Shown here in pieces: positions 1-64,000 of a DNA stretch of 64,000 nt (position 1 is the first letter of the stretch; each line of letters begins with the position of its first letter). The position numbers and the translations under genes were made by a program. The stretch comes from Halobacillus hunanensis. Lineage in GTDB: Bacteria; Bacillota; Bacilli; Bacillales; Halobacillaceae. The notes under the pieces are model-generated. The model was not told where the DNA came from. It made no database searches and saw only the letters and a program-made list of their open reading frames with translations. The stretch spans positions 992,001-1,056,000 of the forward strand of contig NZ_FVZB01000006.1 in the NCBI RefSeq assembly GCF_900166655.1, written 5' to 3'.

Positions 1-174
1 TTAAAGGCCAAGCAAATCATTCCTGATTTCCGTGCGCCGAATGTGATCCGTCTGGCCCCCATCGCCCTTTATACTTCCTATTCCGACCTTTATCAAGTTA
101 TGATGACACTCAAGGAACTTGTACAAAGTGGAGAATATAAACAATTCAAAAATGAGCGCGACACTATTGCTTAG
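1..174 (+). CDS. kynU: Kynureninase, C-terminal end only (5' end outside window)
   Basis: Frame 1 is open from the first base to a TAG stop at 172-174 and gives 57 residues. The segment PDFRAPNVIRLAPIALYTSY matches the conserved C-terminal part of PLP-dependent kynureninases. The enzyme cleaves kynurenine (or 3-hydroxykynurenine) to anthranilate and alanine in the cytoplasm. The catalytic lysine and most of the protein lie upstream of the window, so activity cannot be judged. The stop is 12 nt before the start of kynB and overlaps the kynB ribosome-binding region, which indicates one operon. Confidence 0.85.
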   Translation, partial: LKAKQIIPDFRAPNVIRLAPIALYTSYSDLYQVMMTLKELVQSGEYKQFKNERDTIA

Positions 175-186
175 GGAGGAAATCTA

Positions 187-807
187 ATGAAACTAATTGA
201 CATTTCCATGACACTCAATGATTCAACACCACCTTGGCCAGGGGACGAGCCTTTCCGCTACGAACTAACCGCATCCATGGAAGAAACGGGAGCTGTTAAT
301 GTCGGCAGTCATAAGGGAAGCAATCATATCGGTACACATGTCGATGCCCCTTTCCACTATGATTCTAATGGACTGAAAATGGCTGAAATTCAGGTCGAAC
401 GTTTTATGGGAGAAGCTCTTGTTCTTAACATGGAGGGGAAAGAGACGATCACGAGAAAGGATCTAGAAGCGTTTGAATTTGAAGGTGTCAGTAAGGTGCT
501 TTTCCGGTCCACCAGCTGGAAAGACCGCACCAAATTTCCAGAGAGTTATACTGTGATTGGTGAAGATGTTGGTCCTTTTTTAAAAGAACAAGGCATTGAA
601 TTGATAGGTGTCGACACCCCATCTGTCGACGCTGAAACAAGTAAGAACCTACCCGCTCACCATTCCCTTTATAACAACGATGTGCTTATCTTAGAAAGTA
701 TTGTGCTTGATCATGTTGCCCCAGGCCGATACGAACTTATGGCATTTCCGCTTAAAATGGACCAGGCTGATGGCAGTCCTGTCCGTGCGGTTTTGCGGCA
801 AATGTAA
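187..807 (+). CDS. kynB: Kynurenine formamidase (arylformamidase), cyclase family
   Basis: A 206-residue protein that would hydrolyse N-formylkynurenine to kynurenine and formate, the step after tryptophan 2,3-dioxygenase. The metal-binding signature HxGTHxDxPxH is present (HIGTHVDAPFH, about residues 47-57), as is the cyclase-family GVDTPSVD stretch near residue 140. The length is typical for bacterial KynB. The ATG follows a GGGAGG Shine-Dalgarno about 8 nt upstream that sits at the end of kynU. KynU and KynB together convert formylkynurenine to anthranilate; the dioxygenase kynA is about 38 kb away on the other strand. A strong hairpin terminator follows directly. Confidence 0.93.
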   Translation: MKLIDISMTLNDSTPPWPGDEPFRYELTASMEETGAVNVGSHKGSNHIGTHVDAPFHYDSNGLKMAEIQVERFMGEALVLNMEGKETITRKDLEAFEFEGVSKVLFRSTSWKDRTKFPESYTVIGEDVGPFLKEQGIELIGVDTPSVDAETSKNLPAHHSLYNNDVLILESIVLDHVAPGRYELMAFPLKMDQADGSPVRAVLRQM

Positions 808-810
808 CTA

Positions 811-846
811 AAGAGCTCTTGCGCCAATATACGCGCAAGAGCTCTT
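811..846. terminator. Bidirectional terminator between kynB and the BCCT gene
   Basis: A perfect 14-bp stem (AAGAGCTCTTGCGC, 811-824, with its complement at 833-846) and an 8-nt loop, flanked by A-rich and T-rich runs. It lies between the convergent kynB and BCCT genes and can serve both. Confidence 0.85.
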
Positions 847-849
847 TTA

Positions 850-2379
850 TTATTTCTTTATATTTTGTTCAATAGCCATTTGTTTGGCAACGCGCGGCGC
901 CAGCCAAATCATTGGCAATAATAACAGAGATACAGGGACGGCTGTTACAACAATAAAATTCTGCAACTGTGTAATACCACTGTCTCCTGTAATTAGAAGG
1001 ATTGCTGCAATAGCCCCCATAATGACAGACCAGAAAACACGAAGCCATACTTTCGGGTTCCCTTCACCCGTGACAGCCATCGCAATCGTATATGACATTG
1101 AATCACTTGTCGTTACGACAAACAAAATCGTTAGTAGTAAGAACAAAGGAGAAATAATGGCTGCCCATGGAAGTTGCTCAGTGATAGCGAACATTGCTGC
1201 GGGTTTGCCTGCCGCATTCAATGCCTCAGAGACTGATCCCGGATTTTGCAGTTCAAAAAATATACCCGATCCGCCAAGAATCGTAAACCAGAAAGTAGAG
1301 ATGACTGGTGCAAAAATGGAAATGGCTACGATAATTTCACGAATCGTACGGCCTCGGGAGATACGGCTTACAAGAATGGCCATCATAGGACCATAGCCAA
1401 TAAACCATCCCCAGAAAAATACGGTCCATAACGATAACCAATCCGAATCACCACGGAATGTGCTCATTGGTATGAACTGATCTATATAGACCCCAAATGA
1501 CGAAACGAAATGATCAATGATAAATCCTCCTGGACCAAAAATCACAATAAAAATCATCAGACCTAGTGCAAGGCGAACATTAAAGCTGCTTAAAAACTGA
1601 ATCCCTTTATACAGACCCGTTACAGCTGATATTGTCGAAATTAAAACCACGGCAATGATAATTAAAACTTGAGTGCCAAATTCGTTAGGGATGCCAAATA
1701 TTTCTTGAAGCCCATAACTCGCTTGCAGTCCAAGAAAACCAATTGGACCGATTGTTCCCGCTGCCACAGCAATGATAGAAAAAGCATCGACAAGTGTTCC
1801 GAACCAATTGTTGCGGATGCTCTCCCCAAAAATAGGGTAAAGAAGCGTTCTTGGCTTCATTGGCATACCTTTGTGATAATGACCATACATCATCACGACT
1901 GCACTAATCGTTCCTAATATCGCCCAAGCTAAAAATCCCCAATGCATAAAACTTTGCGCCAGTGCTGGGTTTATAGCTGCTTTTGTTCCAGCCTCAATTC
2001 CTGATTGTGACAGATATGGAGGAACCGTGAGAAAATGATAGAGAGGTTCTGCAGCGGCCCAAAATACGCCTCCTCCAGCTAATAAAGTAGCCATAATAAT
2101 CGATAACCACTTGTATAAACTAATTTCGGGTTTCTCAATTCCGCCCATTTTAATGTTTCCATATTTAGAAAATGCCAGCCAGATACCTACAAAGAAAGTG
2201 GCTAACATCAATAGCTGCCAGAATGCCCCAAAGTAAGTAACTGACCAGGCAAAGGTCGTACTGACAAAGGTTTCAATCCATGTGATATTAATAAGTGCTA
2301 AAATAACAAAGAGCAGTAAAGCACCACCACTGATTATAAAAACGGGCCAGTCTACTCTTCCAGTTTGTTTATGATTCAT
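850..2379 (-). CDS. BCCT-family transporter with non-canonical aromatic box
   Basis: A 509-residue integral membrane protein of the betaine/choline/carnitine transporter family, with about 12 hydrophobic segments and the family signature SRISRGRTIRE at 338-348. Family members take up quaternary ammonium or related compounds, usually with Na+. In the usual TM8 box (WxWWxxWSPF) this protein reads W323-G-W325-F326-I-G-Y329-G-P, so two tryptophans are replaced. The TM4 box keeps W147 and W152, but the usual tyrosine is L155. Glycine betaine is therefore not a safe substrate assignment. The ATG has AAAGGAG 6 nt upstream. It lies next to kynurenine genes, but nothing proves a link. Confidence 0.88.
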   Translation of the reverse strand: MNHKQTGRVDWPVFIISGGALLLFVILALINITWIETFVSTTFAWSVTYFGAFWQLLMLATFFVGIWLAFSKYGNIKMGGIEKPEISLYKWLSIIMATLLAGGGVFWAAAEPLYHFLTVPPYLSQSGIEAGTKAAINPALAQSFMHWGFLAWAILGTISAVVMMYGHYHKGMPMKPRTLLYPIFGESIRNNWFGTLVDAFSIIAVAAGTIGPIGFLGLQASYGLQEIFGIPNEFGTQVLIIIAVVLISTISAVTGLYKGIQFLSSFNVRLALGLMIFIVIFGPGGFIIDHFVSSFGVYIDQFIPMSTFRGDSDWLSLWTVFFWGWFIGYGPMMAILVSRISRGRTIREIIVAISIFAPVISTFWFTILGGSGIFFELQNPGSVSEALNAAGKPAAMFAITEQLPWAAIISPLFLLLTILFVVTTSDSMSYTIAMAVTGEGNPKVWLRVFWSVIMGAIAAILLITGDSGITQLQNFIVVTAVPVSLLLLPMIWLAPRVAKQMAIEQNIKK

Positions 2380-2480
2380 ACAGAACTCCTTTATTCATTA
2401 ATCTTGCTTTTTTGACGCACAATGCAACACTCTACCATCCGGTCTTATATTATGTAAAGAAAAATCTTCTTTCATACAAA

Positions 2481-2515
2481 AAAAGACTGCAGTTTTCACT
2501 TCACTGCAGTCTTTT
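2481..2515 (-). terminator. Terminator of the small zinc-ribbon gene
   Basis: A 13-bp perfect stem (AAAAGACTGCAGT at 2481-2493 with its complement at 2503-2515) and a 9-nt loop. On the minus strand it is followed by a run of T, 10 nt after the 59-residue gene. Confidence 0.8.
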
Positions 2516-2524
2516 CTTCCATTC

Positions 2525-2704
2525 TTACTTATCCTTTTCTTCATCTAACACATGATCTTTGTCACGATGACGCTTTTGGCAATCTTTACACATCGTTATT
2601 TTGGCTTCTTGTTTTGTCCGTAACATCTTACCACAGCTGCTGCATTTTCCAAGCGTATTTGGGTTTGACTGAAATCCAGGAAGTTCACTTTCAATATCAA
2701 CCAT
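2525..2704 (-). CDS. Small zinc-ribbon protein, 59 residues
   Basis: A short reading frame with a strong AAAGGAGG Shine-Dalgarno 8 nt before the ATG and a terminator right after the stop. The protein carries two cysteine pairs, CSSC at 21-24 and CKDC at 39-42, 14 residues apart, as in treble-clef or zinc-ribbon folds, followed by a charged basic/acidic tail (KRHRDKDH). This predicts one bound Zn2+ and a cytoplasmic, probably nucleic-acid or protein-binding role. I do not recognise a named family. It stands as a single-gene unit between the BCCT gene and repeat DNA. The gene call is firm because of its signals; the function is not. Confidence 0.8.
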   Translation of the reverse strand: MVDIESELPGFQSNPNTLGKCSSCGKMLRTKQEAKITMCKDCQKRHRDKDHVLDEEKDK

Positions 2705-2805
2705 GAAAAAGCCTCCTTTTATTCTCTGTACATGTGTTATACCCTACTTTTATTTTCTCAATCCCCCTATTCATCATTATATGGGAATCATAAGGATTCA
2801 TGAAA

Positions 2806-2848
2806 AAAGCCGCTGGACACCGCTGCTGAACTTTCCGCAGTCTCCTCG
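2806..2848. repeat. Remnant of a GC-rich dispersed element
   Basis: A GC-rich patch (ccgctggacaccgctgctga and ttccgcagtctcctcgcac) inside AT-rich intergenic DNA. It resembles in composition and wording (ttccg, gtctcc) the larger GC-rich palindromic elements at 10042-10155 and 42074-42200. No coding potential seen. The rest of the 2705-3031 gap holds only the 20-bp repeat array listed next. Confidence 0.4.
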
Positions 2849-2872
2849 CACTTATTTTTTGAAATGAAAACT

Positions 2873-2970
2873 ATTCGCGGGTATATCCTCATTTTAGCGG
2901 TTATATTCTAATTATCACTGATATATTTTTATTATTGCGGTAATATAAGATTTTTCGCAGATAAACATCC
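2873..2970. repeat. Five degenerate 20-bp tandem repeats
   Basis: The core GCGG/ACTG/GCAG recurs at 2877, 2897, 2917, 2937 and 2957, exactly 20 bp apart, each followed two bases later by ATAT or AAAC. The approximate consensus is TTTCGCGGNTATATTCTAAT. There are no spacers of unrelated sequence, so this is a tandem repeat and not a CRISPR array. It lies immediately beside the GC-rich remnant and between two transcription terminators. Function unknown. Confidence 0.7.
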
Positions 2971-3031
2971 TTGTCCATGTCATCACTGCCTTTATCCCTG
3001 GAAAAAACATTAGACTTTCCCGACAGACTTA

Positions 3032-3057
3032 AAAAGACGCTGAAGTCAGCGTCTTTT
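3032..3057 (-). terminator. Terminator of the M29 aminopeptidase gene
   Basis: A stem AAAAGACGCTG/CAGCGTCTTTT with a tight loop, followed on the minus strand by TTTTT. It lies 26 nt past the aminopeptidase stop. Confidence 0.8.
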
Positions 3058-3082
3058 CTCAGGAAAGCTACTGTATAGTATT

Positions 3083-4330
3083 TTACTCAAAAGAGATGGC
3101 CCAGCTTCCTTTTCTCATCACTGGTTCGGTAGTTCCGTCTTCAAGGACACCGTCAATATCCAATTCATCTGAACCCATCATGAAGTCGACATGACTTAGG
3201 CTATGGTTAACACCACTTTGGTCCAGTTCTTCTTCACTCATGTCAGATCCGCCTTCAACGTTGTTCGGATAAGCTTTTCCTAATGCCAAATGGCAGGAAG
3301 CATTTTCATCGTACAGCGTATTATAGAAAATTAAACCGGATTGAGAGATCGGTGATTCATGCGGAACAAGAGCTAGTTCCCCAAGTCTTGTGGAACCTTC
3401 ATCAGTATCCAGCAAGTGCTGCAGCGTTTCTTCTCCTTCTTCCGCTTTAAAATCTACTACTTTACCATCTTTAAAAGTGAGTGTGAAATGATCAATCACA
3501 TTACCTCCATAATTAAGAGGCTTTGTACTTGAAACTTGACCGTTTACTCCGTATTTATGGGGTGCAGTAAACACCTCTTCTGTTGGCATATTCGGATTGA
3601 AAGGTACGTTTCCTTCAACGGTTTGGGAAGCTCCACCCTTCCAGATATGGTTGTTTGGCAGTTCCACTTCAAGATCGGTCCCAGGAGCTTTGTAAATAAG
3701 TTTGCTATATTTTTTCTTATTGAGGAATTGCTTTGCTTTAATCAACGTCTGGTTATGATCTTCCCAGGCAGCCACAGGGTCGTTCTTATCAACTCTTACA
3801 ATACTAAATATCTGCTCCCATAATTTTTCTACGGCTTTTTCTTCTGACTCACCTGGGAAGATTTTTTGCGCCCAGGCCGGGATAGGGATGCTGACGATTG
3901 ACCATTGAATACGATCATTCATTGTAAAATCTCTGAACTTCGTCATCGCTTCGGATCGAGCTTTAGTTGCAGCTGCTACCTTTCCAGCATCAATTCCTTT
4001 TAACAGATCCGGATCTGTTGACCGGATGGAAAGTATAGCTGCTCCTTTTTCCCCAAAGTAACTAAACATATCCTTTTGCCAGTCAGGTACTTCCTTTAAC
4101 GTTTCCACATCGGCATACTCATAACGAAGACGTGTGAGTTCGTCATCCGCCCAGACAATATGCACATCTTCAGCGCCCATTTCATAGGCTTTTCTAGCTA
4201 CAATCCTAGTGAATGGCGCCCCCTCTACTGTTGAATTGATCATAAGTTTCTGGTTTTCCTGCAAGTTCACACCTGTACGCAGAGCAAGCTCTGCATACTT
4301 TTCTAATTGTTCTTGACTAGGTAATAACAT
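3083..4330 (-). CDS. M29-family metallo-aminopeptidase (AmpS/PepS type)
   Basis: A 415-residue cytoplasmic aminopeptidase that removes N-terminal residues from peptides using two divalent metals. The family's metal-ligand regions are visible in order: the glutamate-rich EGEETLQHLL stretch, GELALVPHESPI, NASCHLALG and SHVDFMMGS, holding the expected Glu, Glu, His, His and Asp. An ATG 15 nt further upstream exists, but its own codons contain GGGAGG, which is the Shine-Dalgarno for the second ATG, so I start at 4330 (MLLPSQ). It is a stand-alone gene with its own terminator. Substrate preference cannot be read from the sequence. Confidence 0.9.
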   Translation of the reverse strand: MLLPSQEQLEKYAELALRTGVNLQENQKLMINSTVEGAPFTRIVARKAYEMGAEDVHIVWADDELTRLRYEYADVETLKEVPDWQKDMFSYFGEKGAAILSIRSTDPDLLKGIDAGKVAAATKARSEAMTKFRDFTMNDRIQWSIVSIPIPAWAQKIFPGESEEKAVEKLWEQIFSIVRVDKNDPVAAWEDHNQTLIKAKQFLNKKKYSKLIYKAPGTDLEVELPNNHIWKGGASQTVEGNVPFNPNMPTEEVFTAPHKYGVNGQVSSTKPLNYGGNVIDHFTLTFKDGKVVDFKAEEGEETLQHLLDTDEGSTRLGELALVPHESPISQSGLIFYNTLYDENASCHLALGKAYPNNVEGGSDMSEEELDQSGVNHSLSHVDFMMGSDELDIDGVLEDGTTEPVMRKGSWAISFE

Positions 4331-4401
4331 TGGTTTTCCTCCCATTGTTTGTTATGTATCCGTATACATTATTTCACAATTCCTATCCTCATACAAAAAA
4401 G

Positions 4402-4437
4402 AAGACCCAACCACAGGAATGCCTGTGATTGGATCTT
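4402..4437 (-). terminator. Terminator of the MscS-related channel gene
   Basis: A 16-bp stem with G-U pairs (AAGATCCAATCACAGG against CCTGTGGTTGGGTCTT on the minus strand) and a 4-nt loop, followed by CTTTTTT. Confidence 0.8.
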
Positions 4438-4445
4438 ATTAATAA

Positions 4446-6008
4446 TTAAAAGTGATCACCTGAATGGTCATCATTTGGCGAGTCTTGTTGCTCAGAATGA
4501 TCCACTCTTACTTTACTAAGTCTCCTGTCCATTTTATCTAAATATTTTGAAGCGTGCTCGCGGCCTCCTAAACCAAAGGATAAGCCAAATGCTAAAGCGA
4601 CGCCTCCCAGAATCAGGATAAAGGCTGCATTAATAATAGAAGCTGCAATACCCAGCTGATCAAGGGCCATAAAGAAGGCGAAAACAATAATCGCATATTT
4701 GGCGATCAGGCTTAGTACGTGTGGAGAACCCGATGAATTTCTAAGCATACCTCCTAATAATTTGGCTGTCACGTTCGCTAACCATAAGCCAAATCCGAGA
4801 ATAAGAATCGCTGCTAGCACAGAAGGTAAATAGGAAGCTACTCCTGTAGCTAGATCAACCATAAATTCAAGATTGAGTATTTGCATGGCCTCCACAACGA
4901 ATAAGAAAACTATTAAAATCTGAACAATATAACCAACAAACTCAGAAAGGGATGGCATTTGATCATTATCATCCAGACGCCCAAGCCCCATTCGGTTCAT
5001 TAATCCATTAAATCCAACGCGATTTAGAATGGAAACGACAATATCTTTCAACACTTTCCCGATCATAATACCTGCCAGGATGAATACAATCGCTGTTGCT
5101 ATTTCAGGCAGCATGGTCAGAATATCATTTAACATACTGATCGCTGGTTCAGATATACCTCGGATATCAAGGGTTTCAAGGGCTGAAATGGTTACTGGTA
5201 TCATAATTAGGACAAACGCAATGGTTCCAATAACATCTGAAACCGTCGTTCCTTGAAATACATGGTTCAATTTGAGTTTGTCCGCCAGCTTCTCTGTACC
5301 AATACTCTTTAGGAAATTACTTAAAATGTTACTGACTAGGCGAGCAATCACCCAGCCGATCAGAACGATTAAGGCCGCAGCAAAGAGCTTAGGTATAAAC
5401 GATAGAATACTATTTAACATGCCAGCAAACGGTGCACTGATACCTTCCATGTCAAGAGCACCGAGCACAGCCGGTAAAAAGATAAGCAAGATTAAATAAA
5501 AGACGACTTGACCAGCTGTATCAATCGCTTTATTTCCCGCTTCTTCATGATCAACAGCTTTTGTTCTAACTAGCATTTTATTCGCATTTACTTTACGTCC
5601 GCCAGATTCAATTAACCTCTTCACTACAGTAGCTACCACCCAGGCAACTAATAGAATTATACCTGCTTTAATTATATTAGGAATAGCACCTGTTATGGAT
5701 GAGAGCATAGAGACGAGTGGTTCTGCCAGCAGATTTAAGCTGAGAATGTTGAAGAACCATACAAAAGCAAAGATCATAATGATCCAGAACGCAACCTTAC
5801 TTATGATCGTTTCACTTGAGCTATTGTCACTTCTTTTTTCTCCCTCACCGAAAAGCTTTTCATCCCATTTTGTTTTCTGGAGACCCTTTCTAACTGCTCC
5901 TTCAACAGCCTTAGCGATGATATAGCCAAGCAGCAATACCACCAACGCAAGAATCAATTCAGGTAATTTACTAGTCATATTCATAAATTCCTCTTGAATT
6001 GAGTTCAT
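4446..6008 (-). CDS. Mechanosensitive-channel-like protein with repeated TM_helix motifs
   Basis: A 520-residue membrane protein with at least five repeats of the pattern (L/I)P-x2-xxA-x6-G-x2-(I/L)A, seen at LPELILALVVLLLGYIIAK, IPNIIKAGIILLVAWVVA, IPKLFAAALIVLIGWVIA, LPEIATAIVFILAGIMIG and LPSVLAAILILGFGLWLA. The last helix, LGGVALAFGLSFGLGGRE, resembles the pore helix TM3 of MscS. The chain ends about 40 residues later in a charged tail, so the MscS cytoplasmic cage is absent. This matches the CmpX-like/TM_helix group of small-conductance channels, thought to protect against osmotic shock. Start: GTG at 6014 and ATG at 6008 both lie near AGAGGAAGGTG; I prefer the ATG. Confidence 0.82.
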   Translation of the reverse strand: MNSIQEEFMNMTSKLPELILALVVLLLGYIIAKAVEGAVRKGLQKTKWDEKLFGEGEKRSDNSSSETIISKVAFWIIMIFAFVWFFNILSLNLLAEPLVSMLSSITGAIPNIIKAGIILLVAWVVATVVKRLIESGGRKVNANKMLVRTKAVDHEEAGNKAIDTAGQVVFYLILLIFLPAVLGALDMEGISAPFAGMLNSILSFIPKLFAAALIVLIGWVIARLVSNILSNFLKSIGTEKLADKLKLNHVFQGTTVSDVIGTIAFVLIMIPVTISALETLDIRGISEPAISMLNDILTMLPEIATAIVFILAGIMIGKVLKDIVVSILNRVGFNGLMNRMGLGRLDDNDQMPSLSEFVGYIVQILIVFLFVVEAMQILNLEFMVDLATGVASYLPSVLAAILILGFGLWLANVTAKLLGGMLRNSSGSPHVLSLIAKYAIIVFAFFMALDQLGIAASIINAAFILILGGVALAFGLSFGLGGREHASKYLDKMDRRLSKVRVDHSEQQDSPNDDHSGDHF

Positions 6009-6081
6009 GTTCACTCACCTTCCTCTGTAAAGCATTATTTTTACTTCACAGACCCATTCCCCTTTATTCAACAAAAAAACA

Positions 6082-6117
6082 CAAAAGTCCCTATTATTAT
6101 AAAAATAGGGACTTTTG
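6082..6117 (-). terminator. Terminator of the ABC-F gene
   Basis: A stem CAAAAGTCCCTAT/ATAGGGACTTTTG with an AT-rich loop and a long T run on the minus strand, directly after the ABC-F stop. Confidence 0.85.
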
Positions 6118-6123
6118 CGCATG

Positions 6124-8022
6124 TCATTCTGACGCATCTTCTATAATTAAGGAAAGCTCTTCCCAACGATTCATTTTTTCTTCCAGTTTTTCATCTAAGT
6201 CCTGTTTGGTTTGGTATAATTCCTCCACTTTATTATAGTCACTTGCTGCATCAGCAATTTTTCCGTCAATAGCCTCGATTTCCTCTTCGATGGCAGTAAT
6301 GTCATCTTCAATTGTCTCCCACTCTTGTTTCTCCCGGTAGGATAATTTACGTTTGCGGTTCGATCTGCGCGTTTGTTCCTGGACAGAGGATTCACCCTTC
6401 TCTGACTTAGCTTCTTCCTTTTTCAAGACCTTTTTTTGTTCAATAAGTTCTGAATAATTTCCATAGAAGGTTTCAACGACCCCTTCTCCTTCAAATACCA
6501 ACAGTTTATCAACGACTCGATCTAAGAAATAGCGATCGTGCGAAACGGTAATGACTACACCAGGGAATTGTTCCAAATAGCCTTCAAGAACGCTTAAGGT
6601 TTCGGTATCAAGATCATTCGTAGGCTCATCGAGAAAGAGAACGTTCGGCTCGCTCATCAATACACGCAGTAAATAAAGCCTGCGCCGTTCCCCGCCGGAA
6701 AGACGTTTAATATAGGTCCACTGCTGTGGTCTTGGAAAAAGGAACCGTTCGAGCATCTGCTCGGCCGTGATTTGCTCACCATCCGCTGTGGAAATCACTT
6801 CAGCAACTTCCTTTATATATTCGATAACCTTTAATGATTCGTCCATCTCCTCATGATCCTGTGTATAATAGCCAATTTTAACCGTAGAACCGATCGTAAG
6901 CTCTCCATGGTCAGGATGAATACGCTTCGCCATTATATTTAATAAAGTTGTTTTACCTGAACCATTCGGACCGATGATCCCTAACCTCTCTTCAGGAACC
7001 ACTAAATAATCAAATTGATTAATGATTTGCTTTTCCGCGAAGGAATGGGAGATGTCTTTTAACTCGATAACCTGCTTTCCCAACCGGGTAGAGCCAATAG
7101 CCATATCAACATCCTGTTTGTCATTGTTAAATGTTTGTTCCTGCATTGCTTCTACACGCTGTTTCCTCGCCTTCTGCTTAGTCGAACGGGCTTTAGCTCC
7201 CCGCTTAAGCCAAGCAAGTTCTCTTCTTAACGTGTTTTGATGCTTCTGTTCAGCTTGACGTTCCCGCTCTTCACGCTCCGCCTTTTTCTCGAGGAACGTT
7301 TGGTAATTCCCCTCGTAAGTGTACAACGTGCCATTGTCGAGCTCATAGATAAGATTCGTTACCCGATTTAGGAAATAACGGTCGTGGGTAACAACCATTA
7401 ATGAACCCTTATATTGAGCCAGATATTCCTCGAGCCATTCAATAGTCTGATTATCTAAGTGGTTCGTAGGTTCATCAAGCAGCAAAAGATCAGCCGGCTG
7501 AATTAATGCCTTAGCCAAGGCTACTCTTTTGCGCTGACCTCCAGAAAGTTCCTGAATCGGCTTATTAAAATCAACTATTCCAAGCTTCGTCAAAATTGTC
7601 TTCGCCCTCGTATTTGCTTCCCACGCACCTGTCTCTTCCATGCGCTGTTGATAGGTTAACAACTGATTCTGTACGTGCTGATCTTCAGGATTGTCTTGAA
7701 GACGCTGCAACACGCGTTCATATTCCCTAATCGCAACCATGATCTCAGAGTCACCATAATAGATTTGCTCTAACACCGTTTTGTCTGCATCTAATTCTGG
7801 ATCCTGAGGCAAATATTCTACTGTAAAATCTTTGGCATGCTGTGTCGTTCCTGTATCAGCCGATTCTATCCCTGCGATCGACTTTAGCAGCGTAGATTTC
7901 CCTGTACCGTTAACACCAATTAAACCAATGCGCTGCTGGTTTGAAATGGTGAACGATACATCGGTAAACAGCTGTTTGTCACCATAACTTTTACTGTATT
8001 GCTCAACAGATAAAATGCTCAT
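6124..8022 (-). CDS. yfmR: ABC-F translation factor, YfmR/Uup type
   Basis: A 632-residue soluble protein with two ABC ATPase domains and no membrane segment. Domain 1 has Walker A GVNGTGKST (about 36-44), signature LSGGQ and Walker B LLLLDEPTNHLD. Domain 2 has GPNGSGKTT, LSGGE and VLFLDEPTNDLD. Between them lies a basic interdomain linker (AWLKRGAKARSTKQKARKQR) and at the end an acidic coiled coil, the layout of Uup/YfmR. Family members act on stalled ribosomes; YfmR has been linked to relief of proline-dependent stalling together with EF-P. Antibiotic resistance is unlikely because target-protection ABC-Fs have different linkers. The ATG has AAAGGGTGA upstream. Confidence 0.88.
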   Translation of the reverse strand: MSILSVEQYSKSYGDKQLFTDVSFTISNQQRIGLIGVNGTGKSTLLKSIAGIESADTGTTQHAKDFTVEYLPQDPELDADKTVLEQIYYGDSEIMVAIREYERVLQRLQDNPEDQHVQNQLLTYQQRMEETGAWEANTRAKTILTKLGIVDFNKPIQELSGGQRKRVALAKALIQPADLLLLDEPTNHLDNQTIEWLEEYLAQYKGSLMVVTHDRYFLNRVTNLIYELDNGTLYTYEGNYQTFLEKKAEREERERQAEQKHQNTLRRELAWLKRGAKARSTKQKARKQRVEAMQEQTFNNDKQDVDMAIGSTRLGKQVIELKDISHSFAEKQIINQFDYLVVPEERLGIIGPNGSGKTTLLNIMAKRIHPDHGELTIGSTVKIGYYTQDHEEMDESLKVIEYIKEVAEVISTADGEQITAEQMLERFLFPRPQQWTYIKRLSGGERRRLYLLRVLMSEPNVLFLDEPTNDLDTETLSVLEGYLEQFPGVVITVSHDRYFLDRVVDKLLVFEGEGVVETFYGNYSELIEQKKVLKKEEAKSEKGESSVQEQTRRSNRKRKLSYREKQEWETIEDDITAIEEEIEAIDGKIADAASDYNKVEELYQTKQDLDEKLEEKMNRWEELSLIIEDASE

Positions 8023-8106
8023 ATTTCGCTCACCCTTTATCTAACAAACTAATCACCATTTTATCATACAAGAAAAACGGAAGCGCCTAATATACACCAT
8101 TTTAAA

Positions 8107-8140
8107 AGCCCCAGAAACGTTTTCAAACGTTTCTGGGGCT
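8107..8140 (-). terminator. Terminator of the AGCS symporter gene
   Basis: A perfect 16-bp stem (AGCCCCAGAAACGTTT and complement, 8107-8122/8125-8140) right after the symporter stop. It is A-rich on the left and T-rich on the right, so it may work in both directions. Confidence 0.8.
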
Positions 8141-8156
8141 TATTTGGATAAAAAGT

Positions 8157-9572
8157 TTACTGTTCTTTTTCACTTGTCTGATCTCTGCGCCAGTATTCCA
8201 TTCCTTTGACACCTGGTAAATGATCCTGATAGAAAACAGGATCTTTCCCTTCCTTCCGCTGTCTATTGTAGTCTTTCAATGCAGCGTAAGCTACTTTAGA
8301 CAACCTAAAAATGGCATAAAGGTTAATTAATGCCATAATGCCCATTGTTAAATCGGCAAGTGACCACACAAGACCAAATTCGGCTACTGCACCGAATAGT
8401 ACCATTGCTAGCACAGCCAGGCGATAGATGAACATCCCAGTTGCACTTTCCTTTATGAACTCGATATTGGTTTCACCATAATAGTAGTTCCCAATAATTG
8501 AACTGAAAGCAAATAAGAAAATGGCTACTGCGATAAAGATAGCTGCCCATCGTCCCAATTGCGTTTCAAAGGCTAATTGTGTCAACTGTACACCATCAAG
8601 ATCCGTGTTCACGTACTCTCCGGAAAATAGGATGATAACAGCTGTAGCACTACAGATTAAAAGGGTATCTGTGAAAACACCTAGTGTTTGAATTAAACCT
8701 TGTTTGACCGGGTGCGATACCTCAGAGGTAGCTGCTGCGTTTGGTGCACTACCCATTCCGGCTTCGTTTGAGAATAATCCACGTTTAACTCCGACTAAGA
8801 TCATTCCACCAAAGGTTCCGCCGGCTATCTCTCTAAAACCAAAAGCTCCTTGAAAAATCATCCCGATCATTTGAGGAAGCTGTGGCAGATTCGCGATCAG
8901 TACATAAGCTGCCAATATAATATAGAAAATTGCCATGATTGGCACAACAAACTGTGTCACTTGAGCTATCCTTTTCAGACCACCGAAAATAATAAGAGCC
9001 GTAATAATAGTCAGGATAATGCCCATTGTCCACCGCTCTATATCAAAAGAACGTTCAAATGCCAACCTGATTGTATTGGATTGTACGGAGCTGAACACAA
9101 GTCCGTATGTAAACGTAATCGTTATGGCAAAGATAATTCCAAGCATTCGATTGTTAAGCCCTTTTTCCATATAATAGGCCGGGCCGCCTCGGTATTGATC
9201 TTTGTCAGGTATTTTATATACCTGAGCCAGAGTACTCTCGATAAAACTGGAAGCACCACCAAGGATGGCCACCATCCACATCCAGAATACAGCTCCAGGC
9301 CCCCCCACGGAAATAGCCGCAGCTACACCCGCTAAGTTCCCTGTCCCAACACGGGATGCTGTACTGATCGTGAAAGCCTGGAACGGCGACGTCCCTTTCT
9401 TTCCGTCAGCAGATATCGCCCGCTTATCAAATAAAACGCGAAACATTTCAGGGATATAACGAAATTGAGCAAAATTCAGACGAATAGTAAAATAAAGACC
9501 GAATCCTAAAAGTGCTGCAACTAGTATATATCCCCACATCCAGCCATTTAGCGTGGATATTAGTTCTTCCAT
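8157..9572 (-). CDS. Alanine/glycine:cation symporter (AGCS family)
   Basis: A 471-residue membrane transporter with about 11 hydrophobic segments. The AGCS hallmarks are clear: TASRVGTGNLAGVAAAISVG and GGPGAVFWMWMVAILG in the N-terminal half, and GLFSNEAGMGSAPNAAATS in the middle. Members (AlsT, DagA, GlnT) import alanine, glycine or glutamine with Na+ or H+. The C-terminal cytoplasmic tail is charged and ends PGVKGMEYWRRDQTSEKEQ. An excellent GGAGGTGA site precedes the ATG by 6 nt. It is a single-gene unit with its own terminator. The exact amino acid substrate cannot be fixed from sequence. Confidence 0.92.
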   Translation of the reverse strand: MEELISTLNGWMWGYILVAALLGFGLYFTIRLNFAQFRYIPEMFRVLFDKRAISADGKKGTSPFQAFTISTASRVGTGNLAGVAAAISVGGPGAVFWMWMVAILGGASSFIESTLAQVYKIPDKDQYRGGPAYYMEKGLNNRMLGIIFAITITFTYGLVFSSVQSNTIRLAFERSFDIERWTMGIILTIITALIIFGGLKRIAQVTQFVVPIMAIFYIILAAYVLIANLPQLPQMIGMIFQGAFGFREIAGGTFGGMILVGVKRGLFSNEAGMGSAPNAAATSEVSHPVKQGLIQTLGVFTDTLLICSATAVIILFSGEYVNTDLDGVQLTQLAFETQLGRWAAIFIAVAIFLFAFSSIIGNYYYGETNIEFIKESATGMFIYRLAVLAMVLFGAVAEFGLVWSLADLTMGIMALINLYAIFRLSKVAYAALKDYNRQRKEGKDPVFYQDHLPGVKGMEYWRRDQTSEKEQ

Positions 9573-9746
9573 ATCCCTTCACCTCCAAAAATTTAAAGAC
9601 ACTCACACTAGTTGGAATCTATTCATGATAGATTCTGAATGAAACCAATCAAATAAAAATAGAACCGATAAGATGCACTATTATTTACTTTACCAATAAT
9701 CGTACAAACTTAAAATAGGAATATGCGATTGAATTTTAAAAATAAA

Positions 9747-9768
9747 ACCATGGTGTCTTCACCATGGT
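9747..9768 (-). terminator. Orphan terminator-type hairpin
   Basis: A perfect stem ACCATGGTG/CACCATGGT with a 4-nt loop, followed on the minus strand by TTTTATTTTTAAAA. It has no intact minus-strand gene upstream, only transposase debris. The same stem and the flank AATAAAACCATGGTG recur at 12055-12076 after the thioesterase gene. Confidence 0.55.
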
Positions 9769-9774
9769 CAGCTT

Positions 9775-10038
9775 GTGCATGCGCTGCGCTATTGCCGCTT
9801 GCGTGGAAAAGGTAAAGTGAAGGAACAGGCGCTGATGACGGCTGCCTGCCAGAACATGAAAAAGCTCAGTGCACCCAAAAATCAAAAGCATCAGAAAACG
9901 ATCATGCGCCATGTGTGGGAGGACGACAAAGAACAGGTTCGGTTGGACCGGCTTTCCAATGAAGGAAAGTGGATATACCGTAGGAGAAAAGAGAAAGTCG
10001 AGCGTAGCTTCGCAGATTCAAAAGAACTGAAGAAATTC
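9775..10038 (+). pseudogene. Scrambled fragments of an IS1182-type transposase
   Basis: The frame from 9775 encodes HALRYCRLRGKGKVKEQALM...ACQNMKKL and then HVWEDDKEQ...RRKEKVERSFADSKEL. In IS1182-family DDE transposases the second block (RRKEKVERSFADSKEL) comes just before the first ((H)GLRYCRLRGK...QNMKKL). The order here is therefore permuted, and no N-terminal or DDE core is present. After SKEL the frame runs into a GC-rich palindromic element (10042-10155), past which a short stretch (KKLVEKQGFLQKRTF) may be more of the same debris. This is a decayed relic unrelated in sequence to the intact IS1182-type transposase at 32328. The rest of 9573-10366 shows no gene. Confidence 0.7.
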
Positions 10039-10041
10039 CAA

Positions 10042-10155
10042 GGAGCGAGGCCCCTTCCACTCCTGCGGAAGAACGAGTGAGCCGAGATCGCCGAGTGTGG
10101 GTTTCGCGAGGAAGCTCGGGCGCTCGTCCGCGGAAAGGGAAGGGGCTTTCGCTCC
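10042..10155. repeat. GC-rich imperfect palindromic element, 114 bp
   Basis: The ends are inverted copies: GGAGCGAGGCCCCTTCC at 10042-10058 and its near-complement GGAAGGGGCTTTCGCTCC ending at 10155. The interior is GC-rich with shorter inverted motifs (CTCCTGCGG/CCGCGG). Composition differs sharply from the AT-rich surroundings. It sits exactly where the transposase relic is broken. Similar in style to 42074-42200. It looks like the non-coding dispersed elements common in Bacillaceae genomes; mobility is unproven. Confidence 0.55.
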
Positions 10156-10262
10156 TGGCGGCAAGAAAAAAGCTTGTGGAAAAACAAGGGTTTCTCCAGA
10201 AGAGAACATTCCTAAGTGCACTCCCCCTTATCTCTAAGCATAGTTCCACTGTTAAATTTAAT

Positions 10263-10294
10263 GCCATCTGAGACATGAAATTGTCTCAGATGGC
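10263..10294. terminator. Hairpin downstream of nhaC
   Basis: A perfect 13-bp stem GCCATCTGAGACA/TGTCTCAGATGGC with a 6-nt loop, about 70 nt past the nhaC stop. The T run is weak on both strands, so it may be a poor terminator or an end structure of the neighbouring transposase relic. Confidence 0.4.
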
Positions 10295-10366
10295 TTTAAA
10301 GCTAACGTTCTTTTTCAACTTATTTAATATATTCCAGGGTACTTCATATTGGATGCCTTATAGCGT

Positions 10367-11764
10367 CTATTTCGCTTCACCTTTTTCGCTGTTATACCAG
10401 ATAAATTTCCCGGTATAGCCATAAACAACCGTTATAATAATGGATATGAAGCTTAACCACATAAACGGTAAGTACGATAGCGTTGACACGCCTAGGACAG
10501 CTGACATATATATGCCATTATCTGACCACGGCACCATTCCGGACGTCAACGTACTCCCAGACTCAGTATTTCGCGAAAGTACTGTTCGGTCAATGTCTAA
10601 ATCATCATAACGATTTTCGACAACCTTTGGTGTTAATATTAAGGAAACATACATTGCACAACCAATGAGATTTCCCAAAAAGCCTACAAAAACAGTAGAA
10701 GCGGTCAACCTTCCTGCGTTCGTCATAAACTTCTCGAATCGATTAACAATAACTTGGAGGGCGCCAATATGGTTTAACATTCCGCCAAAACCAAGTCCGA
10801 GCACAATAAGCAAGACAATATCCAGCATACTTGTGATCCCGCCGCGGTTTAGCAGGTTATCAATAAAGTCAACGCCTGAGTCCACACTAAATCCTGCATA
10901 TGCCGTATTAATGGCTGTCACAGGGGACATCCCTTGGAAAATGATTGCCCAAATAATACCGAATAAGGCTCCAAGCGAAATCGTAGGAATAGAAGGTTTC
11001 TTCATAACAAGTAATCCAATGACTACAACAGCAGGAACAAGAATGTACCAAGCTATATTAAAATTAGCTTTTAAGGCATTCATCACATTCTCCGTTTGGC
11101 TTAGATCAGCATTTCCATCTACATATATAAATCCAGCGAATGTAAATAACACTGCAGTAATAATAAACGTTGGAACACTGACATACATCATCGAACGAAT
11201 ATGTGAGATGACATTCACTTTTGCCATTGATGCAGCCAGTACCGTACTGTCTGATAGTGGTGACAATTTATCCCCGAAATAAGAACCAGATAAAACTGCG
11301 CCCGCAACCATTGGTAACGGAATGCCAAGTGCGTTTCCGATGCCCATCATAGCAATCCCTGCAGTTCCGGCAGTCCCCCATGAAGTCCCCGTAGCCAGGG
11401 ACGTAATGGCACAAATAATTAATGTGGCAAGGAGAAAAATACTCGGATGAATAACTTCCAGTCCGTAATAAATAAGGCTTGGCACGACCCCTCCAGCAAT
11501 CCATGAGCCAATTAGCGCCCCTACTGAAATAAGAATCAATACCGCCTCTAGACCATTGTAAATTCCATTTGTAATGGCCCCTTGTAAATCATCATATTTA
11601 TGGCCCAGCTTTAACCCAAATCCGATAATAATAAACCATGAAATAAAAAGAGCCAGCTGAATAGGCAGTTCAAAAAACATTATAAATGAAAATATAATCG
11701 CTAAAAAGATAACAAAAAATAACGCGACTTCAGTCAACTTTGGAAGTCTGGCTTGTGAAGACAT
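10367..11764 (-). CDS. nhaC: Na+/H+ antiporter, NhaC family
   Basis: A 465-residue, roughly 11-12 helix membrane protein. The motif TGTSWGTAGTAGIAMMGIG and the stretch SGSYFGDKLSPLSDSTVLAA are typical of NhaC antiporters, which expel Na+ in exchange for H+ and help salt and alkaline-pH tolerance; some relatives exchange malate and lactate or arginine and ornithine. I start at 11764 because AGGAGG lies 6 nt upstream of that ATG; the longer frame to 11860 has no ribosome-binding site and non-conserved residues. The promoter at 11984-12011 leaves a leader of about 210 nt, unusually long for a single-gene unit. Confidence 0.88.
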   Translation of the reverse strand: MSSQARLPKLTEVALFFVIFLAIIFSFIMFFELPIQLALFISWFIIIGFGLKLGHKYDDLQGAITNGIYNGLEAVLILISVGALIGSWIAGGVVPSLIYYGLEVIHPSIFLLATLIICAITSLATGTSWGTAGTAGIAMMGIGNALGIPLPMVAGAVLSGSYFGDKLSPLSDSTVLAASMAKVNVISHIRSMMYVSVPTFIITAVLFTFAGFIYVDGNADLSQTENVMNALKANFNIAWYILVPAVVVIGLLVMKKPSIPTISLGALFGIIWAIIFQGMSPVTAINTAYAGFSVDSGVDFIDNLLNRGGITSMLDIVLLIVLGLGFGGMLNHIGALQVIVNRFEKFMTNAGRLTASTVFVGFLGNLIGCAMYVSLILTPKVVENRYDDLDIDRTVLSRNTESGSTLTSGMVPWSDNGIYMSAVLGVSTLSYLPFMWLSFISIIITVVYGYTGKFIWYNSEKGEAK

Positions 11765-11983
11765 ATACTTCCTCCTGTTTTTATTAATGTTTGATACGTA
11801 CAGTTGATGATTGTACCTCCCATGACATCCTTTTTGTATGCGAAGCACCACAATATTCAACGCTTACTAAGACGTTGATACTTTGTGTGCTCATCCTCAA
11901 CAAGCTGTTCTTTCTATACAGGGAATTAAAATATGTACATATAAATTGATTGAAAATAGAAAAAACGCTTTTTGCCATGAATA

Positions 11984-12011
11984 AGTATAGCATGATAAGA
12001 AATATAGTCAA
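11984..12011 (-). promoter_or_regulatory. Sigma-A promoter of nhaC
   Basis: On the minus strand, TTGACT (12011-12006), a 16-bp spacer and TATACT (11989-11984). It is the best match to the vegetative consensus in the gap and points at nhaC. The leader between it and the start codon (11765-11977) has no gene I can support and no riboswitch class I recognise. Confidence 0.65.
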
Positions 12012-12054
12012 ACGGGCGCGTTATACATCAAAATGTTGGCAAAACACCAATAAA

Positions 12055-12076
12055 ACCATGGTGAACTCACCATGGT
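12055..12076 (-). terminator. Terminator of the thioesterase/CssRS operon
   Basis: A stem ACCATGGTG/CACCATGGT with a 4-nt loop, extended by AA/TT pairs, followed on the minus strand by TTTTATTGG. It lies 28 nt after the thioesterase stop and is nearly the same as the hairpin at 9747. Confidence 0.75.
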
Positions 12077-12103
12077 TTACAAATGGATATAACGTTTTTC
12101 CAG

Positions 12104-12625
12104 TTATTCGTCCTTCTTCCAAGGTAATCCTGTACCGAACAGTTCAGCTAGTTCCTTGGATTCTTTTCTTCTTAAATTCCGCTGTTCACGACGTTTAGCT
12201 GCACCTTCATGGAGCCATTTTTCTTCTTTAGATTCCGGATATACGGGCGGAACCGGAGTCGGCTGATTATGTTCATCAACAGCAACCATTGAAAGAAATG
12301 CTGTCGTACATACTTTTCTTTCACCGGTAAGTAAATTTTCCGTAATGGCTTTAACAAACACTTCCATTGAGGTATTGTGCGTCCAAGTTACAAAAGCTTC
12401 TAAACAAATTGTATCTCCTTCAAATACTGGCTGCAGAAAGTCTACAGAATCGGTTGATGCTGTAACAACCGGCTTACGGCAATGGCGGACAGATGCAATT
12501 GCTGCCACATCATCGATATAAGCCATCAGCTTTCCTCCAAATAATGTGCCATGGCTATTTGTATCTGGTGGGAGTACATGTGAATTCTTTACGGCTAATG
12601 AATCAATGCAAGGTTTAGCTTCCAT
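12104..12625 (-). CDS. Acyl-CoA thioesterase, YkhA-like hotdog fold
   Basis: A 173-residue single-hotdog acyl-CoA hydrolase. Typical elements: the LPPDTNSHGTLFGGKLMAYID motif near residues 20-40, where N and the HGTLFGG turn belong to the active site, then STDSVDFLQPV and VTWTHNTSMEV. It would release free CoA from fatty or short-chain acyl-CoAs. The start at 12625 (MEAKPC) is chosen because GAGAGGG is 5-6 nt before it; a further ATG at 12631 touches the SD. The start overlaps the end of the kinase gene by 11 nt, so translation is coupled and the gene is the last of the cssR-cssS-thioesterase unit. Confidence 0.87.
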   Translation of the reverse strand: MEAKPCIDSLAVKNSHVLPPDTNSHGTLFGGKLMAYIDDVAAIASVRHCRKPVVTASTDSVDFLQPVFEGDTICLEAFVTWTHNTSMEVFVKAITENLLTGERKVCTTAFLSMVAVDEHNQPTPVPPVYPESKEEKWLHEGAAKRREQRNLRRKESKELAELFGTGLPWKKDE

Positions 12626-14027
12626 TGTCATCCCTCTCTTTCTTTCTGGAATCGTTCCCTTCCTCTATTATATCACTTCTCAATGATGACATCCTTTTTG
12701 ATAATTTCATTTCAAAGGTTGCCCCGTTTTGCCCCTTATTATTATAGGCCTGGATTGTTCCGCCGCTGCGCTGGACAATCGCCCGGGAAATCGCCAATCC
12801 TAGGCCTGTTTCCCCTTGTTTTCCTTTAATAAACCGTTCAAACAATTGCGGCAGAAGCTCTTCTGGTATGCCATCCCCATCATCTGTAACCAGAATTCGC
12901 AGACTATCTCCTTCAACGTATGAAAGCAGAATAACTTCATGATTGGCATGACGAATTCCGTTTCCAATCATATTAATTAAGGCCTGAAGAATACGTTCCC
13001 TGTCCACAAACGTATGAAATGCCCCATCTGATTCGAGGCGTAATTCAATATCCCTTTCCTTTGCAAGGGGGACTAAACGATCCTTCGCTTGAGTAATGAC
13101 GTCAATCACATTTGTTGCTTGCGGATGATATACATCTTCATCGCTATCAAGTTTCGCTAACAAGATCATTTCGTTTACGATTTTTTTCAGACGTTCTGTT
13201 TCACTTACAATAACCGTCAGCCCTTTATCGGCTGCATCCTTTTCAAAGACACCGTCACGTATCCCTTCCGCATATCCTTGAATGGACATCAACGGGGTTT
13301 TTAATTCATGGGAAGCGTTTTGGAAAAACTGCTTTTGTGAGGTAATATAACGTTCCAATTCATGAGCCATTTGACGAACGCTTTGTTCAACCTCTTTTAT
13401 TTCACCACTCGATTTTACCGGCTGAACTTGAGAAAATTGCCGCTTCTCAATTTTCTTCACTTCTTGCTTTAAACGAGTAAGCGGAGTTACGAGTTTTCTA
13501 GTTAGAAAGTACCCCATAATAATGGCAAGCATCAATCCGATAAAGAAGACACCAGTCATTCGCTGTGCAAAAATAGCTTGTACAACTTGTAAATCATCTA
13601 ATGGAGTCGCAATTACTAAAATCATCCCGCTCCTGCTAGGTGCAAAGCCTAAATCATATACAACATAACTTTCACCTTGATGACCTTCCCACACTTCTTC
13701 TTCGATGAGATCACCATCATAATTTTCAACCCATTTTTGAGCGGTTTCAGCTGGCAGTGTACTGAATAAGACTTCTTCTCCGTAACGATCAAATAACACA
13801 ATAGGAAAATTACTGTCCTGAATAAATTGCGACAGTTGTGCCACTCGCTCTGACGGATTCTGCTCATTGGCAATATTTCTAAGTACTTCAGCACGACCTT
13901 CCAGCTGTCTCAATTCATCCTGCACAAGCAAGTCCATTAACAAAGAATAGACGAAGAAAGCTGTAAGCGACATAATGATAATAATGATCGCAGTAAATGC
14001 TGCATTGAGCTGATACAGAAGCCTCAT
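12615..14027 (-). CDS. cssS: Sensor histidine kinase, CssS-like
   Basis: A 470-residue membrane histidine kinase. The first helix is at 8-34, an extracytoplasmic sensor of about 120 residues follows, then the second helix at 158-175 and a HAMP linker. The HisKA motif NASHELKTPL has the phospho-acceptor H240. The N box is NMIGNGIRHANHE, followed by DDGDGI and GETGLGLAIS of the ATP domain. Gene order (divergent HtrA-type protease, then regulator, then kinase) is that of Bacillus cssRS, which senses misfolded secreted protein at the membrane-wall interface. It overlaps the regulator stop by ATGA. Orthology rests on context and domain layout. Confidence 0.85.
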   Translation of the reverse strand: MRLLYQLNAAFTAIIIIIMSLTAFFVYSLLMDLLVQDELRQLEGRAEVLRNIANEQNPSERVAQLSQFIQDSNFPIVLFDRYGEEVLFSTLPAETAQKWVENYDGDLIEEEVWEGHQGESYVVYDLGFAPSRSGMILVIATPLDDLQVVQAIFAQRMTGVFFIGLMLAIIMGYFLTRKLVTPLTRLKQEVKKIEKRQFSQVQPVKSSGEIKEVEQSVRQMAHELERYITSQKQFFQNASHELKTPLMSIQGYAEGIRDGVFEKDAADKGLTVIVSETERLKKIVNEMILLAKLDSDEDVYHPQATNVIDVITQAKDRLVPLAKERDIELRLESDGAFHTFVDRERILQALINMIGNGIRHANHEVILLSYVEGDSLRILVTDDGDGIPEELLPQLFERFIKGKQGETGLGLAISRAIVQRSGGTIQAYNNKGQNGATFEMKLSKRMSSLRSDIIEEGNDSRKKERDDNGS

Positions 14028-14716
14028 GATGACCCCCTATTTGATCTTAATCGATAGCCATGGCCCCAGACCGTTTCTAATGGAAGGTCTTTCATTTTTT
14101 TACGAAGCCGCTTCACTAAATCATCGACCGCCCGGTCACTGCCGAAGTAATCATCGCCCCAAACCTGAACAAGTAGTTCCTCCCTGCTAAAAGCACGGTT
14201 TTCCTGTTCTGCCAGGATCTTTAACATTTCAAACTCCTTTGTCGTCACCTCAATTTCCACCCCTTGAAAGTAAGCACTTCGCTCAACGTCATTTAAGGTA
14301 AGCTCATCAGCTTGAATAAGTTCAGATGATTCTTCCTCCTCTGGTTTCATAACTTCCCATCGTTTTAAATGCCGCTTTACGCGTGCAACCAGTTCCCTAG
14401 GGCTGAAAGGTTTCGTTAAATAATCATCGCCGCCTAACTCAAGGCCTAGAATTTTATCAACTTCTTCATCCTTCGCTGAAATAATGACAATCGGCACCTC
14501 TGATGTCTGTCTTACTTTTTTACAAAATTCATAGCCATCCATACCAGGAAGCATAAGATCAAGCACCCACAAGTCAGGCGGTTCCTCTTCAAACAGCTCC
14601 CATGCTGCTTCCGCTGTTTCAAGTGCCTTGACGTTAAACCCTTCTTTCATTAAGTAGCCTGTGACAATGTCGCGGATATTGGCATCATCTTCGACTAAGC
14701 CAATTGATTGATCCAT
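14024..14716 (-). CDS. cssR: Response regulator, OmpR/CssR type
   Basis: A 230-residue regulator with a receiver domain (acidic pair E9-D10/D11, phospho-acceptor D53 in VLDLMLPGMDG, switch lysine in YLTKPFSPREL) and a C-terminal winged helix (FEMLKILAEQENRAFSREELLVQVWG, then DRAVDDLVKRLRKKM). Start at 14716 because AAGGAGTGA lies upstream and the protein then begins at the family position (MDQSIGLVEDD); the longer frame to 14878 adds a non-conserved tail running into the shared promoter region. Inferred role: activation of the divergent htrA-type gene, and probably its own operon, during secretion stress. Confidence 0.87.
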   Translation of the reverse strand: MDQSIGLVEDDANIRDIVTGYLMKEGFNVKALETAEAAWELFEEEPPDLWVLDLMLPGMDGYEFCKKVRQTSEVPIVIISAKDEEVDKILGLELGGDDYLTKPFSPRELVARVKRHLKRWEVMKPEEEESSELIQADELTLNDVERSAYFQGVEIEVTTKEFEMLKILAEQENRAFSREELLVQVWGDDYFGSDRAVDDLVKRLRKKMKDLPLETVWGHGYRLRSNRGSS

Positions 14717-14743
14717 ATTATTTTCACTCCTTACGCTCAAGGC

Positions 14744-14801
14744 TTTTCTACATTTTCGCATACTTTTACGAAGAGAACCTCTTTTACACACTTTTTCCAC
14801 A
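14744..14801. promoter_or_regulatory. Candidate CssR-binding direct repeats
   Basis: TTTTC/A-type units recur on the plus strand at 14744 (TTTTCTACA), 14753 (TTTTCGCATA), 14764 (TTTTACG), 14782 (TTTTACACA) and 14792 (TTTTTCCACA), spaced about 9-11 bp or twice that, as expected for a regulator binding one face of the DNA. They lie in the 224-bp gap between cssR and the htrA-type gene, upstream of a weak plus-strand promoter (TTGCAA at 14844, TATCTA at 14866). Confidence 0.4.
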
Positions 14802-14940
14802 TTTACTCCAAAGTCATGCCATAACTCATCCGTAGAATAAAAGTTGCAAGAGGGAATCAGTTCGTTATCTAAATTCATCGCTACAGTAATTCCATACTCT
14901 ACTCTCTCTTATTTTTTCTAAGAAAGGGGTCATTAGAAAC

Positions 14941-16089
14941 ATGAATGATGAGAACAATAAAAAAACCAAACAGCACTACAAACGATCCGGTTTAGCTTAT
15001 GGAGTATTAGGAGCTATTATAGCCGTGTTTTTTATAACAACTGTATTCCAATGGCAGGGGATCTCGATAAACATCAATACGAGTAAACCTACTGCCCAAG
15101 CTGATGAGTTACAGCTAGGTAAAACTCAGGAAGCCGTAACACAGGCTGTTGATGAAGCAGAAGAGTCTGTGGTAGCTGTAAGCAATATTCAGGAAAGTCC
15201 CCGCGGTTTACAAAAAGCCGGCACTGGATCTGGGGTCATATATAAGAAAGACGGCGATCAAGCTTATATTGTGACCAACCATCATGTGGTAGCCAATGCT
15301 TCTGAAATTGAAGTGATTTTAAGTGATGGTACAAAAGTAAAAGCCGAATTGAAAGGCAGTGACCCACTAACAGACCTAGCCGTTTTACAAATAGATAGCG
15401 AACATGTCGAAGGGGTTGCAGATCTAGGGTCATCCGAAGACGTAGAGGTTGGCCAAACAGCCATAGCAATCGGTAACCCGCTTGGCATGGAGTTCGCTGG
15501 TTCAGTCACTAAAGGAATTGTCAGTGGTCTTAACCGTGATATTCCAGTAGATATTAACGGAGACCAACAGCCAGACTGGCAAACCGAAGTGATTCAAACC
15601 GATGCTGCTATTAACCCAGGAAATAGCGGCGGGGCACTGGTTAATCTTCAAGGTGAAGTCATAGGAATTAATTCTATGAAGATCGCTAAAAAAGAAGTAG
15701 AAGGCATCGGCTTTGCTATTCCGATGAGTGTGGTCAAGCCAGTCATTAAAGACCTAGAAACTCATGGAAGCGTGCAGCGACCTTACATGGGTGTATCCCT
15801 GAAGGATGTAAGGGAAGTTCCGAGTCCCATTCTTGAAAGAGAATTGAACTTGCCAGGCAGCATCCAGCAAGGTGTTATTGTTGCCGGTGTAGAGCAGGGG
15901 ACTCCTGCAGCTGATGCTAATCTGCAAAAGTATGACGTGATTACAAAGATTGACGACGAGAAAGTAAAATCGCTCATGAGTTTACGCCAATACCTATATA
16001 AGGAAGCCAAGATTGGCGAACAGGTAGAAATGACTGTTTACCGAAATGGTGAACCAATGAAAGTTTCACTCGAACTTTCCTCCCGATAA
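14941..16089 (+). CDS. htrA: Membrane-anchored HtrA/DegP-type serine protease
   Basis: A 382-residue protease/chaperone for misfolded proteins outside the membrane. An N-terminal basic cytoplasmic segment is followed by one membrane helix at about 19-38. The trypsin-like domain has the catalytic triad H115 (TNHHVV), D145 (DPLTDLAVL) and S229 (PGNSGG). One PDZ domain occupies roughly 280-380 (GVIVAGVEQGTPAADANLQ). Length and layout equal Bacillus HtrA/HtrB. It is divergent from CssRS, whose Bacillus relatives induce htrA and htrB, so autoregulated secretion-stress control is likely. AAAGGGGT lies about 10 nt before the ATG, and a strong terminator follows. Confidence 0.92.
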   Translation: MNDENNKKTKQHYKRSGLAYGVLGAIIAVFFITTVFQWQGISININTSKPTAQADELQLGKTQEAVTQAVDEAEESVVAVSNIQESPRGLQKAGTGSGVIYKKDGDQAYIVTNHHVVANASEIEVILSDGTKVKAELKGSDPLTDLAVLQIDSEHVEGVADLGSSEDVEVGQTAIAIGNPLGMEFAGSVTKGIVSGLNRDIPVDINGDQQPDWQTEVIQTDAAINPGNSGGALVNLQGEVIGINSMKIAKKEVEGIGFAIPMSVVKPVIKDLETHGSVQRPYMGVSLKDVREVPSPILERELNLPGSIQQGVIVAGVEQGTPAADANLQKYDVITKIDDEKVKSLMSLRQYLYKEAKIGEQVEMTVYRNGEPMKVSLELSSR

Positions 16090-16113
16090 AATATAAATTT
16101 AACCTCTCTCTAG

Positions 16114-16147
16114 AAAAGGACCTGTGACTAGAAGCACAGGTCCTTTT
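16114..16147 (+). terminator. Terminator of the htrA-type gene
   Basis: A stem AAAAGGACCTGTG/CACAGGTCCTTTT with an 8-nt loop and a run of seven T on the plus strand. Confidence 0.88.
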
Positions 16148-16225
16148 TTTATGTTCTGCTTATCCAGCTCAGAACTTTAAAGTATTTGGTTTATCACTAT
16201 CGATCCTTGTATTCATGTGCTGCCT

Positions 16226-17668
16226 TTAAAGGATAGGAGATAACAGTCTTGCTATTGCTTCTTTAAATTTAACCCATGTTGAGCGATTCTTATATAATGT
16301 AAAGGTCAGTTCAGTTGAATCGGTAATATCCTCATGAAAACGGTCTGATAACACATGGGCAATCTTCGGATGATATAAAAAGGCATTCACTTCAAAATTT
16401 AAACGGAAACTGCGCACGTCGATGTTGGCGGTACCCACTGAAGCGATATTGCCGTCCACTACAAGGGTTTTCGCATGCAAGAAGCCTTTTTGATAAATAT
16501 AAACAGTAGCTCCAGCCTTTAGCAATTCACCAATGTTGGAATATGTGGCCCAATAAACAAAAGGATGATCTGGTTTATTAGGGATCATAATACGCACATC
16601 GACGCCTGATAAAACTGCAATTCTCATGGCATCCAGCAGACTATCGTCAGGAATGAAATAAGGTGTCTGGATATAGACATATTCTTTAGCAGACATAATC
16701 ATTTTAATATACCCATTCTTGATCTGTTCCCAGTCTGAATCTGGACCGCTTGAGACGATTTGGACCCCCACATCACCTTCACCATCCGCTTGAAAATAGC
16801 GTTCGTCGTAGAAAATGTCATCCCTTGAGGCATGGTTCCAGTCTAAAATAAATCGGGTCTGCATATTATTAACAGCCCCGCCTACCAGACGAACGTGAGT
16901 ATCGCGCCAGTATCCAAACCGTTTACTATACCCTAAATATTCATCACCTATATTAAACCCGCCGATATAACCAATTTTCCCATCGATAATAGCCAGCTTA
17001 CGGTGATTTCGATAATTTATTTTCATATTCAGTTTAGGAATCAGCGGCGGGAAGAAGGACTCCACCATCCCCCCTGCTTCCTCAATTTTTCTTATATATT
17101 TACGTCCTAATTTCCTTGAGCCCATGTCATCATACAACAGCTTCACTTCTACATTTTGTTCTGCTTTTCTAACGAGGACGTCAGCCAGCCGCTGCCCTAA
17201 CCGGTCATCACGGACAATGTAGTAAAGAAGATGGATGTGTTCCTGTGCTTGTTCAAGATCTTCAAGTAATGCATGAAATTTTTTCTGCCCATCGGTAAAA
17301 ATCTCAACCTCATTATTTTGGGTGAGCAATGCATCATTATTTTTCAATTGCATATAGATTAAATCTTCATATGGAACGATATCCTCATGATAGACTTTTA
17401 AGGTATGGTCCTTAATAGAACGAAGCTGGTCCTGGACCGCTGTCAGAAGTCCTAGACGACTCTTCTTATCCCACGTAAAGATTTCTTTTTTGCTTAATTT
17501 CCTCCCAAATACTAAATACAGAAAAAATCCTGCGATTGGAATAAAAAGGAGAACCATCAACCAAGCCCAAGTTGAGCTTGCATCCCGGCGTTCAAGGAAG
17601 ATAATAGCCAGTGCCAAAAGCACGTTCAATATGAGGATTACACTTAACACGTAAGGGAAAAAAATCAC
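16226..17668 (-). CDS. cls: Cardiolipin synthase
   Basis: A 480-residue membrane phospholipase-D-superfamily enzyme that joins two phosphatidylglycerol molecules into cardiolipin. Two N-terminal helices span about 4-25 and 34-54. Two HxK-x4-D motifs follow: HRKLAIIDGKIGYIGG in the middle and HAKTLVVDGNIASVGTANID near the C-terminus. The length is that of Bacillus ClsA/YwnE. The start is GTG at 17668 with AAGGTGG 7 nt upstream; an ATG nearby is out of frame. Cardiolipin content often rises under salt stress, which suits a halophilic host, but no regulatory site was identified. Confidence 0.92.
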   Translation of the reverse strand: MIFFPYVLSVILILNVLLALAIIFLERRDASSTWAWLMVLLFIPIAGFFLYLVFGRKLSKKEIFTWDKKSRLGLLTAVQDQLRSIKDHTLKVYHEDIVPYEDLIYMQLKNNDALLTQNNEVEIFTDGQKKFHALLEDLEQAQEHIHLLYYIVRDDRLGQRLADVLVRKAEQNVEVKLLYDDMGSRKLGRKYIRKIEEAGGMVESFFPPLIPKLNMKINYRNHRKLAIIDGKIGYIGGFNIGDEYLGYSKRFGYWRDTHVRLVGGAVNNMQTRFILDWNHASRDDIFYDERYFQADGEGDVGVQIVSSGPDSDWEQIKNGYIKMIMSAKEYVYIQTPYFIPDDSLLDAMRIAVLSGVDVRIMIPNKPDHPFVYWATYSNIGELLKAGATVYIYQKGFLHAKTLVVDGNIASVGTANIDVRSFRLNFEVNAFLYHPKIAHVLSDRFHEDITDSTELTFTLYKNRSTWVKFKEAIARLLSPIL

Positions 17669-17800
17669 CTCATCCCCACCTTCCTTTTAGTAACACTATT
17701 GAATATCAACTATAGCACATTTCAGTATATGACCTAAACAAGAAAAGCGGAAGGAACCTAACAAGAATTGACAATTTCTCCTCCCGACTCCACAAAATAA

Positions 17801-17828
17801 GAGGCCTAACTCATGACGAGTCAGCCTC
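17801..17828 (-). terminator. Terminator of niaR
   Basis: A stem GAGGCTGACTC/GAGTTAGGCCTC on the minus strand with one bulge and a short loop, then TTATTTTG. It begins 15 nt after the niaR stop. Confidence 0.65.
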
Positions 17829-17842
17829 TGTTGTAAGCCTAT

Positions 17843-18379
17843 TCATTTTCCTAATAAAATCCCCTTCTCAGCAAGTTCCTGTTCTGCTTCATCTAACGTT
17901 TCGATATGGTCTGCTGAGATGGTATGTGTATGAATTCCATCCGTCAACTCAAGTAAAAACGCTGCATTCGTTGAACTGACCTGCTCTATAAAACGTTGAA
18001 CATCACGGCGATTTGAAATGTTTAATCGAGCCGTTAGATCACCATAAACCGGATGCTCTACGACTACATCCTCTATCTTCACCCCGTGATCAACCATGAT
18101 TGTCAATTCTTCTTCGGTTTGGTCAGCAGAGTGACAACAGACAATTGTTCGCTTATACGCGGGAGCTGAATCCATCTTTGTTAAATAAACATACCCTTGA
18201 CTAGTAGCTACAATGGGCTCACCACTAGCTTTTAACAGAGAAACATCTCCCACAATCACCTGCCTCGTCACGTTCATTTCCTTGGCAATGGAACTTCCTG
18301 TAAGAGGTTCATCCTGTTCCTTTAATAAAGTTAATATATGATCTCTGCGTTCATTTGCTTTCAGCTTAGATTCACTCAT
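17843..18379 (-). CDS. niaR: NAD-biosynthesis repressor NiaR (HTH_11 plus 3H domain)
   Basis: A 178-residue repressor. The N-terminal winged helix (RRDHILTLLKEQDEPLTGSS...VTRQVIVGDVSLLKASG) is followed by the 3H domain, with the conserved histidines seen in CCHSADQTEEEL, MVDHG, VEHPVYGDL and DGIHTHTI. The 3H domain binds niacin with a metal, and the protein then represses nadABC-type and niacin-transport genes. Starts at 18379 with GAGGGAG about 9 nt before the ATG; the longer frame lacks an SD. No nad genes are nearby, so it acts in trans. Orphan position next to the sortase pair seems incidental. Confidence 0.9.
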   Translation of the reverse strand: MSESKLKANERRDHILTLLKEQDEPLTGSSIAKEMNVTRQVIVGDVSLLKASGEPIVATSQGYVYLTKMDSAPAYKRTIVCCHSADQTEEELTIMVDHGVKIEDVVVEHPVYGDLTARLNISNRRDVQRFIEQVSSTNAAFLLELTDGIHTHTISADHIETLDEAEQELAEKGILLGK

Positions 18380-18450
18380 GTTAACGACTCCCTCGTACAT
18401 ATATCTTATCTCCATTTTAGCACAATTACCCATATGGAGAGAGGGGAATC

Positions 18451-19098
18451 TTACTCTGCTCTATGATTACTCACATAATGAATGACATATAAACCAGCCC
18501 CCATCAAGACCATGACCAAACCAAGCAGAAGGATATTATATAGCGGCGTGGCTGTATCCGGAAGTCCGATTCCAGAAAAACCAATCGGCGGCTGGCTCGT
18601 CCTCTTCGGATTTTGTGCCCCTGCAATGCTATCAGCTCCGTCTGCGGTAAATCTAATCTCAAACCTTCCTGCGAGTCCTTGATAGTCATTTCCTAACTCA
18701 AAAGGCATCTCTACTTTAAGAGTCAATTGGTCCTCCTCGGAAACCTTCAAGTATCTTTTATCCAGTTCAGATAATTCCATTACTGAGCCAGCATATACTT
18801 GCTTACCAGTTTGATCCGTAACCTGTAATCGTAGTGCTCGGAGTAATTTTTCCGATCCTCCTGTAAATTCAGATACTGTGCTATAGGTAAAGTCCCTAGT
18901 CCCTAAATTCGAGATCTCCACTTCTCTCGTCATCGTATCTCCCGGCTTCAGATTACTCACCTTAAACAAAATGGTTTCTGGAGATGTTCCGATATTTATT
19001 TCTTTTTCTTCTTCAGCAGCTTGCACGCCATCAGAAAAAACAAGCAGACCTATAACCGATAAACAAACAGCACAGACAAGCCTCCAGGATTTTACCAT
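18451..19098 (-). CDS. Secreted beta-sandwich protein with LPDTA wall-sorting signal
   Basis: A 215-residue precursor. The signal peptide has a hydrophobic core at 7-22 and a likely cut after VQA27. The mature part (about 34-155) reads as a TasA/camelysin-like beta-sandwich: FKVSNLKPGDTMTREVEISN followed by alternating beta segments; this resemblance is by eye. The C-terminus is a sorting signal: LPDTA at 179-183, a hydrophobic helix at 187-208, and a short polar tail NHRAE. LPxTA motifs are typical targets of class D sortases, and a class D sortase is encoded divergently 230 bp away. The SD (AAGGAGG) lies 13 nt upstream, a long spacing. Probable role: a surface or matrix component. Confidence 0.8.
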   Translation of the reverse strand: MVKSWRLVCAVCLSVIGLLVFSDGVQAAEEEKEINIGTSPETILFKVSNLKPGDTMTREVEISNLGTRDFTYSTVSEFTGGSEKLLRALRLQVTDQTGKQVYAGSVMELSELDKRYLKVSEEDQLTLKVEMPFELGNDYQGLAGRFEIRFTADGADSIAGAQNPKRTSQPPIGFSGIGLPDTATPLYNILLLGLVMVLMGAGLYVIHYVSNHRAE

Positions 19099-19328
19099 TT
19101 GCTATTCATACCCTCCTTGCTTCTGTCTTGTCGTTCGTAATAAAGAACTTTAGATTATTATATAAGGTATTAACAAAATATAAAACAGTCAAAAAATAGC
19201 TTTTATTCGTTTTAAAGAACAACATTCTTCTATTTCCTATGTATATCATCGTTTCACACTAAATTACACAACTTTTATTAAAAGTCTTTGTTCTCTATAA
19301 TGAAACAAATGAGAAGGGGGAAGGATTT

Positions 19329-19964
19329 ATGTTTAAAAAACTAGCCTTACTTTTATTGCTGGCTGGACTTTCTATAATCATTTATGCCGGTAACTCCCTG
19401 TATCAATCATCACTGCTGCAGTCCAACGCACTTGAAGAAGCCCAGATGCTCGTTAATCAGAACTCCAATGCCGCAGCCAGCTCCTCATCAGTAAAAGGAC
19501 AATCCGATGCTTCTTCACCTTCTATTCAGAACAAAAGCCTAGATCAACAGCAAACCGAGCGCTTTCCGTCCAATCAATCAATTGGTGTTTTGAAAATACC
19601 TGCCTTAAAGGCGGTCCTCCCCATCATTTCTGGAGCTGATGAGACTTCCCTTGAAAAAGGAGTAGGCCACGTCTCGTCTACCAGTCTCCCTGGCCACAAT
19701 GACCAAATTGTGCTCTCAGGTCATCGGGACACTGTTTTTCGCCGCTTTGGTCAACTCGAAGCTGGTGATGACTTTATTATCAAAATCGCGGATGGAACGT
19801 ACACCTATCAAATGAGTCATTCAAAGATTGTCAATGCTGAAGACCGAACAGTAATTCACTCCACCTACCCAGAAGAAATCTTAGTCCTCACAACCTGCTA
19901 TCCATTCAGCTTCATCGGAAACGCTCCCAAACGCTATATCATATACGCACAAAAAAGTGTCTAA
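19329..19964 (+). CDS. srtD: Class D sortase
   Basis: A 211-residue membrane-bound transpeptidase: one N-terminal helix (4-22), a Ser/Gln-rich linker of about 50 residues, and a sortase domain (84-211). The catalytic residues are H132 (LSGHRDT), C190 (LTTCYPF) and R202 (APKRYII), in the spacing expected for class D. It would cut LPxTA-type signals and link the protein to peptidoglycan. The only sorting substrate in the window is the divergent neighbour, whose LPDTA signal fits. A TATAAT at 19296 and a GAAGGGGGAAGG site precede the ATG. The gene is monocistronic and ends at a long palindrome. Confidence 0.9.
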   Translation: MFKKLALLLLLAGLSIIIYAGNSLYQSSLLQSNALEEAQMLVNQNSNAAASSSSVKGQSDASSPSIQNKSLDQQQTERFPSNQSIGVLKIPALKAVLPIISGADETSLEKGVGHVSSTSLPGHNDQIVLSGHRDTVFRRFGQLEAGDDFIIKIADGTYTYQMSHSKIVNAEDRTVIHSTYPEEILVLTTCYPFSFIGNAPKRYIIYAQKSV

Positions 19965-19968
19965 ATAA

Positions 19969-20005
19969 CACCTCAGGTCATCCAAAATTTGGATGACCTG
20001 AGGTG
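19969..20005. repeat. Dispersed palindrome, copy 1 (possible terminator)
   Basis: Perfect 18-bp arms CACCTCAGGTCATCCAAA and its complement around one base. The core CACCTCAGGTCATCCA is identical to the palindrome at 47773-47819. It lies between the convergent sortase and sucrose hydrolase genes and could end transcription of both, but T runs are weak. Confidence 0.7.
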
Positions 20006-20028
20006 GAAATTATACCCATATTAGCCTG

Positions 20029-21492
20029 TCAAGAATACGTATATCCGTTTAGCTTCCATTGTTCTATGGAGAATGTGCTAGCACCTAATGAGGTGAAGAG
20101 GACAGCATCATTCCCTTCCTGAGGAAAGATTCTTGATGTGAATACTTCTTCTCCTCCATTGATAAAAATCTCAAGTGTGGAATGGTCAATGAATAGCCGA
20201 AGCTGATTTAATTCACCGTTAAGTTTAACCCGTCTAAATTCTGTTTTACTTTTATCCTCCAGGTGAGGTCGTGATAATGTTAGAATTCCATCTTTTTTCT
20301 GGTAGCTGAAAGCCGCATAATGAAACAGTTCCAGAGCGAACTGCTCTTCAATATTTTCAAATTCGAGTTGAATTTCTACCGAATTTCCTCCAACACCACG
20401 CACACCTTTCTGGTCATTTTCAATGGTAATATCAGAATGCAGCAAAACGGATTCCCGCATTTCCTTAAGCTCTTCCAATGGCTTCTGGACCAGCTGGTTT
20501 CCATTCCATTGCAGTTCCCGGGGAATGGTTAAACAATGAACCCAGTGGTGGTCAAGCGTAGGATGTGCTTCTTCGTATTGTTCAGGAACGCCCATCCATC
20601 CAAAGAGAATTCGCCGCCCCTTCTCATCAATAGTTGTTTGAGGCGCATAAAATTCGAAGCCGCGATCCAGTTCCTTAAACTCAGCATGTTTAAAATCGCC
20701 ACGTTCGTAATCCATCGTCCCTGTAAAATAACCACTCTGATAACGATTATTATATTCCATCCCAGCAGCTTGCAAGCCTTGTGGAGAAACCATCAACACC
20801 TCTTGACCATCTAACACAAAAAAGTCCGGGCATTCCCACATGTAGCCAAAATCCCCAAGCTTATGTTGATAGGAACCAGTAATATTTCCAACCAACTGCC
20901 AATTTGTTAAATCTTCTGATCTAAACAGGACTGCCTTACCCTGACTGTCCTTATTTTGTGCACCAACCACCATGTACCAGATGCCCTCTTTTTTCCATAC
21001 TTTCGGATCCCGGAAATTAGCCGTATATCCTTCGGGAAGATGGATGACAGGCCCCTTTTTATCAAAATGAATGCCCTCTTCTGATACAGCCATACATTGA
21101 TACGATTCTCCTTTGCCCTGTTCATTCACTACATTTCCCGTATAAAAGAGATACAATCTATCCTCATGAACCACTGCACTGCCGGAATAACAGCCATCTT
21201 TATCAAACCAATCAGAAGGTGCCAGTGCCAGTGGCTGTTGCTTCCAATTCACAAAGTCCTTTGATGTATAATGCCCCCAGAACTTCTCCCCGTGTCCTGT
21301 ATGAAAGGGCATCCATTGATAAAACAAATGAAAAACACCGTCCCATTGAACCAAACCGTTTGGGTCGTTTAGCAAGCCTACTGGCGGCATATGGTGATAA
21401 GTTAGCCTGTAGTGGTCCTGATTGACCCGTTCCTCCTTCTCCTCGATAGCCTCTGCAGCTTTATTTCGTAATTCTCTATCTTTAGCGTTCAT
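20029..21492 (-). CDS. Sucrose-6-phosphate hydrolase (GH32)
   Basis: A 487-residue cytoplasmic glycoside hydrolase family 32 enzyme that splits sucrose-6-phosphate into glucose-6-phosphate and fructose. Active-site blocks: LNDPNG (nucleophile Asp, about 41-46), FRDPKVW (transition-state Asp), and MWECPDFF (acid/base Glu). The C-terminal beta-sandwich includes DHSTLEIFINGGEEVFTSR. The SD GGAGG lies 7 nt before the ATG. No sucrose permease IIBC or LacI regulator is adjacent, but a lone EIIA gene lies 160 bp upstream on the same strand. The palindrome CTGCATTTGCAG at 21549-21560, in front of the gene, is a possible operator. Confidence 0.93.
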   Translation of the reverse strand: MNAKDRELRNKAAEAIEEKEERVNQDHYRLTYHHMPPVGLLNDPNGLVQWDGVFHLFYQWMPFHTGHGEKFWGHYTSKDFVNWKQQPLALAPSDWFDKDGCYSGSAVVHEDRLYLFYTGNVVNEQGKGESYQCMAVSEEGIHFDKKGPVIHLPEGYTANFRDPKVWKKEGIWYMVVGAQNKDSQGKAVLFRSEDLTNWQLVGNITGSYQHKLGDFGYMWECPDFFVLDGQEVLMVSPQGLQAAGMEYNNRYQSGYFTGTMDYERGDFKHAEFKELDRGFEFYAPQTTIDEKGRRILFGWMGVPEQYEEAHPTLDHHWVHCLTIPRELQWNGNQLVQKPLEELKEMRESVLLHSDITIENDQKGVRGVGGNSVEIQLEFENIEEQFALELFHYAAFSYQKKDGILTLSRPHLEDKSKTEFRRVKLNGELNQLRLFIDHSTLEIFINGGEEVFTSRIFPQEGNDAVLFTSLGASTFSIEQWKLNGYTYS

Positions 21493-21654
21493 GTTAATCC
21501 TCCAAGCCTTCTAAGTATTTGGGGTGATCAAATCCGTCCTACGCTTATCTGCATTTGCAGGTTATATTATTTTACTCATTATGACAAGCTTATCAGGATC
21601 CGCGGAGAACAGAAAGAAGCCTAGGGTCTCCCCTAGACTGTCTTCATCACTCAT

Positions 21655-22152
21655 TTACTTTGTTTTCACTGTCATGATGCCTGTTTCTCCAGCAGTTGCT
21701 GTTTCATGATACGACGGTTCAAAGTGTTCGACCACTTCATCAAAATTAGTAATCATAATCGGCGTTGTTGTACTTTTAGCTTTCTCACTAACAAGATCCA
21801 TATCAAACGTGATTAAGGGGTCTCCCGGCTGGACATGATCGCCAGCGCTGACATGACCTTCAAAACCTTCCCCTTCCATCGAGACTGTTTCAAGCCCAAT
21901 ATGAACGAGCACTTCTACGCCTGACTTCGTTTTAATGCCCACCGCGTGTTTCGTTGGAAAGACTTGAACCACTTCTCCGGCTATAGGGCTGACTACTTTT
22001 CCATCTGTCGGTTCAACAGCTACACCGTCACCCATCATTCGCTGACTGAACACCGGGTCTGGTACATCATCCAAGGAAACCACCTTTCCTGTTAAGGGAG
22101 CTACAAATTGCTCTTCTATCCTTTTATTTCCACCAAATAGTTTTTTGAACAT
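21655..22152 (-). CDS. Stand-alone PTS EIIA, glucose/sucrose type
   Basis: A 165-residue soluble phosphocarrier of the EIIA-Glc fold. The sequence contains PLTGKVVSLDDVPDPVFSQ near the start, DGVAVEPTDGKVVSP, and the phospho-histidine motif VLVHIGLETV (about residues 87-96). It takes phosphate from HPr and passes it to an EIIBC permease for glucose-, sucrose- or trehalose-type sugars. In this position it probably completes a sucrose EIIBC encoded elsewhere. AAAGG about 10 nt upstream is a weak SD. A short hairpin, CTAGGG/CCCTAG at 21621-21636, follows the stop and may be a partial terminator before the hydrolase gene. Confidence 0.9.
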   Translation of the reverse strand: MFKKLFGGNKRIEEQFVAPLTGKVVSLDDVPDPVFSQRMMGDGVAVEPTDGKVVSPIAGEVVQVFPTKHAVGIKTKSGVEVLVHIGLETVSMEGEGFEGHVSAGDHVQPGDPLITFDMDLVSEKAKSTTTPIMITNFDEVVEHFEPSYHETATAGETGIMTVKTK

Positions 22153-22312
22153 ATCATCAAAACCTTTCTATAGATAAAAAAAAGCTATCTATACTTTTCC
22201 CTTGATTGTGATCTGTAAACGTGAACTTAAACATAGAGACCCACCAGAGCTTTTACATGAAAAAGAAAGGATAGGGCAAACTGATACAAAACAGCCATCA
22301 AGGAGGATCTAC

Positions 22313-23893
22313 ATGAATTGGACAAAACCTGAACCCATGTGGAGAGAAGATACAAAGCTTCCCACATTTGAACCACTAAAGCAATCCACTTCCACGCCAA
22401 TTACTATTGTTGGGGGCGGGATCACTGGAATTACAACAGCCTACATGCTTGCTAAGGAAGGAAAAAAAGTTACCTTGCTGGAAGCTGACGAGCTGTGCAA
22501 CGGGACAACCGGTCATACTACTGCAAAAGTAACCGCCCAACATGGGCTTATCTATCACGAACTCATCGAGCACTTCGGTGATGAAGGTGCCGCACTTTAT
22601 TATCAAGCCCAGGAAGACGCGATCGCATGGATTGAAAAACATATTAACGACCATTCCATAAAGTGTGATTGGACACGTGAAGACGCCTATATTTTCGCTA
22701 CCACAGAAAAAGGTGCAAAAAAAATCGAAAAAGAAAAGAAGGCCTATGAGCGCCTTGATATAGCGGGTGAACATTTGGAAGATCTTCCTTTTGATACGGA
22801 GACATCAGGAGTTCTGAGCATGCGTAATCAGGCTAAATTTCATCCTTTGCATTATTTATCTCATTTAGTGGATGAGATTGTGGCGATGGGCGGCAAGATT
22901 TATGAACATACGAAAGCAATCAGTGTAAAAGAAGGAGAGAATATTGAGATCGAAACGGGAAATGGTGCGACGGTAACCAGCGAACACCTTATCTCTTGTT
23001 CCCATTTTCCCTTTAATGATAAAAAAGGAATGTACTTTAGCAGAATGTATGCAGAGCGCTCTTATGTGATCGCTATCGAACCTGAAAAGGAATGGGAAAA
23101 TGGCATGTACTTATCCATTGATGAACCTAAACGTTCAATACGTTCTGCAACATTCGATGACAAAAACATTTTGCTGATCGGTGGTGAAAGTCATCGTACT
23201 GGAGAGGGAGCTGACATGTCTTCACACTATAAAGCCCTTGAAGAGTATGCGGCCCGCACATTTGGGATCAAGAACAAATTATTCCAATGGTCTGCACAGG
23301 ACTTAATTACATTAGATAAAGTCCCATACATTGGACCCGTTACGATGAATGATAATCGGGTTTTCCTAGCCACAGGCTTTAGAAAATGGGGGATGACGAA
23401 CAGTACGGTGGCAGGAAGATTGATTACCGATTACATTATGGAAAGTGAATCGGAGTATCATTCTGTCTTTACACCTTCTCGGTTCAAAGGTGATCCAAGC
23501 CTAAAACGATTTCTATCCAACAACTTAAATGTCGCCGCTCATTTAGTTGAGGGTAAGGTTGAATTAGTGGATAAGGAACCACGGGATTTGAAGAAAGGCG
23601 AAGGCGCTGTTATCCAGTTTGAAGGCAAACGAGCAGGAGCCTTTAAAGATGAGGAAGGGGAGCTGCATCTATTGGATACGACCTGTACTCATCTGGGCTG
23701 TGAAGTAGAGTGGAACAGTGGTGAACACACATGGGATTGTCCTTGTCACGGATCTCGTTTCTCTTATGATGGCGCGGTCATGGAAGGCCCGGCTAAGCAT
23801 CCCCTGGAAAAACTGTCCCTTGAAAACACTAGAGAAACCTATATTATCCCTGATGATCCAGAAGCATTCGAAGAATCAACTGATCATCATTAG
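22313..23893 (+). CDS. FAD-dependent oxidoreductase with C-terminal Rieske domain (YhfW-like)
   Basis: A 526-residue protein. The N-terminal DAO-type FAD domain has the dinucleotide motif IVGGGITGITTAYMLA and HTTAKVTAQHG. The C-terminal Rieske [2Fe-2S] domain carries C-x-H-x16-C-x2-H (CTHLGCEVEW ... WDCPCHGSRF, about 458-480). This two-domain layout matches YhfW of Bacillus, whose substrate is not known. The AAGGAGG site 6 nt before the ATG at 22313 fixes the start; the longer frame to 22202 has none. It is a single-gene unit with a strong terminator. No membrane segment, so a cytoplasmic redox enzyme is expected. Confidence 0.9.
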   Translation: MNWTKPEPMWREDTKLPTFEPLKQSTSTPITIVGGGITGITTAYMLAKEGKKVTLLEADELCNGTTGHTTAKVTAQHGLIYHELIEHFGDEGAALYYQAQEDAIAWIEKHINDHSIKCDWTREDAYIFATTEKGAKKIEKEKKAYERLDIAGEHLEDLPFDTETSGVLSMRNQAKFHPLHYLSHLVDEIVAMGGKIYEHTKAISVKEGENIEIETGNGATVTSEHLISCSHFPFNDKKGMYFSRMYAERSYVIAIEPEKEWENGMYLSIDEPKRSIRSATFDDKNILLIGGESHRTGEGADMSSHYKALEEYAARTFGIKNKLFQWSAQDLITLDKVPYIGPVTMNDNRVFLATGFRKWGMTNSTVAGRLITDYIMESESEYHSVFTPSRFKGDPSLKRFLSNNLNVAAHLVEGKVELVDKEPRDLKKGEGAVIQFEGKRAGAFKDEEGELHLLDTTCTHLGCEVEWNSGEHTWDCPCHGSRFSYDGAVMEGPAKHPLEKLSLENTRETYIIPDDPEAFEESTDHH

Positions 23894-23918
23894 AAAGAGC
23901 GCTTAGCAGGCGCTCTTT
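23894..23918 (+). terminator. Terminator of the YhfW-like gene
   Basis: A stem AAAGAGCGC/GCGCTCTTT, 7-nt loop and a T run on the plus strand directly after the stop. Confidence 0.85.
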
Positions 23919-24006
23919 TTTGTGGAAACCTTTTTCTTTCCAATTATTATAAAATTAGCTTAAAATGACGTCATAACATATTGTTAACCATGAAAGGATT
24001 ATGCTT

Positions 24007-24903
24007 ATGGCAGATGATAATAAACTGGGCATTCTTTACACGGCAGGCGCTTATATTCTTTGGGGGTTCCTTCCAATCTATTGGAAACTACTTCAGCAGC
24101 TCCCCGCGTTTGAAATTTTGGCCAACCGAATCGTCTGGTCTTTTGTGTTTATGATTGCTGTCGTCATCACTCTTAATAAGTGGAAACCGCTTATTGCTGA
24201 ATCGAGACGAGTTTGGGCGAATAAACGGAGTCTGATTGGGATAACACTCGCTTCATTCACCATTAGCCTCAACTGGCTTACCTACATATGGGCCGTCAAC
24301 AATAACCACGTCGTGGAGGCAAGCCTTGGCTATTATATCAATCCCTTAGTCAGCATTCTTTTGGGCATGATCGTACTGAAAGAGTCTTTTTCTAAACCGC
24401 AGTGGATCGCATTTATTTTAGCGGCAAGCGGTGTGCTCTACATGACTGTCCATTTTGGTTCAGTGCCATGGGTGGCCTTGTTACTCGCCTTAAGCTTCGG
24501 TTCTTATGGTTTGCTTAAAAAGCTCGTTCCGTTAAATGCTATGTTCGGACTAACCATAGAAACACTGATCGTCACTCCGATTGCGTTGATGTATCTTATG
24601 AATAGTCAAGGTTCTCCCCCTGACATTGAGTTGTTGTCTATAACGTCACTGCTTATTTTAGGATCGGGGATCGCAACCGCCATTCCGTTATTGCTATTTG
24701 CTGCAGGGGCTAAGCGGATCCCTTTGTCTATGGTTGGCTTTTTGCAATATTTTGCCCCAACTATCATGCTGTTTCTCGGCGTTTTTCTTTATAATGAACC
24801 TTTTACGAGTGTTCATGTTGTATCCTTTACGTTAATCTGGGCGGGTCTTGCGGTCTACACGGTTTCCAGGATGAAACGGCTTCGAAAATATGAAGCGGCT
24901 TGA
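24007..24903 (+). CDS. rarD: EamA-family transporter RarD
   Basis: A 298-residue membrane protein with 10 hydrophobic segments and two EamA repeats. The RarD-type opening (GILYTAGAYILWGFLPIYWK) and the WLTYIWAVNNNHVVEASLGYY loop are characteristic of the RarD subgroup. The transported molecule is not established for the family (chloramphenicol sensitivity in Pseudomonas is the historical label). I start at 24007 because AAAGGA lies 8 nt upstream; the ATG at 24001 is too close to it. Single gene, followed by a hairpin. Confidence 0.9.
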   Translation: MADDNKLGILYTAGAYILWGFLPIYWKLLQQLPAFEILANRIVWSFVFMIAVVITLNKWKPLIAESRRVWANKRSLIGITLASFTISLNWLTYIWAVNNNHVVEASLGYYINPLVSILLGMIVLKESFSKPQWIAFILAASGVLYMTVHFGSVPWVALLLALSFGSYGLLKKLVPLNAMFGLTIETLIVTPIALMYLMNSQGSPPDIELLSITSLLILGSGIATAIPLLLFAAGAKRIPLSMVGFLQYFAPTIMLFLGVFLYNEPFTSVHVVSFTLIWAGLAVYTVSRMKRLRKYEAA

Positions 24904-24911
24904 TTAATTAT

Positions 24912-24939
24912 CAGCCCTGGCAATAGTCAGCCGGGGCTG
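24912..24939. terminator. Hairpin after rarD
   Basis: A stem CAGCCCTGGC/GCCGGGGCTG with one T-G pair and an 8-nt loop, followed by TGTTACG. It lies between convergent genes. T runs are weak. A second small hairpin (GTTCA/TGAAC) sits at about 24946-24959. Confidence 0.5.
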
Positions 24940-24960
24940 TTACGCGTTCATTTTTGAACG

Positions 24961-25929
24961 TTAACTGTCACTTAAGACGTGTGCAGCTGCATCTTGGCCG
25001 GATAGGAAGGCACTTTCAAAACGCGTCCTCCCCGCCTGATCATCTGGGCGAAGAAAAGCATCACCTGCCACTAACAACTTACCTTGATTATCTATTTCCA
25101 GGAAAGAGCGATGATAAGTTGCAGACGCCTGTGCATAGGGCCAGATTTCCAACTGCTGTGACACCACCGTTTGAAAATCTAAATAAGAGAAGGTTGTATT
25201 TTTTATCATTTTAAGAATGGGTTCACCACTTTCATGTAATGCTGACCAATTAGCCGTCATATAGACACTGATCAAAGGAGTTTTGGAGATCCCCTTTTTT
25301 TGGTGGTCAACTATCCGTTCTACACCCGCAGGAAGCTGTTTATCTATGTGACCGTTTTCCGGAAGAGGAGGAGACTGATCAAACTGAAAGATCCCGACAT
25401 AGGTGGGCTGAAACTGAATTTCCTTTAATGTTTGATACGCTTCGGTCTTCAAATCAAATGAACTTTCGCCTATCAAGTTGGCTGTTAAAGGAGCAGGCAG
25501 CGTAGATAGAACCTGCTTGCATTTATACAAACTACCGCTCTCGTCATGCAATTCCGTGTAGGAATCCCGGGCGTTAATAGTAGTAATCAATGTAGAAGTC
25601 ACAGTATCAACTCCCTCGGCTAAGCGACAAGCGAGTGAACTCATTCCGTCAACTGATGTGTAACGCGGATAATCTTCCCCGAACCAACGCTTCACCCAGC
25701 CCCTTTCCAGCCATTCCTCAACTTCTTGCTGCAGTTCTTCTGTTCGTACTGTGAAAAATTGGGCTCCAATGTCGGCTTTTCCTTCAGCTGTAATGGAAGT
25801 CGCCAGCCTCCCTCCTACAGTCTCTTCCTTTTCCAACAGCAGCACACTTGCTCCTGCTTGTTTCAACTTTCGTGCTGCCACAATCCCAGATAATCCTGCA
25901 CCAACGACCGCGACATCATACTTTTGCAA
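24961..25929 (-). CDS. FAD-dependent NAD(P)-binding oxidoreductase, renalase-like
   Basis: A 322-residue flavoprotein. The N-terminal Rossmann motif is VAVVGAGLSGIVAARKL, followed by the second acidic strand LLLEKEETVGGRLAT and DIGAQFFTVR, as in amine-oxidase and renalase-like proteins. The C-terminal FAD motif is LLVAGDAF...GRTRFESAFLSGQDAA. The substrate cannot be told; bacterial renalase-type enzymes oxidise dihydro forms of nicotinamide cofactors. The start is likely TTG at 25929 (LQKYDVAVVG), 6 nt after AAAGGGGTG; an ATG at 25947 has no SD. Convergent with rarD, single gene. Confidence 0.8.
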   Translation of the reverse strand: MQKYDVAVVGAGLSGIVAARKLKQAGASVLLLEKEETVGGRLATSITAEGKADIGAQFFTVRTEELQQEVEEWLERGWVKRWFGEDYPRYTSVDGMSSLACRLAEGVDTVTSTLITTINARDSYTELHDESGSLYKCKQVLSTLPAPLTANLIGESSFDLKTEAYQTLKEIQFQPTYVGIFQFDQSPPLPENGHIDKQLPAGVERIVDHQKKGISKTPLISVYMTANWSALHESGEPILKMIKNTTFSYLDFQTVVSQQLEIWPYAQASATYHRSFLEIDNQGKLLVAGDAFLRPDDQAGRTRFESAFLSGQDAAAHVLSDS

Positions 25930-26090
25930 AATGAGCACCCCTTTCATAAGAAAATCAGGACATGTCTAGCTACACCCGATTCTTTGATTGTCCTACCTCT
26001 TCTATTCCTATGAATTGTTTATCGGAAACCTGACGCCCCGTCATGAATTTGTTGTTTTAGCTATCGGATTATTGCTTCTATGCGCCGATA

Positions 26091-26124
26091 AAAATGCACC
26101 TCCACAAAGTGGGAGGTGCATTTT
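26091..26124 (-). terminator. Terminator of swrC
   Basis: A stem AAAATGCACCTCC/GGAGGTGCATTTT with an 8-nt loop and T5 on the minus strand, 10 nt past the swrC stop. Confidence 0.85.
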
Positions 26125-26133
26125 TCATAACCA

Positions 26134-29100
26134 TTATGCTTTAGTCTTTTTCTTACGGAACTTACTTAATACTTCATACGCAAGCGGTACAATGAGAAGG
26201 GTCAACAATGTGGAGCTGGTTAACCCGCCGATTACGGTAATTCCCAGTCCTTTACTGATAATTGATCCACCTTCAAGTCCTAACGCGAGCGGAAGCAAGG
26301 CACCAATTGTAGCCAGTGCTGTCATCAAAATAGGGCGCAGGCGTGTCATGCCGGCATCGAGTAACGCCTCTCTTGTTGTAAACCCTTCTTTTTCCTTATG
26401 AATGACTCGGTCAATTAAAACAATGGCATTTGTTACGACAATTCCGATGAGCATGAGTGCACCGATCATCGCAGAAATGCTAATGGTTTCCCCACTGATA
26501 AGCAATCCTACAACTGCGCCAATAATTGTAAATGGCAAGGAGAACAGGATCGCAAATGGTGCCAGGGCTCCACCAAAGAAAATGACGAGTACGAGGTAGA
26601 CGATCGCAATTGCAGCAAGCATGGCTAAACCAAGCTGTGTAAATGACTCTTGAATATCCTCGGTAACTCCACCCATCGTCACTTCCATGCCGGACGGTAT
26701 CTCAAGCTCGTCAATTTCACTTTGAACTTCAGACGATACTGATCCAATATCATCAGTAGTGATTTTCGCACTGACGCTTGCATAGACACTGCCATTTTTC
26801 CGTGTAATGGTGTCAGCCGTTGTTCCTTCTTCCACTTCTACCACTTCACTGATGGCAACAGATTGACCCGTAGGTGATTGGATCTCACGGTCCGTAATAT
26901 CACTGATGTCTTCATAGTTTTCCTTTTCTACTTCTACGTAGACATCCAGTTTTTCGCCATCCTGTTTAATGGTGGTAACGACTGGCTGCTCGCCATTTTG
27001 GTTTAGCTCCATACCTAACTGGGCCGCTGTTAACCCAAGTTCGCTCAATTTTTCATGATTAGCCACAAGTGTGTACTCTTCATAAGACTCAGATAAGCTG
27101 GAGTCAATTCCAGTCAAATTATCTTGTTCAGATAACATGGACTGGACATTTTTTACTACAGGCTCAATTTCATCAATCGAATCCCCATATACGAGGAGCT
27201 CGAGTGTACTGCTTGATCCCGTTGATGAGAAGTCCTGTGAGGACCACTCACCTTGTTCAGTCGCACCTTGTAAATCATCAATTACAGTCTGACTTTCTGA
27301 TGAGAAGTTTTCTGTCTCGCTATTGTATTCTACAAAGAAAACAGCCTGATTCGATGCTCCAGGATTCATCGGGTTTTCTCCACCTACCGAATACTGAATC
27401 GTTTCTGCACCATCTCTTCCTTCAAAATACTCTTGTGCTTCCGTAGCGATGCTTTCGACATCTTCCAATGTTTGGCCTGGTTCTGGATTATAGGTGGCAA
27501 TAACCATTTTCTGTTCCTGAGCTGGCAGAAAACTGACGCCCACAAACGGTACTAACGCTACACTTCCTGCCAAAATAACAAAGGCAATGATCGTTGAAAT
27601 AATTTTGTGATTAAGCGTTCGATTCAGCAGTGAACGATATGCTCTGGCTAGCCGTCCGCCTTGATCATCATGATCAACTTTTTTCATTTTGCCTGGTTTT
27701 AACAAAGAATGGGACATCATTGGCACAATTGTGACCGCCACAAGGAGTGACGCCAACAGTGCAAATACAACGGTTAAGGCAAACGGTAAAAAGATTTGCC
27801 CCACGGTCCCTTCTACTAACCCTAAAGGTAAAAACACAGCAATAGTAACAATCGTTGAAGATAAAATCGGCATAAACATCTCACGTGTTGCGGAACGAAC
27901 TAAATCTTTGCCCCTTAGTTTTTCCCCTGGAAGCGACATACGCCGATATATATTTTCAACGACGACAATGGAATCATCCACTACTCTTCCAATCGCTACA
28001 GTCATCGCACCCAATGTCATAATATTTAAAGTTATATCCATTTGTTTAAGGGCTAGAACGGCAATGAGCAGAGAAAGCGGAATCGATATGACAGAAATTA
28101 GTGTCGTTCTGAAATTACGCAGGAACAGAAGAATTACGAGGACAGCAAATAACCCGCCGAACAAGGCTTTGTTCAACATTGTGCTGACTGATTCTTCAAT
28201 CGGCTCCCCTTGGTCAAATGAATAGATAAACTCTGCTCCATCGAGTTCACCTTTTAATTCCTTTGTCTGCTCTTTAACTGCATTTACAACATCAACTGTA
28301 TTCGCCTCTTGTGATTTAATTACTTGAAGCGAAATTGAATCCTCTCCATTGGTGCGAGAAATGGACTCAGCTTGCCCGACAACTTCGATTTCAGCAAGCT
28401 CTTCAAGTGTCACAGTAGGGATACCAGCTTGTGCTGCCTGCTCAGCTGTCATCGCACCTGCAGAGGACTGACCTTGAGCTTGTGTTTGCCCGGCTGAGGA
28501 CCCTTGAGCAGATGGCTGTCCCTGAGATGGCGGCTGCGCTGCTGATTGCCCTGAGGACGAAGGGATGGCCGGGATTTCCAAGTTTCTTAGATCTTCGACT
28601 GTCGTTAATTCTCCATCGATGACAACAGACTTTTGAGTGTCGTCAAACGTGTATAAGCCCAATGGGAAAGAAACATCGGAACCCTGGATTAATTGCGTAA
28701 CTGTCTCACTATTCATTCCGCGCTCTTCTAGAGCAGCTTCGTCATAATTAATTCGTACCTCCTGGACTTGCTGACCGGAGACTTGAACATCTGCTACGCC
28801 TTCAATTCCTTCCAGTGCCGGCACAATCTGGTCTTCTACCGTAGTCGTCATCTTTTCTAATGATTGGTCTTCATTGATGACACTTAAGCTGACTACAGGA
28901 AATGCGCTAAAACTCAGCCGGCTGACTGAAGGTTCCTGGGCTGACTCAGGCAGTGTTACTTTTGCAACTGCTTCTTTTAATTCATCTTCAGCTTCGTCTA
29001 GATTTTTATCAAAGGTGTACTCCAGTTGAAGAGAAGAAGCGTTTTGATATGATGTAGAACTGACCGTCTTCACTCCGCTTAACTGGCTGACCTGTTGTTC

Positions 29101-29304
29101 AATGGGCTCTGAAATCTGTTCAGCAACCTCTTCTGGTGTAGCTCCCGGATAAACAGTAGACACCGTAATAATAGGTGGTTCAATATCCGGAATCGTTTCT
29201 AGTTTCATATTTAAACCTGAATATAAACCTGCTATGGTTATAATAATAGTCATTAACCAAATCGCAAATTTATTGTTCATAGAAAAGTTAATGATTTGTT
29301 TCAT
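26134..29304 (-). CDS. swrC: RND-family efflux pump, SwrC/YerP type
   Basis: A 1056-residue inner-membrane proton-driven pump. It has the RND plan: first helix at 11-31, a large outside loop, helices around 375-570, a second outside loop, and helices from about 880 to the end, with GRVVDDSIVVVENIYRR holding the two charged residues of the proton relay. In Bacillus, SwrC exports surfactin and gives resistance to surfactants and some drugs. An unusual low-complexity Ser/Gln/Ala stretch (about 248-286) sits in the first outside loop. It is divergent from a YerO-like repressor with two candidate operators between. No membrane-fusion partner is adjacent, as usual for this single-component type. 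Confidence 0.92.
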   Translation of the reverse strand: MKQIINFSMNNKFAIWLMTIIITIAGLYSGLNMKLETIPDIEPPIITVSTVYPGATPEEVAEQISEPIEQQVSQLSGVKTVSSTSYQNASSLQLEYTFDKNLDEAEDELKEAVAKVTLPESAQEPSVSRLSFSAFPVVSLSVINEDQSLEKMTTTVEDQIVPALEGIEGVADVQVSGQQVQEVRINYDEAALEERGMNSETVTQLIQGSDVSFPLGLYTFDDTQKSVVIDGELTTVEDLRNLEIPAIPSSSGQSAAQPPSQGQPSAQGSSAGQTQAQGQSSAGAMTAEQAAQAGIPTVTLEELAEIEVVGQAESISRTNGEDSISLQVIKSQEANTVDVVNAVKEQTKELKGELDGAEFIYSFDQGEPIEESVSTMLNKALFGGLFAVLVILLFLRNFRTTLISVISIPLSLLIAVLALKQMDITLNIMTLGAMTVAIGRVVDDSIVVVENIYRRMSLPGEKLRGKDLVRSATREMFMPILSSTIVTIAVFLPLGLVEGTVGQIFLPFALTVVFALLASLLVAVTIVPMMSHSLLKPGKMKKVDHDDQGGRLARAYRSLLNRTLNHKIISTIIAFVILAGSVALVPFVGVSFLPAQEQKMVIATYNPEPGQTLEDVESIATEAQEYFEGRDGAETIQYSVGGENPMNPGASNQAVFFVEYNSETENFSSESQTVIDDLQGATEQGEWSSQDFSSTGSSSTLELLVYGDSIDEIEPVVKNVQSMLSEQDNLTGIDSSLSESYEEYTLVANHEKLSELGLTAAQLGMELNQNGEQPVVTTIKQDGEKLDVYVEVEKENYEDISDITDREIQSPTGQSVAISEVVEVEEGTTADTITRKNGSVYASVSAKITTDDIGSVSSEVQSEIDELEIPSGMEVTMGGVTEDIQESFTQLGLAMLAAIAIVYLVLVIFFGGALAPFAILFSLPFTIIGAVVGLLISGETISISAMIGALMLIGIVVTNAIVLIDRVIHKEKEGFTTREALLDAGMTRLRPILMTALATIGALLPLALGLEGGSIISKGLGITVIGGLTSSTLLTLLIVPLAYEVLSKFRKKKTKA

Positions 29305-29322
29305 ACAAACTCCTCCCCTGAT

Positions 29323-29378
29323 TTGACCAGTTAGTCACAACAAACTATAATATAAATGACTACACGGTCATAAGTCAA
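29323..29378. promoter_or_regulatory. Overlapping divergent promoters with two TetR-type operators
   Basis: Plus strand: TTGACC (29323-29328), 17 bp, TATAAT (29346-29351), driving the repressor gene. Minus strand: TTGACT (29378-29373), 18 bp, TATATT (29354-29349), driving swrC. Two 14-bp pseudo-palindromes of the form TGACY-N4-RGTCA lie at 29324-29337 (TGACCAGTTAGTCA) and 29357-29370 (TGACTACACGGTCA), one over each promoter's -35/spacer region, 33 bp centre to centre. A repressor bound at both would shut both genes. Confidence 0.7.
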
Positions 29379-29419
29379 GAGGGGAACTTGTTTGAATTAA
29401 TTTAAGGAGTCATTAAAAT

Positions 29420-30265
29420 ATGGAAGATAAAAGTATTTTCATCATCGAACACGCTATTAAACTATTCGCCAACAAAGGATTCAGCGCCACTTCCGTACAG
29501 GAAATTGCTAATGAGTGCGGCATTTCAAAAGGAGCCTTTTATTTACATTTCAAGTCAAAGGATGCCCTGTTGTTAGAGGTTTTTTATTATTATTCTAGAA
29601 AGATACAGCTCAACATAGATGAAATTGAGGCAGAAGATTTACAGCCGCGCGAAAAATTTATCCAGAAACTCTCTGTTACGTTTGAAGAAATCATCGCCCA
29701 CCGTGAATTTATTATTATGCAAATACGAGAGCAGGCCATTCCTTTCAATCATGATATTGAGGAATTTTTACGTCATATGAGGTTTAATTCTTACCATTTT
29801 TACAAAAAGAACCTGATTGATATCTACGGGGATAGGATCAAGGAATTCGCATGGGAGCTCACTCTTATCTTACAGGGGATATTTAAAACTTATATTGACT
29901 TGATTATTATTGAGAATGTGAAATTTGATATTAGACTGCTTTGTGAGGAAATGCTAAAACGTGCGGATTACCTTGTTAACGGGTTCAAACATAATAATGA
30001 CCACCCAGTCATTAACGATGAAATCATGAGCCAAATCATTCCTGATAACTATTATTCTCGTCAGTTAGAGCTGATGAGAGATTCATTAGAGGAGAAACAA
30101 GAATCTGCCCCAAAAGACATTCAAGACACTATAGCCGTACTGCTTGAAGAGCTTAACAGAGCAGAGCCTCGTTCCGCTGTCATTAAAGGTATGCTGACCA
30201 ATCTTGAAGATAAAGGTGAATTCCAGCAAATAGTCGGGCAAATTCGTTCCTATTTTCATGTATAA
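29420..30265 (+). CDS. TetR-family repressor, YerO-like
   Basis: A 281-residue regulator with the N-terminal TetR helix-turn-helix (IEHAIKLFANKGFSATSVQEIA and GISKGAFYLHFKSKDALLLEV, residues 8-50) and a large helical ligand domain, longer than the usual 190-210 residues. The Bacillus counterpart YerO sits next to and represses the swrC gene, the same arrangement as here. SD AAGGAG lies about 12 nt before the ATG. It shares a 115-bp control region with swrC and is likely autorepressed; inducers are probably pump substrates. The extra C-terminal 70 residues are acidic and helical with no recognised domain. Confidence 0.87.
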   Translation: MEDKSIFIIEHAIKLFANKGFSATSVQEIANECGISKGAFYLHFKSKDALLLEVFYYYSRKIQLNIDEIEAEDLQPREKFIQKLSVTFEEIIAHREFIIMQIREQAIPFNHDIEEFLRHMRFNSYHFYKKNLIDIYGDRIKEFAWELTLILQGIFKTYIDLIIIENVKFDIRLLCEEMLKRADYLVNGFKHNNDHPVINDEIMSQIIPDNYYSRQLELMRDSLEEKQESAPKDIQDTIAVLLEELNRAEPRSAVIKGMLTNLEDKGEFQQIVGQIRSYFHV

Positions 30266-30304
30266 CAACCACGACCAGGCATCATTTTGGTTCGTGGCTG
30301 TTCT
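30264..30304. terminator. Hairpin between convergent yerO-like gene and unknown gene
   Basis: An imperfect stem AACAACCACGA/TTCGTGGCTGTT with an inner loop and further CC/GG pairing. It overlaps the end of the minus-strand gene, as happens with compact convergent pairs. Confidence 0.5.
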
Positions 30305-30764
30305 CCCCTTCCATTTGCTCGGCTTCAGTGATTTCATCAAGTATAGGATATACGGATTCCACACCTTTTTGTGCGACAAGACATGCAACGCCCAGTGTTG
30401 TTGACCAAAAAGAGTCAGGGATATAAGGGTTCTTTAAACCAGCAGGCTGAAATAGTGCACGGTAAATCCGATTGATATGCTGCTCTGTCGTTTGTGGATC
30501 TGTTTCGCGCTCACCTCGTGCCAACAGAAACACATAACGCATGGACTGAAATAAGTTATCGCCAGGCATGAACGTGTATTCTTTAAAAAACTTCAACTGT
30601 TTTTCTGCTTCTTGTTTTAAGCCTGAACTCACAGCCAGATCATCCAAATGTTCGTGCAAATGTCGATACACTTGCTGAAAAATTCGGCGCTTCTCTTCCT
30701 GCATGACCTTATCTGTATAAATGCTTTGCAATTTTTCAAAGGCCGTTTCTTTTGTCCAAGTCAT
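30282..30764 (-). CDS. Uncharacterised protein next to a FAD monooxygenase
   Basis: A 160-residue protein I do not recognise. It is mostly helical and charged, with no signal peptide, membrane helix or cysteine motif; visible stretches are EEKRRIFQQVYRHLHEHLDDL and GLKNPYIPDSFWSTTLGVACLVAQKGVESV. The start at 30764 (MTWTKE) follows GGAGAGGTGA. It begins 38 nt after the FAD monooxygenase stop on the same strand, so the two are likely co-transcribed. It may assist or regulate that enzyme, but nothing in the sequence shows how. Confidence 0.72.
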   Translation of the reverse strand: MTWTKETAFEKLQSIYTDKVMQEEKRRIFQQVYRHLHEHLDDLAVSSGLKQEAEKQLKFFKEYTFMPGDNLFQSMRYVFLLARGERETDPQTTEQHINRIYRALFQPAGLKNPYIPDSFWSTTLGVACLVAQKGVESVYPILDEITEAEQMEGENSHEPK

Positions 30765-30802
30765 TAAGATCACCTCTCCTAACTTATTCGATAAGAGAAC
30801 TT

Positions 30803-32020
30803 TCATTCCTCCCTATGGCCAAAGTTCTTAGCCTCCCATTCGACCGAACCATATAGCTCGGGAATAGCCGTCGAGTGTTCCTGTAATAAAGCAGGAAGAT
30901 GTGGAACGATTTTATTCCATACCATCGGATTAGCTGCCATTGCCTGAAAGAGGGCTTGCTCATTTTGTGACCATGGTCTGATAGATTGAATGTAATCGAG
31001 GGTTAATCGATACCCTGGCTGTAACTGTTCATCTCGCTTCTGATTGAATTCATCCATGAGGTGCTCCCAAGATTCCCCGGAGTCTTGTCTCTCGATTGCC
31101 TCAGCCAATAAGAAGGACTGCATGAAGGCATCGTTGATTCCAAGACCAGTACTTGGGTCTTTACTATGGGCGGCATCTCCAATTAGAGCCCAACCTTCTC
31201 CAGCCGGTTCTCTGAAAAAATTCGGCACCCCCGGCGTACCGATGATTTTCCCTTGTAGTGAACCGTTCCGTAACCGCTTCTCCATCCCATAGAATGATTG
31301 ATAAATCTCTTCAAATCTATGAGGTTTTTTTACAATCTCTTTAAATTCATCTGAATGAACTTCCAGCCCTAAGCAGTCAACCCCCGGCTCCATCGGAAAG
31401 AGAAAACCGATTCGCCCTTCATTAAGGAAAATTTCTGTAGTTGGTTCCAGTAATGGTTTAATTCCATGATAATAGCCGTAAAACACCGGTCGCAGGGGAG
31501 AGTGAAATCCGTATTTTTCTGCTTGAACACATTCAGCTATATACGAATGTCTGCCATCTGCTCCAACTACGAGCGAAGCATGAATCCGCTTTGTCTGCCC
31601 TTTTTTATCCACGGCTTCCACACCAATCACACGCTGATTATTCCTTATCACACCCTTAACTGTACAATTCTCCAGCAGCTCGACTCCTTTATTACTGCAC
31701 GCTTTCGACAGCAGGACATCATCTAAATGACTGCGTTTAGGTATGATCGTATAGTTATCCCTTGGCCCTTCTACAAAGCTATCGCCAATGTATGTACGCA
31801 TCCTATTAATCTTTCGCAATCCGGTTGATTCCACATCTTCCTGTACACCAAGCTTATCTAAATAATGCATATGGGATAAATGGTGTGTAGATAACGTATC
31901 ACTTGGAAAGGAGGCCTTATCAATCAGAAGAACTCTTTTCCCCATTTGCCCAAGCAAAATGGCAAGACTCGCACCAGCGACCCTTGCTCCTACAATCACA
32001 ATATCCACACGTTGTTCCAT
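30803..32020 (-). CDS. FAD-dependent monooxygenase/geranylgeranyl-reductase-like
   Basis: A 405-residue flavoprotein of the p-hydroxybenzoate hydroxylase fold. Motifs: DIVIVGARVAGASLAILL (FAD Rossmann, with Ala-Arg in place of the usual Gly-Gly), VVGADGRHS (the DG motif binding FAD and NADPH), and LIGDAAHSKDPSTGLGINDAF (the GD motif). Such enzymes hydroxylate aromatic or polyketide-like substrates, or reduce prenyl chains. The substrate is unknown. AGGTG precedes the ATG. The partner gene downstream is uncharacterised; no biosynthetic cluster surrounds them. Confidence 0.82.
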   Translation of the reverse strand: MEQRVDIVIVGARVAGASLAILLGQMGKRVLLIDKASFPSDTLSTHHLSHMHYLDKLGVQEDVESTGLRKINRMRTYIGDSFVEGPRDNYTIIPKRSHLDDVLLSKACSNKGVELLENCTVKGVIRNNQRVIGVEAVDKKGQTKRIHASLVVGADGRHSYIAECVQAEKYGFHSPLRPVFYGYYHGIKPLLEPTTEIFLNEGRIGFLFPMEPGVDCLGLEVHSDEFKEIVKKPHRFEEIYQSFYGMEKRLRNGSLQGKIIGTPGVPNFFREPAGEGWALIGDAAHSKDPSTGLGINDAFMQSFLLAEAIERQDSGESWEHLMDEFNQKRDEQLQPGYRLTLDYIQSIRPWSQNEQALFQAMAANPMVWNKIVPHLPALLQEHSTAIPELYGSVEWEAKNFGHREE

Positions 32021-32204
32021 ATCCCAAGCACCTCATTCTCACTCTATTTCTCCTAGCGTAACGTTTTTTTACGAAAACAGCTAGTTATTGGGACTGCACA
32101 GATTGAATCACATAAAACACCCGTTAATTGCATCTCATGTAGGTTATTGCCTATAAAGTTACGGAATTGCACATTTCGTAGTTTTCAACATAAAAAAAAG
32201 ACTC

Positions 32205-32214
32205 CCGCTAAAGG
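32205..32214. repeat. Left target-site duplication of the IS1182-type element
   Basis: CCGCTAAAGG, identical to 33898-33907. It flanks the inverted repeats of the element. The gap 32021-32204 has no gene that I can support. Confidence 0.85.
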
Positions 32215-32260
32215 AGGCCACTGAAGAACTGCGCGATTTCAAATGATGTGTAAAAATATA

Positions 32261-32293
32261 GGCGGGTTGAACGAAGAATTCATTCAACCCGCC
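32261..32293 (-). terminator. Transposase terminator inside the IS
   Basis: A perfect stem GGCGGGTTGAA/TTCAACCCGCC with an 11-nt loop, followed on the minus strand by TATATTTTTA. Confidence 0.8.
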
Positions 32294-32327
32294 TATTTCT
32301 TTTAATTTTAAGAGGGTCTTTTTCCTC

Positions 32328-33782
32328 TTATTCCTCCATGAGCTTCATAATTCGCTTTAGATTAACGGTGAATATTGCCATCGCCCCTTGTATACGCATG
32401 CCTCGGAGACCCGAAGATGAGGCAATCTCATATCCGTGTCTATGCTTCAATTCACTATTCTTCGCTTCGATCTTATATCGTTCTTTTGCCCTTTCCTTAA
32501 AGTGTTCGCTGTTTTGAAACGCTAGTTGGTTCTGGTGTTCCTCCGATTTTATGGAAACGGAATAGGACTTGGTTTTAGCTCCTGGCTTATAACACCCTTC
32601 TTGAAGGGGACACCTCTTACACTTTTCCACATCAAAGTAGTACGAGTCCACTTGATTGGTGGCGTCACCCTTTTTTCCTTGACGGGCTTTTCGAACAGCC
32701 ATATGACCGGCGGGGCATACATACATCCCGGCATCCTTATTGAACTCAAATTCATCTTCTTTCTTTCGGTAACCATGGGATACTGAAGGGTTTAACTTGG
32801 AAACGAGGCTCATGTCGTTTTCTCTGGCATAAGCGATATTTCCTTTTTCTGAATACGCAGCGTCTCCAATGATTTCTTCAACTTCCATTCCAGCTTCCTG
32901 GCTCTTTCCCACTAACGTCTGAAGGTGTTTTCCATCTGTCTTTTCGCCTGTCGTCACGGTTGCCGCGGTGATGATGCGATCCTGAGACAGCGCGAGGTGA
33001 GTCTTATATCCAAAGAAGGAAGAGTCTGCGGATTTGTGACCAAGACGGGCATCCGGGTCTTCTGACTCCCTAAGTTCCAGTTGGTCGTCTTCGATGGTTT
33101 CCTTCAATAAATTTAATGGTTCTTTGATCTTGGGAAGCGAAACGAGGGCAGGTTCTTTTTCGATCACTTCGACCAAACGTTGGGAATAGTCCAATTCAGC
33201 ATCCAGGGTGTCTTCCGTGGGCTTACCAGGGAACTTATGCTTCATATCTTCATCTTCAGTGTAAATTAATTTACGTACGGACTTTGAACGGTTGCGCAGC
33301 ACTTCTTCTGGAGACGTCTGATTATAGCGGGACCTGGTGTGCGTTGCGTCCAGGATGACAGACTTGGATTGAATAACATCTTTTTCAATCGCAATCTCGA
33401 CGCTCTTCTGAATTAAGAGATCCATCAGATCATCGTCATCCAAGCGCTTACGTCGAAAGTAAGCTAGTAAACTTGGGTCGATGACCTCCTCTTCGGGGGC
33501 CATCTCTAAGAAGTATTTGAAGGACATGTCCACTTGAGTACGTTCCACTAAGTCGACGTCCGAAATCTTATAAATGGTCTTTAATAATAGGTATTTAAAC
33601 ATACGAATAGGGTGAATAGCATGTCGACCGTTCGTGTGACAGTATTTACTTTCAAGCTCCTCGTACACGAAAGAAAAATCAACAAGGTCATTAATTTTTC
33701 GAAGCAGGTGGTCTTTCGGAACCACCATATCGTATAGCCCCTCAAATTGACTGAAGTTCATTGATAATTGTCGGTCTAACAT
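32328..33782 (-). CDS. IS1182-family DDE transposase
   Basis: A 484-residue transposase. The N-terminal DUF772-type region (HPIRMFKYLLLKTIYKISD, then FKYFLEMAPEEEVIDPSLLAYFRRKR) is followed by the DDE catalytic domain: the first Asp in ILDATHTRSR, the second in EEIIGDAAYSEKGN, and the Glu in the C-terminal RYKIEAKNSELKHRHG. A four-Cys cluster (CPAGH...CKRCPLQEGC, about 360-390) is a family trait. Start at 33782 (MLDRQL), 5 nt after GAGGG; a GTG at 33794 is less likely. No frameshift or stop is seen, so it may be active. Confidence 0.92.
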   Translation of the reverse strand: MLDRQLSMNFSQFEGLYDMVVPKDHLLRKINDLVDFSFVYEELESKYCHTNGRHAIHPIRMFKYLLLKTIYKISDVDLVERTQVDMSFKYFLEMAPEEEVIDPSLLAYFRRKRLDDDDLMDLLIQKSVEIAIEKDVIQSKSVILDATHTRSRYNQTSPEEVLRNRSKSVRKLIYTEDEDMKHKFPGKPTEDTLDAELDYSQRLVEVIEKEPALVSLPKIKEPLNLLKETIEDDQLELRESEDPDARLGHKSADSSFFGYKTHLALSQDRIITAATVTTGEKTDGKHLQTLVGKSQEAGMEVEEIIGDAAYSEKGNIAYARENDMSLVSKLNPSVSHGYRKKEDEFEFNKDAGMYVCPAGHMAVRKARQGKKGDATNQVDSYYFDVEKCKRCPLQEGCYKPGAKTKSYSVSIKSEEHQNQLAFQNSEHFKERAKERYKIEAKNSELKHRHGYEIASSSGLRGMRIQGAMAIFTVNLKRIMKLMEE

Positions 33783-33897
33783 CCAATCCCTCACTTTTAT
33801 GTAGTCTTTTCATTATACAAGAAAACACAGTGCCTTTCTTCGATAAATCGAAGAAAGGCACCGTGTTTAGTTTTATCGTGGACTTTTTCAGTGGCCT

Positions 33898-33907
33898 CCG
33901 CTAAAGG
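33898..33907. repeat. Right target-site duplication of the IS1182-type element
   Basis: CCGCTAAAGG, identical to 32205-32214. It is followed by GAGCC, the right arm of the interrupted terminator of the DUF2188 gene. Confidence 0.85.
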
Positions 33908-33917
33908 GAGCCTCTCC

Positions 33918-34121
33918 TTATTTGAAATTCCATTCATTTTCTACATTGTGATCTTGATCCATCACCTGCAGACGACTTGGCTTATTATTCTCGGCCATCT
34001 CCGTTGCTTTTTCTACAGCTGTATCACGTTCATCGTATAAGTCAGTTGGAGCTACGTCCTCTATTTTCACGAACCAGCCTGTTACATCTTTATTCGGCAC
34101 AACACTATATTCCTTCACCAT
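33918..34121 (-). CDS. DUF2188-type small protein
   Basis: A 67-residue protein starting MVKEYSVVPNKDVTGWFVKIE and ending LQVMDQDHNVENEWNFK. This is the DUF2188 pattern: an N-terminal strand pair containing W, a central helix with ERDTAVEKATEMAENN, and a final strand ending in a D-x-N-E-W type motif. Function unknown. AGAGGAGA lies 5 nt before the ATG at 34121; the longer frame is not supported. Its native terminator is split by the IS1182-type insertion starting 11 nt past the stop, so read-through into the element, which has its own terminator on that strand, is possible. Confidence 0.8.
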   Translation of the reverse strand: MVKEYSVVPNKDVTGWFVKIEDVAPTDLYDERDTAVEKATEMAENNKPSRLQVMDQDHNVENEWNFK

Positions 34122-34202
34122 AATCTCTCCTCTCATCAATGTTCTATTAAAACTCTTCCCGGCATAGTTTTCCATTAAACATATCCTCTTTGCAAAAATA
34201 GT

Positions 34203-34231
34203 TTGACAATAGTCACTTCTGCTTTTATAAT
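34203..34231 (+). promoter_or_regulatory. Promoter of the SAM-riboswitch metX-hom operon
   Basis: A near-perfect vegetative promoter: TTGACA (34203-34208), 17-bp spacer, TATAAT (34226-34231). Transcription would start near 34238, about 95 nt before the aptamer. Confidence 0.8.
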
Positions 34232-34331
34232 TCGAAACATACATTTAAAAAAACATTCTAGGATGGCTGCATGAAAAGCATAAGCTGATGTGGCTTATAT
34301 TCTTGGGATTCTTAAAGAAAAAACTAAATAT

Positions 34332-34447
34332 CTCTTATCGAGAGTGGCAGAGGGACTAGGCCCTGTGACGCCCGGCAACCTTCAAGCATTTCGGCTTGAA
34401 AAGGTGCTAATTCCTACAGATCGAAGGATAGATCTGACAGATAAGAG
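34332..34447 (+). promoter_or_regulatory. SAM-I (S-box) riboswitch aptamer
   Basis: Closing stem P1 is CTCTTATC (34332-34339) with GATAAGAG (34440-34447). Inside are the conserved S-box strings: GAGAGTGGCAGAGGGACT, GGCCCTGTGACGCCCGGCAACC, a hairpin (TTCAAGC/GCTTGAA), and AAGGTGCTAATTCC. SAM binding stabilises this fold and lets the downstream terminator (34465) form, switching metX-hom off when SAM is plentiful. Confidence 0.95.
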
Positions 34448-34464
34448 GAGGAACATATACATAC

Positions 34465-34494
34465 ACCCTCTTCTTATTAAAGAAGAGGGTTTTT
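34465..34494 (+). terminator. Riboswitch-controlled terminator
   Basis: A perfect stem ACCCTCTTCTT/AAGAAGAGGGT with a 4-nt loop, followed by TTTTAT, located between the S-box and the metX SD. It is the expression platform of the riboswitch. Confidence 0.88.
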
Positions 34495-34526
34495 ATATGG
34501 AATTTTACATTAAGGAGGGATGATGC

Positions 34527-35600
34527 ATGTCATTGCAAAACCCTGTTGAACAGAAACAGACTGTTGCAAAGGTTTCAATCGAAGACTTCACATTTGAATC
34601 TGGTGAGACGCTTCCCCAGATTGAGCTGGCATATGAACATTATGGTCCTAAGGGTGCGCCGGTAATTCTGCTTTGTCACGCCTTAACCGGAAACCAGTAC
34701 GCTGTCGGTTCTAGCGAAAACCCCGGATGGTGGGCAGGATTGGTTGGAGAGGAATGCCCAATTGATACCACACAGTATCAAGTCATCACGTTTAATGTGC
34801 TGGGAGGTTGTCACGGTTCGACCGGACCAGCAAGTATAAATCCTGAAACTGGTGACATTTATCGTCTTGATTTTCCTGAAGTAACGATTCGTGATATGGT
34901 TCACGCCCAATATAAAGCATTAAAACAGTTAGGGGTTTACGAGCTCCATGCCGTAGCAGGCGGCTCACTCGGAGGAATGCAGGTGCTCGAATGGGGATTG
35001 CTTTACCCTGACTTTATGAAACAGCTCTTCGTATTAGCTGCGACCCCTTATTTAAGTGATTACGGAATCGCCTTTAACCATATTGGAGCAAGAGCCATCA
35101 AGGATGACCCAGCCTTTATGGAGGGCTATTATTCATCTAACGAGACACTTCAAGGCTTTGAAATTGCCCGTATGGCCGGCATGGTCACCTATAGAAGCGC
35201 CCCTCTGTTTCAAAAAAGATTCGCAAGAGAACAAGAGGATGCGCTTTATTCCATCCAATCCTATTTGAATTATCAAGGGGAAAAAATAAAGGATCGTTTT
35301 GATGCCAACAGCTACCTGTATTTGTTAGAAGCTATGAACAATCACGACATCAGGAAAGGACGCGGCAGCTTACAAGATATAGCCGCAGCATTTAAACCGG
35401 TCCTTTTTACAGTAAGCTTTGAGCACGACCTTCTCTATCCAAAAGAATTAATTCAGCCAATCTCCCATCATGCGTCGAGGGGGGAACATTATCATGTAAA
35501 AACAGACTATGGACATGATGGATTTCTTGTGGAATTTGGAGAGTGGGGAACATGGATAAGTGAGAGATTAAACGAGGAGGGGACGGAATTTGACTATTAA
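34527..35600 (+). CDS. metX: Homoserine O-acetyltransferase (MetX family)
   Basis: A 357-residue alpha/beta hydrolase-fold enzyme activating homoserine with acetyl-CoA (or succinyl-CoA in some family members) for methionine synthesis. Key blocks: LLCHALTGNQYA (oxyanion region), FNVLGGCHGSTGPAS, the nucleophile Ser in AGGSLGGMQVLEWG (about 145-158), the Asp in SFEHDLLYP, and the His in YGHDGFLVE (near 343). AAGGAGGG precedes the ATG. It lies directly behind a SAM riboswitch and overlaps hom by 11 nt. The acyl donor cannot be decided from sequence alone. Confidence 0.93.
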   Translation: MSLQNPVEQKQTVAKVSIEDFTFESGETLPQIELAYEHYGPKGAPVILLCHALTGNQYAVGSSENPGWWAGLVGEECPIDTTQYQVITFNVLGGCHGSTGPASINPETGDIYRLDFPEVTIRDMVHAQYKALKQLGVYELHAVAGGSLGGMQVLEWGLLYPDFMKQLFVLAATPYLSDYGIAFNHIGARAIKDDPAFMEGYYSSNETLQGFEIARMAGMVTYRSAPLFQKRFAREQEDALYSIQSYLNYQGEKIKDRFDANSYLYLLEAMNNHDIRKGRGSLQDIAAAFKPVLFTVSFEHDLLYPKELIQPISHHASRGEHYHVKTDYGHDGFLVEFGEWGTWISERLNEEGTEFDY

Positions 35601-36561
35601 AGCAGCCATATTAGGATTCGGAACGGTCGGACAGGGAGTGTATCAAATCCTGCAAACAAAACGGGATCATTTAACCAAATTAGCAGGAGCCCCTATCGAA
35701 CTATGCGGTATCCTAGTAGAAAACTTATCTAAGGAACGAGAACTTCCCTATTCTGTTTTCGTCACTGATCAATATGAGCAGATTCTTGCACAGCAGCCCG
35801 ATGTGATCTTTGAAGCGATCGTAGGAGAAGAACCGGGTTTTTCATATTTAACAAAGGCTATCGATCAGCACATTCATGTCATTACAGCGAACAAAGTGAT
35901 GTTTGCCAATCATGGAAACCATTTATTGACGCAGGCTGGGGAACGTGTAGGAATTGGCTATGAAGCGACAACAGCGGCCGGAACGCCCATCCTCGGGACC
36001 ATCACCAGACTCCTGCAGGTAAATTCCATCACAAAAGTCGAAGCCATTTTAAATGGTACGAGTAACTATATCCTCTCATCCATTCAGAGTGAAGGAAGGA
36101 GCTTTCAGGATGCGTTAGAGGAAGCTCAGAAACGAGGGTTTGCCGAAGCTGATCCCACAAATGACATTAAGGGGTATGATGCTTTTTACAAATTGATGAT
36201 CTTGAGTCAGCTTATCTATCGCAAACAGCCAAGTTGGGAAACCGTTCTTTGTGAAGGGATTGATCAGATAACAGCAGATCAATTCATAAATGCCCAACAA
36301 CAAGGAAGTAAAATTCGCCACATTGCTTCAATTGAAGTGGTAAATGGTAAACTTAACGCCAGTGTAAAACCGCAAGTGCTGCCGCCTTCTCACGGACTTT
36401 ATCCGGTAGATGGTGTAGATAATGCCATTCACCTTATTGGAGATTTGGTCGGTCCTTTGACGCTCAGAGGGGCAGGTGCAGGCCAATTACCGACAGCGAG
36501 CGCAATGGTCGAAGACTTTCTCTATATCTTGCAGTCTTACCCAGTCAAACAACATATATAA
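35590..36561 (+). CDS. hom: Homoserine dehydrogenase
   Basis: A 323-residue NAD(P)-dependent enzyme reducing aspartate semialdehyde to homoserine, the substrate of MetX. Motifs: ILGFGTVGQGVYQIL (nucleotide binding), TANKVMFANHG, YEATTAAGTPILG, LNGTSNYILSSI, and DPTNDIKGYDAFYKLMIL with the catalytic Asp and Lys. It lacks the C-terminal ACT domain of longer forms, so it is probably not regulated by threonine in the usual way. The start is TTG at 35590 behind GAGGAGGGGA, inside the end of metX. This second, riboswitch-controlled copy likely serves methionine rather than threonine synthesis (inference). Confidence 0.92.
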   Translation: MTIKAAILGFGTVGQGVYQILQTKRDHLTKLAGAPIELCGILVENLSKERELPYSVFVTDQYEQILAQQPDVIFEAIVGEEPGFSYLTKAIDQHIHVITANKVMFANHGNHLLTQAGERVGIGYEATTAAGTPILGTITRLLQVNSITKVEAILNGTSNYILSSIQSEGRSFQDALEEAQKRGFAEADPTNDIKGYDAFYKLMILSQLIYRKQPSWETVLCEGIDQITADQFINAQQQGSKIRHIASIEVVNGKLNASVKPQVLPPSHGLYPVDGVDNAIHLIGDLVGPLTLRGAGAGQLPTASAMVEDFLYILQSYPVKQHI

Positions 36562-36562
36562 A

Positions 36563-36602
36563 AATAAGAGCCATAGACGAAACTTTGTCTATGGCTCTTA
36601 TT
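36563..36602. terminator. Bidirectional terminator, hom and deacetylase
   Basis: A perfect 16-bp stem AATAAGAGCCATAGAC and complement with an 8-nt loop. It lies between the convergent hom and deacetylase genes. Confidence 0.88.
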
Positions 36603-36604
36603 TG

Positions 36605-37939
36605 TTATTTTTGTAAAGTACTTACCGGTACAAAACTGTACCCTTGTGCCGTTAACTCATCAAGAATAATGTCTAATGCTTCTGGTGTAACAGAATGGAG
36701 ACTGCTTAACACAATTATAGAGCCGTCCTCCACGTCTGAAATTACTGCATCTGCAATCTCAGAAGCGTTCGTTAAGTTCCAGTCTTCGGTGGTATTAATA
36801 GTCCATGGAACCACCTCATACCGATCTGTAAAAGCTTCCGGAAGCTCCCCTTCAAACGGCAAACGCACAAGATTTGTAGTCACACCCATGACCTCTTGAA
36901 TCAAATCCCGGGTCTTATCCAACTGCGCTCTCTGCTGACTATCAGAAAGACGTTCAAACCCTGGATGAGTCCACGTATGGTTACCGACCATATGCCCCTG
37001 TTTCACTACTTCTCTAGCCGTTTCAGGGAAATGTTTAACCCGTTTCCCTATCATGAAAAAGGTTGCGTTTGCCTCATACTTCTCTAGCACGTCTAAAATA
37101 AGGGGTGTTCTTTTTGGATGAGGACCATTGTCAAAGGTGAGGGCTACTTTCTTTCCATCCACACGTTTAGGTGATGGATCCGTCTTTTCAATCTCAGGAA
37201 ATGAAGCTTCAGCCTCATTCTCCTCTTGAGTTTGTACAAACACTTGGGCGTATTCAGGCACTAAAATGTCTTTCAACACTTGCTTATCTATAGACACTTT
37301 CGAGGTGCTAGTGTTCCATCTCTTCTGTTCTTCTCCCGTTAAGAACACAAGAAGAGAATCTCCCGATAGTGCTATATTTTCAAAACTGACAGACGAGTTT
37401 GTCTCGCTTTGCATGCCAAGCTTTTCTTTAGTTTCCTGAAGCAACGCTTTTTTATAGTTTGTACCTTTTTTAAATAGGTTCTTCAGCTCAAGCCTCTTGC
37501 CGCTTGATTTATCAAAATTCATAACCGTACGGCTCACATCAGCCCGCTTCTGGCCGATGTCTGTCGTTTCAATAAACTCAACGACAAATACCTTTTCATC
37601 CTGATACACGATGTCATAATCAATATGCAATTCATGTACGGACTGCTCTTCACTGTTAAGAACTACTTCATAACTTCTTTTTTTGAAAACATCTTTCTTC
37701 TGATTCACGTAATCTATAATCACTTGGTCAATTTGGTCATTAGGGGTCTGCGGATAATGAATAGTGATATGATACTTTTCGAATTCTTCTATATCACTTT
37801 TCATAGATACATCATAGTGACCCGCAGGATCCGAAGTCACCTTAAGCGAACCTTCATTTGCATCTGCTATAAAAATAGAACAAGCCGTCAAAATCAACAA
37901 TAGACTAAGGAGTGCTACATAAATATTTAGTCGTCTCAT
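36605..37939 (-). CDS. PdaC-like polysaccharide deacetylase lipoprotein, degenerate active site
   Basis: A 444-residue lipoprotein: the signal helix ends in the lipobox LLILTAC20. Residues about 45-235 resemble the DUF4163/DUF3298 region of PdaC. A NodB deacetylase domain occupies 262-442. Motif 1 reads TFD270N271GP, where the family has TFDDGP, so the metal-binding second Asp is Asn. Motif 2 (N-H321-T-W-T-H325) and the R359-L-P-F motif are intact. The last motif, normally LHD-x-H, reads L411-S-S-L-H415, losing the catalytic His-Asp. The enzyme may be inactive or altered, perhaps a peptidoglycan-binding or regulatory paralogue. Monocistronic, shares a terminator with hom. Confidence 0.85.
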   Translation of the reverse strand: MRRLNIYVALLSLLLILTACSIFIADANEGSLKVTSDPAGHYDVSMKSDIEEFEKYHITIHYPQTPNDQIDQVIIDYVNQKKDVFKKRSYEVVLNSEEQSVHELHIDYDIVYQDEKVFVVEFIETTDIGQKRADVSRTVMNFDKSSGKRLELKNLFKKGTNYKKALLQETKEKLGMQSETNSSVSFENIALSGDSLLVFLTGEEQKRWNTSTSKVSIDKQVLKDILVPEYAQVFVQTQEENEAEASFPEIEKTDPSPKRVDGKKVALTFDNGPHPKRTPLILDVLEKYEANATFFMIGKRVKHFPETAREVVKQGHMVGNHTWTHPGFERLSDSQQRAQLDKTRDLIQEVMGVTTNLVRLPFEGELPEAFTDRYEVVPWTINTTEDWNLTNASEIADAVISDVEDGSIIVLSSLHSVTPEALDIILDELTAQGYSFVPVSTLQK

Positions 37940-38035
37940 AACCTTCCCTCTTCACCGTAATAAACTCACACCTTAGTGTAACATAAATGTAATAATAAAA
38001 TAATATCTTTGTTATGTTCCGGCTTTTCTGTTAAT

Positions 38036-38869
38036 TTAAAGGGTCGTTCGAATATCCCATAGTTCTGGAAAGAAACGGTGGTCTAATACTTTCTTTAAAT
38101 ACCCTACACCAGAGGAGCCCCCTGTTCCTGTTTTGTGGCCAATAATTCTCTCTACTGTCTTCATATGCCTGAAACGCCACTGCTGAAACCAATCTTCAAT
38201 ATCCACTAATTTTTCTGCCAACTGATAAAGATCCCAGTATGTTTCGACATCCTTATACACTTTTTCCCAAGCTTTTTCCACGGTCACATCAGACTGATAA
38301 ATGGTTGTAAAGTCCCGATTTATGAGATCGGGATTAATCTTGAATCCAGCTTCGACCAGTCTTTCGATAGCTGCGTCATATATACCTGGAGCTTCATAGG
38401 CTCTTTTTAATTCTTTATGAAGTTCAGGATCCTTTTCATAAATCTTTAATACGTGTGGCGTTTTATATCCTAATGCAAATTCAACCATACGGTATTGGTA
38501 AGATTGGAAACCCGATGCCTGCCCTAGATCATCCCGAAACTGGATATACTCGGCAGGGGTTAGTGTAGAGAGCACATCCCAGGCATGGATAATTTGAGTT
38601 TGTATCTTAGATACCCTCGACAACATCTTCAGCGCTTCTTGGATCTCCCCCTCCCTAATCAGATCAATGGCCGCTCTCAGCTCATGTAAAATTTGCTTCA
38701 TCCATAACTCACTCACCTGATGTATGACTATGAACAGCATCTCATCATGATGTTCAGAAAGTCGATTTTGGGAAGAAAGTAGCCGATCTAAGTTTAAATA
38801 CTCACCATAAGTCATGCGCTCTTTAAAATCTGTATGTACATTTTCATTCGATTTCGAATCACTGTTCAC
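38036..38869 (-). CDS. kynA: Tryptophan 2,3-dioxygenase
   Basis: A 277-residue heme enzyme that opens the indole ring of L-tryptophan to N-formylkynurenine. Typical blocks: [36 protein letters not shown] (active-site His and Arg region), [15 protein letters not shown], and [20 protein letters not shown], with the proximal heme histidine in RFRH. It starts with GTG behind GGGGGGATTAAG. It is 11 nt downstream of the DUF4166 gene on the same strand, and far from kynB/kynU at the left edge of the window, which encode the next steps. Such a split of the kynurenine genes is less common than one operon. Confidence 0.94.
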
Positions 38870-38880
38870 CTTAATCCCCC

Positions 38881-39525
38881 CTATGTTAAAATGCCGCGGT
38901 CTGGAATATGATTGATTGTAATGGGTAAAAACTCCGTATGAACTATTCCCTCGTACATGAGTAAAGTGCCTAATAAAGGGTGATCCACATGTACGTGAAC
39001 CTGAAATGCTTTCTGCTTTTCGTCATAATGCTCATACAAGGATGTCCTCGGACCATTAAACGAGAATTTCCCTGCTACGCTCATTTCCCGGGAATGCATG
39101 AGTAATCCGCCTTCACTGGTAACATCAAGCTCCATCTGTGTCGATAAGCATCCAGACTTTCCTAGATCATCTACTAATGACTGCTTTTCATTATCATAAG
39201 ACATCACGGCATCAAAGCCACGAATAGCATACGGGAAGAAAAAGCGGCGAATGTAACTAATTGATTCACGACCCCGCTCATCCACATAAGCATAGTTTTC
39301 CATGGTAAAAGGGACCTCTCTCCCTCGCTCAGCAAAAATGAGATGATCTTTTGCTCCTATGTTTAAAAATGGCCGTAGGAAAAGAGGAGTCCCTCGGATT
39401 TCTGTCATGCGCCCTTGACCAAGGACCATTAATTTTTGATCACTGGTTAAGCCAAACTTCTTTTGCAATTCAGGGTGCAATTGATCGAACTTTTCTCCTA
39501 ACGCTTGATGATAAATGGATTTCAA
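38881..39525 (-). CDS. DUF4166-domain protein
   Basis: A 214-residue soluble protein recognised as DUF4166 by [11 protein letters not shown] near the N-terminus and the [24 protein letters not shown]-like central block, here preceded by YAYVDERG. No catalytic residues are known for the family; in other bacteria the domain is sometimes fused to dehydrogenase-like modules. The start is TTG at 39525, with AAGGAGG 9 nt upstream. It precedes kynA by 11 nt, so the two are co-transcribed. Whether it works with tryptophan breakdown is an inference from spacing only. Confidence 0.78.
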
Positions 39526-39587
39526 GTGAATCTTCCTCCTTATTTAAGATTGTATGTAAGTGGGCTTTACTATCAGCCCACATTAAA

Positions 39588-41114
39588 TCACATCACTTCT
39601 TCAGCAAAATCACTGATTGAGTAGCCTTTACGCTGTTTCATCAGCCACCCTTGCTTTTCTAATTGATTGAACAACCGTTGAATATGCTTTGGCGGCCATT
39701 CATCCAACAGGCCAAACCAGCGCGTTTCGTGGAGCTTGAGGCGCCGAAGTTTGTTTGTTGATTTACCCGCAAGCACTTGCACGAGGGTATGAGCAGGATG
39801 TTCTGTTCCATAATAGTGAACCAGATCAAGAACTTGCTGGACATCTGAATAGTTTAATTCATGTTCTTTGATCGTAATAATAATGTCCTCTTCCGTGTAT
39901 TCCGCTTCATCAAGCTGGACCTGCAGCTGATGAAGCAGAGCCACAGCCTTTGCGTTCACCTGATCATCGATATGATTTCTCCAGGCAAACAGTCGTTTGA
40001 GCAGGCTCACATCACTTAGTTCTACCCTTGAGAGCCATAATAAGAGTGACTCTGAGCCCCTTTGAGGAAGTGCTGAGCTGGAGAGATTATGATGCATTTC
40101 AAGCAGAGGATACGCATCGGCGACGGCTGCATCCCCTTGATATCTTTCAATTTGTCTGGCTACAGATAGTGCCGCATCTAAAGTATGCTGAACAGGCCGA
40201 AGTTTCCCTTTCATGTTAATCAACTCTTGAATTTGACGAGTGAGTCCTTTGTTCTGTAACGCAATTTCATTAAATTGACGCTCGATAGTTTCGATTCGCT
40301 TGTGGGCACGCTCCACATGATATTCTTCCTGTAACGAAACCTGATCACTGTCAAGATGATAGTAAACTGTATAGTCACAGCAATCACACCTGCAGCCGAC
40401 AGTCCTTTCAATGGAATAGAACTGCAATTGCTTTTCATGTCTGCACATCTCCATACGTCCTGTAAACCATTGCTTTGGAAAAGTTCGAAATGGTCTCATC
40501 ACAATAGTAACACGGTCTCGCCATCTGGCTACATCTTCTGGATATTTGAGTTGGGAGAGTAATGCGGATTGATTCATTTGCTCGACAGCTTCTACGACGT
40601 CACGCTTGCTCTGAGTCAATTGAACGAGCGGATGCTTATCGAAGCTGGAAGCAATTTTATCTAACCAATAGCTTCGTGAATACTCTGCTATTTCAGCTAC
40701 AAATAGATGGTCATTAAGAACTTGAATTAAGTGTTGTTCCAATTTTTCTGATGATAATAGCGTAATATCTGTGTCGTAAAGAAACCGCTTATCGAAAGGC
40801 AGACCGCCCTCCCTGGAAAGTTCAGTCCAAAGAAATAATTCCGGTCTAATTAAATAAGGGTTTAACGTATCATCTTTAATAAAAGAGACAGGTAAAACAG
40901 TGTTCCCCTCAACTGATAAATAACGCTGCAGCCGATCTAATGGTAAATCCCTACACTTTACCTGCTCAGCGATCACTTCATTAATTCGCGACAACAATCC
41001 TCGTTCGAACTTATGACCGATCGAGCGTATTTGTTTGTTCATGTTTCCAATAGGAGTAAGAATAATGTACGGGTAGCGATCGTTCTTGTAAGTCATACTT
41101 TCTGGCAGTCCCAT
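39588..41114 (-). CDS. RQC-type winged-helix DNA-binding protein with cysteine cluster
   Basis: A 508-residue protein of a little-studied Bacillaceae family. The last about 50 residues (LHETRWFGLLDEWPPKHIQRLFNQL...GWLMKQRKGYSISDF) look like an RQC winged helix, otherwise found in RecQ helicases, but no helicase motifs are present. The middle holds a Cys cluster, M-x-C then GCRCDCCDY about 20 residues on, which may bind zinc, followed by a coiled-coil stretch (RAHKRIETIERQFNEIALQNK). The N-terminal half (about 200 residues) is not recognised. AAAAGGGG before the ATG at 41114 sets the start. It fits NCBI's RQC-minor type description. Monocistronic. Confidence 0.72.
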   Translation of the reverse strand: MGLPESMTYKNDRYPYIILTPIGNMNKQIRSIGHKFERGLLSRINEVIAEQVKCRDLPLDRLQRYLSVEGNTVLPVSFIKDDTLNPYLIRPELFLWTELSREGGLPFDKRFLYDTDITLLSSEKLEQHLIQVLNDHLFVAEIAEYSRSYWLDKIASSFDKHPLVQLTQSKRDVVEAVEQMNQSALLSQLKYPEDVARWRDRVTIVMRPFRTFPKQWFTGRMEMCRHEKQLQFYSIERTVGCRCDCCDYTVYYHLDSDQVSLQEEYHVERAHKRIETIERQFNEIALQNKGLTRQIQELINMKGKLRPVQHTLDAALSVARQIERYQGDAAVADAYPLLEMHHNLSSSALPQRGSESLLLWLSRVELSDVSLLKRLFAWRNHIDDQVNAKAVALLHQLQVQLDEAEYTEEDIIITIKEHELNYSDVQQVLDLVHYYGTEHPAHTLVQVLAGKSTNKLRRLKLHETRWFGLLDEWPPKHIQRLFNQLEKQGWLMKQRKGYSISDFAEEVM

Positions 41115-41240
41115 AATGATTTCCCCTTTTAGAATTGAAGGATATACTACTATTATAGAAAAAGTATGTAAACTTACCAATAAATATTGTAATTTTGGGC
41201 TTAATCATGCGTCTTCCTTAATTTTATCACCAGAAATGAT

Positions 41241-41942
41241 TTAAGTGGACAGAATTTCGACGGGATAATCCAGAAACAGACCAGATTCAATCACCCCAGG
41301 GAGAGCACTGATCTCCTGTTCCATAGTTGAGGTGATTTCTTCAAATTTAACATCTAACAACACATTTCCTGCTTCTGTTATAACAGGTCCATCCTTAGAC
41401 ACTGCCATCCGCAGATTTACGGATTCAGGACTGAAAGCATCGTGCAGTTTCGTTTCTACTAGATGAATCGCCCTGGGATCGACTTCAATGGGCACAGCAA
41501 AAGCAGCCCCGAGCTTCGATACAAATTTACTTTCATCCACGAGAATGAATGTTTTTTGAGCACTAGCCATCACAAGCTTCTCAGCGAACAATGCTCCCCC
41601 GCGCCCTTTAATCAGCCTCTTCATGCCGTCGACTTCATCTGCCCCATCAAATCCCCAATCAGGTCTCGCTGCAGTTAACGTCGTTACAGGAATCTCGAGA
41701 ACTGTGCAGTTGAGAGCCGCTTCTTTAGAGGTAGGGATCGCCTGAACGTTCATCCGTTCTATTTTCACTCGTTCAGCGATAGCTTGTAAGGCTAGAAAGG
41801 CTGTAGAGCCAGATCCTACCCCTATCACGTCTCCATCATTCACAAAATTACCCACCTGCTCAGCTACCTGCATTTTGTCCGATTGATTTGAGATGTCTCC
41901 TGACCAATTCAGTATGTTAGCTAATGAGTTATTCCACGTCAT
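41241..41942 (-). CDS. rpiA: Ribose-5-phosphate isomerase A
   Basis: A 233-residue enzyme interconverting ribose-5-phosphate and ribulose-5-phosphate. The family signatures are complete: VIGVGSGSTAFLAL, AIPTSKEA, GFDGADEVD (catalytic Asp), LIKGRGGALFAEK (catalytic Glu/Lys region), and LPGVIESGLF. Starts at 41942 with GAGGTGA 7 nt before the ATG; the longer frame has an unrelated basic tail. It is a single gene next to a repeat-rich gap. Many Firmicutes use RpiB instead or as well, so this may be one of two isomerases. Confidence 0.92.
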   Translation of the reverse strand: MTWNNSLANILNWSGDISNQSDKMQVAEQVGNFVNDGDVIGVGSGSTAFLALQAIAERVKIERMNVQAIPTSKEAALNCTVLEIPVTTLTAARPDWGFDGADEVDGMKRLIKGRGGALFAEKLVMASAQKTFILVDESKFVSKLGAAFAVPIEVDPRAIHLVETKLHDAFSPESVNLRMAVSKDGPVITEAGNVLLDVKFEEITSTMEQEISALPGVIESGLFLDYPVEILST

Positions 41943-42073
41943 TTCTATCACCTCGTCTTTTTTGTTATTCCCCAATTTCTTGTAAAAAAACAGGCTCAAT
42001 TTCTTCATGTGATTGCCACTGCCCGTCAAGGGTTAGGTATGTAAAAATTGAAAACTCGATTCCTAATGTCTGA

Positions 42074-42200
42074 GTGGAGAAGGGGAGTTGGGGAAGGAGT
42101 CGCTTTCCGTGGGAGTACGGTGAGCTTCCTCAGGCTGCCGCCTTGCGGGATCTCACCTTGTACTTTGATCCCACAGGAGTCTCCCCCTTCCCCATCTCAC
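42074..42200. repeat. GC-rich imperfect palindromic element, about 127 bp
   Basis: A GC-rich block framed by GGGGAAGGAGTC on the left and GTCTCCCCCTTCCCC on the right, with inner runs tccgtgggagtacggtgagc and gccgccttgcgggatctcac. This wording is typical of non-coding repeats dispersed through halophilic Bacillaceae genomes. Compare 10042-10155. The reading frame across it is not a gene. The remainder of 41943-42608 holds a partial copy (next entry) and no gene until the small peptide at 42609. Confidence 0.6.
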
Positions 42201-42339
42201 CTTGCCATATTTTTTTAAAAATCATTTCGAATGACCTTTCCATTTTCTGTTTATTAATACAATTATTCAAAAGACCTTCCCAAAGACACCGTTCCGTTTT
42301 TTATTAAGATAGTTTCACTGCTCTCATTAACGAAATGGG

Positions 42340-42380
42340 GGTGACTCCTACGGGAAAGGACCGAGGAGACTACCGATAAA
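42340..42380. repeat. Partial GC-rich element copy
   Basis: gtgactcctacgggaaagga and ccgaggagactaccgataaa: a short GC-rich stretch reusing the ACTCC-TACGGGAAAG / GGAGACT vocabulary of the larger element 140 bp away, in the opposite sense. Probably a truncated or decayed copy. Confidence 0.45.
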
Positions 42381-42608
42381 AAAACGACTTAAATGTAAGC
42401 GATTGGTTCCCACTACCATTCTCCTTTTATAAATGCGGAACCTTACTTAGATTCTACAAACGGAGCGATGGTGGAGCAACACGAATAGAACGTGGTTTAT
42501 TGGTCTTTATTCTTGTAAAAAGACGTTATGAAATGGACTCATGTATGAGGCAATGATTGAATATCTTAAACATAAAATAGGAGAAAACATCATGAGGAGG
42601 GGAATCTC

Positions 42609-42686
42609 ATGAGAAACGTCTACATCAAATTCACCATATTTTGTCTTTTTTTATTGCTGGCCTTACTTTATGTGATGTTAAGGTAA
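42609..42686 (+). CDS. 25-residue single-helix membrane peptide
   Basis: A very short reading frame with one of the best ribosome-binding sites in the window (AGGAGGGG, 6 nt before ATG). The peptide starts MRNVYIKF, continues with an uninterrupted hydrophobic run of about 15 residues, and ends VMLR, which is the profile of a small membrane protein. It is convergent with liaR and ends exactly at a shared hairpin. I do not recognise it. Support is the SD, hydrophobicity and terminator; chance cannot be ruled out. Confidence 0.55.
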   Translation: MRNVYIKFTIFCLFLLLALLYVMLR

Positions 42687-42713
42687 TAGCCCCACCTGCC
42701 GGTGAGGCTATTA
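42684..42713. terminator. Terminator shared by the small peptide and the lia operon
   Basis: A stem TAATAGCC/GGCTATTA closing an inner ACC/GGT stem. It overlaps the stop codons of both convergent genes. Confidence 0.65.
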
Positions 42714-43343
42714 CTCTGCAAGGTTATGTTTAAAAGCATAAATGACCGCCTGAGTGCGGTCCTGTACCCCAAGCTTACCTAAAATGTTACTAACGTGGAC
42801 CTTGACTGTCTTTAAAGCGATAAACAGCTGCTCAGAAATTTCCTGATTGGTTTTTCCCTCAGTCATGAGCAGCAGGATTTCCATTTCTCTGGATGTGAGC
42901 TGTTCATGAAGGTCTGCGGTCTCGGGCGTCCGCATTTTTGTCATAATTTTGCCGGTAACTTCTGGCTCAAGAATTGACTGCCCGCCATATGTTGCCCGAA
43001 TGGCATCAGCAATTTCACCTGCTTTAGAGGTTTTCAGCATATAACTCGTAGCTCCAGCCTCAAGAGCAGGATAAACTTTTTCATCATCAAGAAAACTCGT
43101 GACGATAATAATTTTAGCTTCCGGCCATTGATGAATAATCTTTTTCGTTGCTTCGATCCCGTCCATTTCTTCCATAACAAGGTCCATCAAAATTATATCC
43201 GGGCGTTGTGCTAAAGCCAGATCGACGGCCTCTTTTCCATCATTTGCTTCAGCGACTACCTCTATATCTGATTGCGCTGATAAATAAGCGGAAACACCGA
43301 TACGGACCATTTCATGATCATCAGCGAATAATACAGTAATCAA
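42711..43343 (-). CDS. liaR: Response regulator LiaR/VraR type (NarL family)
   Basis: A 210-residue regulator: receiver domain with acidic pocket D8-D9, phospho-acceptor D54 (IILMDLVMEEMDG) and switch lysine in YMLKTSKAGEI, then a LuxR-type helix-turn-helix (LTSREMEILLLMTEGKTNQEISEQLFIALKTVKVHVSNIL, about 150-190). It is the last gene of liaI-liaH-liaF-liaS-liaR, overlapping liaS by 4 nt. LiaR is activated by LiaS during cell-envelope stress (lipid II cycle antibiotics, cationic peptides) and turns on liaIH. Confidence 0.94.
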   Translation of the reverse strand: MITVLFADDHEMVRIGVSAYLSAQSDIEVVAEANDGKEAVDLALAQRPDIILMDLVMEEMDGIEATKKIIHQWPEAKIIIVTSFLDDEKVYPALEAGATSYMLKTSKAGEIADAIRATYGGQSILEPEVTGKIMTKMRTPETADLHEQLTSREMEILLLMTEGKTNQEISEQLFIALKTVKVHVSNILGKLGVQDRTQAVIYAFKHNLAE

Positions 43344-44380
43344 GATGGCTCTCCCCCTTTTACAAAATGAGGTACTTTCACTTCAAGTCTTGTTCCTTGT
43401 TCGGACAAGCTGACAACCTTTAACGTACCACCGACTTCTAAGGCTCGCTCCTGCATATTTTGCAACCCATAGGAACTTGTTTTAGCCTCTTCTACATCAA
43501 ATCCAATGCCGTCATCCACTATTCTTAAGATAATATGATCATCTCTTTCAATCAGCATTACTGTCAGCGTATTGGCTTTAGCATGCCGTAGTGTGTTGGA
43601 GACAGCTTCTTGCAATATCCGAAATAACTGGTCCTCGATTCCTTTTTCCAGCGACAACGGCTCAACGGTCCATTCAATGTTCATAGGCACTTTCTGTGTC
43701 AATTCATGTAAGAGCTCGTTACACCCTTCAGACAGTGATTTATCCTTGAGGGCAACTGGTCGCAAATGGAGAAGCAATGCCCTCATCTCAAGCTGTGACT
43801 GATGAATCATTTTCTCCACCATAGCCATCTGTCTGTCTCGAGACTCAGTATCTGTTGATTTATTTTCATTGATCGCTGACATCATCATGGACGCTGCAAA
43901 TAATTGCTGACTCACAGAATCATGAAGCTCACGTGCTAAACGGTTCCTTTCCTGATGGACAACTTCCTGGAGACTCTTCTCCCGCTCTTTAGCACGTTCA
44001 GAAGCTAAACGTTGGGCCGTTTCTGTCTGTTTCTTAAACCGAGCTTCTATTTGCTTCATTTTCTCCTCAATCTTCTGAAGATCGCCTCGATCCACATCAT
44101 CGTACAGTACAGGATTCCCCTTGCCGATTTCATCAAGTTGATGTTCCACATAATGAAACTTCCTCTTCAAAGCATAGCCCTGGGCAATTCCAACGCCTAA
44201 TCCGCCAGTGACTGACAACGCTAGCGCAAGAAGTATATACGGTAAATCAAGTACTTTCCTCGACCATAAATCTGACCAATCCTTTAGGGGGAAAGCCGAA
44301 AAGGTAAACAGCAGGATAACCATGGCAAAAAGAACAAACGATAATAGGCCGGCTAGGACCTGCTTCTGCCATCCATTCAT
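43340..44380 (-). CDS. liaS: Sensor histidine kinase LiaS
   Basis: A 346-residue kinase of the small intramembrane-sensing type: two helices (about 8-30 and 45-68) with almost no outside loop, a HAMP-like linker and coiled coil, a HisKA_3 domain with the phospho-acceptor His in RLARELHDSVSQQLF, and an ATPase domain (EAVSNTLRHAKA as N box, VDDGIGFDVEE, SYGLQNMQERA). It phosphorylates LiaR. It overlaps liaF and liaR by 4 nt each, so all three are translationally coupled, consistent with LiaF acting as its direct inhibitor. Confidence 0.94.
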   Translation of the reverse strand: MNGWQKQVLAGLLSFVLFAMVILLFTFSAFPLKDWSDLWSRKVLDLPYILLALALSVTGGLGVGIAQGYALKRKFHYVEHQLDEIGKGNPVLYDDVDRGDLQKIEEKMKQIEARFKKQTETAQRLASERAKEREKSLQEVVHQERNRLARELHDSVSQQLFAASMMMSAINENKSTDTESRDRQMAMVEKMIHQSQLEMRALLLHLRPVALKDKSLSEGCNELLHELTQKVPMNIEWTVEPLSLEKGIEDQLFRILQEAVSNTLRHAKANTLTVMLIERDDHIILRIVDDGIGFDVEEAKTSSYGLQNMQERALEVGGTLKVVSLSEQGTRLEVKVPHFVKGGEPS

Positions 44381-45099
44381 ATCCGTTTCACCTCGATGTC
44401 TCCCGACACTATCGAGGTAATAATTTTAACTCGAGGTTTGGTAGTAACGTACTCAGGTGTACGATAGGATACCATCTGATTGAACAACTTCGTTTTACGA
44501 TATTGAAAAATAGCCGCCCGCCCAAGGATTGCGCTATGGTGTACCGCTACTTCAACTTCATAAGGTACATATATTTGGACATTACCAACTAAATGGCGAA
44601 TTGAAATGACCGCCTCATCTTCAGGGAAAACGGCATGACTAAGATCAATAACACGATCACCAAACCCGCCATGGACATTGATATCCCGCCATTTATAAGA
44701 CGTTCTGGCTGTCGTTTGGTCACCGAATAACTTTTGCTTCACCAGCGGTTCAGTCCCCGCGTCAAAAGGAACATCATCCGCTTGTAAGTTTAAATGAATT
44801 CGCTCTGGTTCTTTTTTTGTTCGAAAGTAATGACGTATGAAAAGAACGATGACGACAATAATTAGAAAACGAACGGCTATCATGTTTAAAATCGTCAAGG
44901 TTAGGCTGATTAAGCCAATCCAGAATAGGATTTTCCCCCATACTTTTCGATACTTTTTCCAACCTATATAGAGGAACAATCCTGAGAAAAGTACAGAAAA
45001 GATGAGACCGCCGTTAAAGAAGGTGATCTCAAGAAACAGGAGAATTACCCCTATGATTAAAATGGTGTTAATGGTACTTGTCGACATATGTTTAAACAT
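44377..45099 (-). CDS. liaF: Lia system inhibitor LiaF
   Basis: A 240-residue protein with an N-terminal block of about four helices (10-88) and a C-terminal cytoplasmic beta-rich domain of the LiaF/DUF2154 type (GDQTTARTSYKWRDINVHGGFGDRVIDLSHAVFP, then GNVQIYVPYEVEVAV). It holds LiaS inactive without stress. GGAGG lies 8 nt before the ATG. A terminator-like hairpin lies between it and liaH, so it can be expressed at a lower level than liaIH. Confidence 0.92.
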   Translation of the reverse strand: MFKHMSTSTINTILIIGVILLFLEITFFNGGLIFSVLFSGLFLYIGWKKYRKVWGKILFWIGLISLTLTILNMIAVRFLIIVVIVLFIRHYFRTKKEPERIHLNLQADDVPFDAGTEPLVKQKLFGDQTTARTSYKWRDINVHGGFGDRVIDLSHAVFPEDEAVISIRHLVGNVQIYVPYEVEVAVHHSAILGRAAIFQYRKTKLFNQMVSYRTPEYVTTKPRVKIITSIVSGDIEVKRI

Positions 45100-45155
45100 A
45101 AAGGTAACCTCCTTCTTCCGTGGGACCGGCTTTTTAATGTTATTTATAGCACCAA

Positions 45156-45179
45156 AAAGACGCAGTGTCCTGCGCCTTT
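45156..45179 (-). terminator. Partial terminator between liaH and liaF
   Basis: On the minus strand AAAGGCGCAG-GACA-CTGCGTCTTT, then TTTGG. It follows the liaH stop by 17 nt. Such a site would let most liaIH transcripts stop here, as in Bacillus subtilis where liaIH is far more abundant than liaFSR mRNA. Confidence 0.65.
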
Positions 45180-45195
45180 CATGATACCATGATTC

Positions 45196-45837
45196 TTACT
45201 GTACCGTAACATCCTCTGTATTCTTCATATCTTTTTCAAGCTGTGCAACCTTACTATCAAACGTATTACGGTAATAGGCACTATTCACTTTATACTCTAA
45301 GTCTTCAATATAACGATCCATTTCGGAGAACCTTGCATACGGCTTGTCCGCTGTATCTTCCAGAACTTGATTCATACGGTGATGAGCGCGGGCGATGTTT
45401 TCACGACCCATCAGTTCCATCCGCTTCACATGCATGTCCTTTAACTTGTGCTTCATTTCTTCATATTTCTGTTCAAGTGTTTCGAGCTGCTTGACCGCTT
45501 CTTCATAGGAACACTTTAACCGCTCTGACCGTTCTTCATAGGCCTCGCGTTCCTTAACTGCAAATTCATACATCGTCTCTTCTCCAGCTTTTTGAGCTAC
45601 TTCCGCCTGGTGCTTACGCTTGTCCACCATTTCTTCAGCTCTTTGCTGTTCACGAGCGAACTCGTCCTTCAATCGATACTGACGTTCAACCAGTTTACGG
45701 ACTTTTTCCGTTTCCTTTTCACTCTCGCGTAAGTATTGGTTCAACATCGCAATTGGATTCTTTTGTTCTTTCTGGTCTAAGGCATCATGCAAGTCAGCCG
45801 TAATCGTATCCTTCAAACGTGTAAATAAATTAGCCAT
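45196..45837 (-). CDS. liaH: Phage-shock-type protein LiaH (PspA/IM30 family)
   Basis: A 213-residue protein that is almost wholly coiled coil, beginning with the amphipathic helix ANLFTRLKDTITADLHDALDQ that binds membranes and the PspA family segment PIAMLNQYLRESEKE. It forms large oligomers that protect damaged membrane. It lies 29 nt downstream of liaI, its membrane anchor, and ahead of a partial terminator. AAAGGAGAG precedes the ATG. Confidence 0.94.
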   Translation of the reverse strand: MANLFTRLKDTITADLHDALDQKEQKNPIAMLNQYLRESEKETEKVRKLVERQYRLKDEFAREQQRAEEMVDKRKHQAEVAQKAGEETMYEFAVKEREAYEERSERLKCSYEEAVKQLETLEQKYEEMKHKLKDMHVKRMELMGRENIARAHHRMNQVLEDTADKPYARFSEMDRYIEDLEYKVNSAYYRNTFDSKVAQLEKDMKNTEDVTVQ

Positions 45838-45866
45838 CGTTCGTCTCTCCTTTTTTCATACTAAGA

Positions 45867-46220
45867 TTATTTGTTTAACTCAGCCCACTGTCTTTCAAAG
45901 TTCGTAAACGGGTCTGAAGTACTGCTTGATTCTATGATTGAATCGTCCTTACGCTTAGTCATTTTCTTGTAAATGACGTAAAGCACGTAGGCCGCAGCTA
46001 GTCCAATGACAGCAAAGATATTGGATACAGCTATACTCAGAATCACTAATCCAAGCACAATCCAGGCAATTTTGCCAAAGGTTGAGTCAGACTTCATGAA
46101 TTGCTTAAATACTACATATAGCAGCCAGACGCTGACTCCCAATAGAACCATTGGACCAAGGTTAGCCAGCAGAACGCCCAGCGCCACAAGCCCTGCAATA
46201 AACAGCAAAAACTTTTTCAT
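45867..46220 (-). CDS. liaI: LiaI-type membrane anchor protein
   Basis: A 117-residue protein with three to four hydrophobic segments (about 4-32 and 46-78) and a polar tail containing the motif DPFTNFERQWAELNK, which recurs in Bacillaceae LiaI/lmo0954-like proteins. In Bacillus, LiaI recruits LiaH to the membrane. I start at 46220, 9 nt after AGGAGG; another ATG at 46226 lies only 3 nt after it. It is the first gene of the lia operon. A classical liaG is missing from this cluster. Confidence 0.85.
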   Translation of the reverse strand: MKKFLLFIAGLVALGVLLANLGPMVLLGVSVWLLYVVFKQFMKSDSTFGKIAWIVLGLVILSIAVSNIFAVIGLAAAYVLYVIYKKMTKRKDDSIIESSSTSDPFTNFERQWAELNK

Positions 46221-46253
46221 CGGCATTTCCCTCCTCGCTTATTTCTTATCTTC

Positions 46254-46325
46254 ATGATACGAGGAATGTAAGTTTTCCGTAATGAGCCAGGGATATATTT
46301 TCGACTAGGACCAGGGGCGTATCTT
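46254..46325 (-). promoter_or_regulatory. lia operon promoter with candidate LiaR site
   Basis: On the minus strand TTACGG (46282-46277), a 17-bp spacer and TATCAT (46259-46254): a poor -35 with a good -10, as expected for an activator-dependent promoter. About 30-40 bp upstream lies CTGGTCCTAGTCGA (around 46299-46312), which has GTCC/GAC half-sites that may bind LiaR. The operator assignment is tentative. Confidence 0.45.
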
Positions 46326-46398
46326 TTTACATAAATTATATGATTTACGCTGAAAATACACTTATAAGGTTACTTTTTTGTGAGGAGTGAATTGATCT

Positions 46399-46530
46399 AT
46401 GGGCAAACGATCAAAGTCTAAACGGACGATTCAAAAAGGAAGAGATGCCGTTCAACCGGCCACAGGTGAAGAGAGAATCACCATATCAAAATCGGGTAAG
46501 GAATTAGGAGATAAAAAAGAGCAAGATTAA
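46399..46530 (+). CDS. 43-residue basic protein
   Basis: A short frame with GAGGAGTG 9 nt before the ATG and a clean terminator after the stop. The protein begins MGKRSKSKRTIQKGRDAVQP and ends KELGDKKEQD: strongly basic at the start, charged throughout, with no hydrophobic part. Small basic proteins of this kind occur in spore-formers, but I do not recognise this one. It is divergent from the lia operon across a 170-bp gap. The signals make it likely real. Confidence 0.7.
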   Translation: MGKRSKSKRTIQKGRDAVQPATGEERITISKSGKELGDKKEQD

Positions 46531-46540
46531 TTAAGAATGA

Positions 46541-46576
46541 AAAAGCCTGAAATCCAGCGAGTGATTTCAGGCTTTT
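46541..46576. terminator. Bidirectional terminator between the 43-residue gene and the peptidase
   Basis: A perfect 14-bp stem AAAAGCCTGAAATC and complement with an 8-nt loop, between convergent genes. Confidence 0.87.
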
Positions 46577-46580
46577 ATGA

Positions 46581-47681
46581 TTATTCTATTATACGAAGTT
46601 CCTTTGGAGTTTTCGTTAATGTTTCATAACCATTCTCTGTAACGAGGACATCATCTTCTAATCGTACTCCTCCGATTGCCGGATCATAGATACCAGGTTC
46701 AATCGTATAAGTCATTCCTTCTTTTAATACCCCGTCATTCAAATGACTCATGGAAGGAAATTCGTGAACATTGATACCTAGACCATGTCCAATCCGATGT
46801 GGGAAAAGTTCACCATATCCAGCCTCTGTAATCAGGTCTCTTGCAGTTTGGTCAAGGTCCCCGATCCGGGTTCCGGGTTTACTGATTGAAAGAGAGGCTT
46901 CAAGTGCTTCTTTCACTTTTCCATAAATAGCTTTCTGTTCATCGGAAGCAGATTTATATGCAAAGGTACGAGTAATATCTGATGTGTACCCTTTCCAGAC
47001 AACACCTAAGTCAAATAGTACGAAATCTCCTGCTTTTAGTTTGCGGTCACCAGGGTTTCCGTGAGGCTGTCCAGACTTCTCACCAAATAATACCATCGTG
47101 GAGAAGGACATTTCAGCAACACCTTTTTTCTTGAGTTCATACTCAATTGTTGCAAGAACTTCCATTTCAGTAATGCCTTCCTCAAGAGCTTCAGTACCAA
47201 CTTTGACCCCGTAGTCAGCAAGCTCTGCTGCTTCACGCATGATGCTAATTTCGTTTTCATCTTTTACTACACGCATCTCGTTAAGCTGGCCTTCCACGTC
47301 AACTACGGCCACTTCATCAAACAGAGACAGCAGCGATTCACTGCGTCCATATGAGAGCACTTGTTTCTCAAGTCCAACTGTGTTCACCTGGGAAATTCCA
47401 TTCTGCTTCATTTTATCTGCCATCATCATCCAAGGATCTTCATGATCTGCATAGCCAATTACTTCATGGGTCCAGCCAGCATCGCGAATTTGACCCGCTT
47501 CCATGCCAGGAAGTACAACGATCGGGTCTGCTTCTGCGAAAACGAGCAGTCCCAATAAACGCTCATGCGGATCTGTATGAAAACCTGTCAGATAGAAAAC
47601 GTTCTCTGTAGAATTTAAAAATGCTACATCAATATGATTCTCTTTTAAGTAATTTGAAAAACTAGTCAATCTATGTTCCAT
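46581..47681 (-). CDS. M24-family Xaa-Pro-type peptidase (YkvY-like)
   Basis: A 366-residue pita-bread-fold metallopeptidase that removes N-terminal residues before proline. The N-terminal creatinase-like domain (1-125) is followed by the catalytic domain with five metal ligands: D in VLFDLGVVWKG, D in YTSDITRTF, H in FPHRIGHGLG, E in YTIEPGIYDP, and E in VRLEDDVLV. The length matches Bacillus YkvY/YqhT-type dipeptidases. It is cytoplasmic and a single gene. Specificity (dipeptides or longer peptides) cannot be fixed. Confidence 0.92.
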   Translation of the reverse strand: MEHRLTSFSNYLKENHIDVAFLNSTENVFYLTGFHTDPHERLLGLLVFAEADPIVVLPGMEAGQIRDAGWTHEVIGYADHEDPWMMMADKMKQNGISQVNTVGLEKQVLSYGRSESLLSLFDEVAVVDVEGQLNEMRVVKDENEISIMREAAELADYGVKVGTEALEEGITEMEVLATIEYELKKKGVAEMSFSTMVLFGEKSGQPHGNPGDRKLKAGDFVLFDLGVVWKGYTSDITRTFAYKSASDEQKAIYGKVKEALEASLSISKPGTRIGDLDQTARDLITEAGYGELFPHRIGHGLGINVHEFPSMSHLNDGVLKEGMTYTIEPGIYDPAIGGVRLEDDVLVTENGYETLTKTPKELRIIE

Positions 47682-47772
47682 AAGATCATCCCTTCTTAAT
47701 TACATTACCCTCTCCATCATATCTCAAAAAAGCACTCACTCCAAATATGACAGAAATGCCATTAAACCAATT

Positions 47773-47819
47773 ATCCCCACCTCAGGTCATCCATATTCTG
47801 GATGACCTGAGGTGGGGAT
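47773..47819. repeat. Dispersed palindrome, copy 2
   Basis: Perfect 21-bp arms (ATCCCCACCTCAGGTCATCCA and complement) with a 5-nt loop. It shares the 16-bp arm core CACCTCAGGTCATCCA with the palindrome at 19969-20005. It sits upstream of the YkvY-like gene and downstream of another terminator, so it is not needed to end the DUF6376 gene. Confidence 0.75.
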
Positions 47820-47835
47820 TTATTCCATAAAAAAA

Positions 47836-47856
47836 CGAGCACTATTATCGTGCTCG
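47836..47856 (-). terminator. Terminator of the DUF6376 gene
   Basis: A stem CGAGCAC/GTGCTCG with a 7-nt loop, followed on the minus strand by TTTTTTTATGG, 8 nt past the stop. Confidence 0.8.
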
Positions 47857-47863
47857 CTGCTTG

Positions 47864-48304
47864 CTATTCACCTAATTGGTTTAGGTTTTGCTGGATTTCC
47901 TGAATATCTCTGATGGCTTGAAACAAAGCTGAATTCTCCACCGCCTCGATATTGATCACTTGTTCTTGAGCGGCCTGAATCATTTCTTCTACGCCTGATT
48001 CGAGTTGCTCTGTGTACCCCATGAGATCATTGTGAATACTCTCCGCGAGTTCTGGAGGATTCAGGGACTGTACTTCTTCTATTTCAGTTTGAAACTCTTG
48101 AAGACGTTGTTCTACATCAGCAAAAGCAGTAGCATCATTTTGAGCCTGCTCAATTAACTGCGGCAAGTCGCTAGAAAACTCCTCCGCATCAGCAATAAAT
48201 TGTGTCACATCTTCCGTATATTGCAATCCATTCGTTGCTTCCTCAATCAGGCTGCAGCCACTCAATGCGACTAATAACAATGGAAGTATAAACAGTTTTT
48301 TCAT
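47864..48304 (-). CDS. DUF6376-type lipoprotein
   Basis: A 146-residue lipoprotein: signal helix MKKLFILPLLLVALSGCSL with the lipobox LSGC, Cys at 17. The mature part is helical and acidic (DAEEFSSDLPQLIEQAQND, then QEFQTEIEEVQSLNPPELAE), ending QEIQQNLNQLGE, as in Bacillus proteins labelled DUF6376. Function unknown; it would be bound to the outer face of the membrane. The start at 48304 follows GAGGAGGAG; the longer frame is not supported. Confidence 0.82.
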   Translation of the reverse strand: MKKLFILPLLLVALSGCSLIEEATNGLQYTEDVTQFIADAEEFSSDLPQLIEQAQNDATAFADVEQRLQEFQTEIEEVQSLNPPELAESIHNDLMGYTEQLESGVEEMIQAAQEQVINIEAVENSALFQAIRDIQEIQQNLNQLGE

Positions 48305-48495
48305 TCGATCTCCTCCTCTTCCATGATTACCTACCATACGAATAGAACAGATAAAGGTTCCAATAAAATTAATCTTAAGTCAAAAATCACTACTGTTTTT
48401 GAACCTTTTGCAACAACTCGTCTGTTCTCATTTCATTTAAGGGGTACCTTCGATATAATAGCAGAGGATTCTAATTGTAAAATGGAGGGATTTCC

Positions 48496-48897
48496 ATGGA
48501 CCGTACTCGATTTTTCATACGAGTTTCAGCCATTTACGCTTTGATCGGCGCTTTTATGGGCTCACACATGGCTGGTGGCGGCGGCTATCAACTTACTGCA
48601 GTCCACGCACACATTCTCGTTGTCGGATGGTTGTCTTTGTTTGCTTTTGGTATGTATTATAAAATGTTTTCCATCCCGAAGAACTCTAAATTATCCAAAG
48701 TACATGTCTGGACTTCTTTCTTCGGAGTACTTGGTCTCACTACAGGCATGTGGCTATATTTCACGAAGCCTTTTGGAGACGGAATGGAAACGTTCAACAC
48801 CGTATTCTTTATTGTAGGCGGGACGATTTTATTAATTGCTTTTGTTGTTTTCGCTATCATGGCATTTGTACATGGCAAATTCATTTCCGAAGACTAA
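48496..48897 (+). CDS. Four-helix membrane protein with HAH motif, heme-copper-oxidase-like
   Basis: A 133-residue protein with four hydrophobic segments (about 7-27, 35-58, 68-88, 98-124). The segment LTAVHAHILVVGW resembles the H-x-H-x4-G-W heme-ligand region of cytochrome oxidase subunit I (CcoN/NorB-like), but only this four-helix part is present. Such short proteins are often annotated as cytochrome-c oxidase; whether heme binds is unknown. GGAGGG precedes the ATG by 6 nt. Single gene with a terminator shared with the convergent sugar dehydrogenase gene. Confidence 0.8.
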   Translation: MDRTRFFIRVSAIYALIGAFMGSHMAGGGGYQLTAVHAHILVVGWLSLFAFGMYYKMFSIPKNSKLSKVHVWTSFFGVLGLTTGMWLYFTKPFGDGMETFNTVFFIVGGTILLIAFVVFAIMAFVHGKFISED

Positions 48898-48943
48898 AAA
48901 ATCCAAGGCAGACCTTTTTAAAGGATACTGCCCTGGATTTTTT
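48896..48943. terminator. Bidirectional terminator
   Basis: A stem AAAAAATCCAAGGCAG/CTGCCCTGGATTTTTT with one mismatch and a loop that holds its own small stem (CCTTTTTAAAGG). It lies between convergent genes. Confidence 0.8.
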
Positions 48944-48946
48944 AGA

Positions 48947-50002
48947 TTACGGTTCCAGCCGCATCAGCCGATCATCTTCTTCATCTGGATTTCCTCGGCC
49001 ATCCGTATTATTTGTTATAAAATAGAGCGATTCTCCGATCTGCTCAACATCTCGGATCCTTCCATATCCATCCACCGTCACGGCAGGATCTTCTTCATTA
49101 AGAGAAAGCGTACGCAAAGCCGTCCCTCTTAATGTTGCGATATATAAATTTTCATTAAACACCACAATCCCTGAAGGTGCCCATGTGTTCTGACCTGTTT
49201 GGTATAGAGGTGGCTGCATCCCTTCAACCTCTTCATCTCCAACGATCCGGGGCCAACCATAGTTATCTCCGGGATTGATCACATTTACTTCATCATGGTT
49301 GTCGGGTCCATGTTCTGATGCATATAATTGTCCGCTCTTATCCCATGCCAGCCCTTGCGGATTTCGATGCCCATAGCTATACACATAGGAACCTTTGAAG
49401 GGATTATCTTCCGGAACTGATCCATCCAAGTTTATACGCAATATTTTACCGGCTAAGCTGTCCCTCTCCTGAGCGAGCTCACTGTCCAGCGAATCCCCTG
49501 TTGTAACGTAGAGTTTTTGATCCGGTCCTATTTCAATCCGGCCTCCATTATGAAAATTGGCCCCTGGTATATTTTCTAAAATGACCTCCGTTTCCAACCA
49601 TTGATCATTCTTATATTCGAGCACAATAACCCGATTTTTAATTTGACCATTTTCTTCATAGGTATGATAGGCGAATGCTTGACGGTTATCACTGAAATCA
49701 GGGTCAAGCGTAAAGCCAAGCAATCCCCCTTCACCAATCTGGGCAATGTCTTCTTCCGTTTCAACCTTCATTCTCTTTAAGCCTTGCTCCTCTGTCCATG
49801 AAACGATTCTTCCTTCTCGTTCGGTTATGAAAATGGTGCCTTGATGGGACTCAATATCCCATGGCGATTGCAGGTCTGTAACGACTTCATCAATCTCGCC
49901 TGCAACTCCGGTCTGCTTCTCCACTTGTTCCTTCTGTTCATCTTCCGGCTGACATCCTATCATAATCAAAAGAATCAAAAGACAAGATAGAAGAACCCTC
50001 AT
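48947..50002 (-). CDS. PQQ-dependent-type sugar dehydrogenase lipoprotein
   Basis: A 351-residue lipoprotein: short signal helix with the lipobox IMIGC at 13-17, then a charged linker and a six-bladed propeller of the glucose/sorbosone dehydrogenase (YliI/Asd) family. Visible family blocks: LQSPWDIESHQGTIFITEREG, GEGGLLGFTLDPDF, NFHNGGRIEIGPD, and ASEHGPDNHDEVNVINPGDNYGWP. Relatives oxidise aldoses with PQQ. No PQQ synthesis genes are in view, and many Bacillaceae lack them, so cofactor supply or true activity is open. Single gene. Confidence 0.87.
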   Translation of the reverse strand: MRVLLSCLLILLIMIGCQPEDEQKEQVEKQTGVAGEIDEVVTDLQSPWDIESHQGTIFITEREGRIVSWTEEQGLKRMKVETEEDIAQIGEGGLLGFTLDPDFSDNRQAFAYHTYEENGQIKNRVIVLEYKNDQWLETEVILENIPGANFHNGGRIEIGPDQKLYVTTGDSLDSELAQERDSLAGKILRINLDGSVPEDNPFKGSYVYSYGHRNPQGLAWDKSGQLYASEHGPDNHDEVNVINPGDNYGWPRIVGDEEVEGMQPPLYQTGQNTWAPSGIVVFNENLYIATLRGTALRTLSLNEEDPAVTVDGYGRIRDVEQIGESLYFITNNTDGRGNPDEEDDRLMRLEP

Positions 50003-50064
50003 ACTCTACCTCCGTACTGAGTCGTTTCTTCTAGTATAGCAAGACTGCTATAACATCTCACGTG

Positions 50065-50655
50065 TTAAGCTGCTCTGCGTAGAGGAGTACGATGAAGCAC
50101 ACCTTTCTCCAAACGATAGGCAAAAAGCGCCGCTAATATTGTTAACGCTAAATCTTTGACTAAGAATGGAGTCATACTTGTCCAAGCAATTGCGTACCCA
50201 ATCCCTGAACCTTCACCTACCCAAAGATGAAGAGCCATGTACATCCAGTTCACTCCCACTACATAATTAATAACTAAACCAACAATAGCTGCAATCATGT
50301 AGACAGAGAAACTTCTGCGATTTTCAACCACTTTCCCCACTACAAAGGCTAACACCATAAAAGAAAGGATAAATCCAAATGTAGGCATGAACAAACTTCC
50401 CATCCCTCCTTTAAATCCTGCAAAAACAGGAGCACCTATAAGACCGAGAACGGTATATACAAACATAGAAAAGAAACCTAACCGGCTTCCTAGTATAATA
50501 CCAGCTAATATTGCGACAAACGTTTGTAAGGTGAGTGGTACGTTCATAATAGACAAAAAGGGCGCAAAAGCAGTTATATTCGAACCAATTGCCATCAGTG
50601 CCACAAATAGAGCACCGATGGTTATTTCATAAGCTGTTGAACGTGAATGTTGCAA
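50065..50655 (-). CDS. bioY: Biotin transporter substrate-binding subunit BioY
   Basis: A 196-residue membrane protein with six helices. The BioY family pattern is clear: ALFVALMAIGSNITAFAPF, NVPLTLQTFVAILAGIILGSRLG, and VYTVLGLIGAPVFAGFKGGMGSLFMPTFGF. It is the S component of an ECF transporter and works with shared EcfAAT subunits encoded elsewhere. The start is TTG at 50655, 8 nt after AGGAGG. A BirA-type operator overlaps its promoter, so it should be repressed when biotin is plentiful. Single gene. Confidence 0.94.
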   Translation of the reverse strand: MQHSRSTAYEITIGALFVALMAIGSNITAFAPFLSIMNVPLTLQTFVAILAGIILGSRLGFFSMFVYTVLGLIGAPVFAGFKGGMGSLFMPTFGFILSFMVLAFVVGKVVENRRSFSVYMIAAIVGLVINYVVGVNWMYMALHLWVGEGSGIGYAIAWTSMTPFLVKDLALTILAALFAYRLEKGVLHRTPLRRAA

Positions 50656-50688
50656 CTTATTTTCCTCCTATTCCTTATCTATATAAAT

Positions 50689-50741
50689 AACATAGCTGAG
50701 AATAAGAAGCATTGTCAACCTATATATCATTAAGTTAACAA
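50689..50741 (-). promoter_or_regulatory. bioY promoter overlapped by a BirA operator
   Basis: The inverted half-sites TTGTTAAC and GTTGACAA (minus strand; plus-strand positions 50734-50741 and 50712-50719) are 14 bp apart, matching the biotin repressor consensus in spacing and sequence. The right half-site contains the -35 TTGACA (50718-50713); the -10 is TATGTT (50694-50689) after 18 bp. Binding would block RNA polymerase. Confidence 0.8.
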
Positions 50742-50898
50742 GTATTCGTTTTCTTAATTAAACAAACCTTTACTCACCGATATTTTCTTATTAAGGAATT
50801 CAAGTGAGTGATTTGAACTAATTACCCCCTCCCAATACATGGTGACTTTTTACTTATTTTGGTGTAAAGTATATTAAAAAAATTACGGAGGCGTTTCC

Positions 50899-52347
50899 AT
50901 GCTATCCTACCAGCGCTCCATGGGACAATACGAAACACCCTTATCGACTGTCGAATACATGGTGAAGACTATACTCCAGGAAATTAAGCAAACACCACAA
51001 CCAGCCCATATATTAGATCCTTCTACAGGTGATGGTGTGTTTGTCAGGGCGCTGATAGAAGCAGGAGTCGATCCTACCTATATTCATGCTTATGATATCG
51101 ACCCTAACGTTTCCCTAGACGTACCTGATGTGCAATTCATTCATCAAGACTTCCTAACATCAAAGCCACAGCAAGTTTTCGATGCGATTATAGGAAACCC
51201 ACCCTACAAATCAATTCGTCACAGTGATTATTTTAAAAAAAATAAACAGGACCTCGAAAAAAACTTTAAAGAGATCGGTGTGCATAATTTGTATACCCTC
51301 TTTATCTATAAGGGACTTCAGTTATTGAAAGAAGGCGGAGTTTTATGCATGATCGTTCAAGATTCTTTTTTAACGAATGTGCATTATACCAAGTTTCGTC
51401 AGTACTTAATAGATCACACAGAAATAATTGAAATCATACTCGCCCCCAGGAAATTGTTTCACGTTGGCAAAGCTGATGTACGAACAGCCATTATAACGAT
51501 TAGGAAAGGTTCTCCTAAGCCAGATCACGTGATGAAATTAGTCGACCGCTTGGCAGCAGAAGAATACAATTCACCTCCAGCAGAGCGAGTACAATATTTA
51601 CAACAATCCTATTTTCGTATGATGCCTGGTTCCAATTTTGCCATTAATGTCCCTGAGGAAATTCTCTCCTTATTTATAAAACCAGAATTCACCCTGGCTG
51701 ATAAGGTACAAGGAGGAACAGGGATTTCAACTGGAAATGATAAACAGTTTCTATTCAGGCCCTGGGAAGTCAATGAAGATGATGAGGAGTGGATTCCTTT
51801 CTATAAAAATGGAGGGATTCGTGATCGATGGTATTATGAACCGAAATACTACATTCATAAGAATTGGGAAAAGTATAGCCGGGCAGTCCCTAAATTTACC
51901 GTTCGTAACCAGAAATTCTTTTTCCGTGAAGGAATTACCTGCTCCTCTATGGGGATCGACTTTCAGGCATCATACCTGCCTAAAGGCAGTCTGTTTGGGG
52001 TAAACACAAACCTCTTTACTGAAAATGAAGAAGAGCTTTATTACCTTCTAGGTCTCCTAAATAGCAATTTGACTAGCTACATGCTGCGTAAAGTGTTAAA
52101 TCGCACAAATATGATTACTTCCGGATATGTTAAAAAGCTGCCTTTTATTGAGCCGGACCCTCCATTAAAAAGCTGCATTTCCAAGCAAGTAAAGCACATC
52201 GTATCTGAGAAGCAGAAAAACTTATCCTATGATCCCACTATTCAGCAGCAAAACATAGATAATAGTATTTTTGATGTTTATCGCATCTCGCCCAGCAACC
52301 GAGTTCATGTTAATAATTTTTGTGAACAGCTTATTGAACTGTTATAA
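50899..52347 (+). CDS. Orphan adenine-N6 DNA methyltransferase, TaqI-like
   Basis: A 482-residue class I methyltransferase. SAM-binding motif I is HILDPSTGDGVFVRALIEAG (about 35-55), followed by the acidic AYDIDPN, and the catalytic motif IIGNPPYKSI (about 101-110) shows adenine-N6 specificity. The C-terminal half (from about 250) contains stretches like GTGISTGNDKQFLFRPWEV and a YYLLGLLNSNLTSYMLRK region, typical of TaqI/Eco57I-type target recognition. No restriction enzyme gene is adjacent on either side. It may be an epigenetic or solitary methylase, or the survivor of a lost restriction system. GGAGG lies about 9 nt before the ATG. Confidence 0.87.
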   Translation: MLSYQRSMGQYETPLSTVEYMVKTILQEIKQTPQPAHILDPSTGDGVFVRALIEAGVDPTYIHAYDIDPNVSLDVPDVQFIHQDFLTSKPQQVFDAIIGNPPYKSIRHSDYFKKNKQDLEKNFKEIGVHNLYTLFIYKGLQLLKEGGVLCMIVQDSFLTNVHYTKFRQYLIDHTEIIEIILAPRKLFHVGKADVRTAIITIRKGSPKPDHVMKLVDRLAAEEYNSPPAERVQYLQQSYFRMMPGSNFAINVPEEILSLFIKPEFTLADKVQGGTGISTGNDKQFLFRPWEVNEDDEEWIPFYKNGGIRDRWYYEPKYYIHKNWEKYSRAVPKFTVRNQKFFFREGITCSSMGIDFQASYLPKGSLFGVNTNLFTENEEELYYLLGLLNSNLTSYMLRKVLNRTNMITSGYVKKLPFIEPDPPLKSCISKQVKHIVSEKQKNLSYDPTIQQQNIDNSIFDVYRISPSNRVHVNNFCEQLIELL

Positions 52348-52353
52348 GAAAGC

Positions 52354-52382
52354 AAGCTCAAGCTGACAATGGGCTTGAGCTT
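52354..52382 (+). terminator. Terminator of the methyltransferase gene
   Basis: A perfect stem AAGCTCAAGC/GCTTGAGCTT with a 9-nt loop, then TTCG. Convergent with the truncated MFS gene. Confidence 0.7.
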
Positions 52383-52398
52383 TTCGCTATGTCAAAAG

Positions 52399-52690
52399 CT
52401 ATGCAGCTTTCAAACTTTTCCTTTTCTTCCTAATGTCTCTCTTAGTTAATATGGACATAATTAAGGCCACCACGAAGAGTCCGGCAAAGAAGATTAAACT
52501 ACTTTCATAGCTGCCCGTTGTATCATTCATATAAGCTGCAAATTGCGGTCCGGCAAGACCCGATGCGGCCCAAGCTGTCAAAATATAACCATGAATGGCA
52601 CCTAATTCTTTCGTACCAAACAAATCCCCAATAAAGGCTGGGATTGTTGAAAAACCTCCACCATAACACGTGTAAATAATACCAAGTGAA
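52399..52690 (-). pseudogene. Truncated MFS transporter (OFA family), C-terminal piece
   Basis: About 97 residues remain: LGIIYTCYGGGFSTIPAFIG, LFGTKELGAIHGYILTAWAA, two further helices, and the basic tail KRDIRKKRKSLKAA. This is the last third of an oxalate/formate-antiporter-type MFS protein. On its 5' side the frame runs into the right end of an IS200/IS605 element at about 52691. The N-terminal part is not found beyond the element's other end (54480 onward is the terminator of another gene), so it was deleted, not just interrupted. Confidence 0.85.
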
Positions 52691-52691
52691 C

Positions 52692-52810
52692 TACCCACCA
52701 CTTACCACCCTTATGGATGCTTGAAGTGGGGGCTTCTTGGGTCATCACCACTTTTGTTAGCTAGTGAAATGGACCAAGCTAACCCTCTTGTTCCAAGAGT
52801 TTTTATTTTA
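52692..52810 (-). ncRNA. Predicted TnpB guide RNA scaffold (omega RNA)
   Basis: In IS200/IS605 elements the 3' end of tnpB plus the right-end hairpin is processed into the RNA that guides TnpB. Here the stretch from the tnpB stop to the right end contains two stems (ACTCTTGGAACAAGAG-type and CCCACTT/AAGTGGTGGG). The guide would be the first host bases after the right end, inside the MFS remnant (beginning near TTCACTTGGTATTATTTACA). Prediction from family knowledge. Confidence 0.5.
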
Positions 52811-53926
52811 TTAGGCAATCGCTAATAAGCGAATGCCTTCTTTTTTGATGTTTAGGGCAGCGTTGTAGTCTCGATCAAGATTTAGGCCACAAGCACAATG
52901 ATAGATACGTTCTGACAAGGCTACCTCTTTTACGGAGCCACAACTTGAACAAGTTTTTGTAGAAGGAAACCATTTGTCTATTTTGACAAGTTGTTTCCCT
53001 TGTTCATGTAGCTTGTACAGCAGAAAAGAAGTGAACATTCCCCATCCATTATCAGCTACACTTTTTCCAAATTGAAGTGCTTTCGACATTCCCTTCATAT
53101 CTAAATCTTCGATAATGATGGCATCATAATTCACAACGAACTCTTTCGACGTATGATGAAGAAAATTTTTGCGTTGGTTGGCGACTTTTTCTTGAATTTT
53201 AGCCACTCGAATCCGTTGTTTATTCCAATTCGAAGAGCCTTTCTTTTTTCGAGAAAGCTTGCGTTGTTCCGTTGCTAATTTATCAAGCATTTGACGATAG
53301 AAACGAGGATAATTGGCTTTCTTACCTGTTTCACTATCGACAAACAATCCATCCATCGCAAAATCTAACCCAACAACACTTTGAATTTCCTTGCCTTTAA
53401 TCTCTTTTTCATATTCAGTCAAAATCGAAATATAGTATTTTCCTGATGCCGTCATTGAAATGGTGCATGACTTCATGTTGTGCTCCACAGGAATCTGTCT
53501 ATGTTGCTTCATTTTTACTATTTTAAGTTTAGGTAATTTGATATGACGATCCAATAACTCAATATTTCCGTTTACGACATTCGTTGTGTAGCTTTGTTTA
53601 TGTCTCTTACTTTTGAATTTTGGAAACTTAGCGTTACCTTTGAAAAAGGCTTTATAAGCCTTATCTAAGTTTAGCTGTGCATTGGCAAGCGCTAAAGAAT
53701 CAACTTCTTTTAGCCACGAGTATTCTTTTTTGTATTTAGCAGGAGTCGGGTGTTTCACCTTTTTTAAGGTTTCTTTATCATCTTTGAGGCGATCATACGT
53801 TTCTTTTCGTTCTGATAACATTTTGTTATAGATAAAGCGAACACAACCAAAGGTTTTGTGTATAACGATCTCCTGTTCTTCCGTTGGATACAGACGAAAT
53901 TTATACGCTTTATTTTGTTTAGCCAT
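52811..53926 (-). CDS. tnpB: TnpB RNA-guided endonuclease, IS605 OrfB
   Basis: A 371-residue protein. The N-terminal HTH/WED-type part starts AYKFRLYPTEEQEIVIHKTFG. The RuvC catalytic residues are present: D in VVGLDFAMDG, E in AIIIEDLDMKGM, D in LNLDRDYNAALNI. The zinc finger C-x2-C...C-x-C (CSSCGSVK...YHCACG) is intact. TnpB cuts DNA at sites matching its guide and thereby favours retention of the element. It is not truncated. AGGTGA precedes the ATG. It follows tnpA by 11 nt. Confidence 0.94.
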   Translation of the reverse strand: MAKQNKAYKFRLYPTEEQEIVIHKTFGCVRFIYNKMLSERKETYDRLKDDKETLKKVKHPTPAKYKKEYSWLKEVDSLALANAQLNLDKAYKAFFKGNAKFPKFKSKRHKQSYTTNVVNGNIELLDRHIKLPKLKIVKMKQHRQIPVEHNMKSCTISMTASGKYYISILTEYEKEIKGKEIQSVVGLDFAMDGLFVDSETGKKANYPRFYRQMLDKLATEQRKLSRKKKGSSNWNKQRIRVAKIQEKVANQRKNFLHHTSKEFVVNYDAIIIEDLDMKGMSKALQFGKSVADNGWGMFTSFLLYKLHEQGKQLVKIDKWFPSTKTCSSCGSVKEVALSERIYHCACGLNLDRDYNAALNIKKEGIRLLAIA

Positions 53927-53937
53927 ATCAAATCACC

Positions 53938-54336
53938 TCACTTTATCTCTTGATTTTCAATATACGTTTTCACCACTTCAATAGGTGAACCACCAGTAGT
54001 CAATAAACAGAAACTTCTCGACCAAAACATTTCTTTCCATAGTTTTTCACGCACATAGGGAAAACCCTTCTTGATAAGTCTCGAACTTGCACTTTTATAC
54101 GCATTGACGAACTTTGATAATTCACTGTTGGGGTGAGCTTTGAACAGGATATGAACATGATCTATATCATGGTTCCACTCAACCAATGTAATATTGTATT
54201 TCCCGCCCAATGACACAAATTTTTCTTTTGCATAATCAGAAATTGAATCGTTCATAACTTTTCTTCGGTATTTCACTACTAGTACAAGATGATAATACAT
54301 TAAGAATACTGAATGATTATTACTATCTAATTTCAT
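53938..54336 (-). CDS. tnpA: TnpA, IS200/IS605 Y1 transposase
   Basis: A 132-residue HUH single-strand transposase. The metal-binding HUH motif is HVHILF in WNHDIDHVHILFKAHP, and the catalytic tyrosine is likely in the C-terminal helix VVKTYIENQEIK. The length is that of full, active members. It moves the element by a peel-and-paste single-strand mechanism guided by the subterminal hairpins. With an intact tnpB, the element looks autonomous. Confidence 0.92.
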   Translation of the reverse strand: MKLDSNNHSVFLMYYHLVLVVKYRRKVMNDSISDYAKEKFVSLGGKYNITLVEWNHDIDHVHILFKAHPNSELSKFVNAYKSASSRLIKKGFPYVREKLWKEMFWSRSFCLLTTGGSPIEVVKTYIENQEIK

Positions 54337-54523
54337 TGGTATATCAATCCTTATGTTTTATAAGACTGATTATACCATGTCTATAACAAAAAGTCTTAGG
54401 GCTAACGCCCAACCGAAATTCATCTCCCCCCTTACCGTTAGGATACACCCTTCACACGCTTGAAGAGGGAGACTTCTTTCAGAAAAATGTTAAATTCAAA
54501 ATTTTATGAAATAAAAAAAGAGG

Positions 54524-54553
54524 ATGCTTGTATACAATGGTACGTACAAGCAC
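54524..54553 (-). terminator. Terminator of the SDR/QueA-like/VOC operon
   Basis: A stem GCTTGTA/TACAAGC (54526-54532/54545-54551) with flanking pairs, followed on the minus strand by CCTCTTTTTTTATT. Confidence 0.75.
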
Positions 54554-54561
54554 CCGAATTA

Positions 54562-54903
54562 TTATGAACGTTGGACAAACTCAATAATTTCTTTGTTAAA
54601 CCCCTGGTAGTAGACCACCTCTAGCCCTGCCATACTGTATGGTCCCTCATAAATAGACAAACCCCTGTTGCTAAGTTCCCGGATTTTAGCCGGCAGGTCA
54701 AATACCTCTATTGCAAAATGTACCCCCTGAGGCTGTCGATCTTTAGGCTGGACTAATTCAATCGTACAGTCTTCATTTGTTAAAAAAACGATACGTTCAT
54801 CTGGGAATTCCAGCCTCCTATCAACCGTAAACCCCAACTGGCAGCAATAAAACCTCTCCGCCTGCTCAACATCGAACACTTCAACCCCGACATGATGAAA
54901 CAT
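54562..54903 (-). CDS. VOC-family (glyoxalase-fold) protein
   Basis: A 113-residue single VOC unit: MFHHVGVEVFDVEQAERFYC...LGF at the start, QGVHFAIEVFD in the middle, and EIIEFVQ at the end. The usual metal ligands are His (HHVGVEV), a His in VHFAIE and Glu (EIIEFV), so metal binding is likely. Family members include glyoxalase I, dioxygenases and epimerases. The ATG follows the stop of the QueA-like gene with no gap (TAA then ATG), a sign of tight translational coupling. The substrate is unknown. Confidence 0.85.
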   Translation of the reverse strand: MFHHVGVEVFDVEQAERFYCCQLGFTVDRRLEFPDERIVFLTNEDCTIELVQPKDRQPQGVHFAIEVFDLPAKIRELSNRGLSIYEGPYSMAGLEVVYYQGFNKEIIEFVQRS

Positions 54904-55935
54904 TTACAGTCTGCCTGGGACAATTAGATTCATGTCCCCAAATTCATGCCAAAAATAACCCTGTTCAATGGCTTCATTATAAGCTCCTATTAATACCTCA
55001 TGGTCAACAAACGCTGTGAGCAAGTCTAGATGACTAGCTTCTGGTTCATGGAAGCCAGTTAAGAGGGCATCCACTATTCTCAAGGAATGCTCCTGATTAA
55101 TATACAAATAGGTAAGAACAGAGTCCTGCGGAGTTAAGCGATCATTCCGAACAGCTGATTCCAGCGCACGTACAACGGTTGTGCCTACAGCTGTCACACG
55201 GCGCCCTTCCTCTTTGGCTTTATTGATAACTCCAGCTGTTTCATGCGGGATCGTGTAAAGTTCGGGATGACTGGACGGTGACGGCCATTTATCATCCTCG
55301 TAATAGCTCAAAGAAGTATGAAGTGTAACATAGCATATTTCCACCCCTTTTTCTTCCAACGCCGCGATGATTTCCCAAGTAAATGCGCGTCCGGCTGAGG
55401 CCATCTCAATAGATCCTGGTACAGAACTATAGACGGTTTGATAGTCATTCAGCGGCCAAGGGTTTTCCACATACTCATAGTAAATTGGGGATCCATAGTC
55501 ATAAATATATTCCATCAGCGAAATCCCGCCGAACTGGAATTTCAATACTTGCAAAGGATGTTCACTTCCCCTCCCTTCAACTGTTGCCAAGAGGCCGTTT
55601 TGAAAGTAAATGTTTTCCCCATCTCTGTATTGATTTCCTACTAACAACACTTCGTACCGATCATGATTTACTTTCCTGGCTAATCGAACTTCAACATCAC
55701 CATTTGCTCCGCCAGCTTGCAAACTTGAAGGGATCGTTCTCGACCGATTGAGGACGATCACATCACCTGCTTGAAAAGTATCGATTATAGTACGGAAGTG
55801 TGTATGCTTCCTTTTTCCGGACAATGGGTCTAGCACCATCATTCTAACTTGGTCACGCTCAAGACCTCTTCGTTCTATAGGTGATGATGCATGAAGATGA
55901 GTAGGAATTTCAAACGAGGTTAACAGATTACTCAT
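54904..55935 (-). CDS. QueA-like protein with altered signature motifs
   Basis: A 343-residue protein aligning along its whole length with QueA, the S-adenosylmethionine:tRNA ribosyltransferase-isomerase that makes epoxyqueuosine. Shared: FEIPTHLHASSPIERRG, LDPLSGKRKHTHFR, VGTTVVRALES, and IVDALLTGFHEPEASHLDLLTAF. Changed: the NDTRV site is NRSRT, the APTAGLHFT site is EMASAGRAFT, the HVGLGTF site is LHTSLSYYE, and the end YRFFSYGDAM site is YFWHEFGDMN. These are the usual active-site segments, so it probably acts on another substrate. SD GGGAGG precedes ATG 55935. It overlaps the SDR gene by 8 nt and abuts the VOC gene. Confidence 0.82.
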   Translation of the reverse strand: MSNLLTSFEIPTHLHASSPIERRGLERDQVRMMVLDPLSGKRKHTHFRTIIDTFQAGDVIVLNRSRTIPSSLQAGGANGDVEVRLARKVNHDRYEVLLVGNQYRDGENIYFQNGLLATVEGRGSEHPLQVLKFQFGGISLMEYIYDYGSPIYYEYVENPWPLNDYQTVYSSVPGSIEMASAGRAFTWEIIAALEEKGVEICYVTLHTSLSYYEDDKWPSPSSHPELYTIPHETAGVINKAKEEGRRVTAVGTTVVRALESAVRNDRLTPQDSVLTYLYINQEHSLRIVDALLTGFHEPEASHLDLLTAFVDHEVLIGAYNEAIEQGYFWHEFGDMNLIVPGRL

Positions 55936-56653
55936 GTACCAGCGCCTCCCTTGAGAAACCTTCCGCTTCGAAGCGTTCCCCGTTATGGTTTCTCGATTCA
56001 TCAGAAGCTAAATAGAAGAAAACGTCTAACCTGTCTTCCGGTCTTGCCAGCTGGTAATCGCAATCAGGAACGGCTCGATCATGCATTTCGGTATCCATTT
56101 CACCCGGATCTACCATATTAATTCTTATACTATAATCAGCAATTTCGCATGACCACGTTTGTGTCAATCCTTCCACGGCAAACTTTGAGATCCCATAAGC
56201 GCCCCACTCGGCAAACCCAGTATGCCCCGCTTCTGAAGTTAAGTTAATAATTGAACCAGTCCGGTTTGCAATCATTCCTGGCAGCACTCTTTTGGTCACG
56301 AGAAATGGATTCATGCTATTGACTTTTAACACATGAAGAAACTGTTCATGGTCATAATCAAGAAGCTGCTTAGGGCCAGGGCCGAATACGGAAGCATTAT
56401 TAATTAACACATCCACACTTCCGAATCGATCCTCTACTAGAGAAACGAACTTTTCGATATCATGGACGTTTGAAACGTCCGCTTGGAGAGCAATCACTTC
56501 TGCACCTAATTCCTCAATCTCTTTCTGTACGGCTTTTAACTCCTGGGCTCCCTTTGCACAAATAGCAATACGATGATTCTGTTTAGCGAACCCTAAGGCT
56601 AACGCTTTCCCAAGACCCTTAGAGCCACCCGTTATCATAATGGTTTTACTCAT
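55928..56653 (-). CDS. Short-chain dehydrogenase/reductase (SDR)
   Basis: A 241-residue classical SDR: cofactor motif TGGSKGLGKALALGF (TGxxxGxG, residues 8-15), NNAS (about 87), and the catalytic S-Y-K in LTSEAGHTG...YGISK (Y about 152, K about 156). The family reduces or oxidises carbonyl/hydroxyl groups with NAD(P)H. It is the first gene of the SDR/QueA-like/VOC operon, overlapping the next gene by 8 nt. The substrate is unknown; the coupling suggests a shared pathway with the other two. Confidence 0.9.
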   Translation of the reverse strand: MSKTIMITGGSKGLGKALALGFAKQNHRIAICAKGAQELKAVQKEIEELGAEVIALQADVSNVHDIEKFVSLVEDRFGSVDVLINNASVFGPGPKQLLDYDHEQFLHVLKVNSMNPFLVTKRVLPGMIANRTGSIINLTSEAGHTGFAEWGAYGISKFAVEGLTQTWSCEIADYSIRINMVDPGEMDTEMHDRAVPDCDYQLARPEDRLDVFFYLASDESRNHNGERFEAEGFSREALVHE

Positions 56654-56799
56654 AATAAAATCTCCTTTCCCTATCTAAGTATCCTTAGTATAGAAAAAGG
56701 AGACACACTAAGCATGAGTCACATAAAGTATCTTTATCTCACACATTCGATGCAGGAGTATTTACGACTTTTGTCGTAATCTATTTCCCAGGAAATAGA

Positions 56800-59079
56800 T
56801 TAATAAATTATTTTGTAGTTTTTCCATTCTTCCGGTAGAAGATTGACGTATTTATTATTCAAAAATCGATCATCAATTAATTGGATAACCCCGTAGTCTT
56901 CTTCTGAACGAATAAGCCGTCCTCCAGCTTGCAGTACCTTATTCATCCCTGGGAATACATAGGCGTAGTCATACCCATTGCGGCCACGCTTTGAAAAGTA
57001 AGACTTAATTAATTCACGTTCAAAATTGCGCGGTGCTAACCCAATTCCTATAATGGCCACTCCGTTTAGACGGTCTCCTCTTAAATCAACACCTTCAGAA
57101 AAGACCCCTCCCAGTACAGCAAAACCTGCTAAGTGTCCGCCTTCAACAAATTGAGCAAGGAAATCATCCCTGCGTTCCTCCGTCATCCCTTGTTCCTGTG
57201 ACACAGCATCTAGATCATACGATTGAAAATGTTCATAAACTAACCGCATATACTGATAGGAAGGAAAAAAGAATAAATGATTGCCAGGTTGATTTTTCAC
57301 CTGATTATACAATAGTTCAGCCAGACGATTCGCAGTCTGTTGTCTATTTTTAAACCTTGTTGATAATGACACCAGGCTTACGTCAATTTGCCCCGGGTCA
57401 TATGGGGAAGGAAGTCTGAGGATATAGTCATGATCCTGCCCGCCAAGCATATCCTTGTAATAACCAAACGGTGATAAAGTAGCAGAGAAAAAGATATTGG
57501 AACGAAACGGCTTCGAAGCTTGGTGCAGTACGTGAGAAGGATCGATGCAATAAAGTTTTATGCTTATATGCTGGTTAAGGCTGTTGCCAATATAGACATA
57601 ATGCTCATCAACCATACCCAGTATTTTCAGGAAGTTTTGGGTTGCAAAATAACACTCAAGCAACACCTCATCTCTTTCTTCCTCCTCGTTCTGATCACGA
57701 AGCTGACGTTCAGCTTGGTTTATAAACCTTTCCAGATTCTCTTCTAACTGACCAGGGATATCATCAAGCTGGTATTCTATTGCTGATTCCCTTGCGTCTA
57801 CGGCGTCCATATCTTTCATAACACTTGCTGCCGTTTCAGCTAATTCATTATTTGTTCCTCTATACTGTCTGTTAATTCCCTTATATGATCCGCCAGTAAT
57901 TTCAGCCGAGTACATTTCCCGGGCACGCTCCACCAAATTATGGGCTTCATCTATTAGTAATGCTGTTTTTTTCTTTTGCTCCGGCATTAGTCTTTTAAGT
58001 GATACGCGTGGGTCAAAAATATAATTGTAATCCCCTATTACAACATCAACGACATCAGTTAAATCCAAGGAAAACTCAAAAGGACATACCCGATGTTTTC
58101 TTGCGTATTTTTCGATAACGTTACGGGTAATTTGCGTTTCATTCATTAACACGTCAACGATAGCTCCATTAATTCGATCATAATAGCCATCTGCAAACTC
58201 ACAATAATCAGGCTGGCAAATCGTTTCTTCTTGAAAACAGATTTTGTCCTTAGCTGTCAATGTTACAGAACGTAACATTAAGCCGGTTTCTTCCATCAAA
58301 CGAAGCGCTTCCTCAGCTGTCGAACGAGTGACCGTTTTTGCTGTTAAATAAAATAACCGCTCATGCTTCCCTTTTTCCATGGCCTTTATCGCCGGAAATA
58401 ACGTTGAGATCGTCTTGCCTATACCTGTAGGCGCCTGGGCAAATAAGGTTCGTTGTTCTTGAACTGTACGATACACACTCCCTGCGAACTGACGCTGTCC
58501 TGATCGATAGTTTGAAAAAGGAAACGTTAAATCGGGAATCGTCTTTTGTTTTTGTTCACGAATATGCAAAAGAATTCTGGCATATGACATGTATTCTTCG
58601 ATGGTTTGCTGGATAAAGGATTTCAGTTCAGCTACTGTGTATGTGTGAACAAAGCGCTTCTTTTCCTTCGTTTGTTTTTGAACATAGGTTAGTTGAACAT
58701 CTATTGTGTCCAATCCCTCTTGTTCCGCGTAGATAAAGGCATACCCCTTAGCTTGAGCCCAATAGACCGGAAAGCTGTTTTCAGTGAGCTCTTCAAGCTC
58801 AAGAGCAGTTGACTTTATTTCGTCGATTTTCGGGCCTTTTTTTGTGGTAAGAACCCCGTCACATCTTCCATGAATATGCAGCTTGATCTCCTCGTAAGCG
58901 TATGTATATTCAAGGGGGACTTCCTTCTCTTCGCCTTCGTTGTATTCCTTCTGAACAGCTTTATGGATAGCTGTTCCTTCTTGCAGCGCCGTATTGGATC
59001 GAAATCGATTATCGATACTGCCTTCACGATACACATATTCAACCAATGCCCGCACCGAAATACTTAACTCCTGATCCAC
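56800..59079 (-). CDS. DinG/XPD-like helicase fused to a PD-(D/E)XK nuclease domain
   Basis: A 759-residue protein. Residues about 1-175 form a Cas4/RecB-like nuclease domain with the conserved His (IHKAV), D in HGRCDGVL, and E-x-K in IDEIKST. The helicase part has Walker A APTGIGKT (about 213-220), DEAH box LLIDEAHN, and late motifs such as GGVFSEGVDLRG and QAGGRLIRSEEDYG. Four cysteines in the FeS position (C in KICFQ, TICQPDYCEF, HRVCPF) suggest a [4Fe-4S] cluster as in XPD. It likely acts in DNA repair. The start is GTG behind GGAGGGG. Single gene, 147 bp after the cassette's start region. Confidence 0.88.
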   Translation of the reverse strand: MDQELSISVRALVEYVYREGSIDNRFRSNTALQEGTAIHKAVQKEYNEGEEKEVPLEYTYAYEEIKLHIHGRCDGVLTTKKGPKIDEIKSTALELEELTENSFPVYWAQAKGYAFIYAEQEGLDTIDVQLTYVQKQTKEKKRFVHTYTVAELKSFIQQTIEEYMSYARILLHIREQKQKTIPDLTFPFSNYRSGQRQFAGSVYRTVQEQRTLFAQAPTGIGKTISTLFPAIKAMEKGKHERLFYLTAKTVTRSTAEEALRLMEETGLMLRSVTLTAKDKICFQEETICQPDYCEFADGYYDRINGAIVDVLMNETQITRNVIEKYARKHRVCPFEFSLDLTDVVDVVIGDYNYIFDPRVSLKRLMPEQKKKTALLIDEAHNLVERAREMYSAEITGGSYKGINRQYRGTNNELAETAASVMKDMDAVDARESAIEYQLDDIPGQLEENLERFINQAERQLRDQNEEEERDEVLLECYFATQNFLKILGMVDEHYVYIGNSLNQHISIKLYCIDPSHVLHQASKPFRSNIFFSATLSPFGYYKDMLGGQDHDYILRLPSPYDPGQIDVSLVSLSTRFKNRQQTANRLAELLYNQVKNQPGNHLFFFPSYQYMRLVYEHFQSYDLDAVSQEQGMTEERRDDFLAQFVEGGHLAGFAVLGGVFSEGVDLRGDRLNGVAIIGIGLAPRNFERELIKSYFSKRGRNGYDYAYVFPGMNKVLQAGGRLIRSEEDYGVIQLIDDRFLNNKYVNLLPEEWKNYKIIY

Positions 59080-59266
59080 TAAAACCCCTCCTGCCTACAA
59101 ACAAGTGATAAAACACCGTCAATTTTTGCTATCGATTTTCGAATGTCTACTTAATAAGCTAACATGTTATAATAATAGGTAAATCTTATATATTTCTCAA
59201 AATTTGATTTCAACATATACTAATAATAATAAGCGAAATTACTCAGAAACTACAGGTGATTGCATT

Positions 59267-60184
59267 ATGAAAAAAATAAAGTGGTTGGCCATTGTTATCC
59301 TTTCACTAATCTTTCTGATTTTGATTCTCGCCTCTTTTATCAATCAACCTGAAAGTTCGTCTAATCCAAACAATAGCCAAACACCCACCGAAGAGAAACA
59401 AACAGAAGAAGAAAAACCTGTTCCTAAAGAAAAAGAGTACGATCAAAAGCCTGCCGAAGAAGAAGGAACTTTAAGCGAAGGGTTACGCGAAGTCTTTTCC
59501 AGTGTGATCGAAGGAGCTAAACATCTTTTTGTGGAGGAAGACTTAAAAGTCGTCGCAATAGGCGATTCTCTAACACAGGGGGTTGGCGATCGCACAGATA
59601 ATGGCGGATATGTAGGTATAATAGAAGAGACGCTTAACAGCAACATAGAAGGCGAAGATATTAATATTGAAAATTACGGAAAGCGTGGTAATCGTACTGA
59701 CCAGCTGCTAGAGAGAATGGAGGAAGAAGAAATGGCTTCCTCTATTGAAGAAGCTGACATTGTATTAATTACGATTGGCGCCAATGATATGATGAAGGTC
59801 GTGAAAAACAACTTCACAAGCTTAAATTATGAGGATTTTGCAGCCGAGCAAGCGGGTTATGAAAAACGTCTCCATGAAATTATGCAGCGTATTGAAGAAT
59901 TAAACCCTGATGCACCATTTTACCTAATCGGCCTTTATAATCCTTTCTCTAAATATTTTGAAAACATACCTGAACTTACACAAATCATAAATGAGTGGAA
60001 CCGTATTGGTAAAGAGGTTATTTCACAATATGATCAGGCTGTCTTTATACCGATCAAAGATATTTTTGCTGGCAAACTGGAGGAATACTTATGGAAGCAA
60101 GACCATTTTCACCCCAACGAAAAAGGTTACAAACAGATCGCCAAACGGGTTCTTGAAGTCATCAGGCCCGAAATTGAGAAATAA
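59267..60184 (+). CDS. ypmR: SGNH/GDSL hydrolase, YpmR-like
   Basis: A 305-residue membrane-anchored or secreted esterase/lipase-fold protein. One N-terminal helix (about 4-26) is followed by an acidic low-complexity linker (TEEKQTEEEKPVPKEKE). The SGNH domain has block I AIGDSLTQGVG with Ser, block III IGANDMM with Asn, and block V DHFHPNEKGY with Asp and His. Bacillus YpmR is of this type. AGGTGA lies 7 nt before the ATG at 59267. The following gene is ypmS, 17 nt later, the same pair as in Bacillus. Confidence 0.88.
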   Translation: MKKIKWLAIVILSLIFLILILASFINQPESSSNPNNSQTPTEEKQTEEEKPVPKEKEYDQKPAEEEGTLSEGLREVFSSVIEGAKHLFVEEDLKVVAIGDSLTQGVGDRTDNGGYVGIIEETLNSNIEGEDINIENYGKRGNRTDQLLERMEEEEMASSIEEADIVLITIGANDMMKVVKNNFTSLNYEDFAAEQAGYEKRLHEIMQRIEELNPDAPFYLIGLYNPFSKYFENIPELTQIINEWNRIGKEVISQYDQAVFIPIKDIFAGKLEEYLWKQDHFHPNEKGYKQIAKRVLEVIRPEIEK

Positions 60185-60201
60185 CACAGGTGGAATGCAA
60201 A

Positions 60202-60843
60202 ATGTTTAAACGATGGTTTCTTAAAAATAAATGGAGGTCCTCCTTCTTCCTATTAGCTGTCATCAACCTGGGCATAGTTGTTTGGATATTATCTTTAATT
60301 TTTCTTCCTACCTCATATACGCTCGTTAATGTTCAGCCGGAAGAAGAGAGCTCAGATGCGGAATTTACAATTGTTTCGACTAAACAAAATCTAGAGCAGT
60401 TAGCCAACGAGTATTTAAGTGAACTGTCAACACAAACAGTATTTGATTATTCCATTTCTTTAGACCGAAACGTTACGCTCATAGGTAATATTAAAGCATT
60501 CGAACAGACTATCCCTATTAAAATGGAGCTAAACCCTGTCGTACAAAAAAATGGGGACCTCGTCCTGGAACAGGAAAAAATTTCACTCGGGAAACTACCC
60601 CTGCCAAATAAAAAAGTCCTGGAATTTGTCGCCGAAAATTATAAACTGCCTGAATGGGTAAGAGTTCATCCCAATGAAGAAAGTATATATCTGGCGGTTA
60701 CACAAATGGATACAGCCTCAAACTTCAATGTTGAAGTGGACCGCTTTAACTTAAGTGCTAATCAACTAGCCTTTCGCATCTCCGTTCCACGCGAGACTTT
60801 CGACATAGCACAAGTTATCGCAGAACAAAAGCTGCAACAATAA
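60202..60843 (+). CDS. ypmS: YpmS-type membrane protein (DUF2140)
   Basis: A 213-residue protein with one N-terminal helix (about 12-35, signal anchor) and an extracytoplasmic beta-rich domain of the YpmS/DUF2140 family: YTLVNVQPEEE, LANEYLSELS, VTLIGNIKAFEQTIPIKMEL, EKISLGKLPLPNKKVLEFV. Function unknown; its constant partner is the GDSL hydrolase YpmR upstream. The start at 60202 is 8 nt after AGGTGG; a GTG at 60190 is less likely. A hairpin right after the stop ends the pair and also serves helD. Confidence 0.88.
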   Translation: MFKRWFLKNKWRSSFFLLAVINLGIVVWILSLIFLPTSYTLVNVQPEEESSDAEFTIVSTKQNLEQLANEYLSELSTQTVFDYSISLDRNVTLIGNIKAFEQTIPIKMELNPVVQKNGDLVLEQEKISLGKLPLPNKKVLEFVAENYKLPEWVRVHPNEESIYLAVTQMDTASNFNVEVDRFNLSANQLAFRISVPRETFDIAQVIAEQKLQQ

Positions 60844-60870
60844 CCGCCGCTCTTCTTAAAGAGCAGCGGT
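60843..60870. terminator. Terminator between ypmS and helD
   Basis: A stem ACCGCCGCTCTT/AAGAGCAGCGGT with one mismatch, a 4-nt loop and TTCCTTTTTTT on the plus strand. It overlaps the end of the convergent helD gene. Confidence 0.75.
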
Positions 60871-63192
60871 TCCTTTTTTTATATAAAGTTCATTTGGAAT
60901 TTCTGAAAGAATCGGACAGTCATTATCGTAAAAAACATCCAGTTCGTGCATGGCTCTTGTACAAGCCGTATACAACATTAAATGCCCGCCATCGACTTGA
61001 TAACCAGGATTAGCAGCATTATATACGACCACTCCATCAAACTCTATTCCTTTGGCCAAATAAACTGGAAGAATAAGCACACCTTCTTGAAAGGATTGTG
61101 TTTCTTTATAGATTAACGAAGCGTTTAGTTCTTCTCCTACTAACTCATACGCTGACTTGCTTTCTTCCAGTGAATAACAAAGAATAGCAATCGTTTTATG
61201 GCCTTCTTTTTGCCGATTAAGAACAACTTCAATGACCGTCTTTTTAGTCTCAGGCTGCTTTTCGATCTTCCAAAGCCTTGGCAGCTGTCCGTCTCGATTA
61301 AAGGCTTCAATATTCGCGCCATCTTGCAATAGACATTTCGTAAAATCAACAATAGGTTTTGTTGAACGATAACTCCTGGACAAATCCATTTTTGTTGCTC
61401 CTCCATCATGTACCTGCTCATCCAAAATGGTCTTTTGCCCATGGTTATGAGAATATATGGCCTGATGTTTGTCGCCTAAAAGTGTGAACCGTGCCTGCGG
61501 GAACAGCTCTTTAATATAATGAAACTGAAAAATAGTGTAATCTTGGGCTTCATCCATAAACACATAACGGATCGAAGTATTAACTTTTTTCCCTTCCAGC
61601 TGATCTTTTAAATATAAATATGGAGTTTGATCTTCAACAGGGAGATAGCGCTGCTCCAAGTTTCGTATGGTACGCTTACATATTGTCTCCCAGTCTTTTG
61701 GAAGCTTTTGATTTTGATTAGATAAATCACGAAACAGCCCAGTGTAAATTTTCCTCACATGAATAAACTGATAATCTGCTACCTGTTTTCTTAAAGAATC
61801 AACCCTGCGTTTGACCACCCATTTTCTAAGCAGCATTTCCTCTTTTTCAAAATCATCGAAGGTTTCCTCATCAAAGTTATGACCGTGCTCAAGCTGTTGG
61901 AAGGCTTGGTGGTACTCTTCTTTATTGAGCAGCCCTGCCTCTTCCTCTGCCCAATCCTTCATTTGCTCTTCTCTCTCTAATTTTTTCAGCTCGCTGAACA
62001 ACCAACCTTTTACGAGGTCTACTCTGTTGGCCATCTTCATTGAAGGATCCAATTGATAAAAATACTCTTTTATATCCTCAGCGGTGATTCGAAGCTCTCC
62101 TCTGAACTTGAGATTTCTAAACTTCATACCGTGTGCAGATAGCTCCGTCAGGTAATGATCGATCATCTTTTTATAATCAACACTTGATTTAAAATCCACA
62201 GCCTCTTGGTCTTCGGGCACGGAACCGTCGGCCTTGGTAACTAAAGATTCTTCAAGTTGTTCAAAAGGGGCTTGTAAAGTAAATTCACTATCCAGACGTT
62301 TGGAAACGTACTCCTGAAATGTTGACTGTTGCATCGGCTCCTCACCTAATTCAGGCAGTACAGCAGCAACATAACTGGAAAACATTTGGTTTGGAGAAAA
62401 CAGTAAAATCTGATCTGCATTGATTTGCTTGCGATGTCTATACAGTAAATAAGCCACCCTTTGCATGGCTGCTGAAGTTTTCCCGCTCCCAGCTACCCCT
62501 TGGACAAGCAAGAGCCGGCTGCTTTCATTTCTAATAATCGCATTCTGTTCTTTCTGTATCGTAGCTACGATACTTTTCATTTGAGAACTTGCCTTGTCCC
62601 CGAGAACTTTTTGCAGCAATGAGTCCCCAATGGTAACCCCGGTATTAAACATGCCTGTTAACTGGCCGTTCTCAATTACATACTGTCTCTTTAATTCGAT
62701 TTCACCTTTAACAGTGCCGGAGGGGGTAAGGTAATGAGCCGGACCAGGTTCAAAGTCGTAGTACATACTTGAAACAGGCGCACGCCAGTCATAAACAAGA
62801 AAGAATTCTTCTTCCTCATCCATGAGTGAAGAAACTCCTATATAGATCTTTTCTTTTGCTTCCCCATTCTCATCAAAATCAATCCGTCCGAAATACGGAG
62901 ATTCCTCCATTCGTTCCAATAGCTGCTTATTCTTATGATAGTGACCATGGCTTCGTTCCCGTTCCGACAAAAGCTCTGATTGCTGTTTAATACTTGCATA
63001 GGTTTCTACGGCATCATCAACCTCATCAAAATTGACTGTCACATCATCCCAGAATTTCTTTCGAAGGTCTATTATATCTTCTTTAAGCGATGTTGTATTT
63101 TGCAGTAATTGTTCTTTCTTCGCATCGATCACCTTGCGTACATCGGCAAGTCTTTTTCGCTCGACACCCCATTCGTTACCATCACGAGTCAT
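60856..63192 (-). CDS. helD: RNA polymerase recycling ATPase HelD
   Basis: A 778-residue UvrD/Rep-like ATPase that binds RNA polymerase and strips it from DNA in Gram-positive bacteria. The N-terminal coiled coil (EWGVERKRLADVRKVIDAKK..., about 8-75), which enters the polymerase secondary channel, precedes the ATPase: VQGVAGSGKTSAA (Walker A), FMDEAQDYTIFQ (Walker B), LLGDKHQAIY, DLSRSYRST and KGIEFDGVVV. I start at 63192 (MTRDGN) behind GGAAGGAAG; the longer frame to 63240 contains a GGGAGG but would begin with a non-conserved stretch. Convergent with ypmS. Confidence 0.88.
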   Translation of the reverse strand: MTRDGNEWGVERKRLADVRKVIDAKKEQLLQNTTSLKEDIIDLRKKFWDDVTVNFDEVDDAVETYASIKQQSELLSERERSHGHYHKNKQLLERMEESPYFGRIDFDENGEAKEKIYIGVSSLMDEEEEFFLVYDWRAPVSSMYYDFEPGPAHYLTPSGTVKGEIELKRQYVIENGQLTGMFNTGVTIGDSLLQKVLGDKASSQMKSIVATIQKEQNAIIRNESSRLLLVQGVAGSGKTSAAMQRVAYLLYRHRKQINADQILLFSPNQMFSSYVAAVLPELGEEPMQQSTFQEYVSKRLDSEFTLQAPFEQLEESLVTKADGSVPEDQEAVDFKSSVDYKKMIDHYLTELSAHGMKFRNLKFRGELRITAEDIKEYFYQLDPSMKMANRVDLVKGWLFSELKKLEREEQMKDWAEEEAGLLNKEEYHQAFQQLEHGHNFDEETFDDFEKEEMLLRKWVVKRRVDSLRKQVADYQFIHVRKIYTGLFRDLSNQNQKLPKDWETICKRTIRNLEQRYLPVEDQTPYLYLKDQLEGKKVNTSIRYVFMDEAQDYTIFQFHYIKELFPQARFTLLGDKHQAIYSHNHGQKTILDEQVHDGGATKMDLSRSYRSTKPIVDFTKCLLQDGANIEAFNRDGQLPRLWKIEKQPETKKTVIEVVLNRQKEGHKTIAILCYSLEESKSAYELVGEELNASLIYKETQSFQEGVLILPVYLAKGIEFDGVVVYNAANPGYQVDGGHLMLYTACTRAMHELDVFYDNDCPILSEIPNELYIKKGTAAL

Positions 63193-63323
63193 AACATAAT
63201 CTTCCTTCCGCAAAAAAGTTGACAAACCTCCCAAAATCATTTAAAATGTAAAATGGATAGTTATACACTTAACAAAATACCAAAATTTATAATACCACAC
63301 TTTTCTGTGGAAAACAAACTCTT

Positions 63324-63341
63324 AGACACCAGTGTGTGTCT
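63324..63341 (+). terminator. Hairpin with T run in the cysK leader
   Basis: A stem AGACAC/GTGTCT around six bases, followed by seven T on the plus strand, 65 nt before the cysK ATG. No plus-strand gene ends just before it, so it may attenuate cysK or end a small transcript. A TATAAT-like box at about 63290 and ATACC direct repeats lie upstream. Confidence 0.4.
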
Positions 63342-63406
63342 TTTTTTATGCTATTTATTGATACTATGATATTATTTTTCTATAACTAAAGATAAGGAGT
63401 GACAGC

Positions 63407-64000
63407 ATGCAAGTTGTTCATAATATTGCTGATTTAATCGGAAATACTCCGCTTGTAAAACTTAACCGAATAGTTCCAGAGGATAGTGCAGCTATTTACT
63501 TAAAATTAGAGATGCAAAACCCCAGCGGCAGTGTGAAAGACAGAGCTGCTTACAATATGATCATGCAGGCTGAGGAAAATGGCCACCTTAAAGAAGGGTC
63601 CACCATTATTGAACCAACCAGCGGCAATACAGGAATTGGAATTGCTATGAACGCCGCCGCTCGCGGATATCGTTCCATTTTAGTTATGCCCGATACAATG
63701 ACCCAGGAGCGTATCAACCTATTAAAAGCTTATGGGGCAGAAATTTTTTTAACACCAGGTGACGAAAAAATGCCTGGAGCAATCGCTAAGGCTAAAGAGC
63801 TTGTTGAAGAGATTGACGGCGCCTTCATGCCAATGCAGTTTGAAAACGAAGCAAACCCCGATGCCCATAGAAACACAACGGCAACGGAGATCATTGAGGC
63901 CATGAATGAAATCGGCAAACCCCTTACTGCATTTGTCTCGACAGCGGGAACTGGCGGGACGATAACCGGTACAGGCGAAGAGTTAAAAAAACACTATAGT
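63407..64000 (+). CDS. cysK: Cysteine synthase A, 5' part (runs off the window)
   Basis: The first 198 residues of an O-acetylserine sulfhydrylase. The PLP lysine is in NPSGSVKDRAAY (about residue 43-46), the substrate loop is EPTSGNTGIG, and the phosphate-binding loop is STAGTGGTITGTG. It makes cysteine from O-acetylserine and sulfide. AAGGAGTGA lies 6 nt before the ATG. An alternative would be a cystathionine beta-synthase-like paralogue; the first 100 residues fit CysK well. The C-terminal third lies beyond position 64000. Its leader hairpin (63324-63341) may regulate it. Confidence 0.9.
   Translation, partial: MQVVHNIADLIGNTPLVKLNRIVPEDSAAIYLKLEMQNPSGSVKDRAAYNMIMQAEENGHLKEGSTIIEPTSGNTGIGIAMNAAARGYRSILVMPDTMTQERINLLKAYGAEIFLTPGDEKMPGAIAKAKELVEEIDGAFMPMQFENEANPDAHRNTTATEIIEAMNEIGKPLTAFVSTAGTGGTITGTGEELKKHYS

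Follow-up and report, generated by a model that had tools for sequence, protein, structure and literature searches.

QueA is treated as a family with a single reaction. Structures of QueA with a ligand are lacking (PMC10491745). In Streptomyces coelicolor four consecutive locus tags, SCO1801 (NarL regulator), SCO1802 (kinase), SCO1803 (dehydrogenase) and SCO1804 ('QueA'), can be assembled from three papers (PMC9739842; PMC11272600; PMC4932002). SCO1804 is listed as a tRNA-modification gene, in a table which names no Tgt (PMC4932002, table 4). The kinase AirS is described in a review as a [2Fe-2S] redox sensor which is inactivated by H2O2 or NO (PMC8774646).

Here we describe a QueA-like protein from a separate and widespread clade within the QueA family. 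Databases label this clade as tRNA-modifying. A description of it was not found in the open PMC literature searched; subscription papers lie mostly beyond that search.

Gene order and spread of the operon

The window, i.e., the entire 64-kb stretch of DNA which was analysed, contains an operon of an SDR, a QueA-like and a VOC gene (Table 1). The tight coupling claimed in a sequence-only reading of this DNA is evident: the first two genes overlap by 8 nt, and the VOC start abuts the QueA-like stop codon with zero gap. A longer in-frame ORF of the QueA-like gene has its start at 56001.

Table 1. Coordinates of the operon and its upstream repeat in the window
Feature	Position	Strand	Remarks
SDR family oxidoreductase	55928-56653	-	241 aa, first gene of operon; Pfam PF00106, E 1.4e-53
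QueA-like protein	54904-55935	-	343 aa from ATG at 55935; PF02547, E 9.2e-78
VOC (glyoxalase-fold) protein	54562-54903	-	113 aa; PF13669, E 1.2e-10
SDR end / QueA-like start overlap	55928-55935	-	8 nt, from ORF coordinates
Inverted repeat TTACGAC-N4-GTCGTAA	56762..56779	no strand	upstream of SDR; terminator-like on + strand or possible operator

Relatives retain the gene order. In 79 of 80 named Bacillota loci the gene immediately upstream is an SDR; the 80th (L112) is cut by a contig end and was dropped from SDR count and spacing. A VOC gene is downstream in 74 of 80 (73 by BLAST and L090 by clustering; the L102 copy is short). Thus, a chance association of the three genes is excluded. The named loci were the 80 best among at least 555 confirmed ones, which biases them towards close relatives. 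Loci L005-L033, in part from the same species, were left out of the counts. If the start codon closest to the SDR end is used for QueA, the offset (QueA start minus SDR end) lies between -11 and -1 nt in 59 of 79 pairs and exceeds 25 nt in none. The SDR gene is also upstream in L114, L116 and L170 and in all five loci of a distant Bacillota class. Six of the 80 Bacillota loci have no VOC gene, and at the thresholds used none was found beside the distant members. Hence the core unit consists of SDR and QueA-like protein, and the VOC gene is accessory.

Of 299 genomes sampled from the order 76, about a quarter, have the SDR-linked QueA-like protein. Its distribution is patchy; in the window's own genus one of four sampled genomes has the operon. 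SDR-QueA pairs are further present in the distant Bacillota class, in one actinomycete (Nonomuraea, L114) and on Rhizobium plasmids, i.e., the clade exists in at least two phyla besides Bacillota, sampled there by one actinomycete and two Rhizobium loci. Phage records also hold QueA homologues (29-38% identity).

A second clade of QueA proteins and its partners

By its PF02547 match and its fold the QueA-like protein belongs to the QueA superfamily. The match is nearly full-length (model positions 5-322 of 322). With an AlphaFold2 model (pLDDT 90.6) Foldseek returns at E ≤ 0.001 QueA structures only (1vky, E 3e-27; 1yy3, E 4e-26; also 1wdi). Three NCBIfam QueA equivalog models are matched, all below cut-off, e.g., NF001140 with 214.9 bits (cut-off 324) and TIGR00113 with 189.8 bits (cut-off 267.45).

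The suspicion that the protein falls outside canonical QueA was borne out by tree. In a tree of 137 rows a branch with SH-aLRT 97 sets apart 81 Bacilli paralogs, and 48 canonical rows are supported at 99. In a careful tree of 66 rows (64 of the 137 plus two new) the 35 SDR-partnered rows from three phyla are separated by a branch at 100/98, and 28 canonical QueA rows group at 100/100. Monophyly of the Bacilli alone is weaker at 69/94, with bootstrap unsettled in that tree. L119-L122, duplicates of L115-L118, were removed. Most canonical rows consist of the gene sequence without flanks, i.e., SDR absence there is not a row-by-row count.

Six positions are fixed in all 88 SDR-linked and, with another residue, in all 48 canonical sequences: Y153 (canonical P), E177 (A), S180 (T), G294 (N), H302 (L) and E331 (S). 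At the same time 43 positions are near-invariant in both groups. The residues were thus exchanged and have not decayed. A decayed pseudo-enzyme was accordingly discarded, the switched positions being as fixed as in canonical QueA. The motif changes reported from the sequence alone, NDTRV to NRSRT, APTAGLHFT to EMASAGRAFT and HVGLGTF to LHTSLSYYE, are all seen against the canonical QueA of this genome. The C-terminal change to YFWHEFGDMN is present as well; the canonical QueA reads YRFFSFGDAM where YRFFSYGDAM had been given. These segments had been called lost. The change is correct, the loss is not: they are replaced by other residues which are nearly invariant in the new clade.

The QueA-like protein is the second PF02547 protein of its genome. 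A canonical queA is located elsewhere, adjoining tgt. Of the queuosine genes said not to be near, tgt, queC and queG are indeed absent from the window, and all their matches in the genome are outside, the only one to tgt at C6:1270470, single strong ones to QueG at C6:10710 and to QueC at C2:886571, and weaker partial matches to QueG and QueC. Canonical QueA is kept beside the QueA-like protein in the Bacillota genomes checked. Each of the 76 carriers has at least one further QueA match; the 16 listed are all 32-35% identical to the QueA-like query. With the canonical QueA of the window's genome, the 15 which come from other genomes share 64-83% identity. All five genomes of the distant class possess a canonical-strength queA and tgt. 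The 11.85 Mb Nonomuraea record has one QueA homologue, of the QueA-like type alone, and no tgt among the matches listed (60 of 69 and 60 of 67).

Does the protein contact tRNA? Of 18 conserved basic columns in canonical QueA 6 are kept and 12 are gone. For comparison, 9/15 acidic, 13/22 Ser/Thr/Asn/Gln, 17/31 Gly/Pro, 3/6 His and 82/111 hydrophobic columns are kept, all raw counts without a significance test. Five conserved basic columns were gained in the paralogs (R84, R87, R88, R152 and R183). A loss of tRNA binding was not supported by net charge: the paralog mean of -6.8 is not more acidic than the canonical mean of -9.5 (-15.5 for canonical QueA in carrier genomes). In view of net charge and gained columns the argument from basic residues is a local one. 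Together, the loss of basic columns and the Nonomuraea record in which no tgt was seen argue against preQ1 in tRNA as the acceptor. A non-tRNA acceptor is likely, but another RNA may still serve as acceptor. Since the carriers keep a canonical QueA, the QueA-like protein may nevertheless be linked to Q-tRNA in them.

The conserved partner of the clade is a single type of SDR, a classical one (PF00106) by its TGxxxGxG motif and Asn-Ser-Tyr-Lys tetrad. N112, S140, Y153 and K157 are each present in 80 of 80 sequences (window plus 79 loci), and T8, G9, G13 and G15 of the cofactor motif T8-G9...G13-x-G15 in 79 of 80. Position 34 is Lys or Arg, and there is a motif D182-P-G-E-M-D-T-x-M-H, of which D182, P183, G184, M186 and T188 recur in the SDRs of Rhizobium L116 and of the deep Bacillota locus L173.

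The VOC protein fits the pattern of a metalloenzyme, with a predicted His/Glu/His/Glu metal site on paired beta-alpha modules. H4, H62 and E108 are invariant and E49 is present in 71 of 72 clustered copies (window plus 71 loci; the alignment lacks 9 of the 80 loci). The four residues sit on strands in the model (pLDDT 92.7). Best profile matches are glyoxalase I, FosB (E 3.2e-10) and methylmalonyl-CoA epimerase; the protein is below the NCBIfam cut-offs for the epimerase and GloA.

Neighbourhoods and proposed function

In a minority of loci, genes for redox-type two-component systems and for respiration are found repeatedly beside the operon. An AirS-like kinase with its regulator is in the flanking sequence retrieved (up to 6 kb) of 19 of 80 loci, upstream, downstream or on the opposite strand, with at least five label changes on the tree; cydAB-like genes are in 5 of 80. 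In 56 of 80 neither was present in the fetched flanks, some of which are short. The Cys pattern CX3-7CXCX17C, presumably equivalent to the AirS motif of Staphylococcus aureus, has four Cys in 18 of the 19 adjacent AirS-like kinases and three in one. A GAF-HisKA_3 kinase and a NarL/LuxR-type regulator were checked by Pfam, one each, the others being assigned by clustering. In the distant class a kinase is adjacent in four of five loci; the fifth, a single case, has Rrf2 and the NO reductase qNOR directly upstream. The Nonomuraea pair is adjoined by a GAF kinase without the Cys motif and a NarL-type regulator. Near the window's operon neither an AirS pair nor cydAB-like genes are found; the nearest NarL-type pair, with a membrane kinase, is about 10 kb away, and the AirS-like kinase of this genome is on another contig. 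In Rhizobium L116 a MerR regulator annotated as SoxR is divergent from the SDR-QueA pair. An NnrS-like reading of a 393-aa protein beside L173 was dropped, as it had no Pfam match. Some neighbourhoods thus suggest redox or respiratory control, a link which the sequence-only reading had not noticed.

The DNA ahead of the SDR gene was compared in 75 loci plus the window (L091, L097, L098 and L100 dropped out at the start-motif step; L112 is without SDR). No motif common to the family was found in these 76 regions. The dyad of Table 1 is in 1 of 76, and 2 terminator-like sites were found versus 1.9 expected in shuffles. A shared FNR/CRP/Rex-like operator was rejected (dyad in 0/76). Sigma-B-like sites are in 3 of 76 regions (0.3 in shuffles), GTCGTA in 9 of 76 (2.9 in shuffles), and a palindrome TGTGG-N6-CCACA in 9 of 76, all related Rossellomorea/Bacillus loci.

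A separate clade, a near-constant reductase partner and redox-sensing neighbours in some loci: on these grounds the QueA-like clade probably does a different job from that indicated by its label. We propose that the operon encodes a SAM-using pathway apart from queuosine synthesis, probably switched by redox or respiratory state; we put its probability at roughly 0.45. Since the 43 family-wide near-invariant positions are kept, the QueA-like protein would still bind SAM and use QueA-type chemistry, i.e., deprotonation at C5', loss of adenine and methionine and transfer of a five-carbon unit. The six fixed changes would have rebuilt the acceptor pocket, and preQ1 in tRNA would have given way to another acceptor, probably an amine- or nucleophile-bearing small molecule. 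The NADPH-type SDR would reduce or oxidise a carbonyl or hydroxyl of the QueA-like product or of the acceptor. In Bacilli the metal-site VOC protein might isomerise the product or open its epoxide, by analogy to FosB-type relatives. The product would be made upon a change in O2, NO or redox state sensed by AirS-like kinases. Put more boldly, and quite tentatively, this would be a new SAM-dependent biosynthesis in several phyla: an enzyme of QueA type, no longer tied to tRNA, would cleave the ribose of SAM and, together with the SDR (in Bacilli also the VOC protein), yield a pentose- or cyclopentane-derived small molecule used when O2, NO or redox state changes.

It is rather doubtful that the enzyme still modifies RNA, attaching the cyclopentane unit obtained from SAM to a different tRNA base with an amine, e.g., an aminomethyl uridine at position 34, with SDR and VOC protein finishing the product under stress. 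The fold and the 43 positions shared with canonical QueA and the five gained basic columns would fit, as would a canonical queA about 4 kb downstream in 2 of 80 loci (L082, L111). Yet 12 of 18 basic columns are gone and, these two queA copies aside, no tRNA-modification gene was noticed by eye in the 25 largest neighbour clusters. To our knowledge, neither a metabolic-type SDR nor a VOC protein is a part of tRNA modification.

Unlikely, too, is a catabolic or detoxifying role in which the three proteins break down or repair a metabolite of nucleoside-like, sulfonium or reactive-carbonyl type under redox stress. The only known QueA chemistry is a transfer and, the VOC gene not being found beside distant members, a catabolic core would lack the glyoxalase-like step; this has to be set against the profile relatives of the VOC protein, the SoxR-annotated regulator in Rhizobium and the redox-linked gene contexts.

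The redox link might be incidental: the operon would travel as a cassette, and related strains would have inherited cydAB and the AirS pair as chance neighbours. The 56 loci devoid of both and the patchy presence in many different contexts agree with it; the three arrangements of the AirS pair, its label changes on the tree and the recurrence of a kinase in the distant class and beside the actinomycete pair make it improbable.

A divergent isozyme making epoxyqueuosine under special conditions, for which the full-length PF02547 match and annotations of such proteins as QueA (PMC4932002) or SAM:tRNA ribosyltransferase-isomerase (L116) might speak, is rejected as very improbable in view of scores under three cut-offs, a clade set apart at 100/98, six fully switched positions, the SDR partner and a Nonomuraea tgt not seen among the matches listed.

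Comparison with known systems

The adjacent two-component pair resembles AirSR/YhcSR in its GAF-HisKA_3 kinase with four-Cys pattern and its NarL/LuxR-type regulator, and by gene neighbourhood it may regulate the operon. The VOC protein shares fold and His/Glu/His/Glu ligand pattern with glyoxalase I, FosB and methylmalonyl-CoA epimerase, at low identity. A link to a Pseudomonas plant-toxin island was dropped, as it went back to a queA named in a figure legend (PMC11760712).

Plasmid-borne QueA homologues of Geobacillus (pGeo12a, L117), Streptococcus salivarius (pSaLI10, L118) and Sinorhizobium (pRmeGR4a, L115) are likewise non-canonical, have no tgt annotated nearby and share E177 and E331. 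However, they are on the canonical side of the tree and are without Y153, S180, G294 and H302. Encoded next to them are PLP decarboxylase, PqqD-like, thymidylate-synthase-like or radical SAM proteins, and an SDR homologue was not found beside the three.

The order of SCO1801-SCO1804, known from locus tags and published annotations, is regulator, kinase, dehydrogenase and QueA, as in Nonomuraea. On this basis SCO1804 is probably of the same family as the QueA-like protein, and it may be a mistake to read 'QueA' in Streptomyces and similar actinomycetes as evidence of queuosine-type tRNA modification. A hitherto uncharacterised SAM-derived product is indicated, which may be tied to respiratory stress.

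With canonical QueA (PF02547; NF001140, TIGR00113) the QueA-like protein has in common full-length homology, fold and the near-invariant positions. It differs by its separate clade, the six switches, the lost basic columns, scores below the NCBIfam cut-offs and an SDR partner instead of tgt, which is abutted by the canonical queA. A second clade with a near-constant oxidoreductase partner would be a natural contrast by which SAM-handling and acceptor-handling residues of the QueA family could be told apart.

A proposed pathway set apart from queuosine

The operon of an SDR, a QueA-like and a VOC (glyoxalase-fold) gene is best read as a SAM-using pathway separate from queuosine, and this pathway is probably redox-responsive. 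ORF reading put the three genes, all on the minus strand, at the coordinates and with the junctions of the sequence-only reading, and a domain search bore out its family names. The SDR and QueA-like genes overlap by 8 nt; the QueA-like stop codon directly abuts the VOC start. The QueA-like protein falls below the NCBIfam QueA cut-offs (214.9 bits against 324, 189.8 against 267).

PF02547 matches the window's genome at two sites, canonical QueA scoring 486 bits and the QueA-like protein 262 bits. Another queA next to tgt is indeed present: the sole tgt directly adjoins the canonical gene. QueG and QueC homologues both lie away from the operon, in accord with the claim that tgt, queC and queG are absent from its vicinity. 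Because the genome has its own QueA beside tgt, and QueG and QueC elsewhere, the QueA-like gene seems dispensable for making queuosine. In two Bacillus/Neobacillus loci (L082, L111) a canonical-type queA, its product 67-68% identical to the canonical QueA of the window's genome, is situated about 4 kb downstream of an SDR-QueA-like-VOC-kinase-regulator group.

An IS200/IS605-type element (window 52811-54336) lies directly downstream of the operon. An Eco57I-type N6 DNA methylase gene in the window adjoins a short ORF whose match to MFS transporters is weak and below threshold. The sole above-threshold Rfam match in the window is a SAM riboswitch; no connection with the operon was seen. A regulator, a membrane kinase, a membrane protein and a coiled-coil protein (window 42711-45837) resemble a Lia-type system that includes a PspA-like protein.

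Coordinates of the operon, other window features and QueA-family genes elsewhere
Feature	Location	Strand	Basis or context
SDR gene	window 55928-56653	minus	ORF reading, SDR family
QueA-like gene	window 54904-55935	minus	ORF reading; PF02547 E 9.2e-78, nearly full length
VOC gene	window 54562-54903	minus	ORF reading, VOC family
Y1 transposase	window 53938-54336		part of IS200/IS605-type element
TnpB/Cas12f-like protein	window 52811-53926		part of IS200/IS605-type element
Eco57I-type methylase gene, short ORF	window 50899-52347, 52399-52701		
SAM riboswitch	window 34332-34447	plus	RF00162, 89.5 bits
Canonical queA	C6:1271605-1272618		contig of the window's genome; PF02547, 486 bits
Canonical-type queA	L082 11018-12055		
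Canonical-type queA	L111 11015-12052		
Split QueA-like gene	L179 6042-7240		genome G741
Non-canonical QueA homologue	L117 4980-6014		Geobacillus pGeo12a
Non-canonical QueA homologue	L118 4977-6023		S. salivarius pSaLI10
Non-canonical QueA homologue	L115 5956-6981		Sinorhizobium pRmeGR4a

Clade, switched residues and the acceptor

In a 137-row tree one branch (SH-aLRT 97) sets off the 81 Bacilli proteins, and another (99) sets off 48 canonical rows, most of them retrieved as the gene alone. A careful 66-row tree (64 rows shared with the first and two new; bootstrap not fully settled) sets the 35 SDR-partnered rows apart at 100/98 and gives 28 canonical rows a branch of their own at 100/100; the separation from true QueA is borne out. 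The Bacilli group alone has 69/94. Three plasmid-cluster homologues, around which no homologue of the SDR was found, group with canonical QueA in this division.

Since 43 positions are near-invariant in canonical and SDR-linked groups alike, the core of the fold is retained. The AlphaFold2 model (pLDDT 90.6) had known QueA structures as its only Foldseek matches at E <= 0.001; the QueA fold is kept, as had been claimed. Six positions are fully switched, 48/48 canonical versus 88/88 SDR-linked: P154 to Y153, A179 to E177, T182 to S180, N299 to G294, L307 to H302 and S336 to E331. The three plasmid-cluster homologues share E177 and E331; the other four switches are absent there.

The chief rival is that the QueA-like protein acts on another RNA acceptor. 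Against it, 6/18 conserved canonical Lys/Arg columns are still basic in the paralogs, as compared with 9/15 acidic, 13/22 Ser/Thr/Asn/Gln, 17/31 Gly/Pro, 3/6 His and 82/111 hydrophobic columns kept (raw counts), yet five basic columns were gained and the mean net charge is not lower. A 2023 review calls the manner of SAM or tRNA binding by QueA unclear (PMC10491745).

In the preferred reading, a SAM-using pathway, the QueA-like protein would act on a new acceptor, probably a small molecule, and the SDR, joined in Bacilli by the VOC enzyme, would process its product. The analysis establishes the clade, its partner gene, the gene order, the residue switches and the neighbourhoods, whereas the SAM chemistry, the small-molecule acceptor, the product and the regulation are inferred. 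SDR residues N112, S140, Y153 and K157 are present in 80/80 sequences (the window and 79 loci); position 34 is Arg in 79/80 and Lys in the window copy, which favours NADP(H). The motif D182-P-G-x-M-x-T recurs in L116, a Rhizobium plasmid, and L173, from a distant Bacillota class. VOC residues H4, H62 and E108 are invariant (72/72) and E49 nearly so (71/72), the metal-ligand pattern of glyoxalase I. The VOC model (pLDDT 92.7) has the VOC fold; in profile comparison methylmalonyl-CoA epimerase, glyoxalase I and FosB are among its closest relatives of solved structure.

Distribution and gene order

By a by-eye count from the match listing, 76 of 299 genomes of the order carry the QueA-like type (42-54% identity, E 1e-86 or better), clearly separate from next-best matches (~35%, E no better than 3e-52). 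Each of the 76 also has one or more further QueA matches; the 16 such second matches listed are 32-35% identical to the query, and the 15 of them that belong to other genomes share 64-83% identity with the canonical QueA of the window's genome. Occurrence is patchy: one of four sampled genomes of the window's genus. A phylum-wide sample has the Bacilli type in 2/398, and G487 and G605 carry a distant type besides. A named-genome scan confirmed at least 555 stretches; the best 80 of these at least 555 loci, retained here, span Bacillaceae, Caryophanaceae, Fictibacillaceae, Paenibacillaceae, Alicyclobacillaceae and Thermoactinomycetaceae.

Gene order is conserved in these relatives. The SDR gene is directly upstream in 79/80 loci, the remaining one ending at a contig end; a VOC gene follows in 74/80 (73 by BLAST, L090 by clustering; the L102 copy is short), or in 70 by a stricter search. 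BLAST and clustering of the 80 loci found no VOC gene in L048, L055, L075, L103, L106 and L107. The QueA-like start overlaps the SDR end in 59/79, and the distance is <=25 nt in 79/79. SDR conservation (54-68% identity to the window copy) equals or exceeds that of the QueA-like protein.

The SDR-QueA-like pair extends to Nonomuraea gerenzanensis, whose QueA-like protein is 37% identical to that of the window and 31% to canonical QueA. It also extends to two Rhizobium plasmids (L116 and L170, the two examined of 32 matching records), where the SDR gene again immediately precedes the QueA-like gene; in L116 a MerR gene annotated SoxR lies divergent to the pair. Among 72 genomes of the class of G487, five carry the type at E <= 1e-60, with SDR adjacent and canonical-strength queA plus tgt retained in 5/5. 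In G741 a frameshift near the end splits the QueA-like gene in two; the adjacent SDR and kinase still match, and the regulator match is likewise split. No VOC was found beside the Nonomuraea, Rhizobium or class-of-G487 members (E 1e-3 or E 1e-10). The 11.85 Mb Nonomuraea record holds one QueA homologue and is absent from the tgt matches listed (best 60 of 69) and the actinobacterial-tgt matches listed (best 60 of 67), where other actinomycetes appear at 35-71%. If tgt is indeed absent, the SDR-linked clade can stand without preQ1-tRNA.

Redox neighbours and comparison systems

A GAF-HisKA_3 kinase and a LuxR/NarL-type regulator (one of each identified by Pfam, the others by clustering) lie near the operon in 19/80 loci, upstream or downstream and on either strand; on the tree the label of this pair changes at least five times. 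Four cysteines, CX3-7CXCX17C, are present in 18/19 kinases and three in the nineteenth; this pattern looks like that of AirS. AirS is described as a [2Fe-2S] redox kinase, which H2O2 or NO inactivates (PMC8774646). Four of five loci in the class of G487 have an adjacent GAF-type kinase, that of L181 being 44% identical to a Neobacillus kinase; the fifth has Rrf2 and quinol NO reductase genes directly upstream of SDR. A GAF kinase and regulator also adjoin the Nonomuraea pair, the kinase without AirS-type cysteines by motif check. Genes resembling cydAB adjoin the operon in 5/80 loci. Retrieved flanks of 56/80 loci, and likewise those of the window's locus, contain neither AirS-type pair nor cydAB-like genes; another contig of the window's genome encodes an AirS-like kinase that does carry the Cys motif. 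A palindrome, TGTGG-N6-CCACA, is located ~235 nt upstream of SDR in nine related loci (L040-L043, L047, L057, L060, L064, L070).

By consecutive tags and annotations alone, Streptomyces coelicolor SCO1801-SCO1804 has the same order as the Nonomuraea locus. SCO1801 and SCO1802 encode a regulator of NarL type and a kinase (PMC9739842), SCO1803 is termed a dehydrogenase (PMC11272600), and a table of tRNA-modification genes which names no Tgt gives SCO1804 as QueA (PMC4932002). The pGeo12a and pSaLI10 homologues neighbour PqqD-like, thymidylate-synthase-like and phosphotransferase genes, with a diaminopimelate-type decarboxylase in addition on pGeo12a; that of pRmeGR4a lies near two radical SAM genes and a decarboxylase gene, along with one weak match to PqqD-like proteins. 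These plasmid clusters look biosynthetic and may use QueA chemistry.
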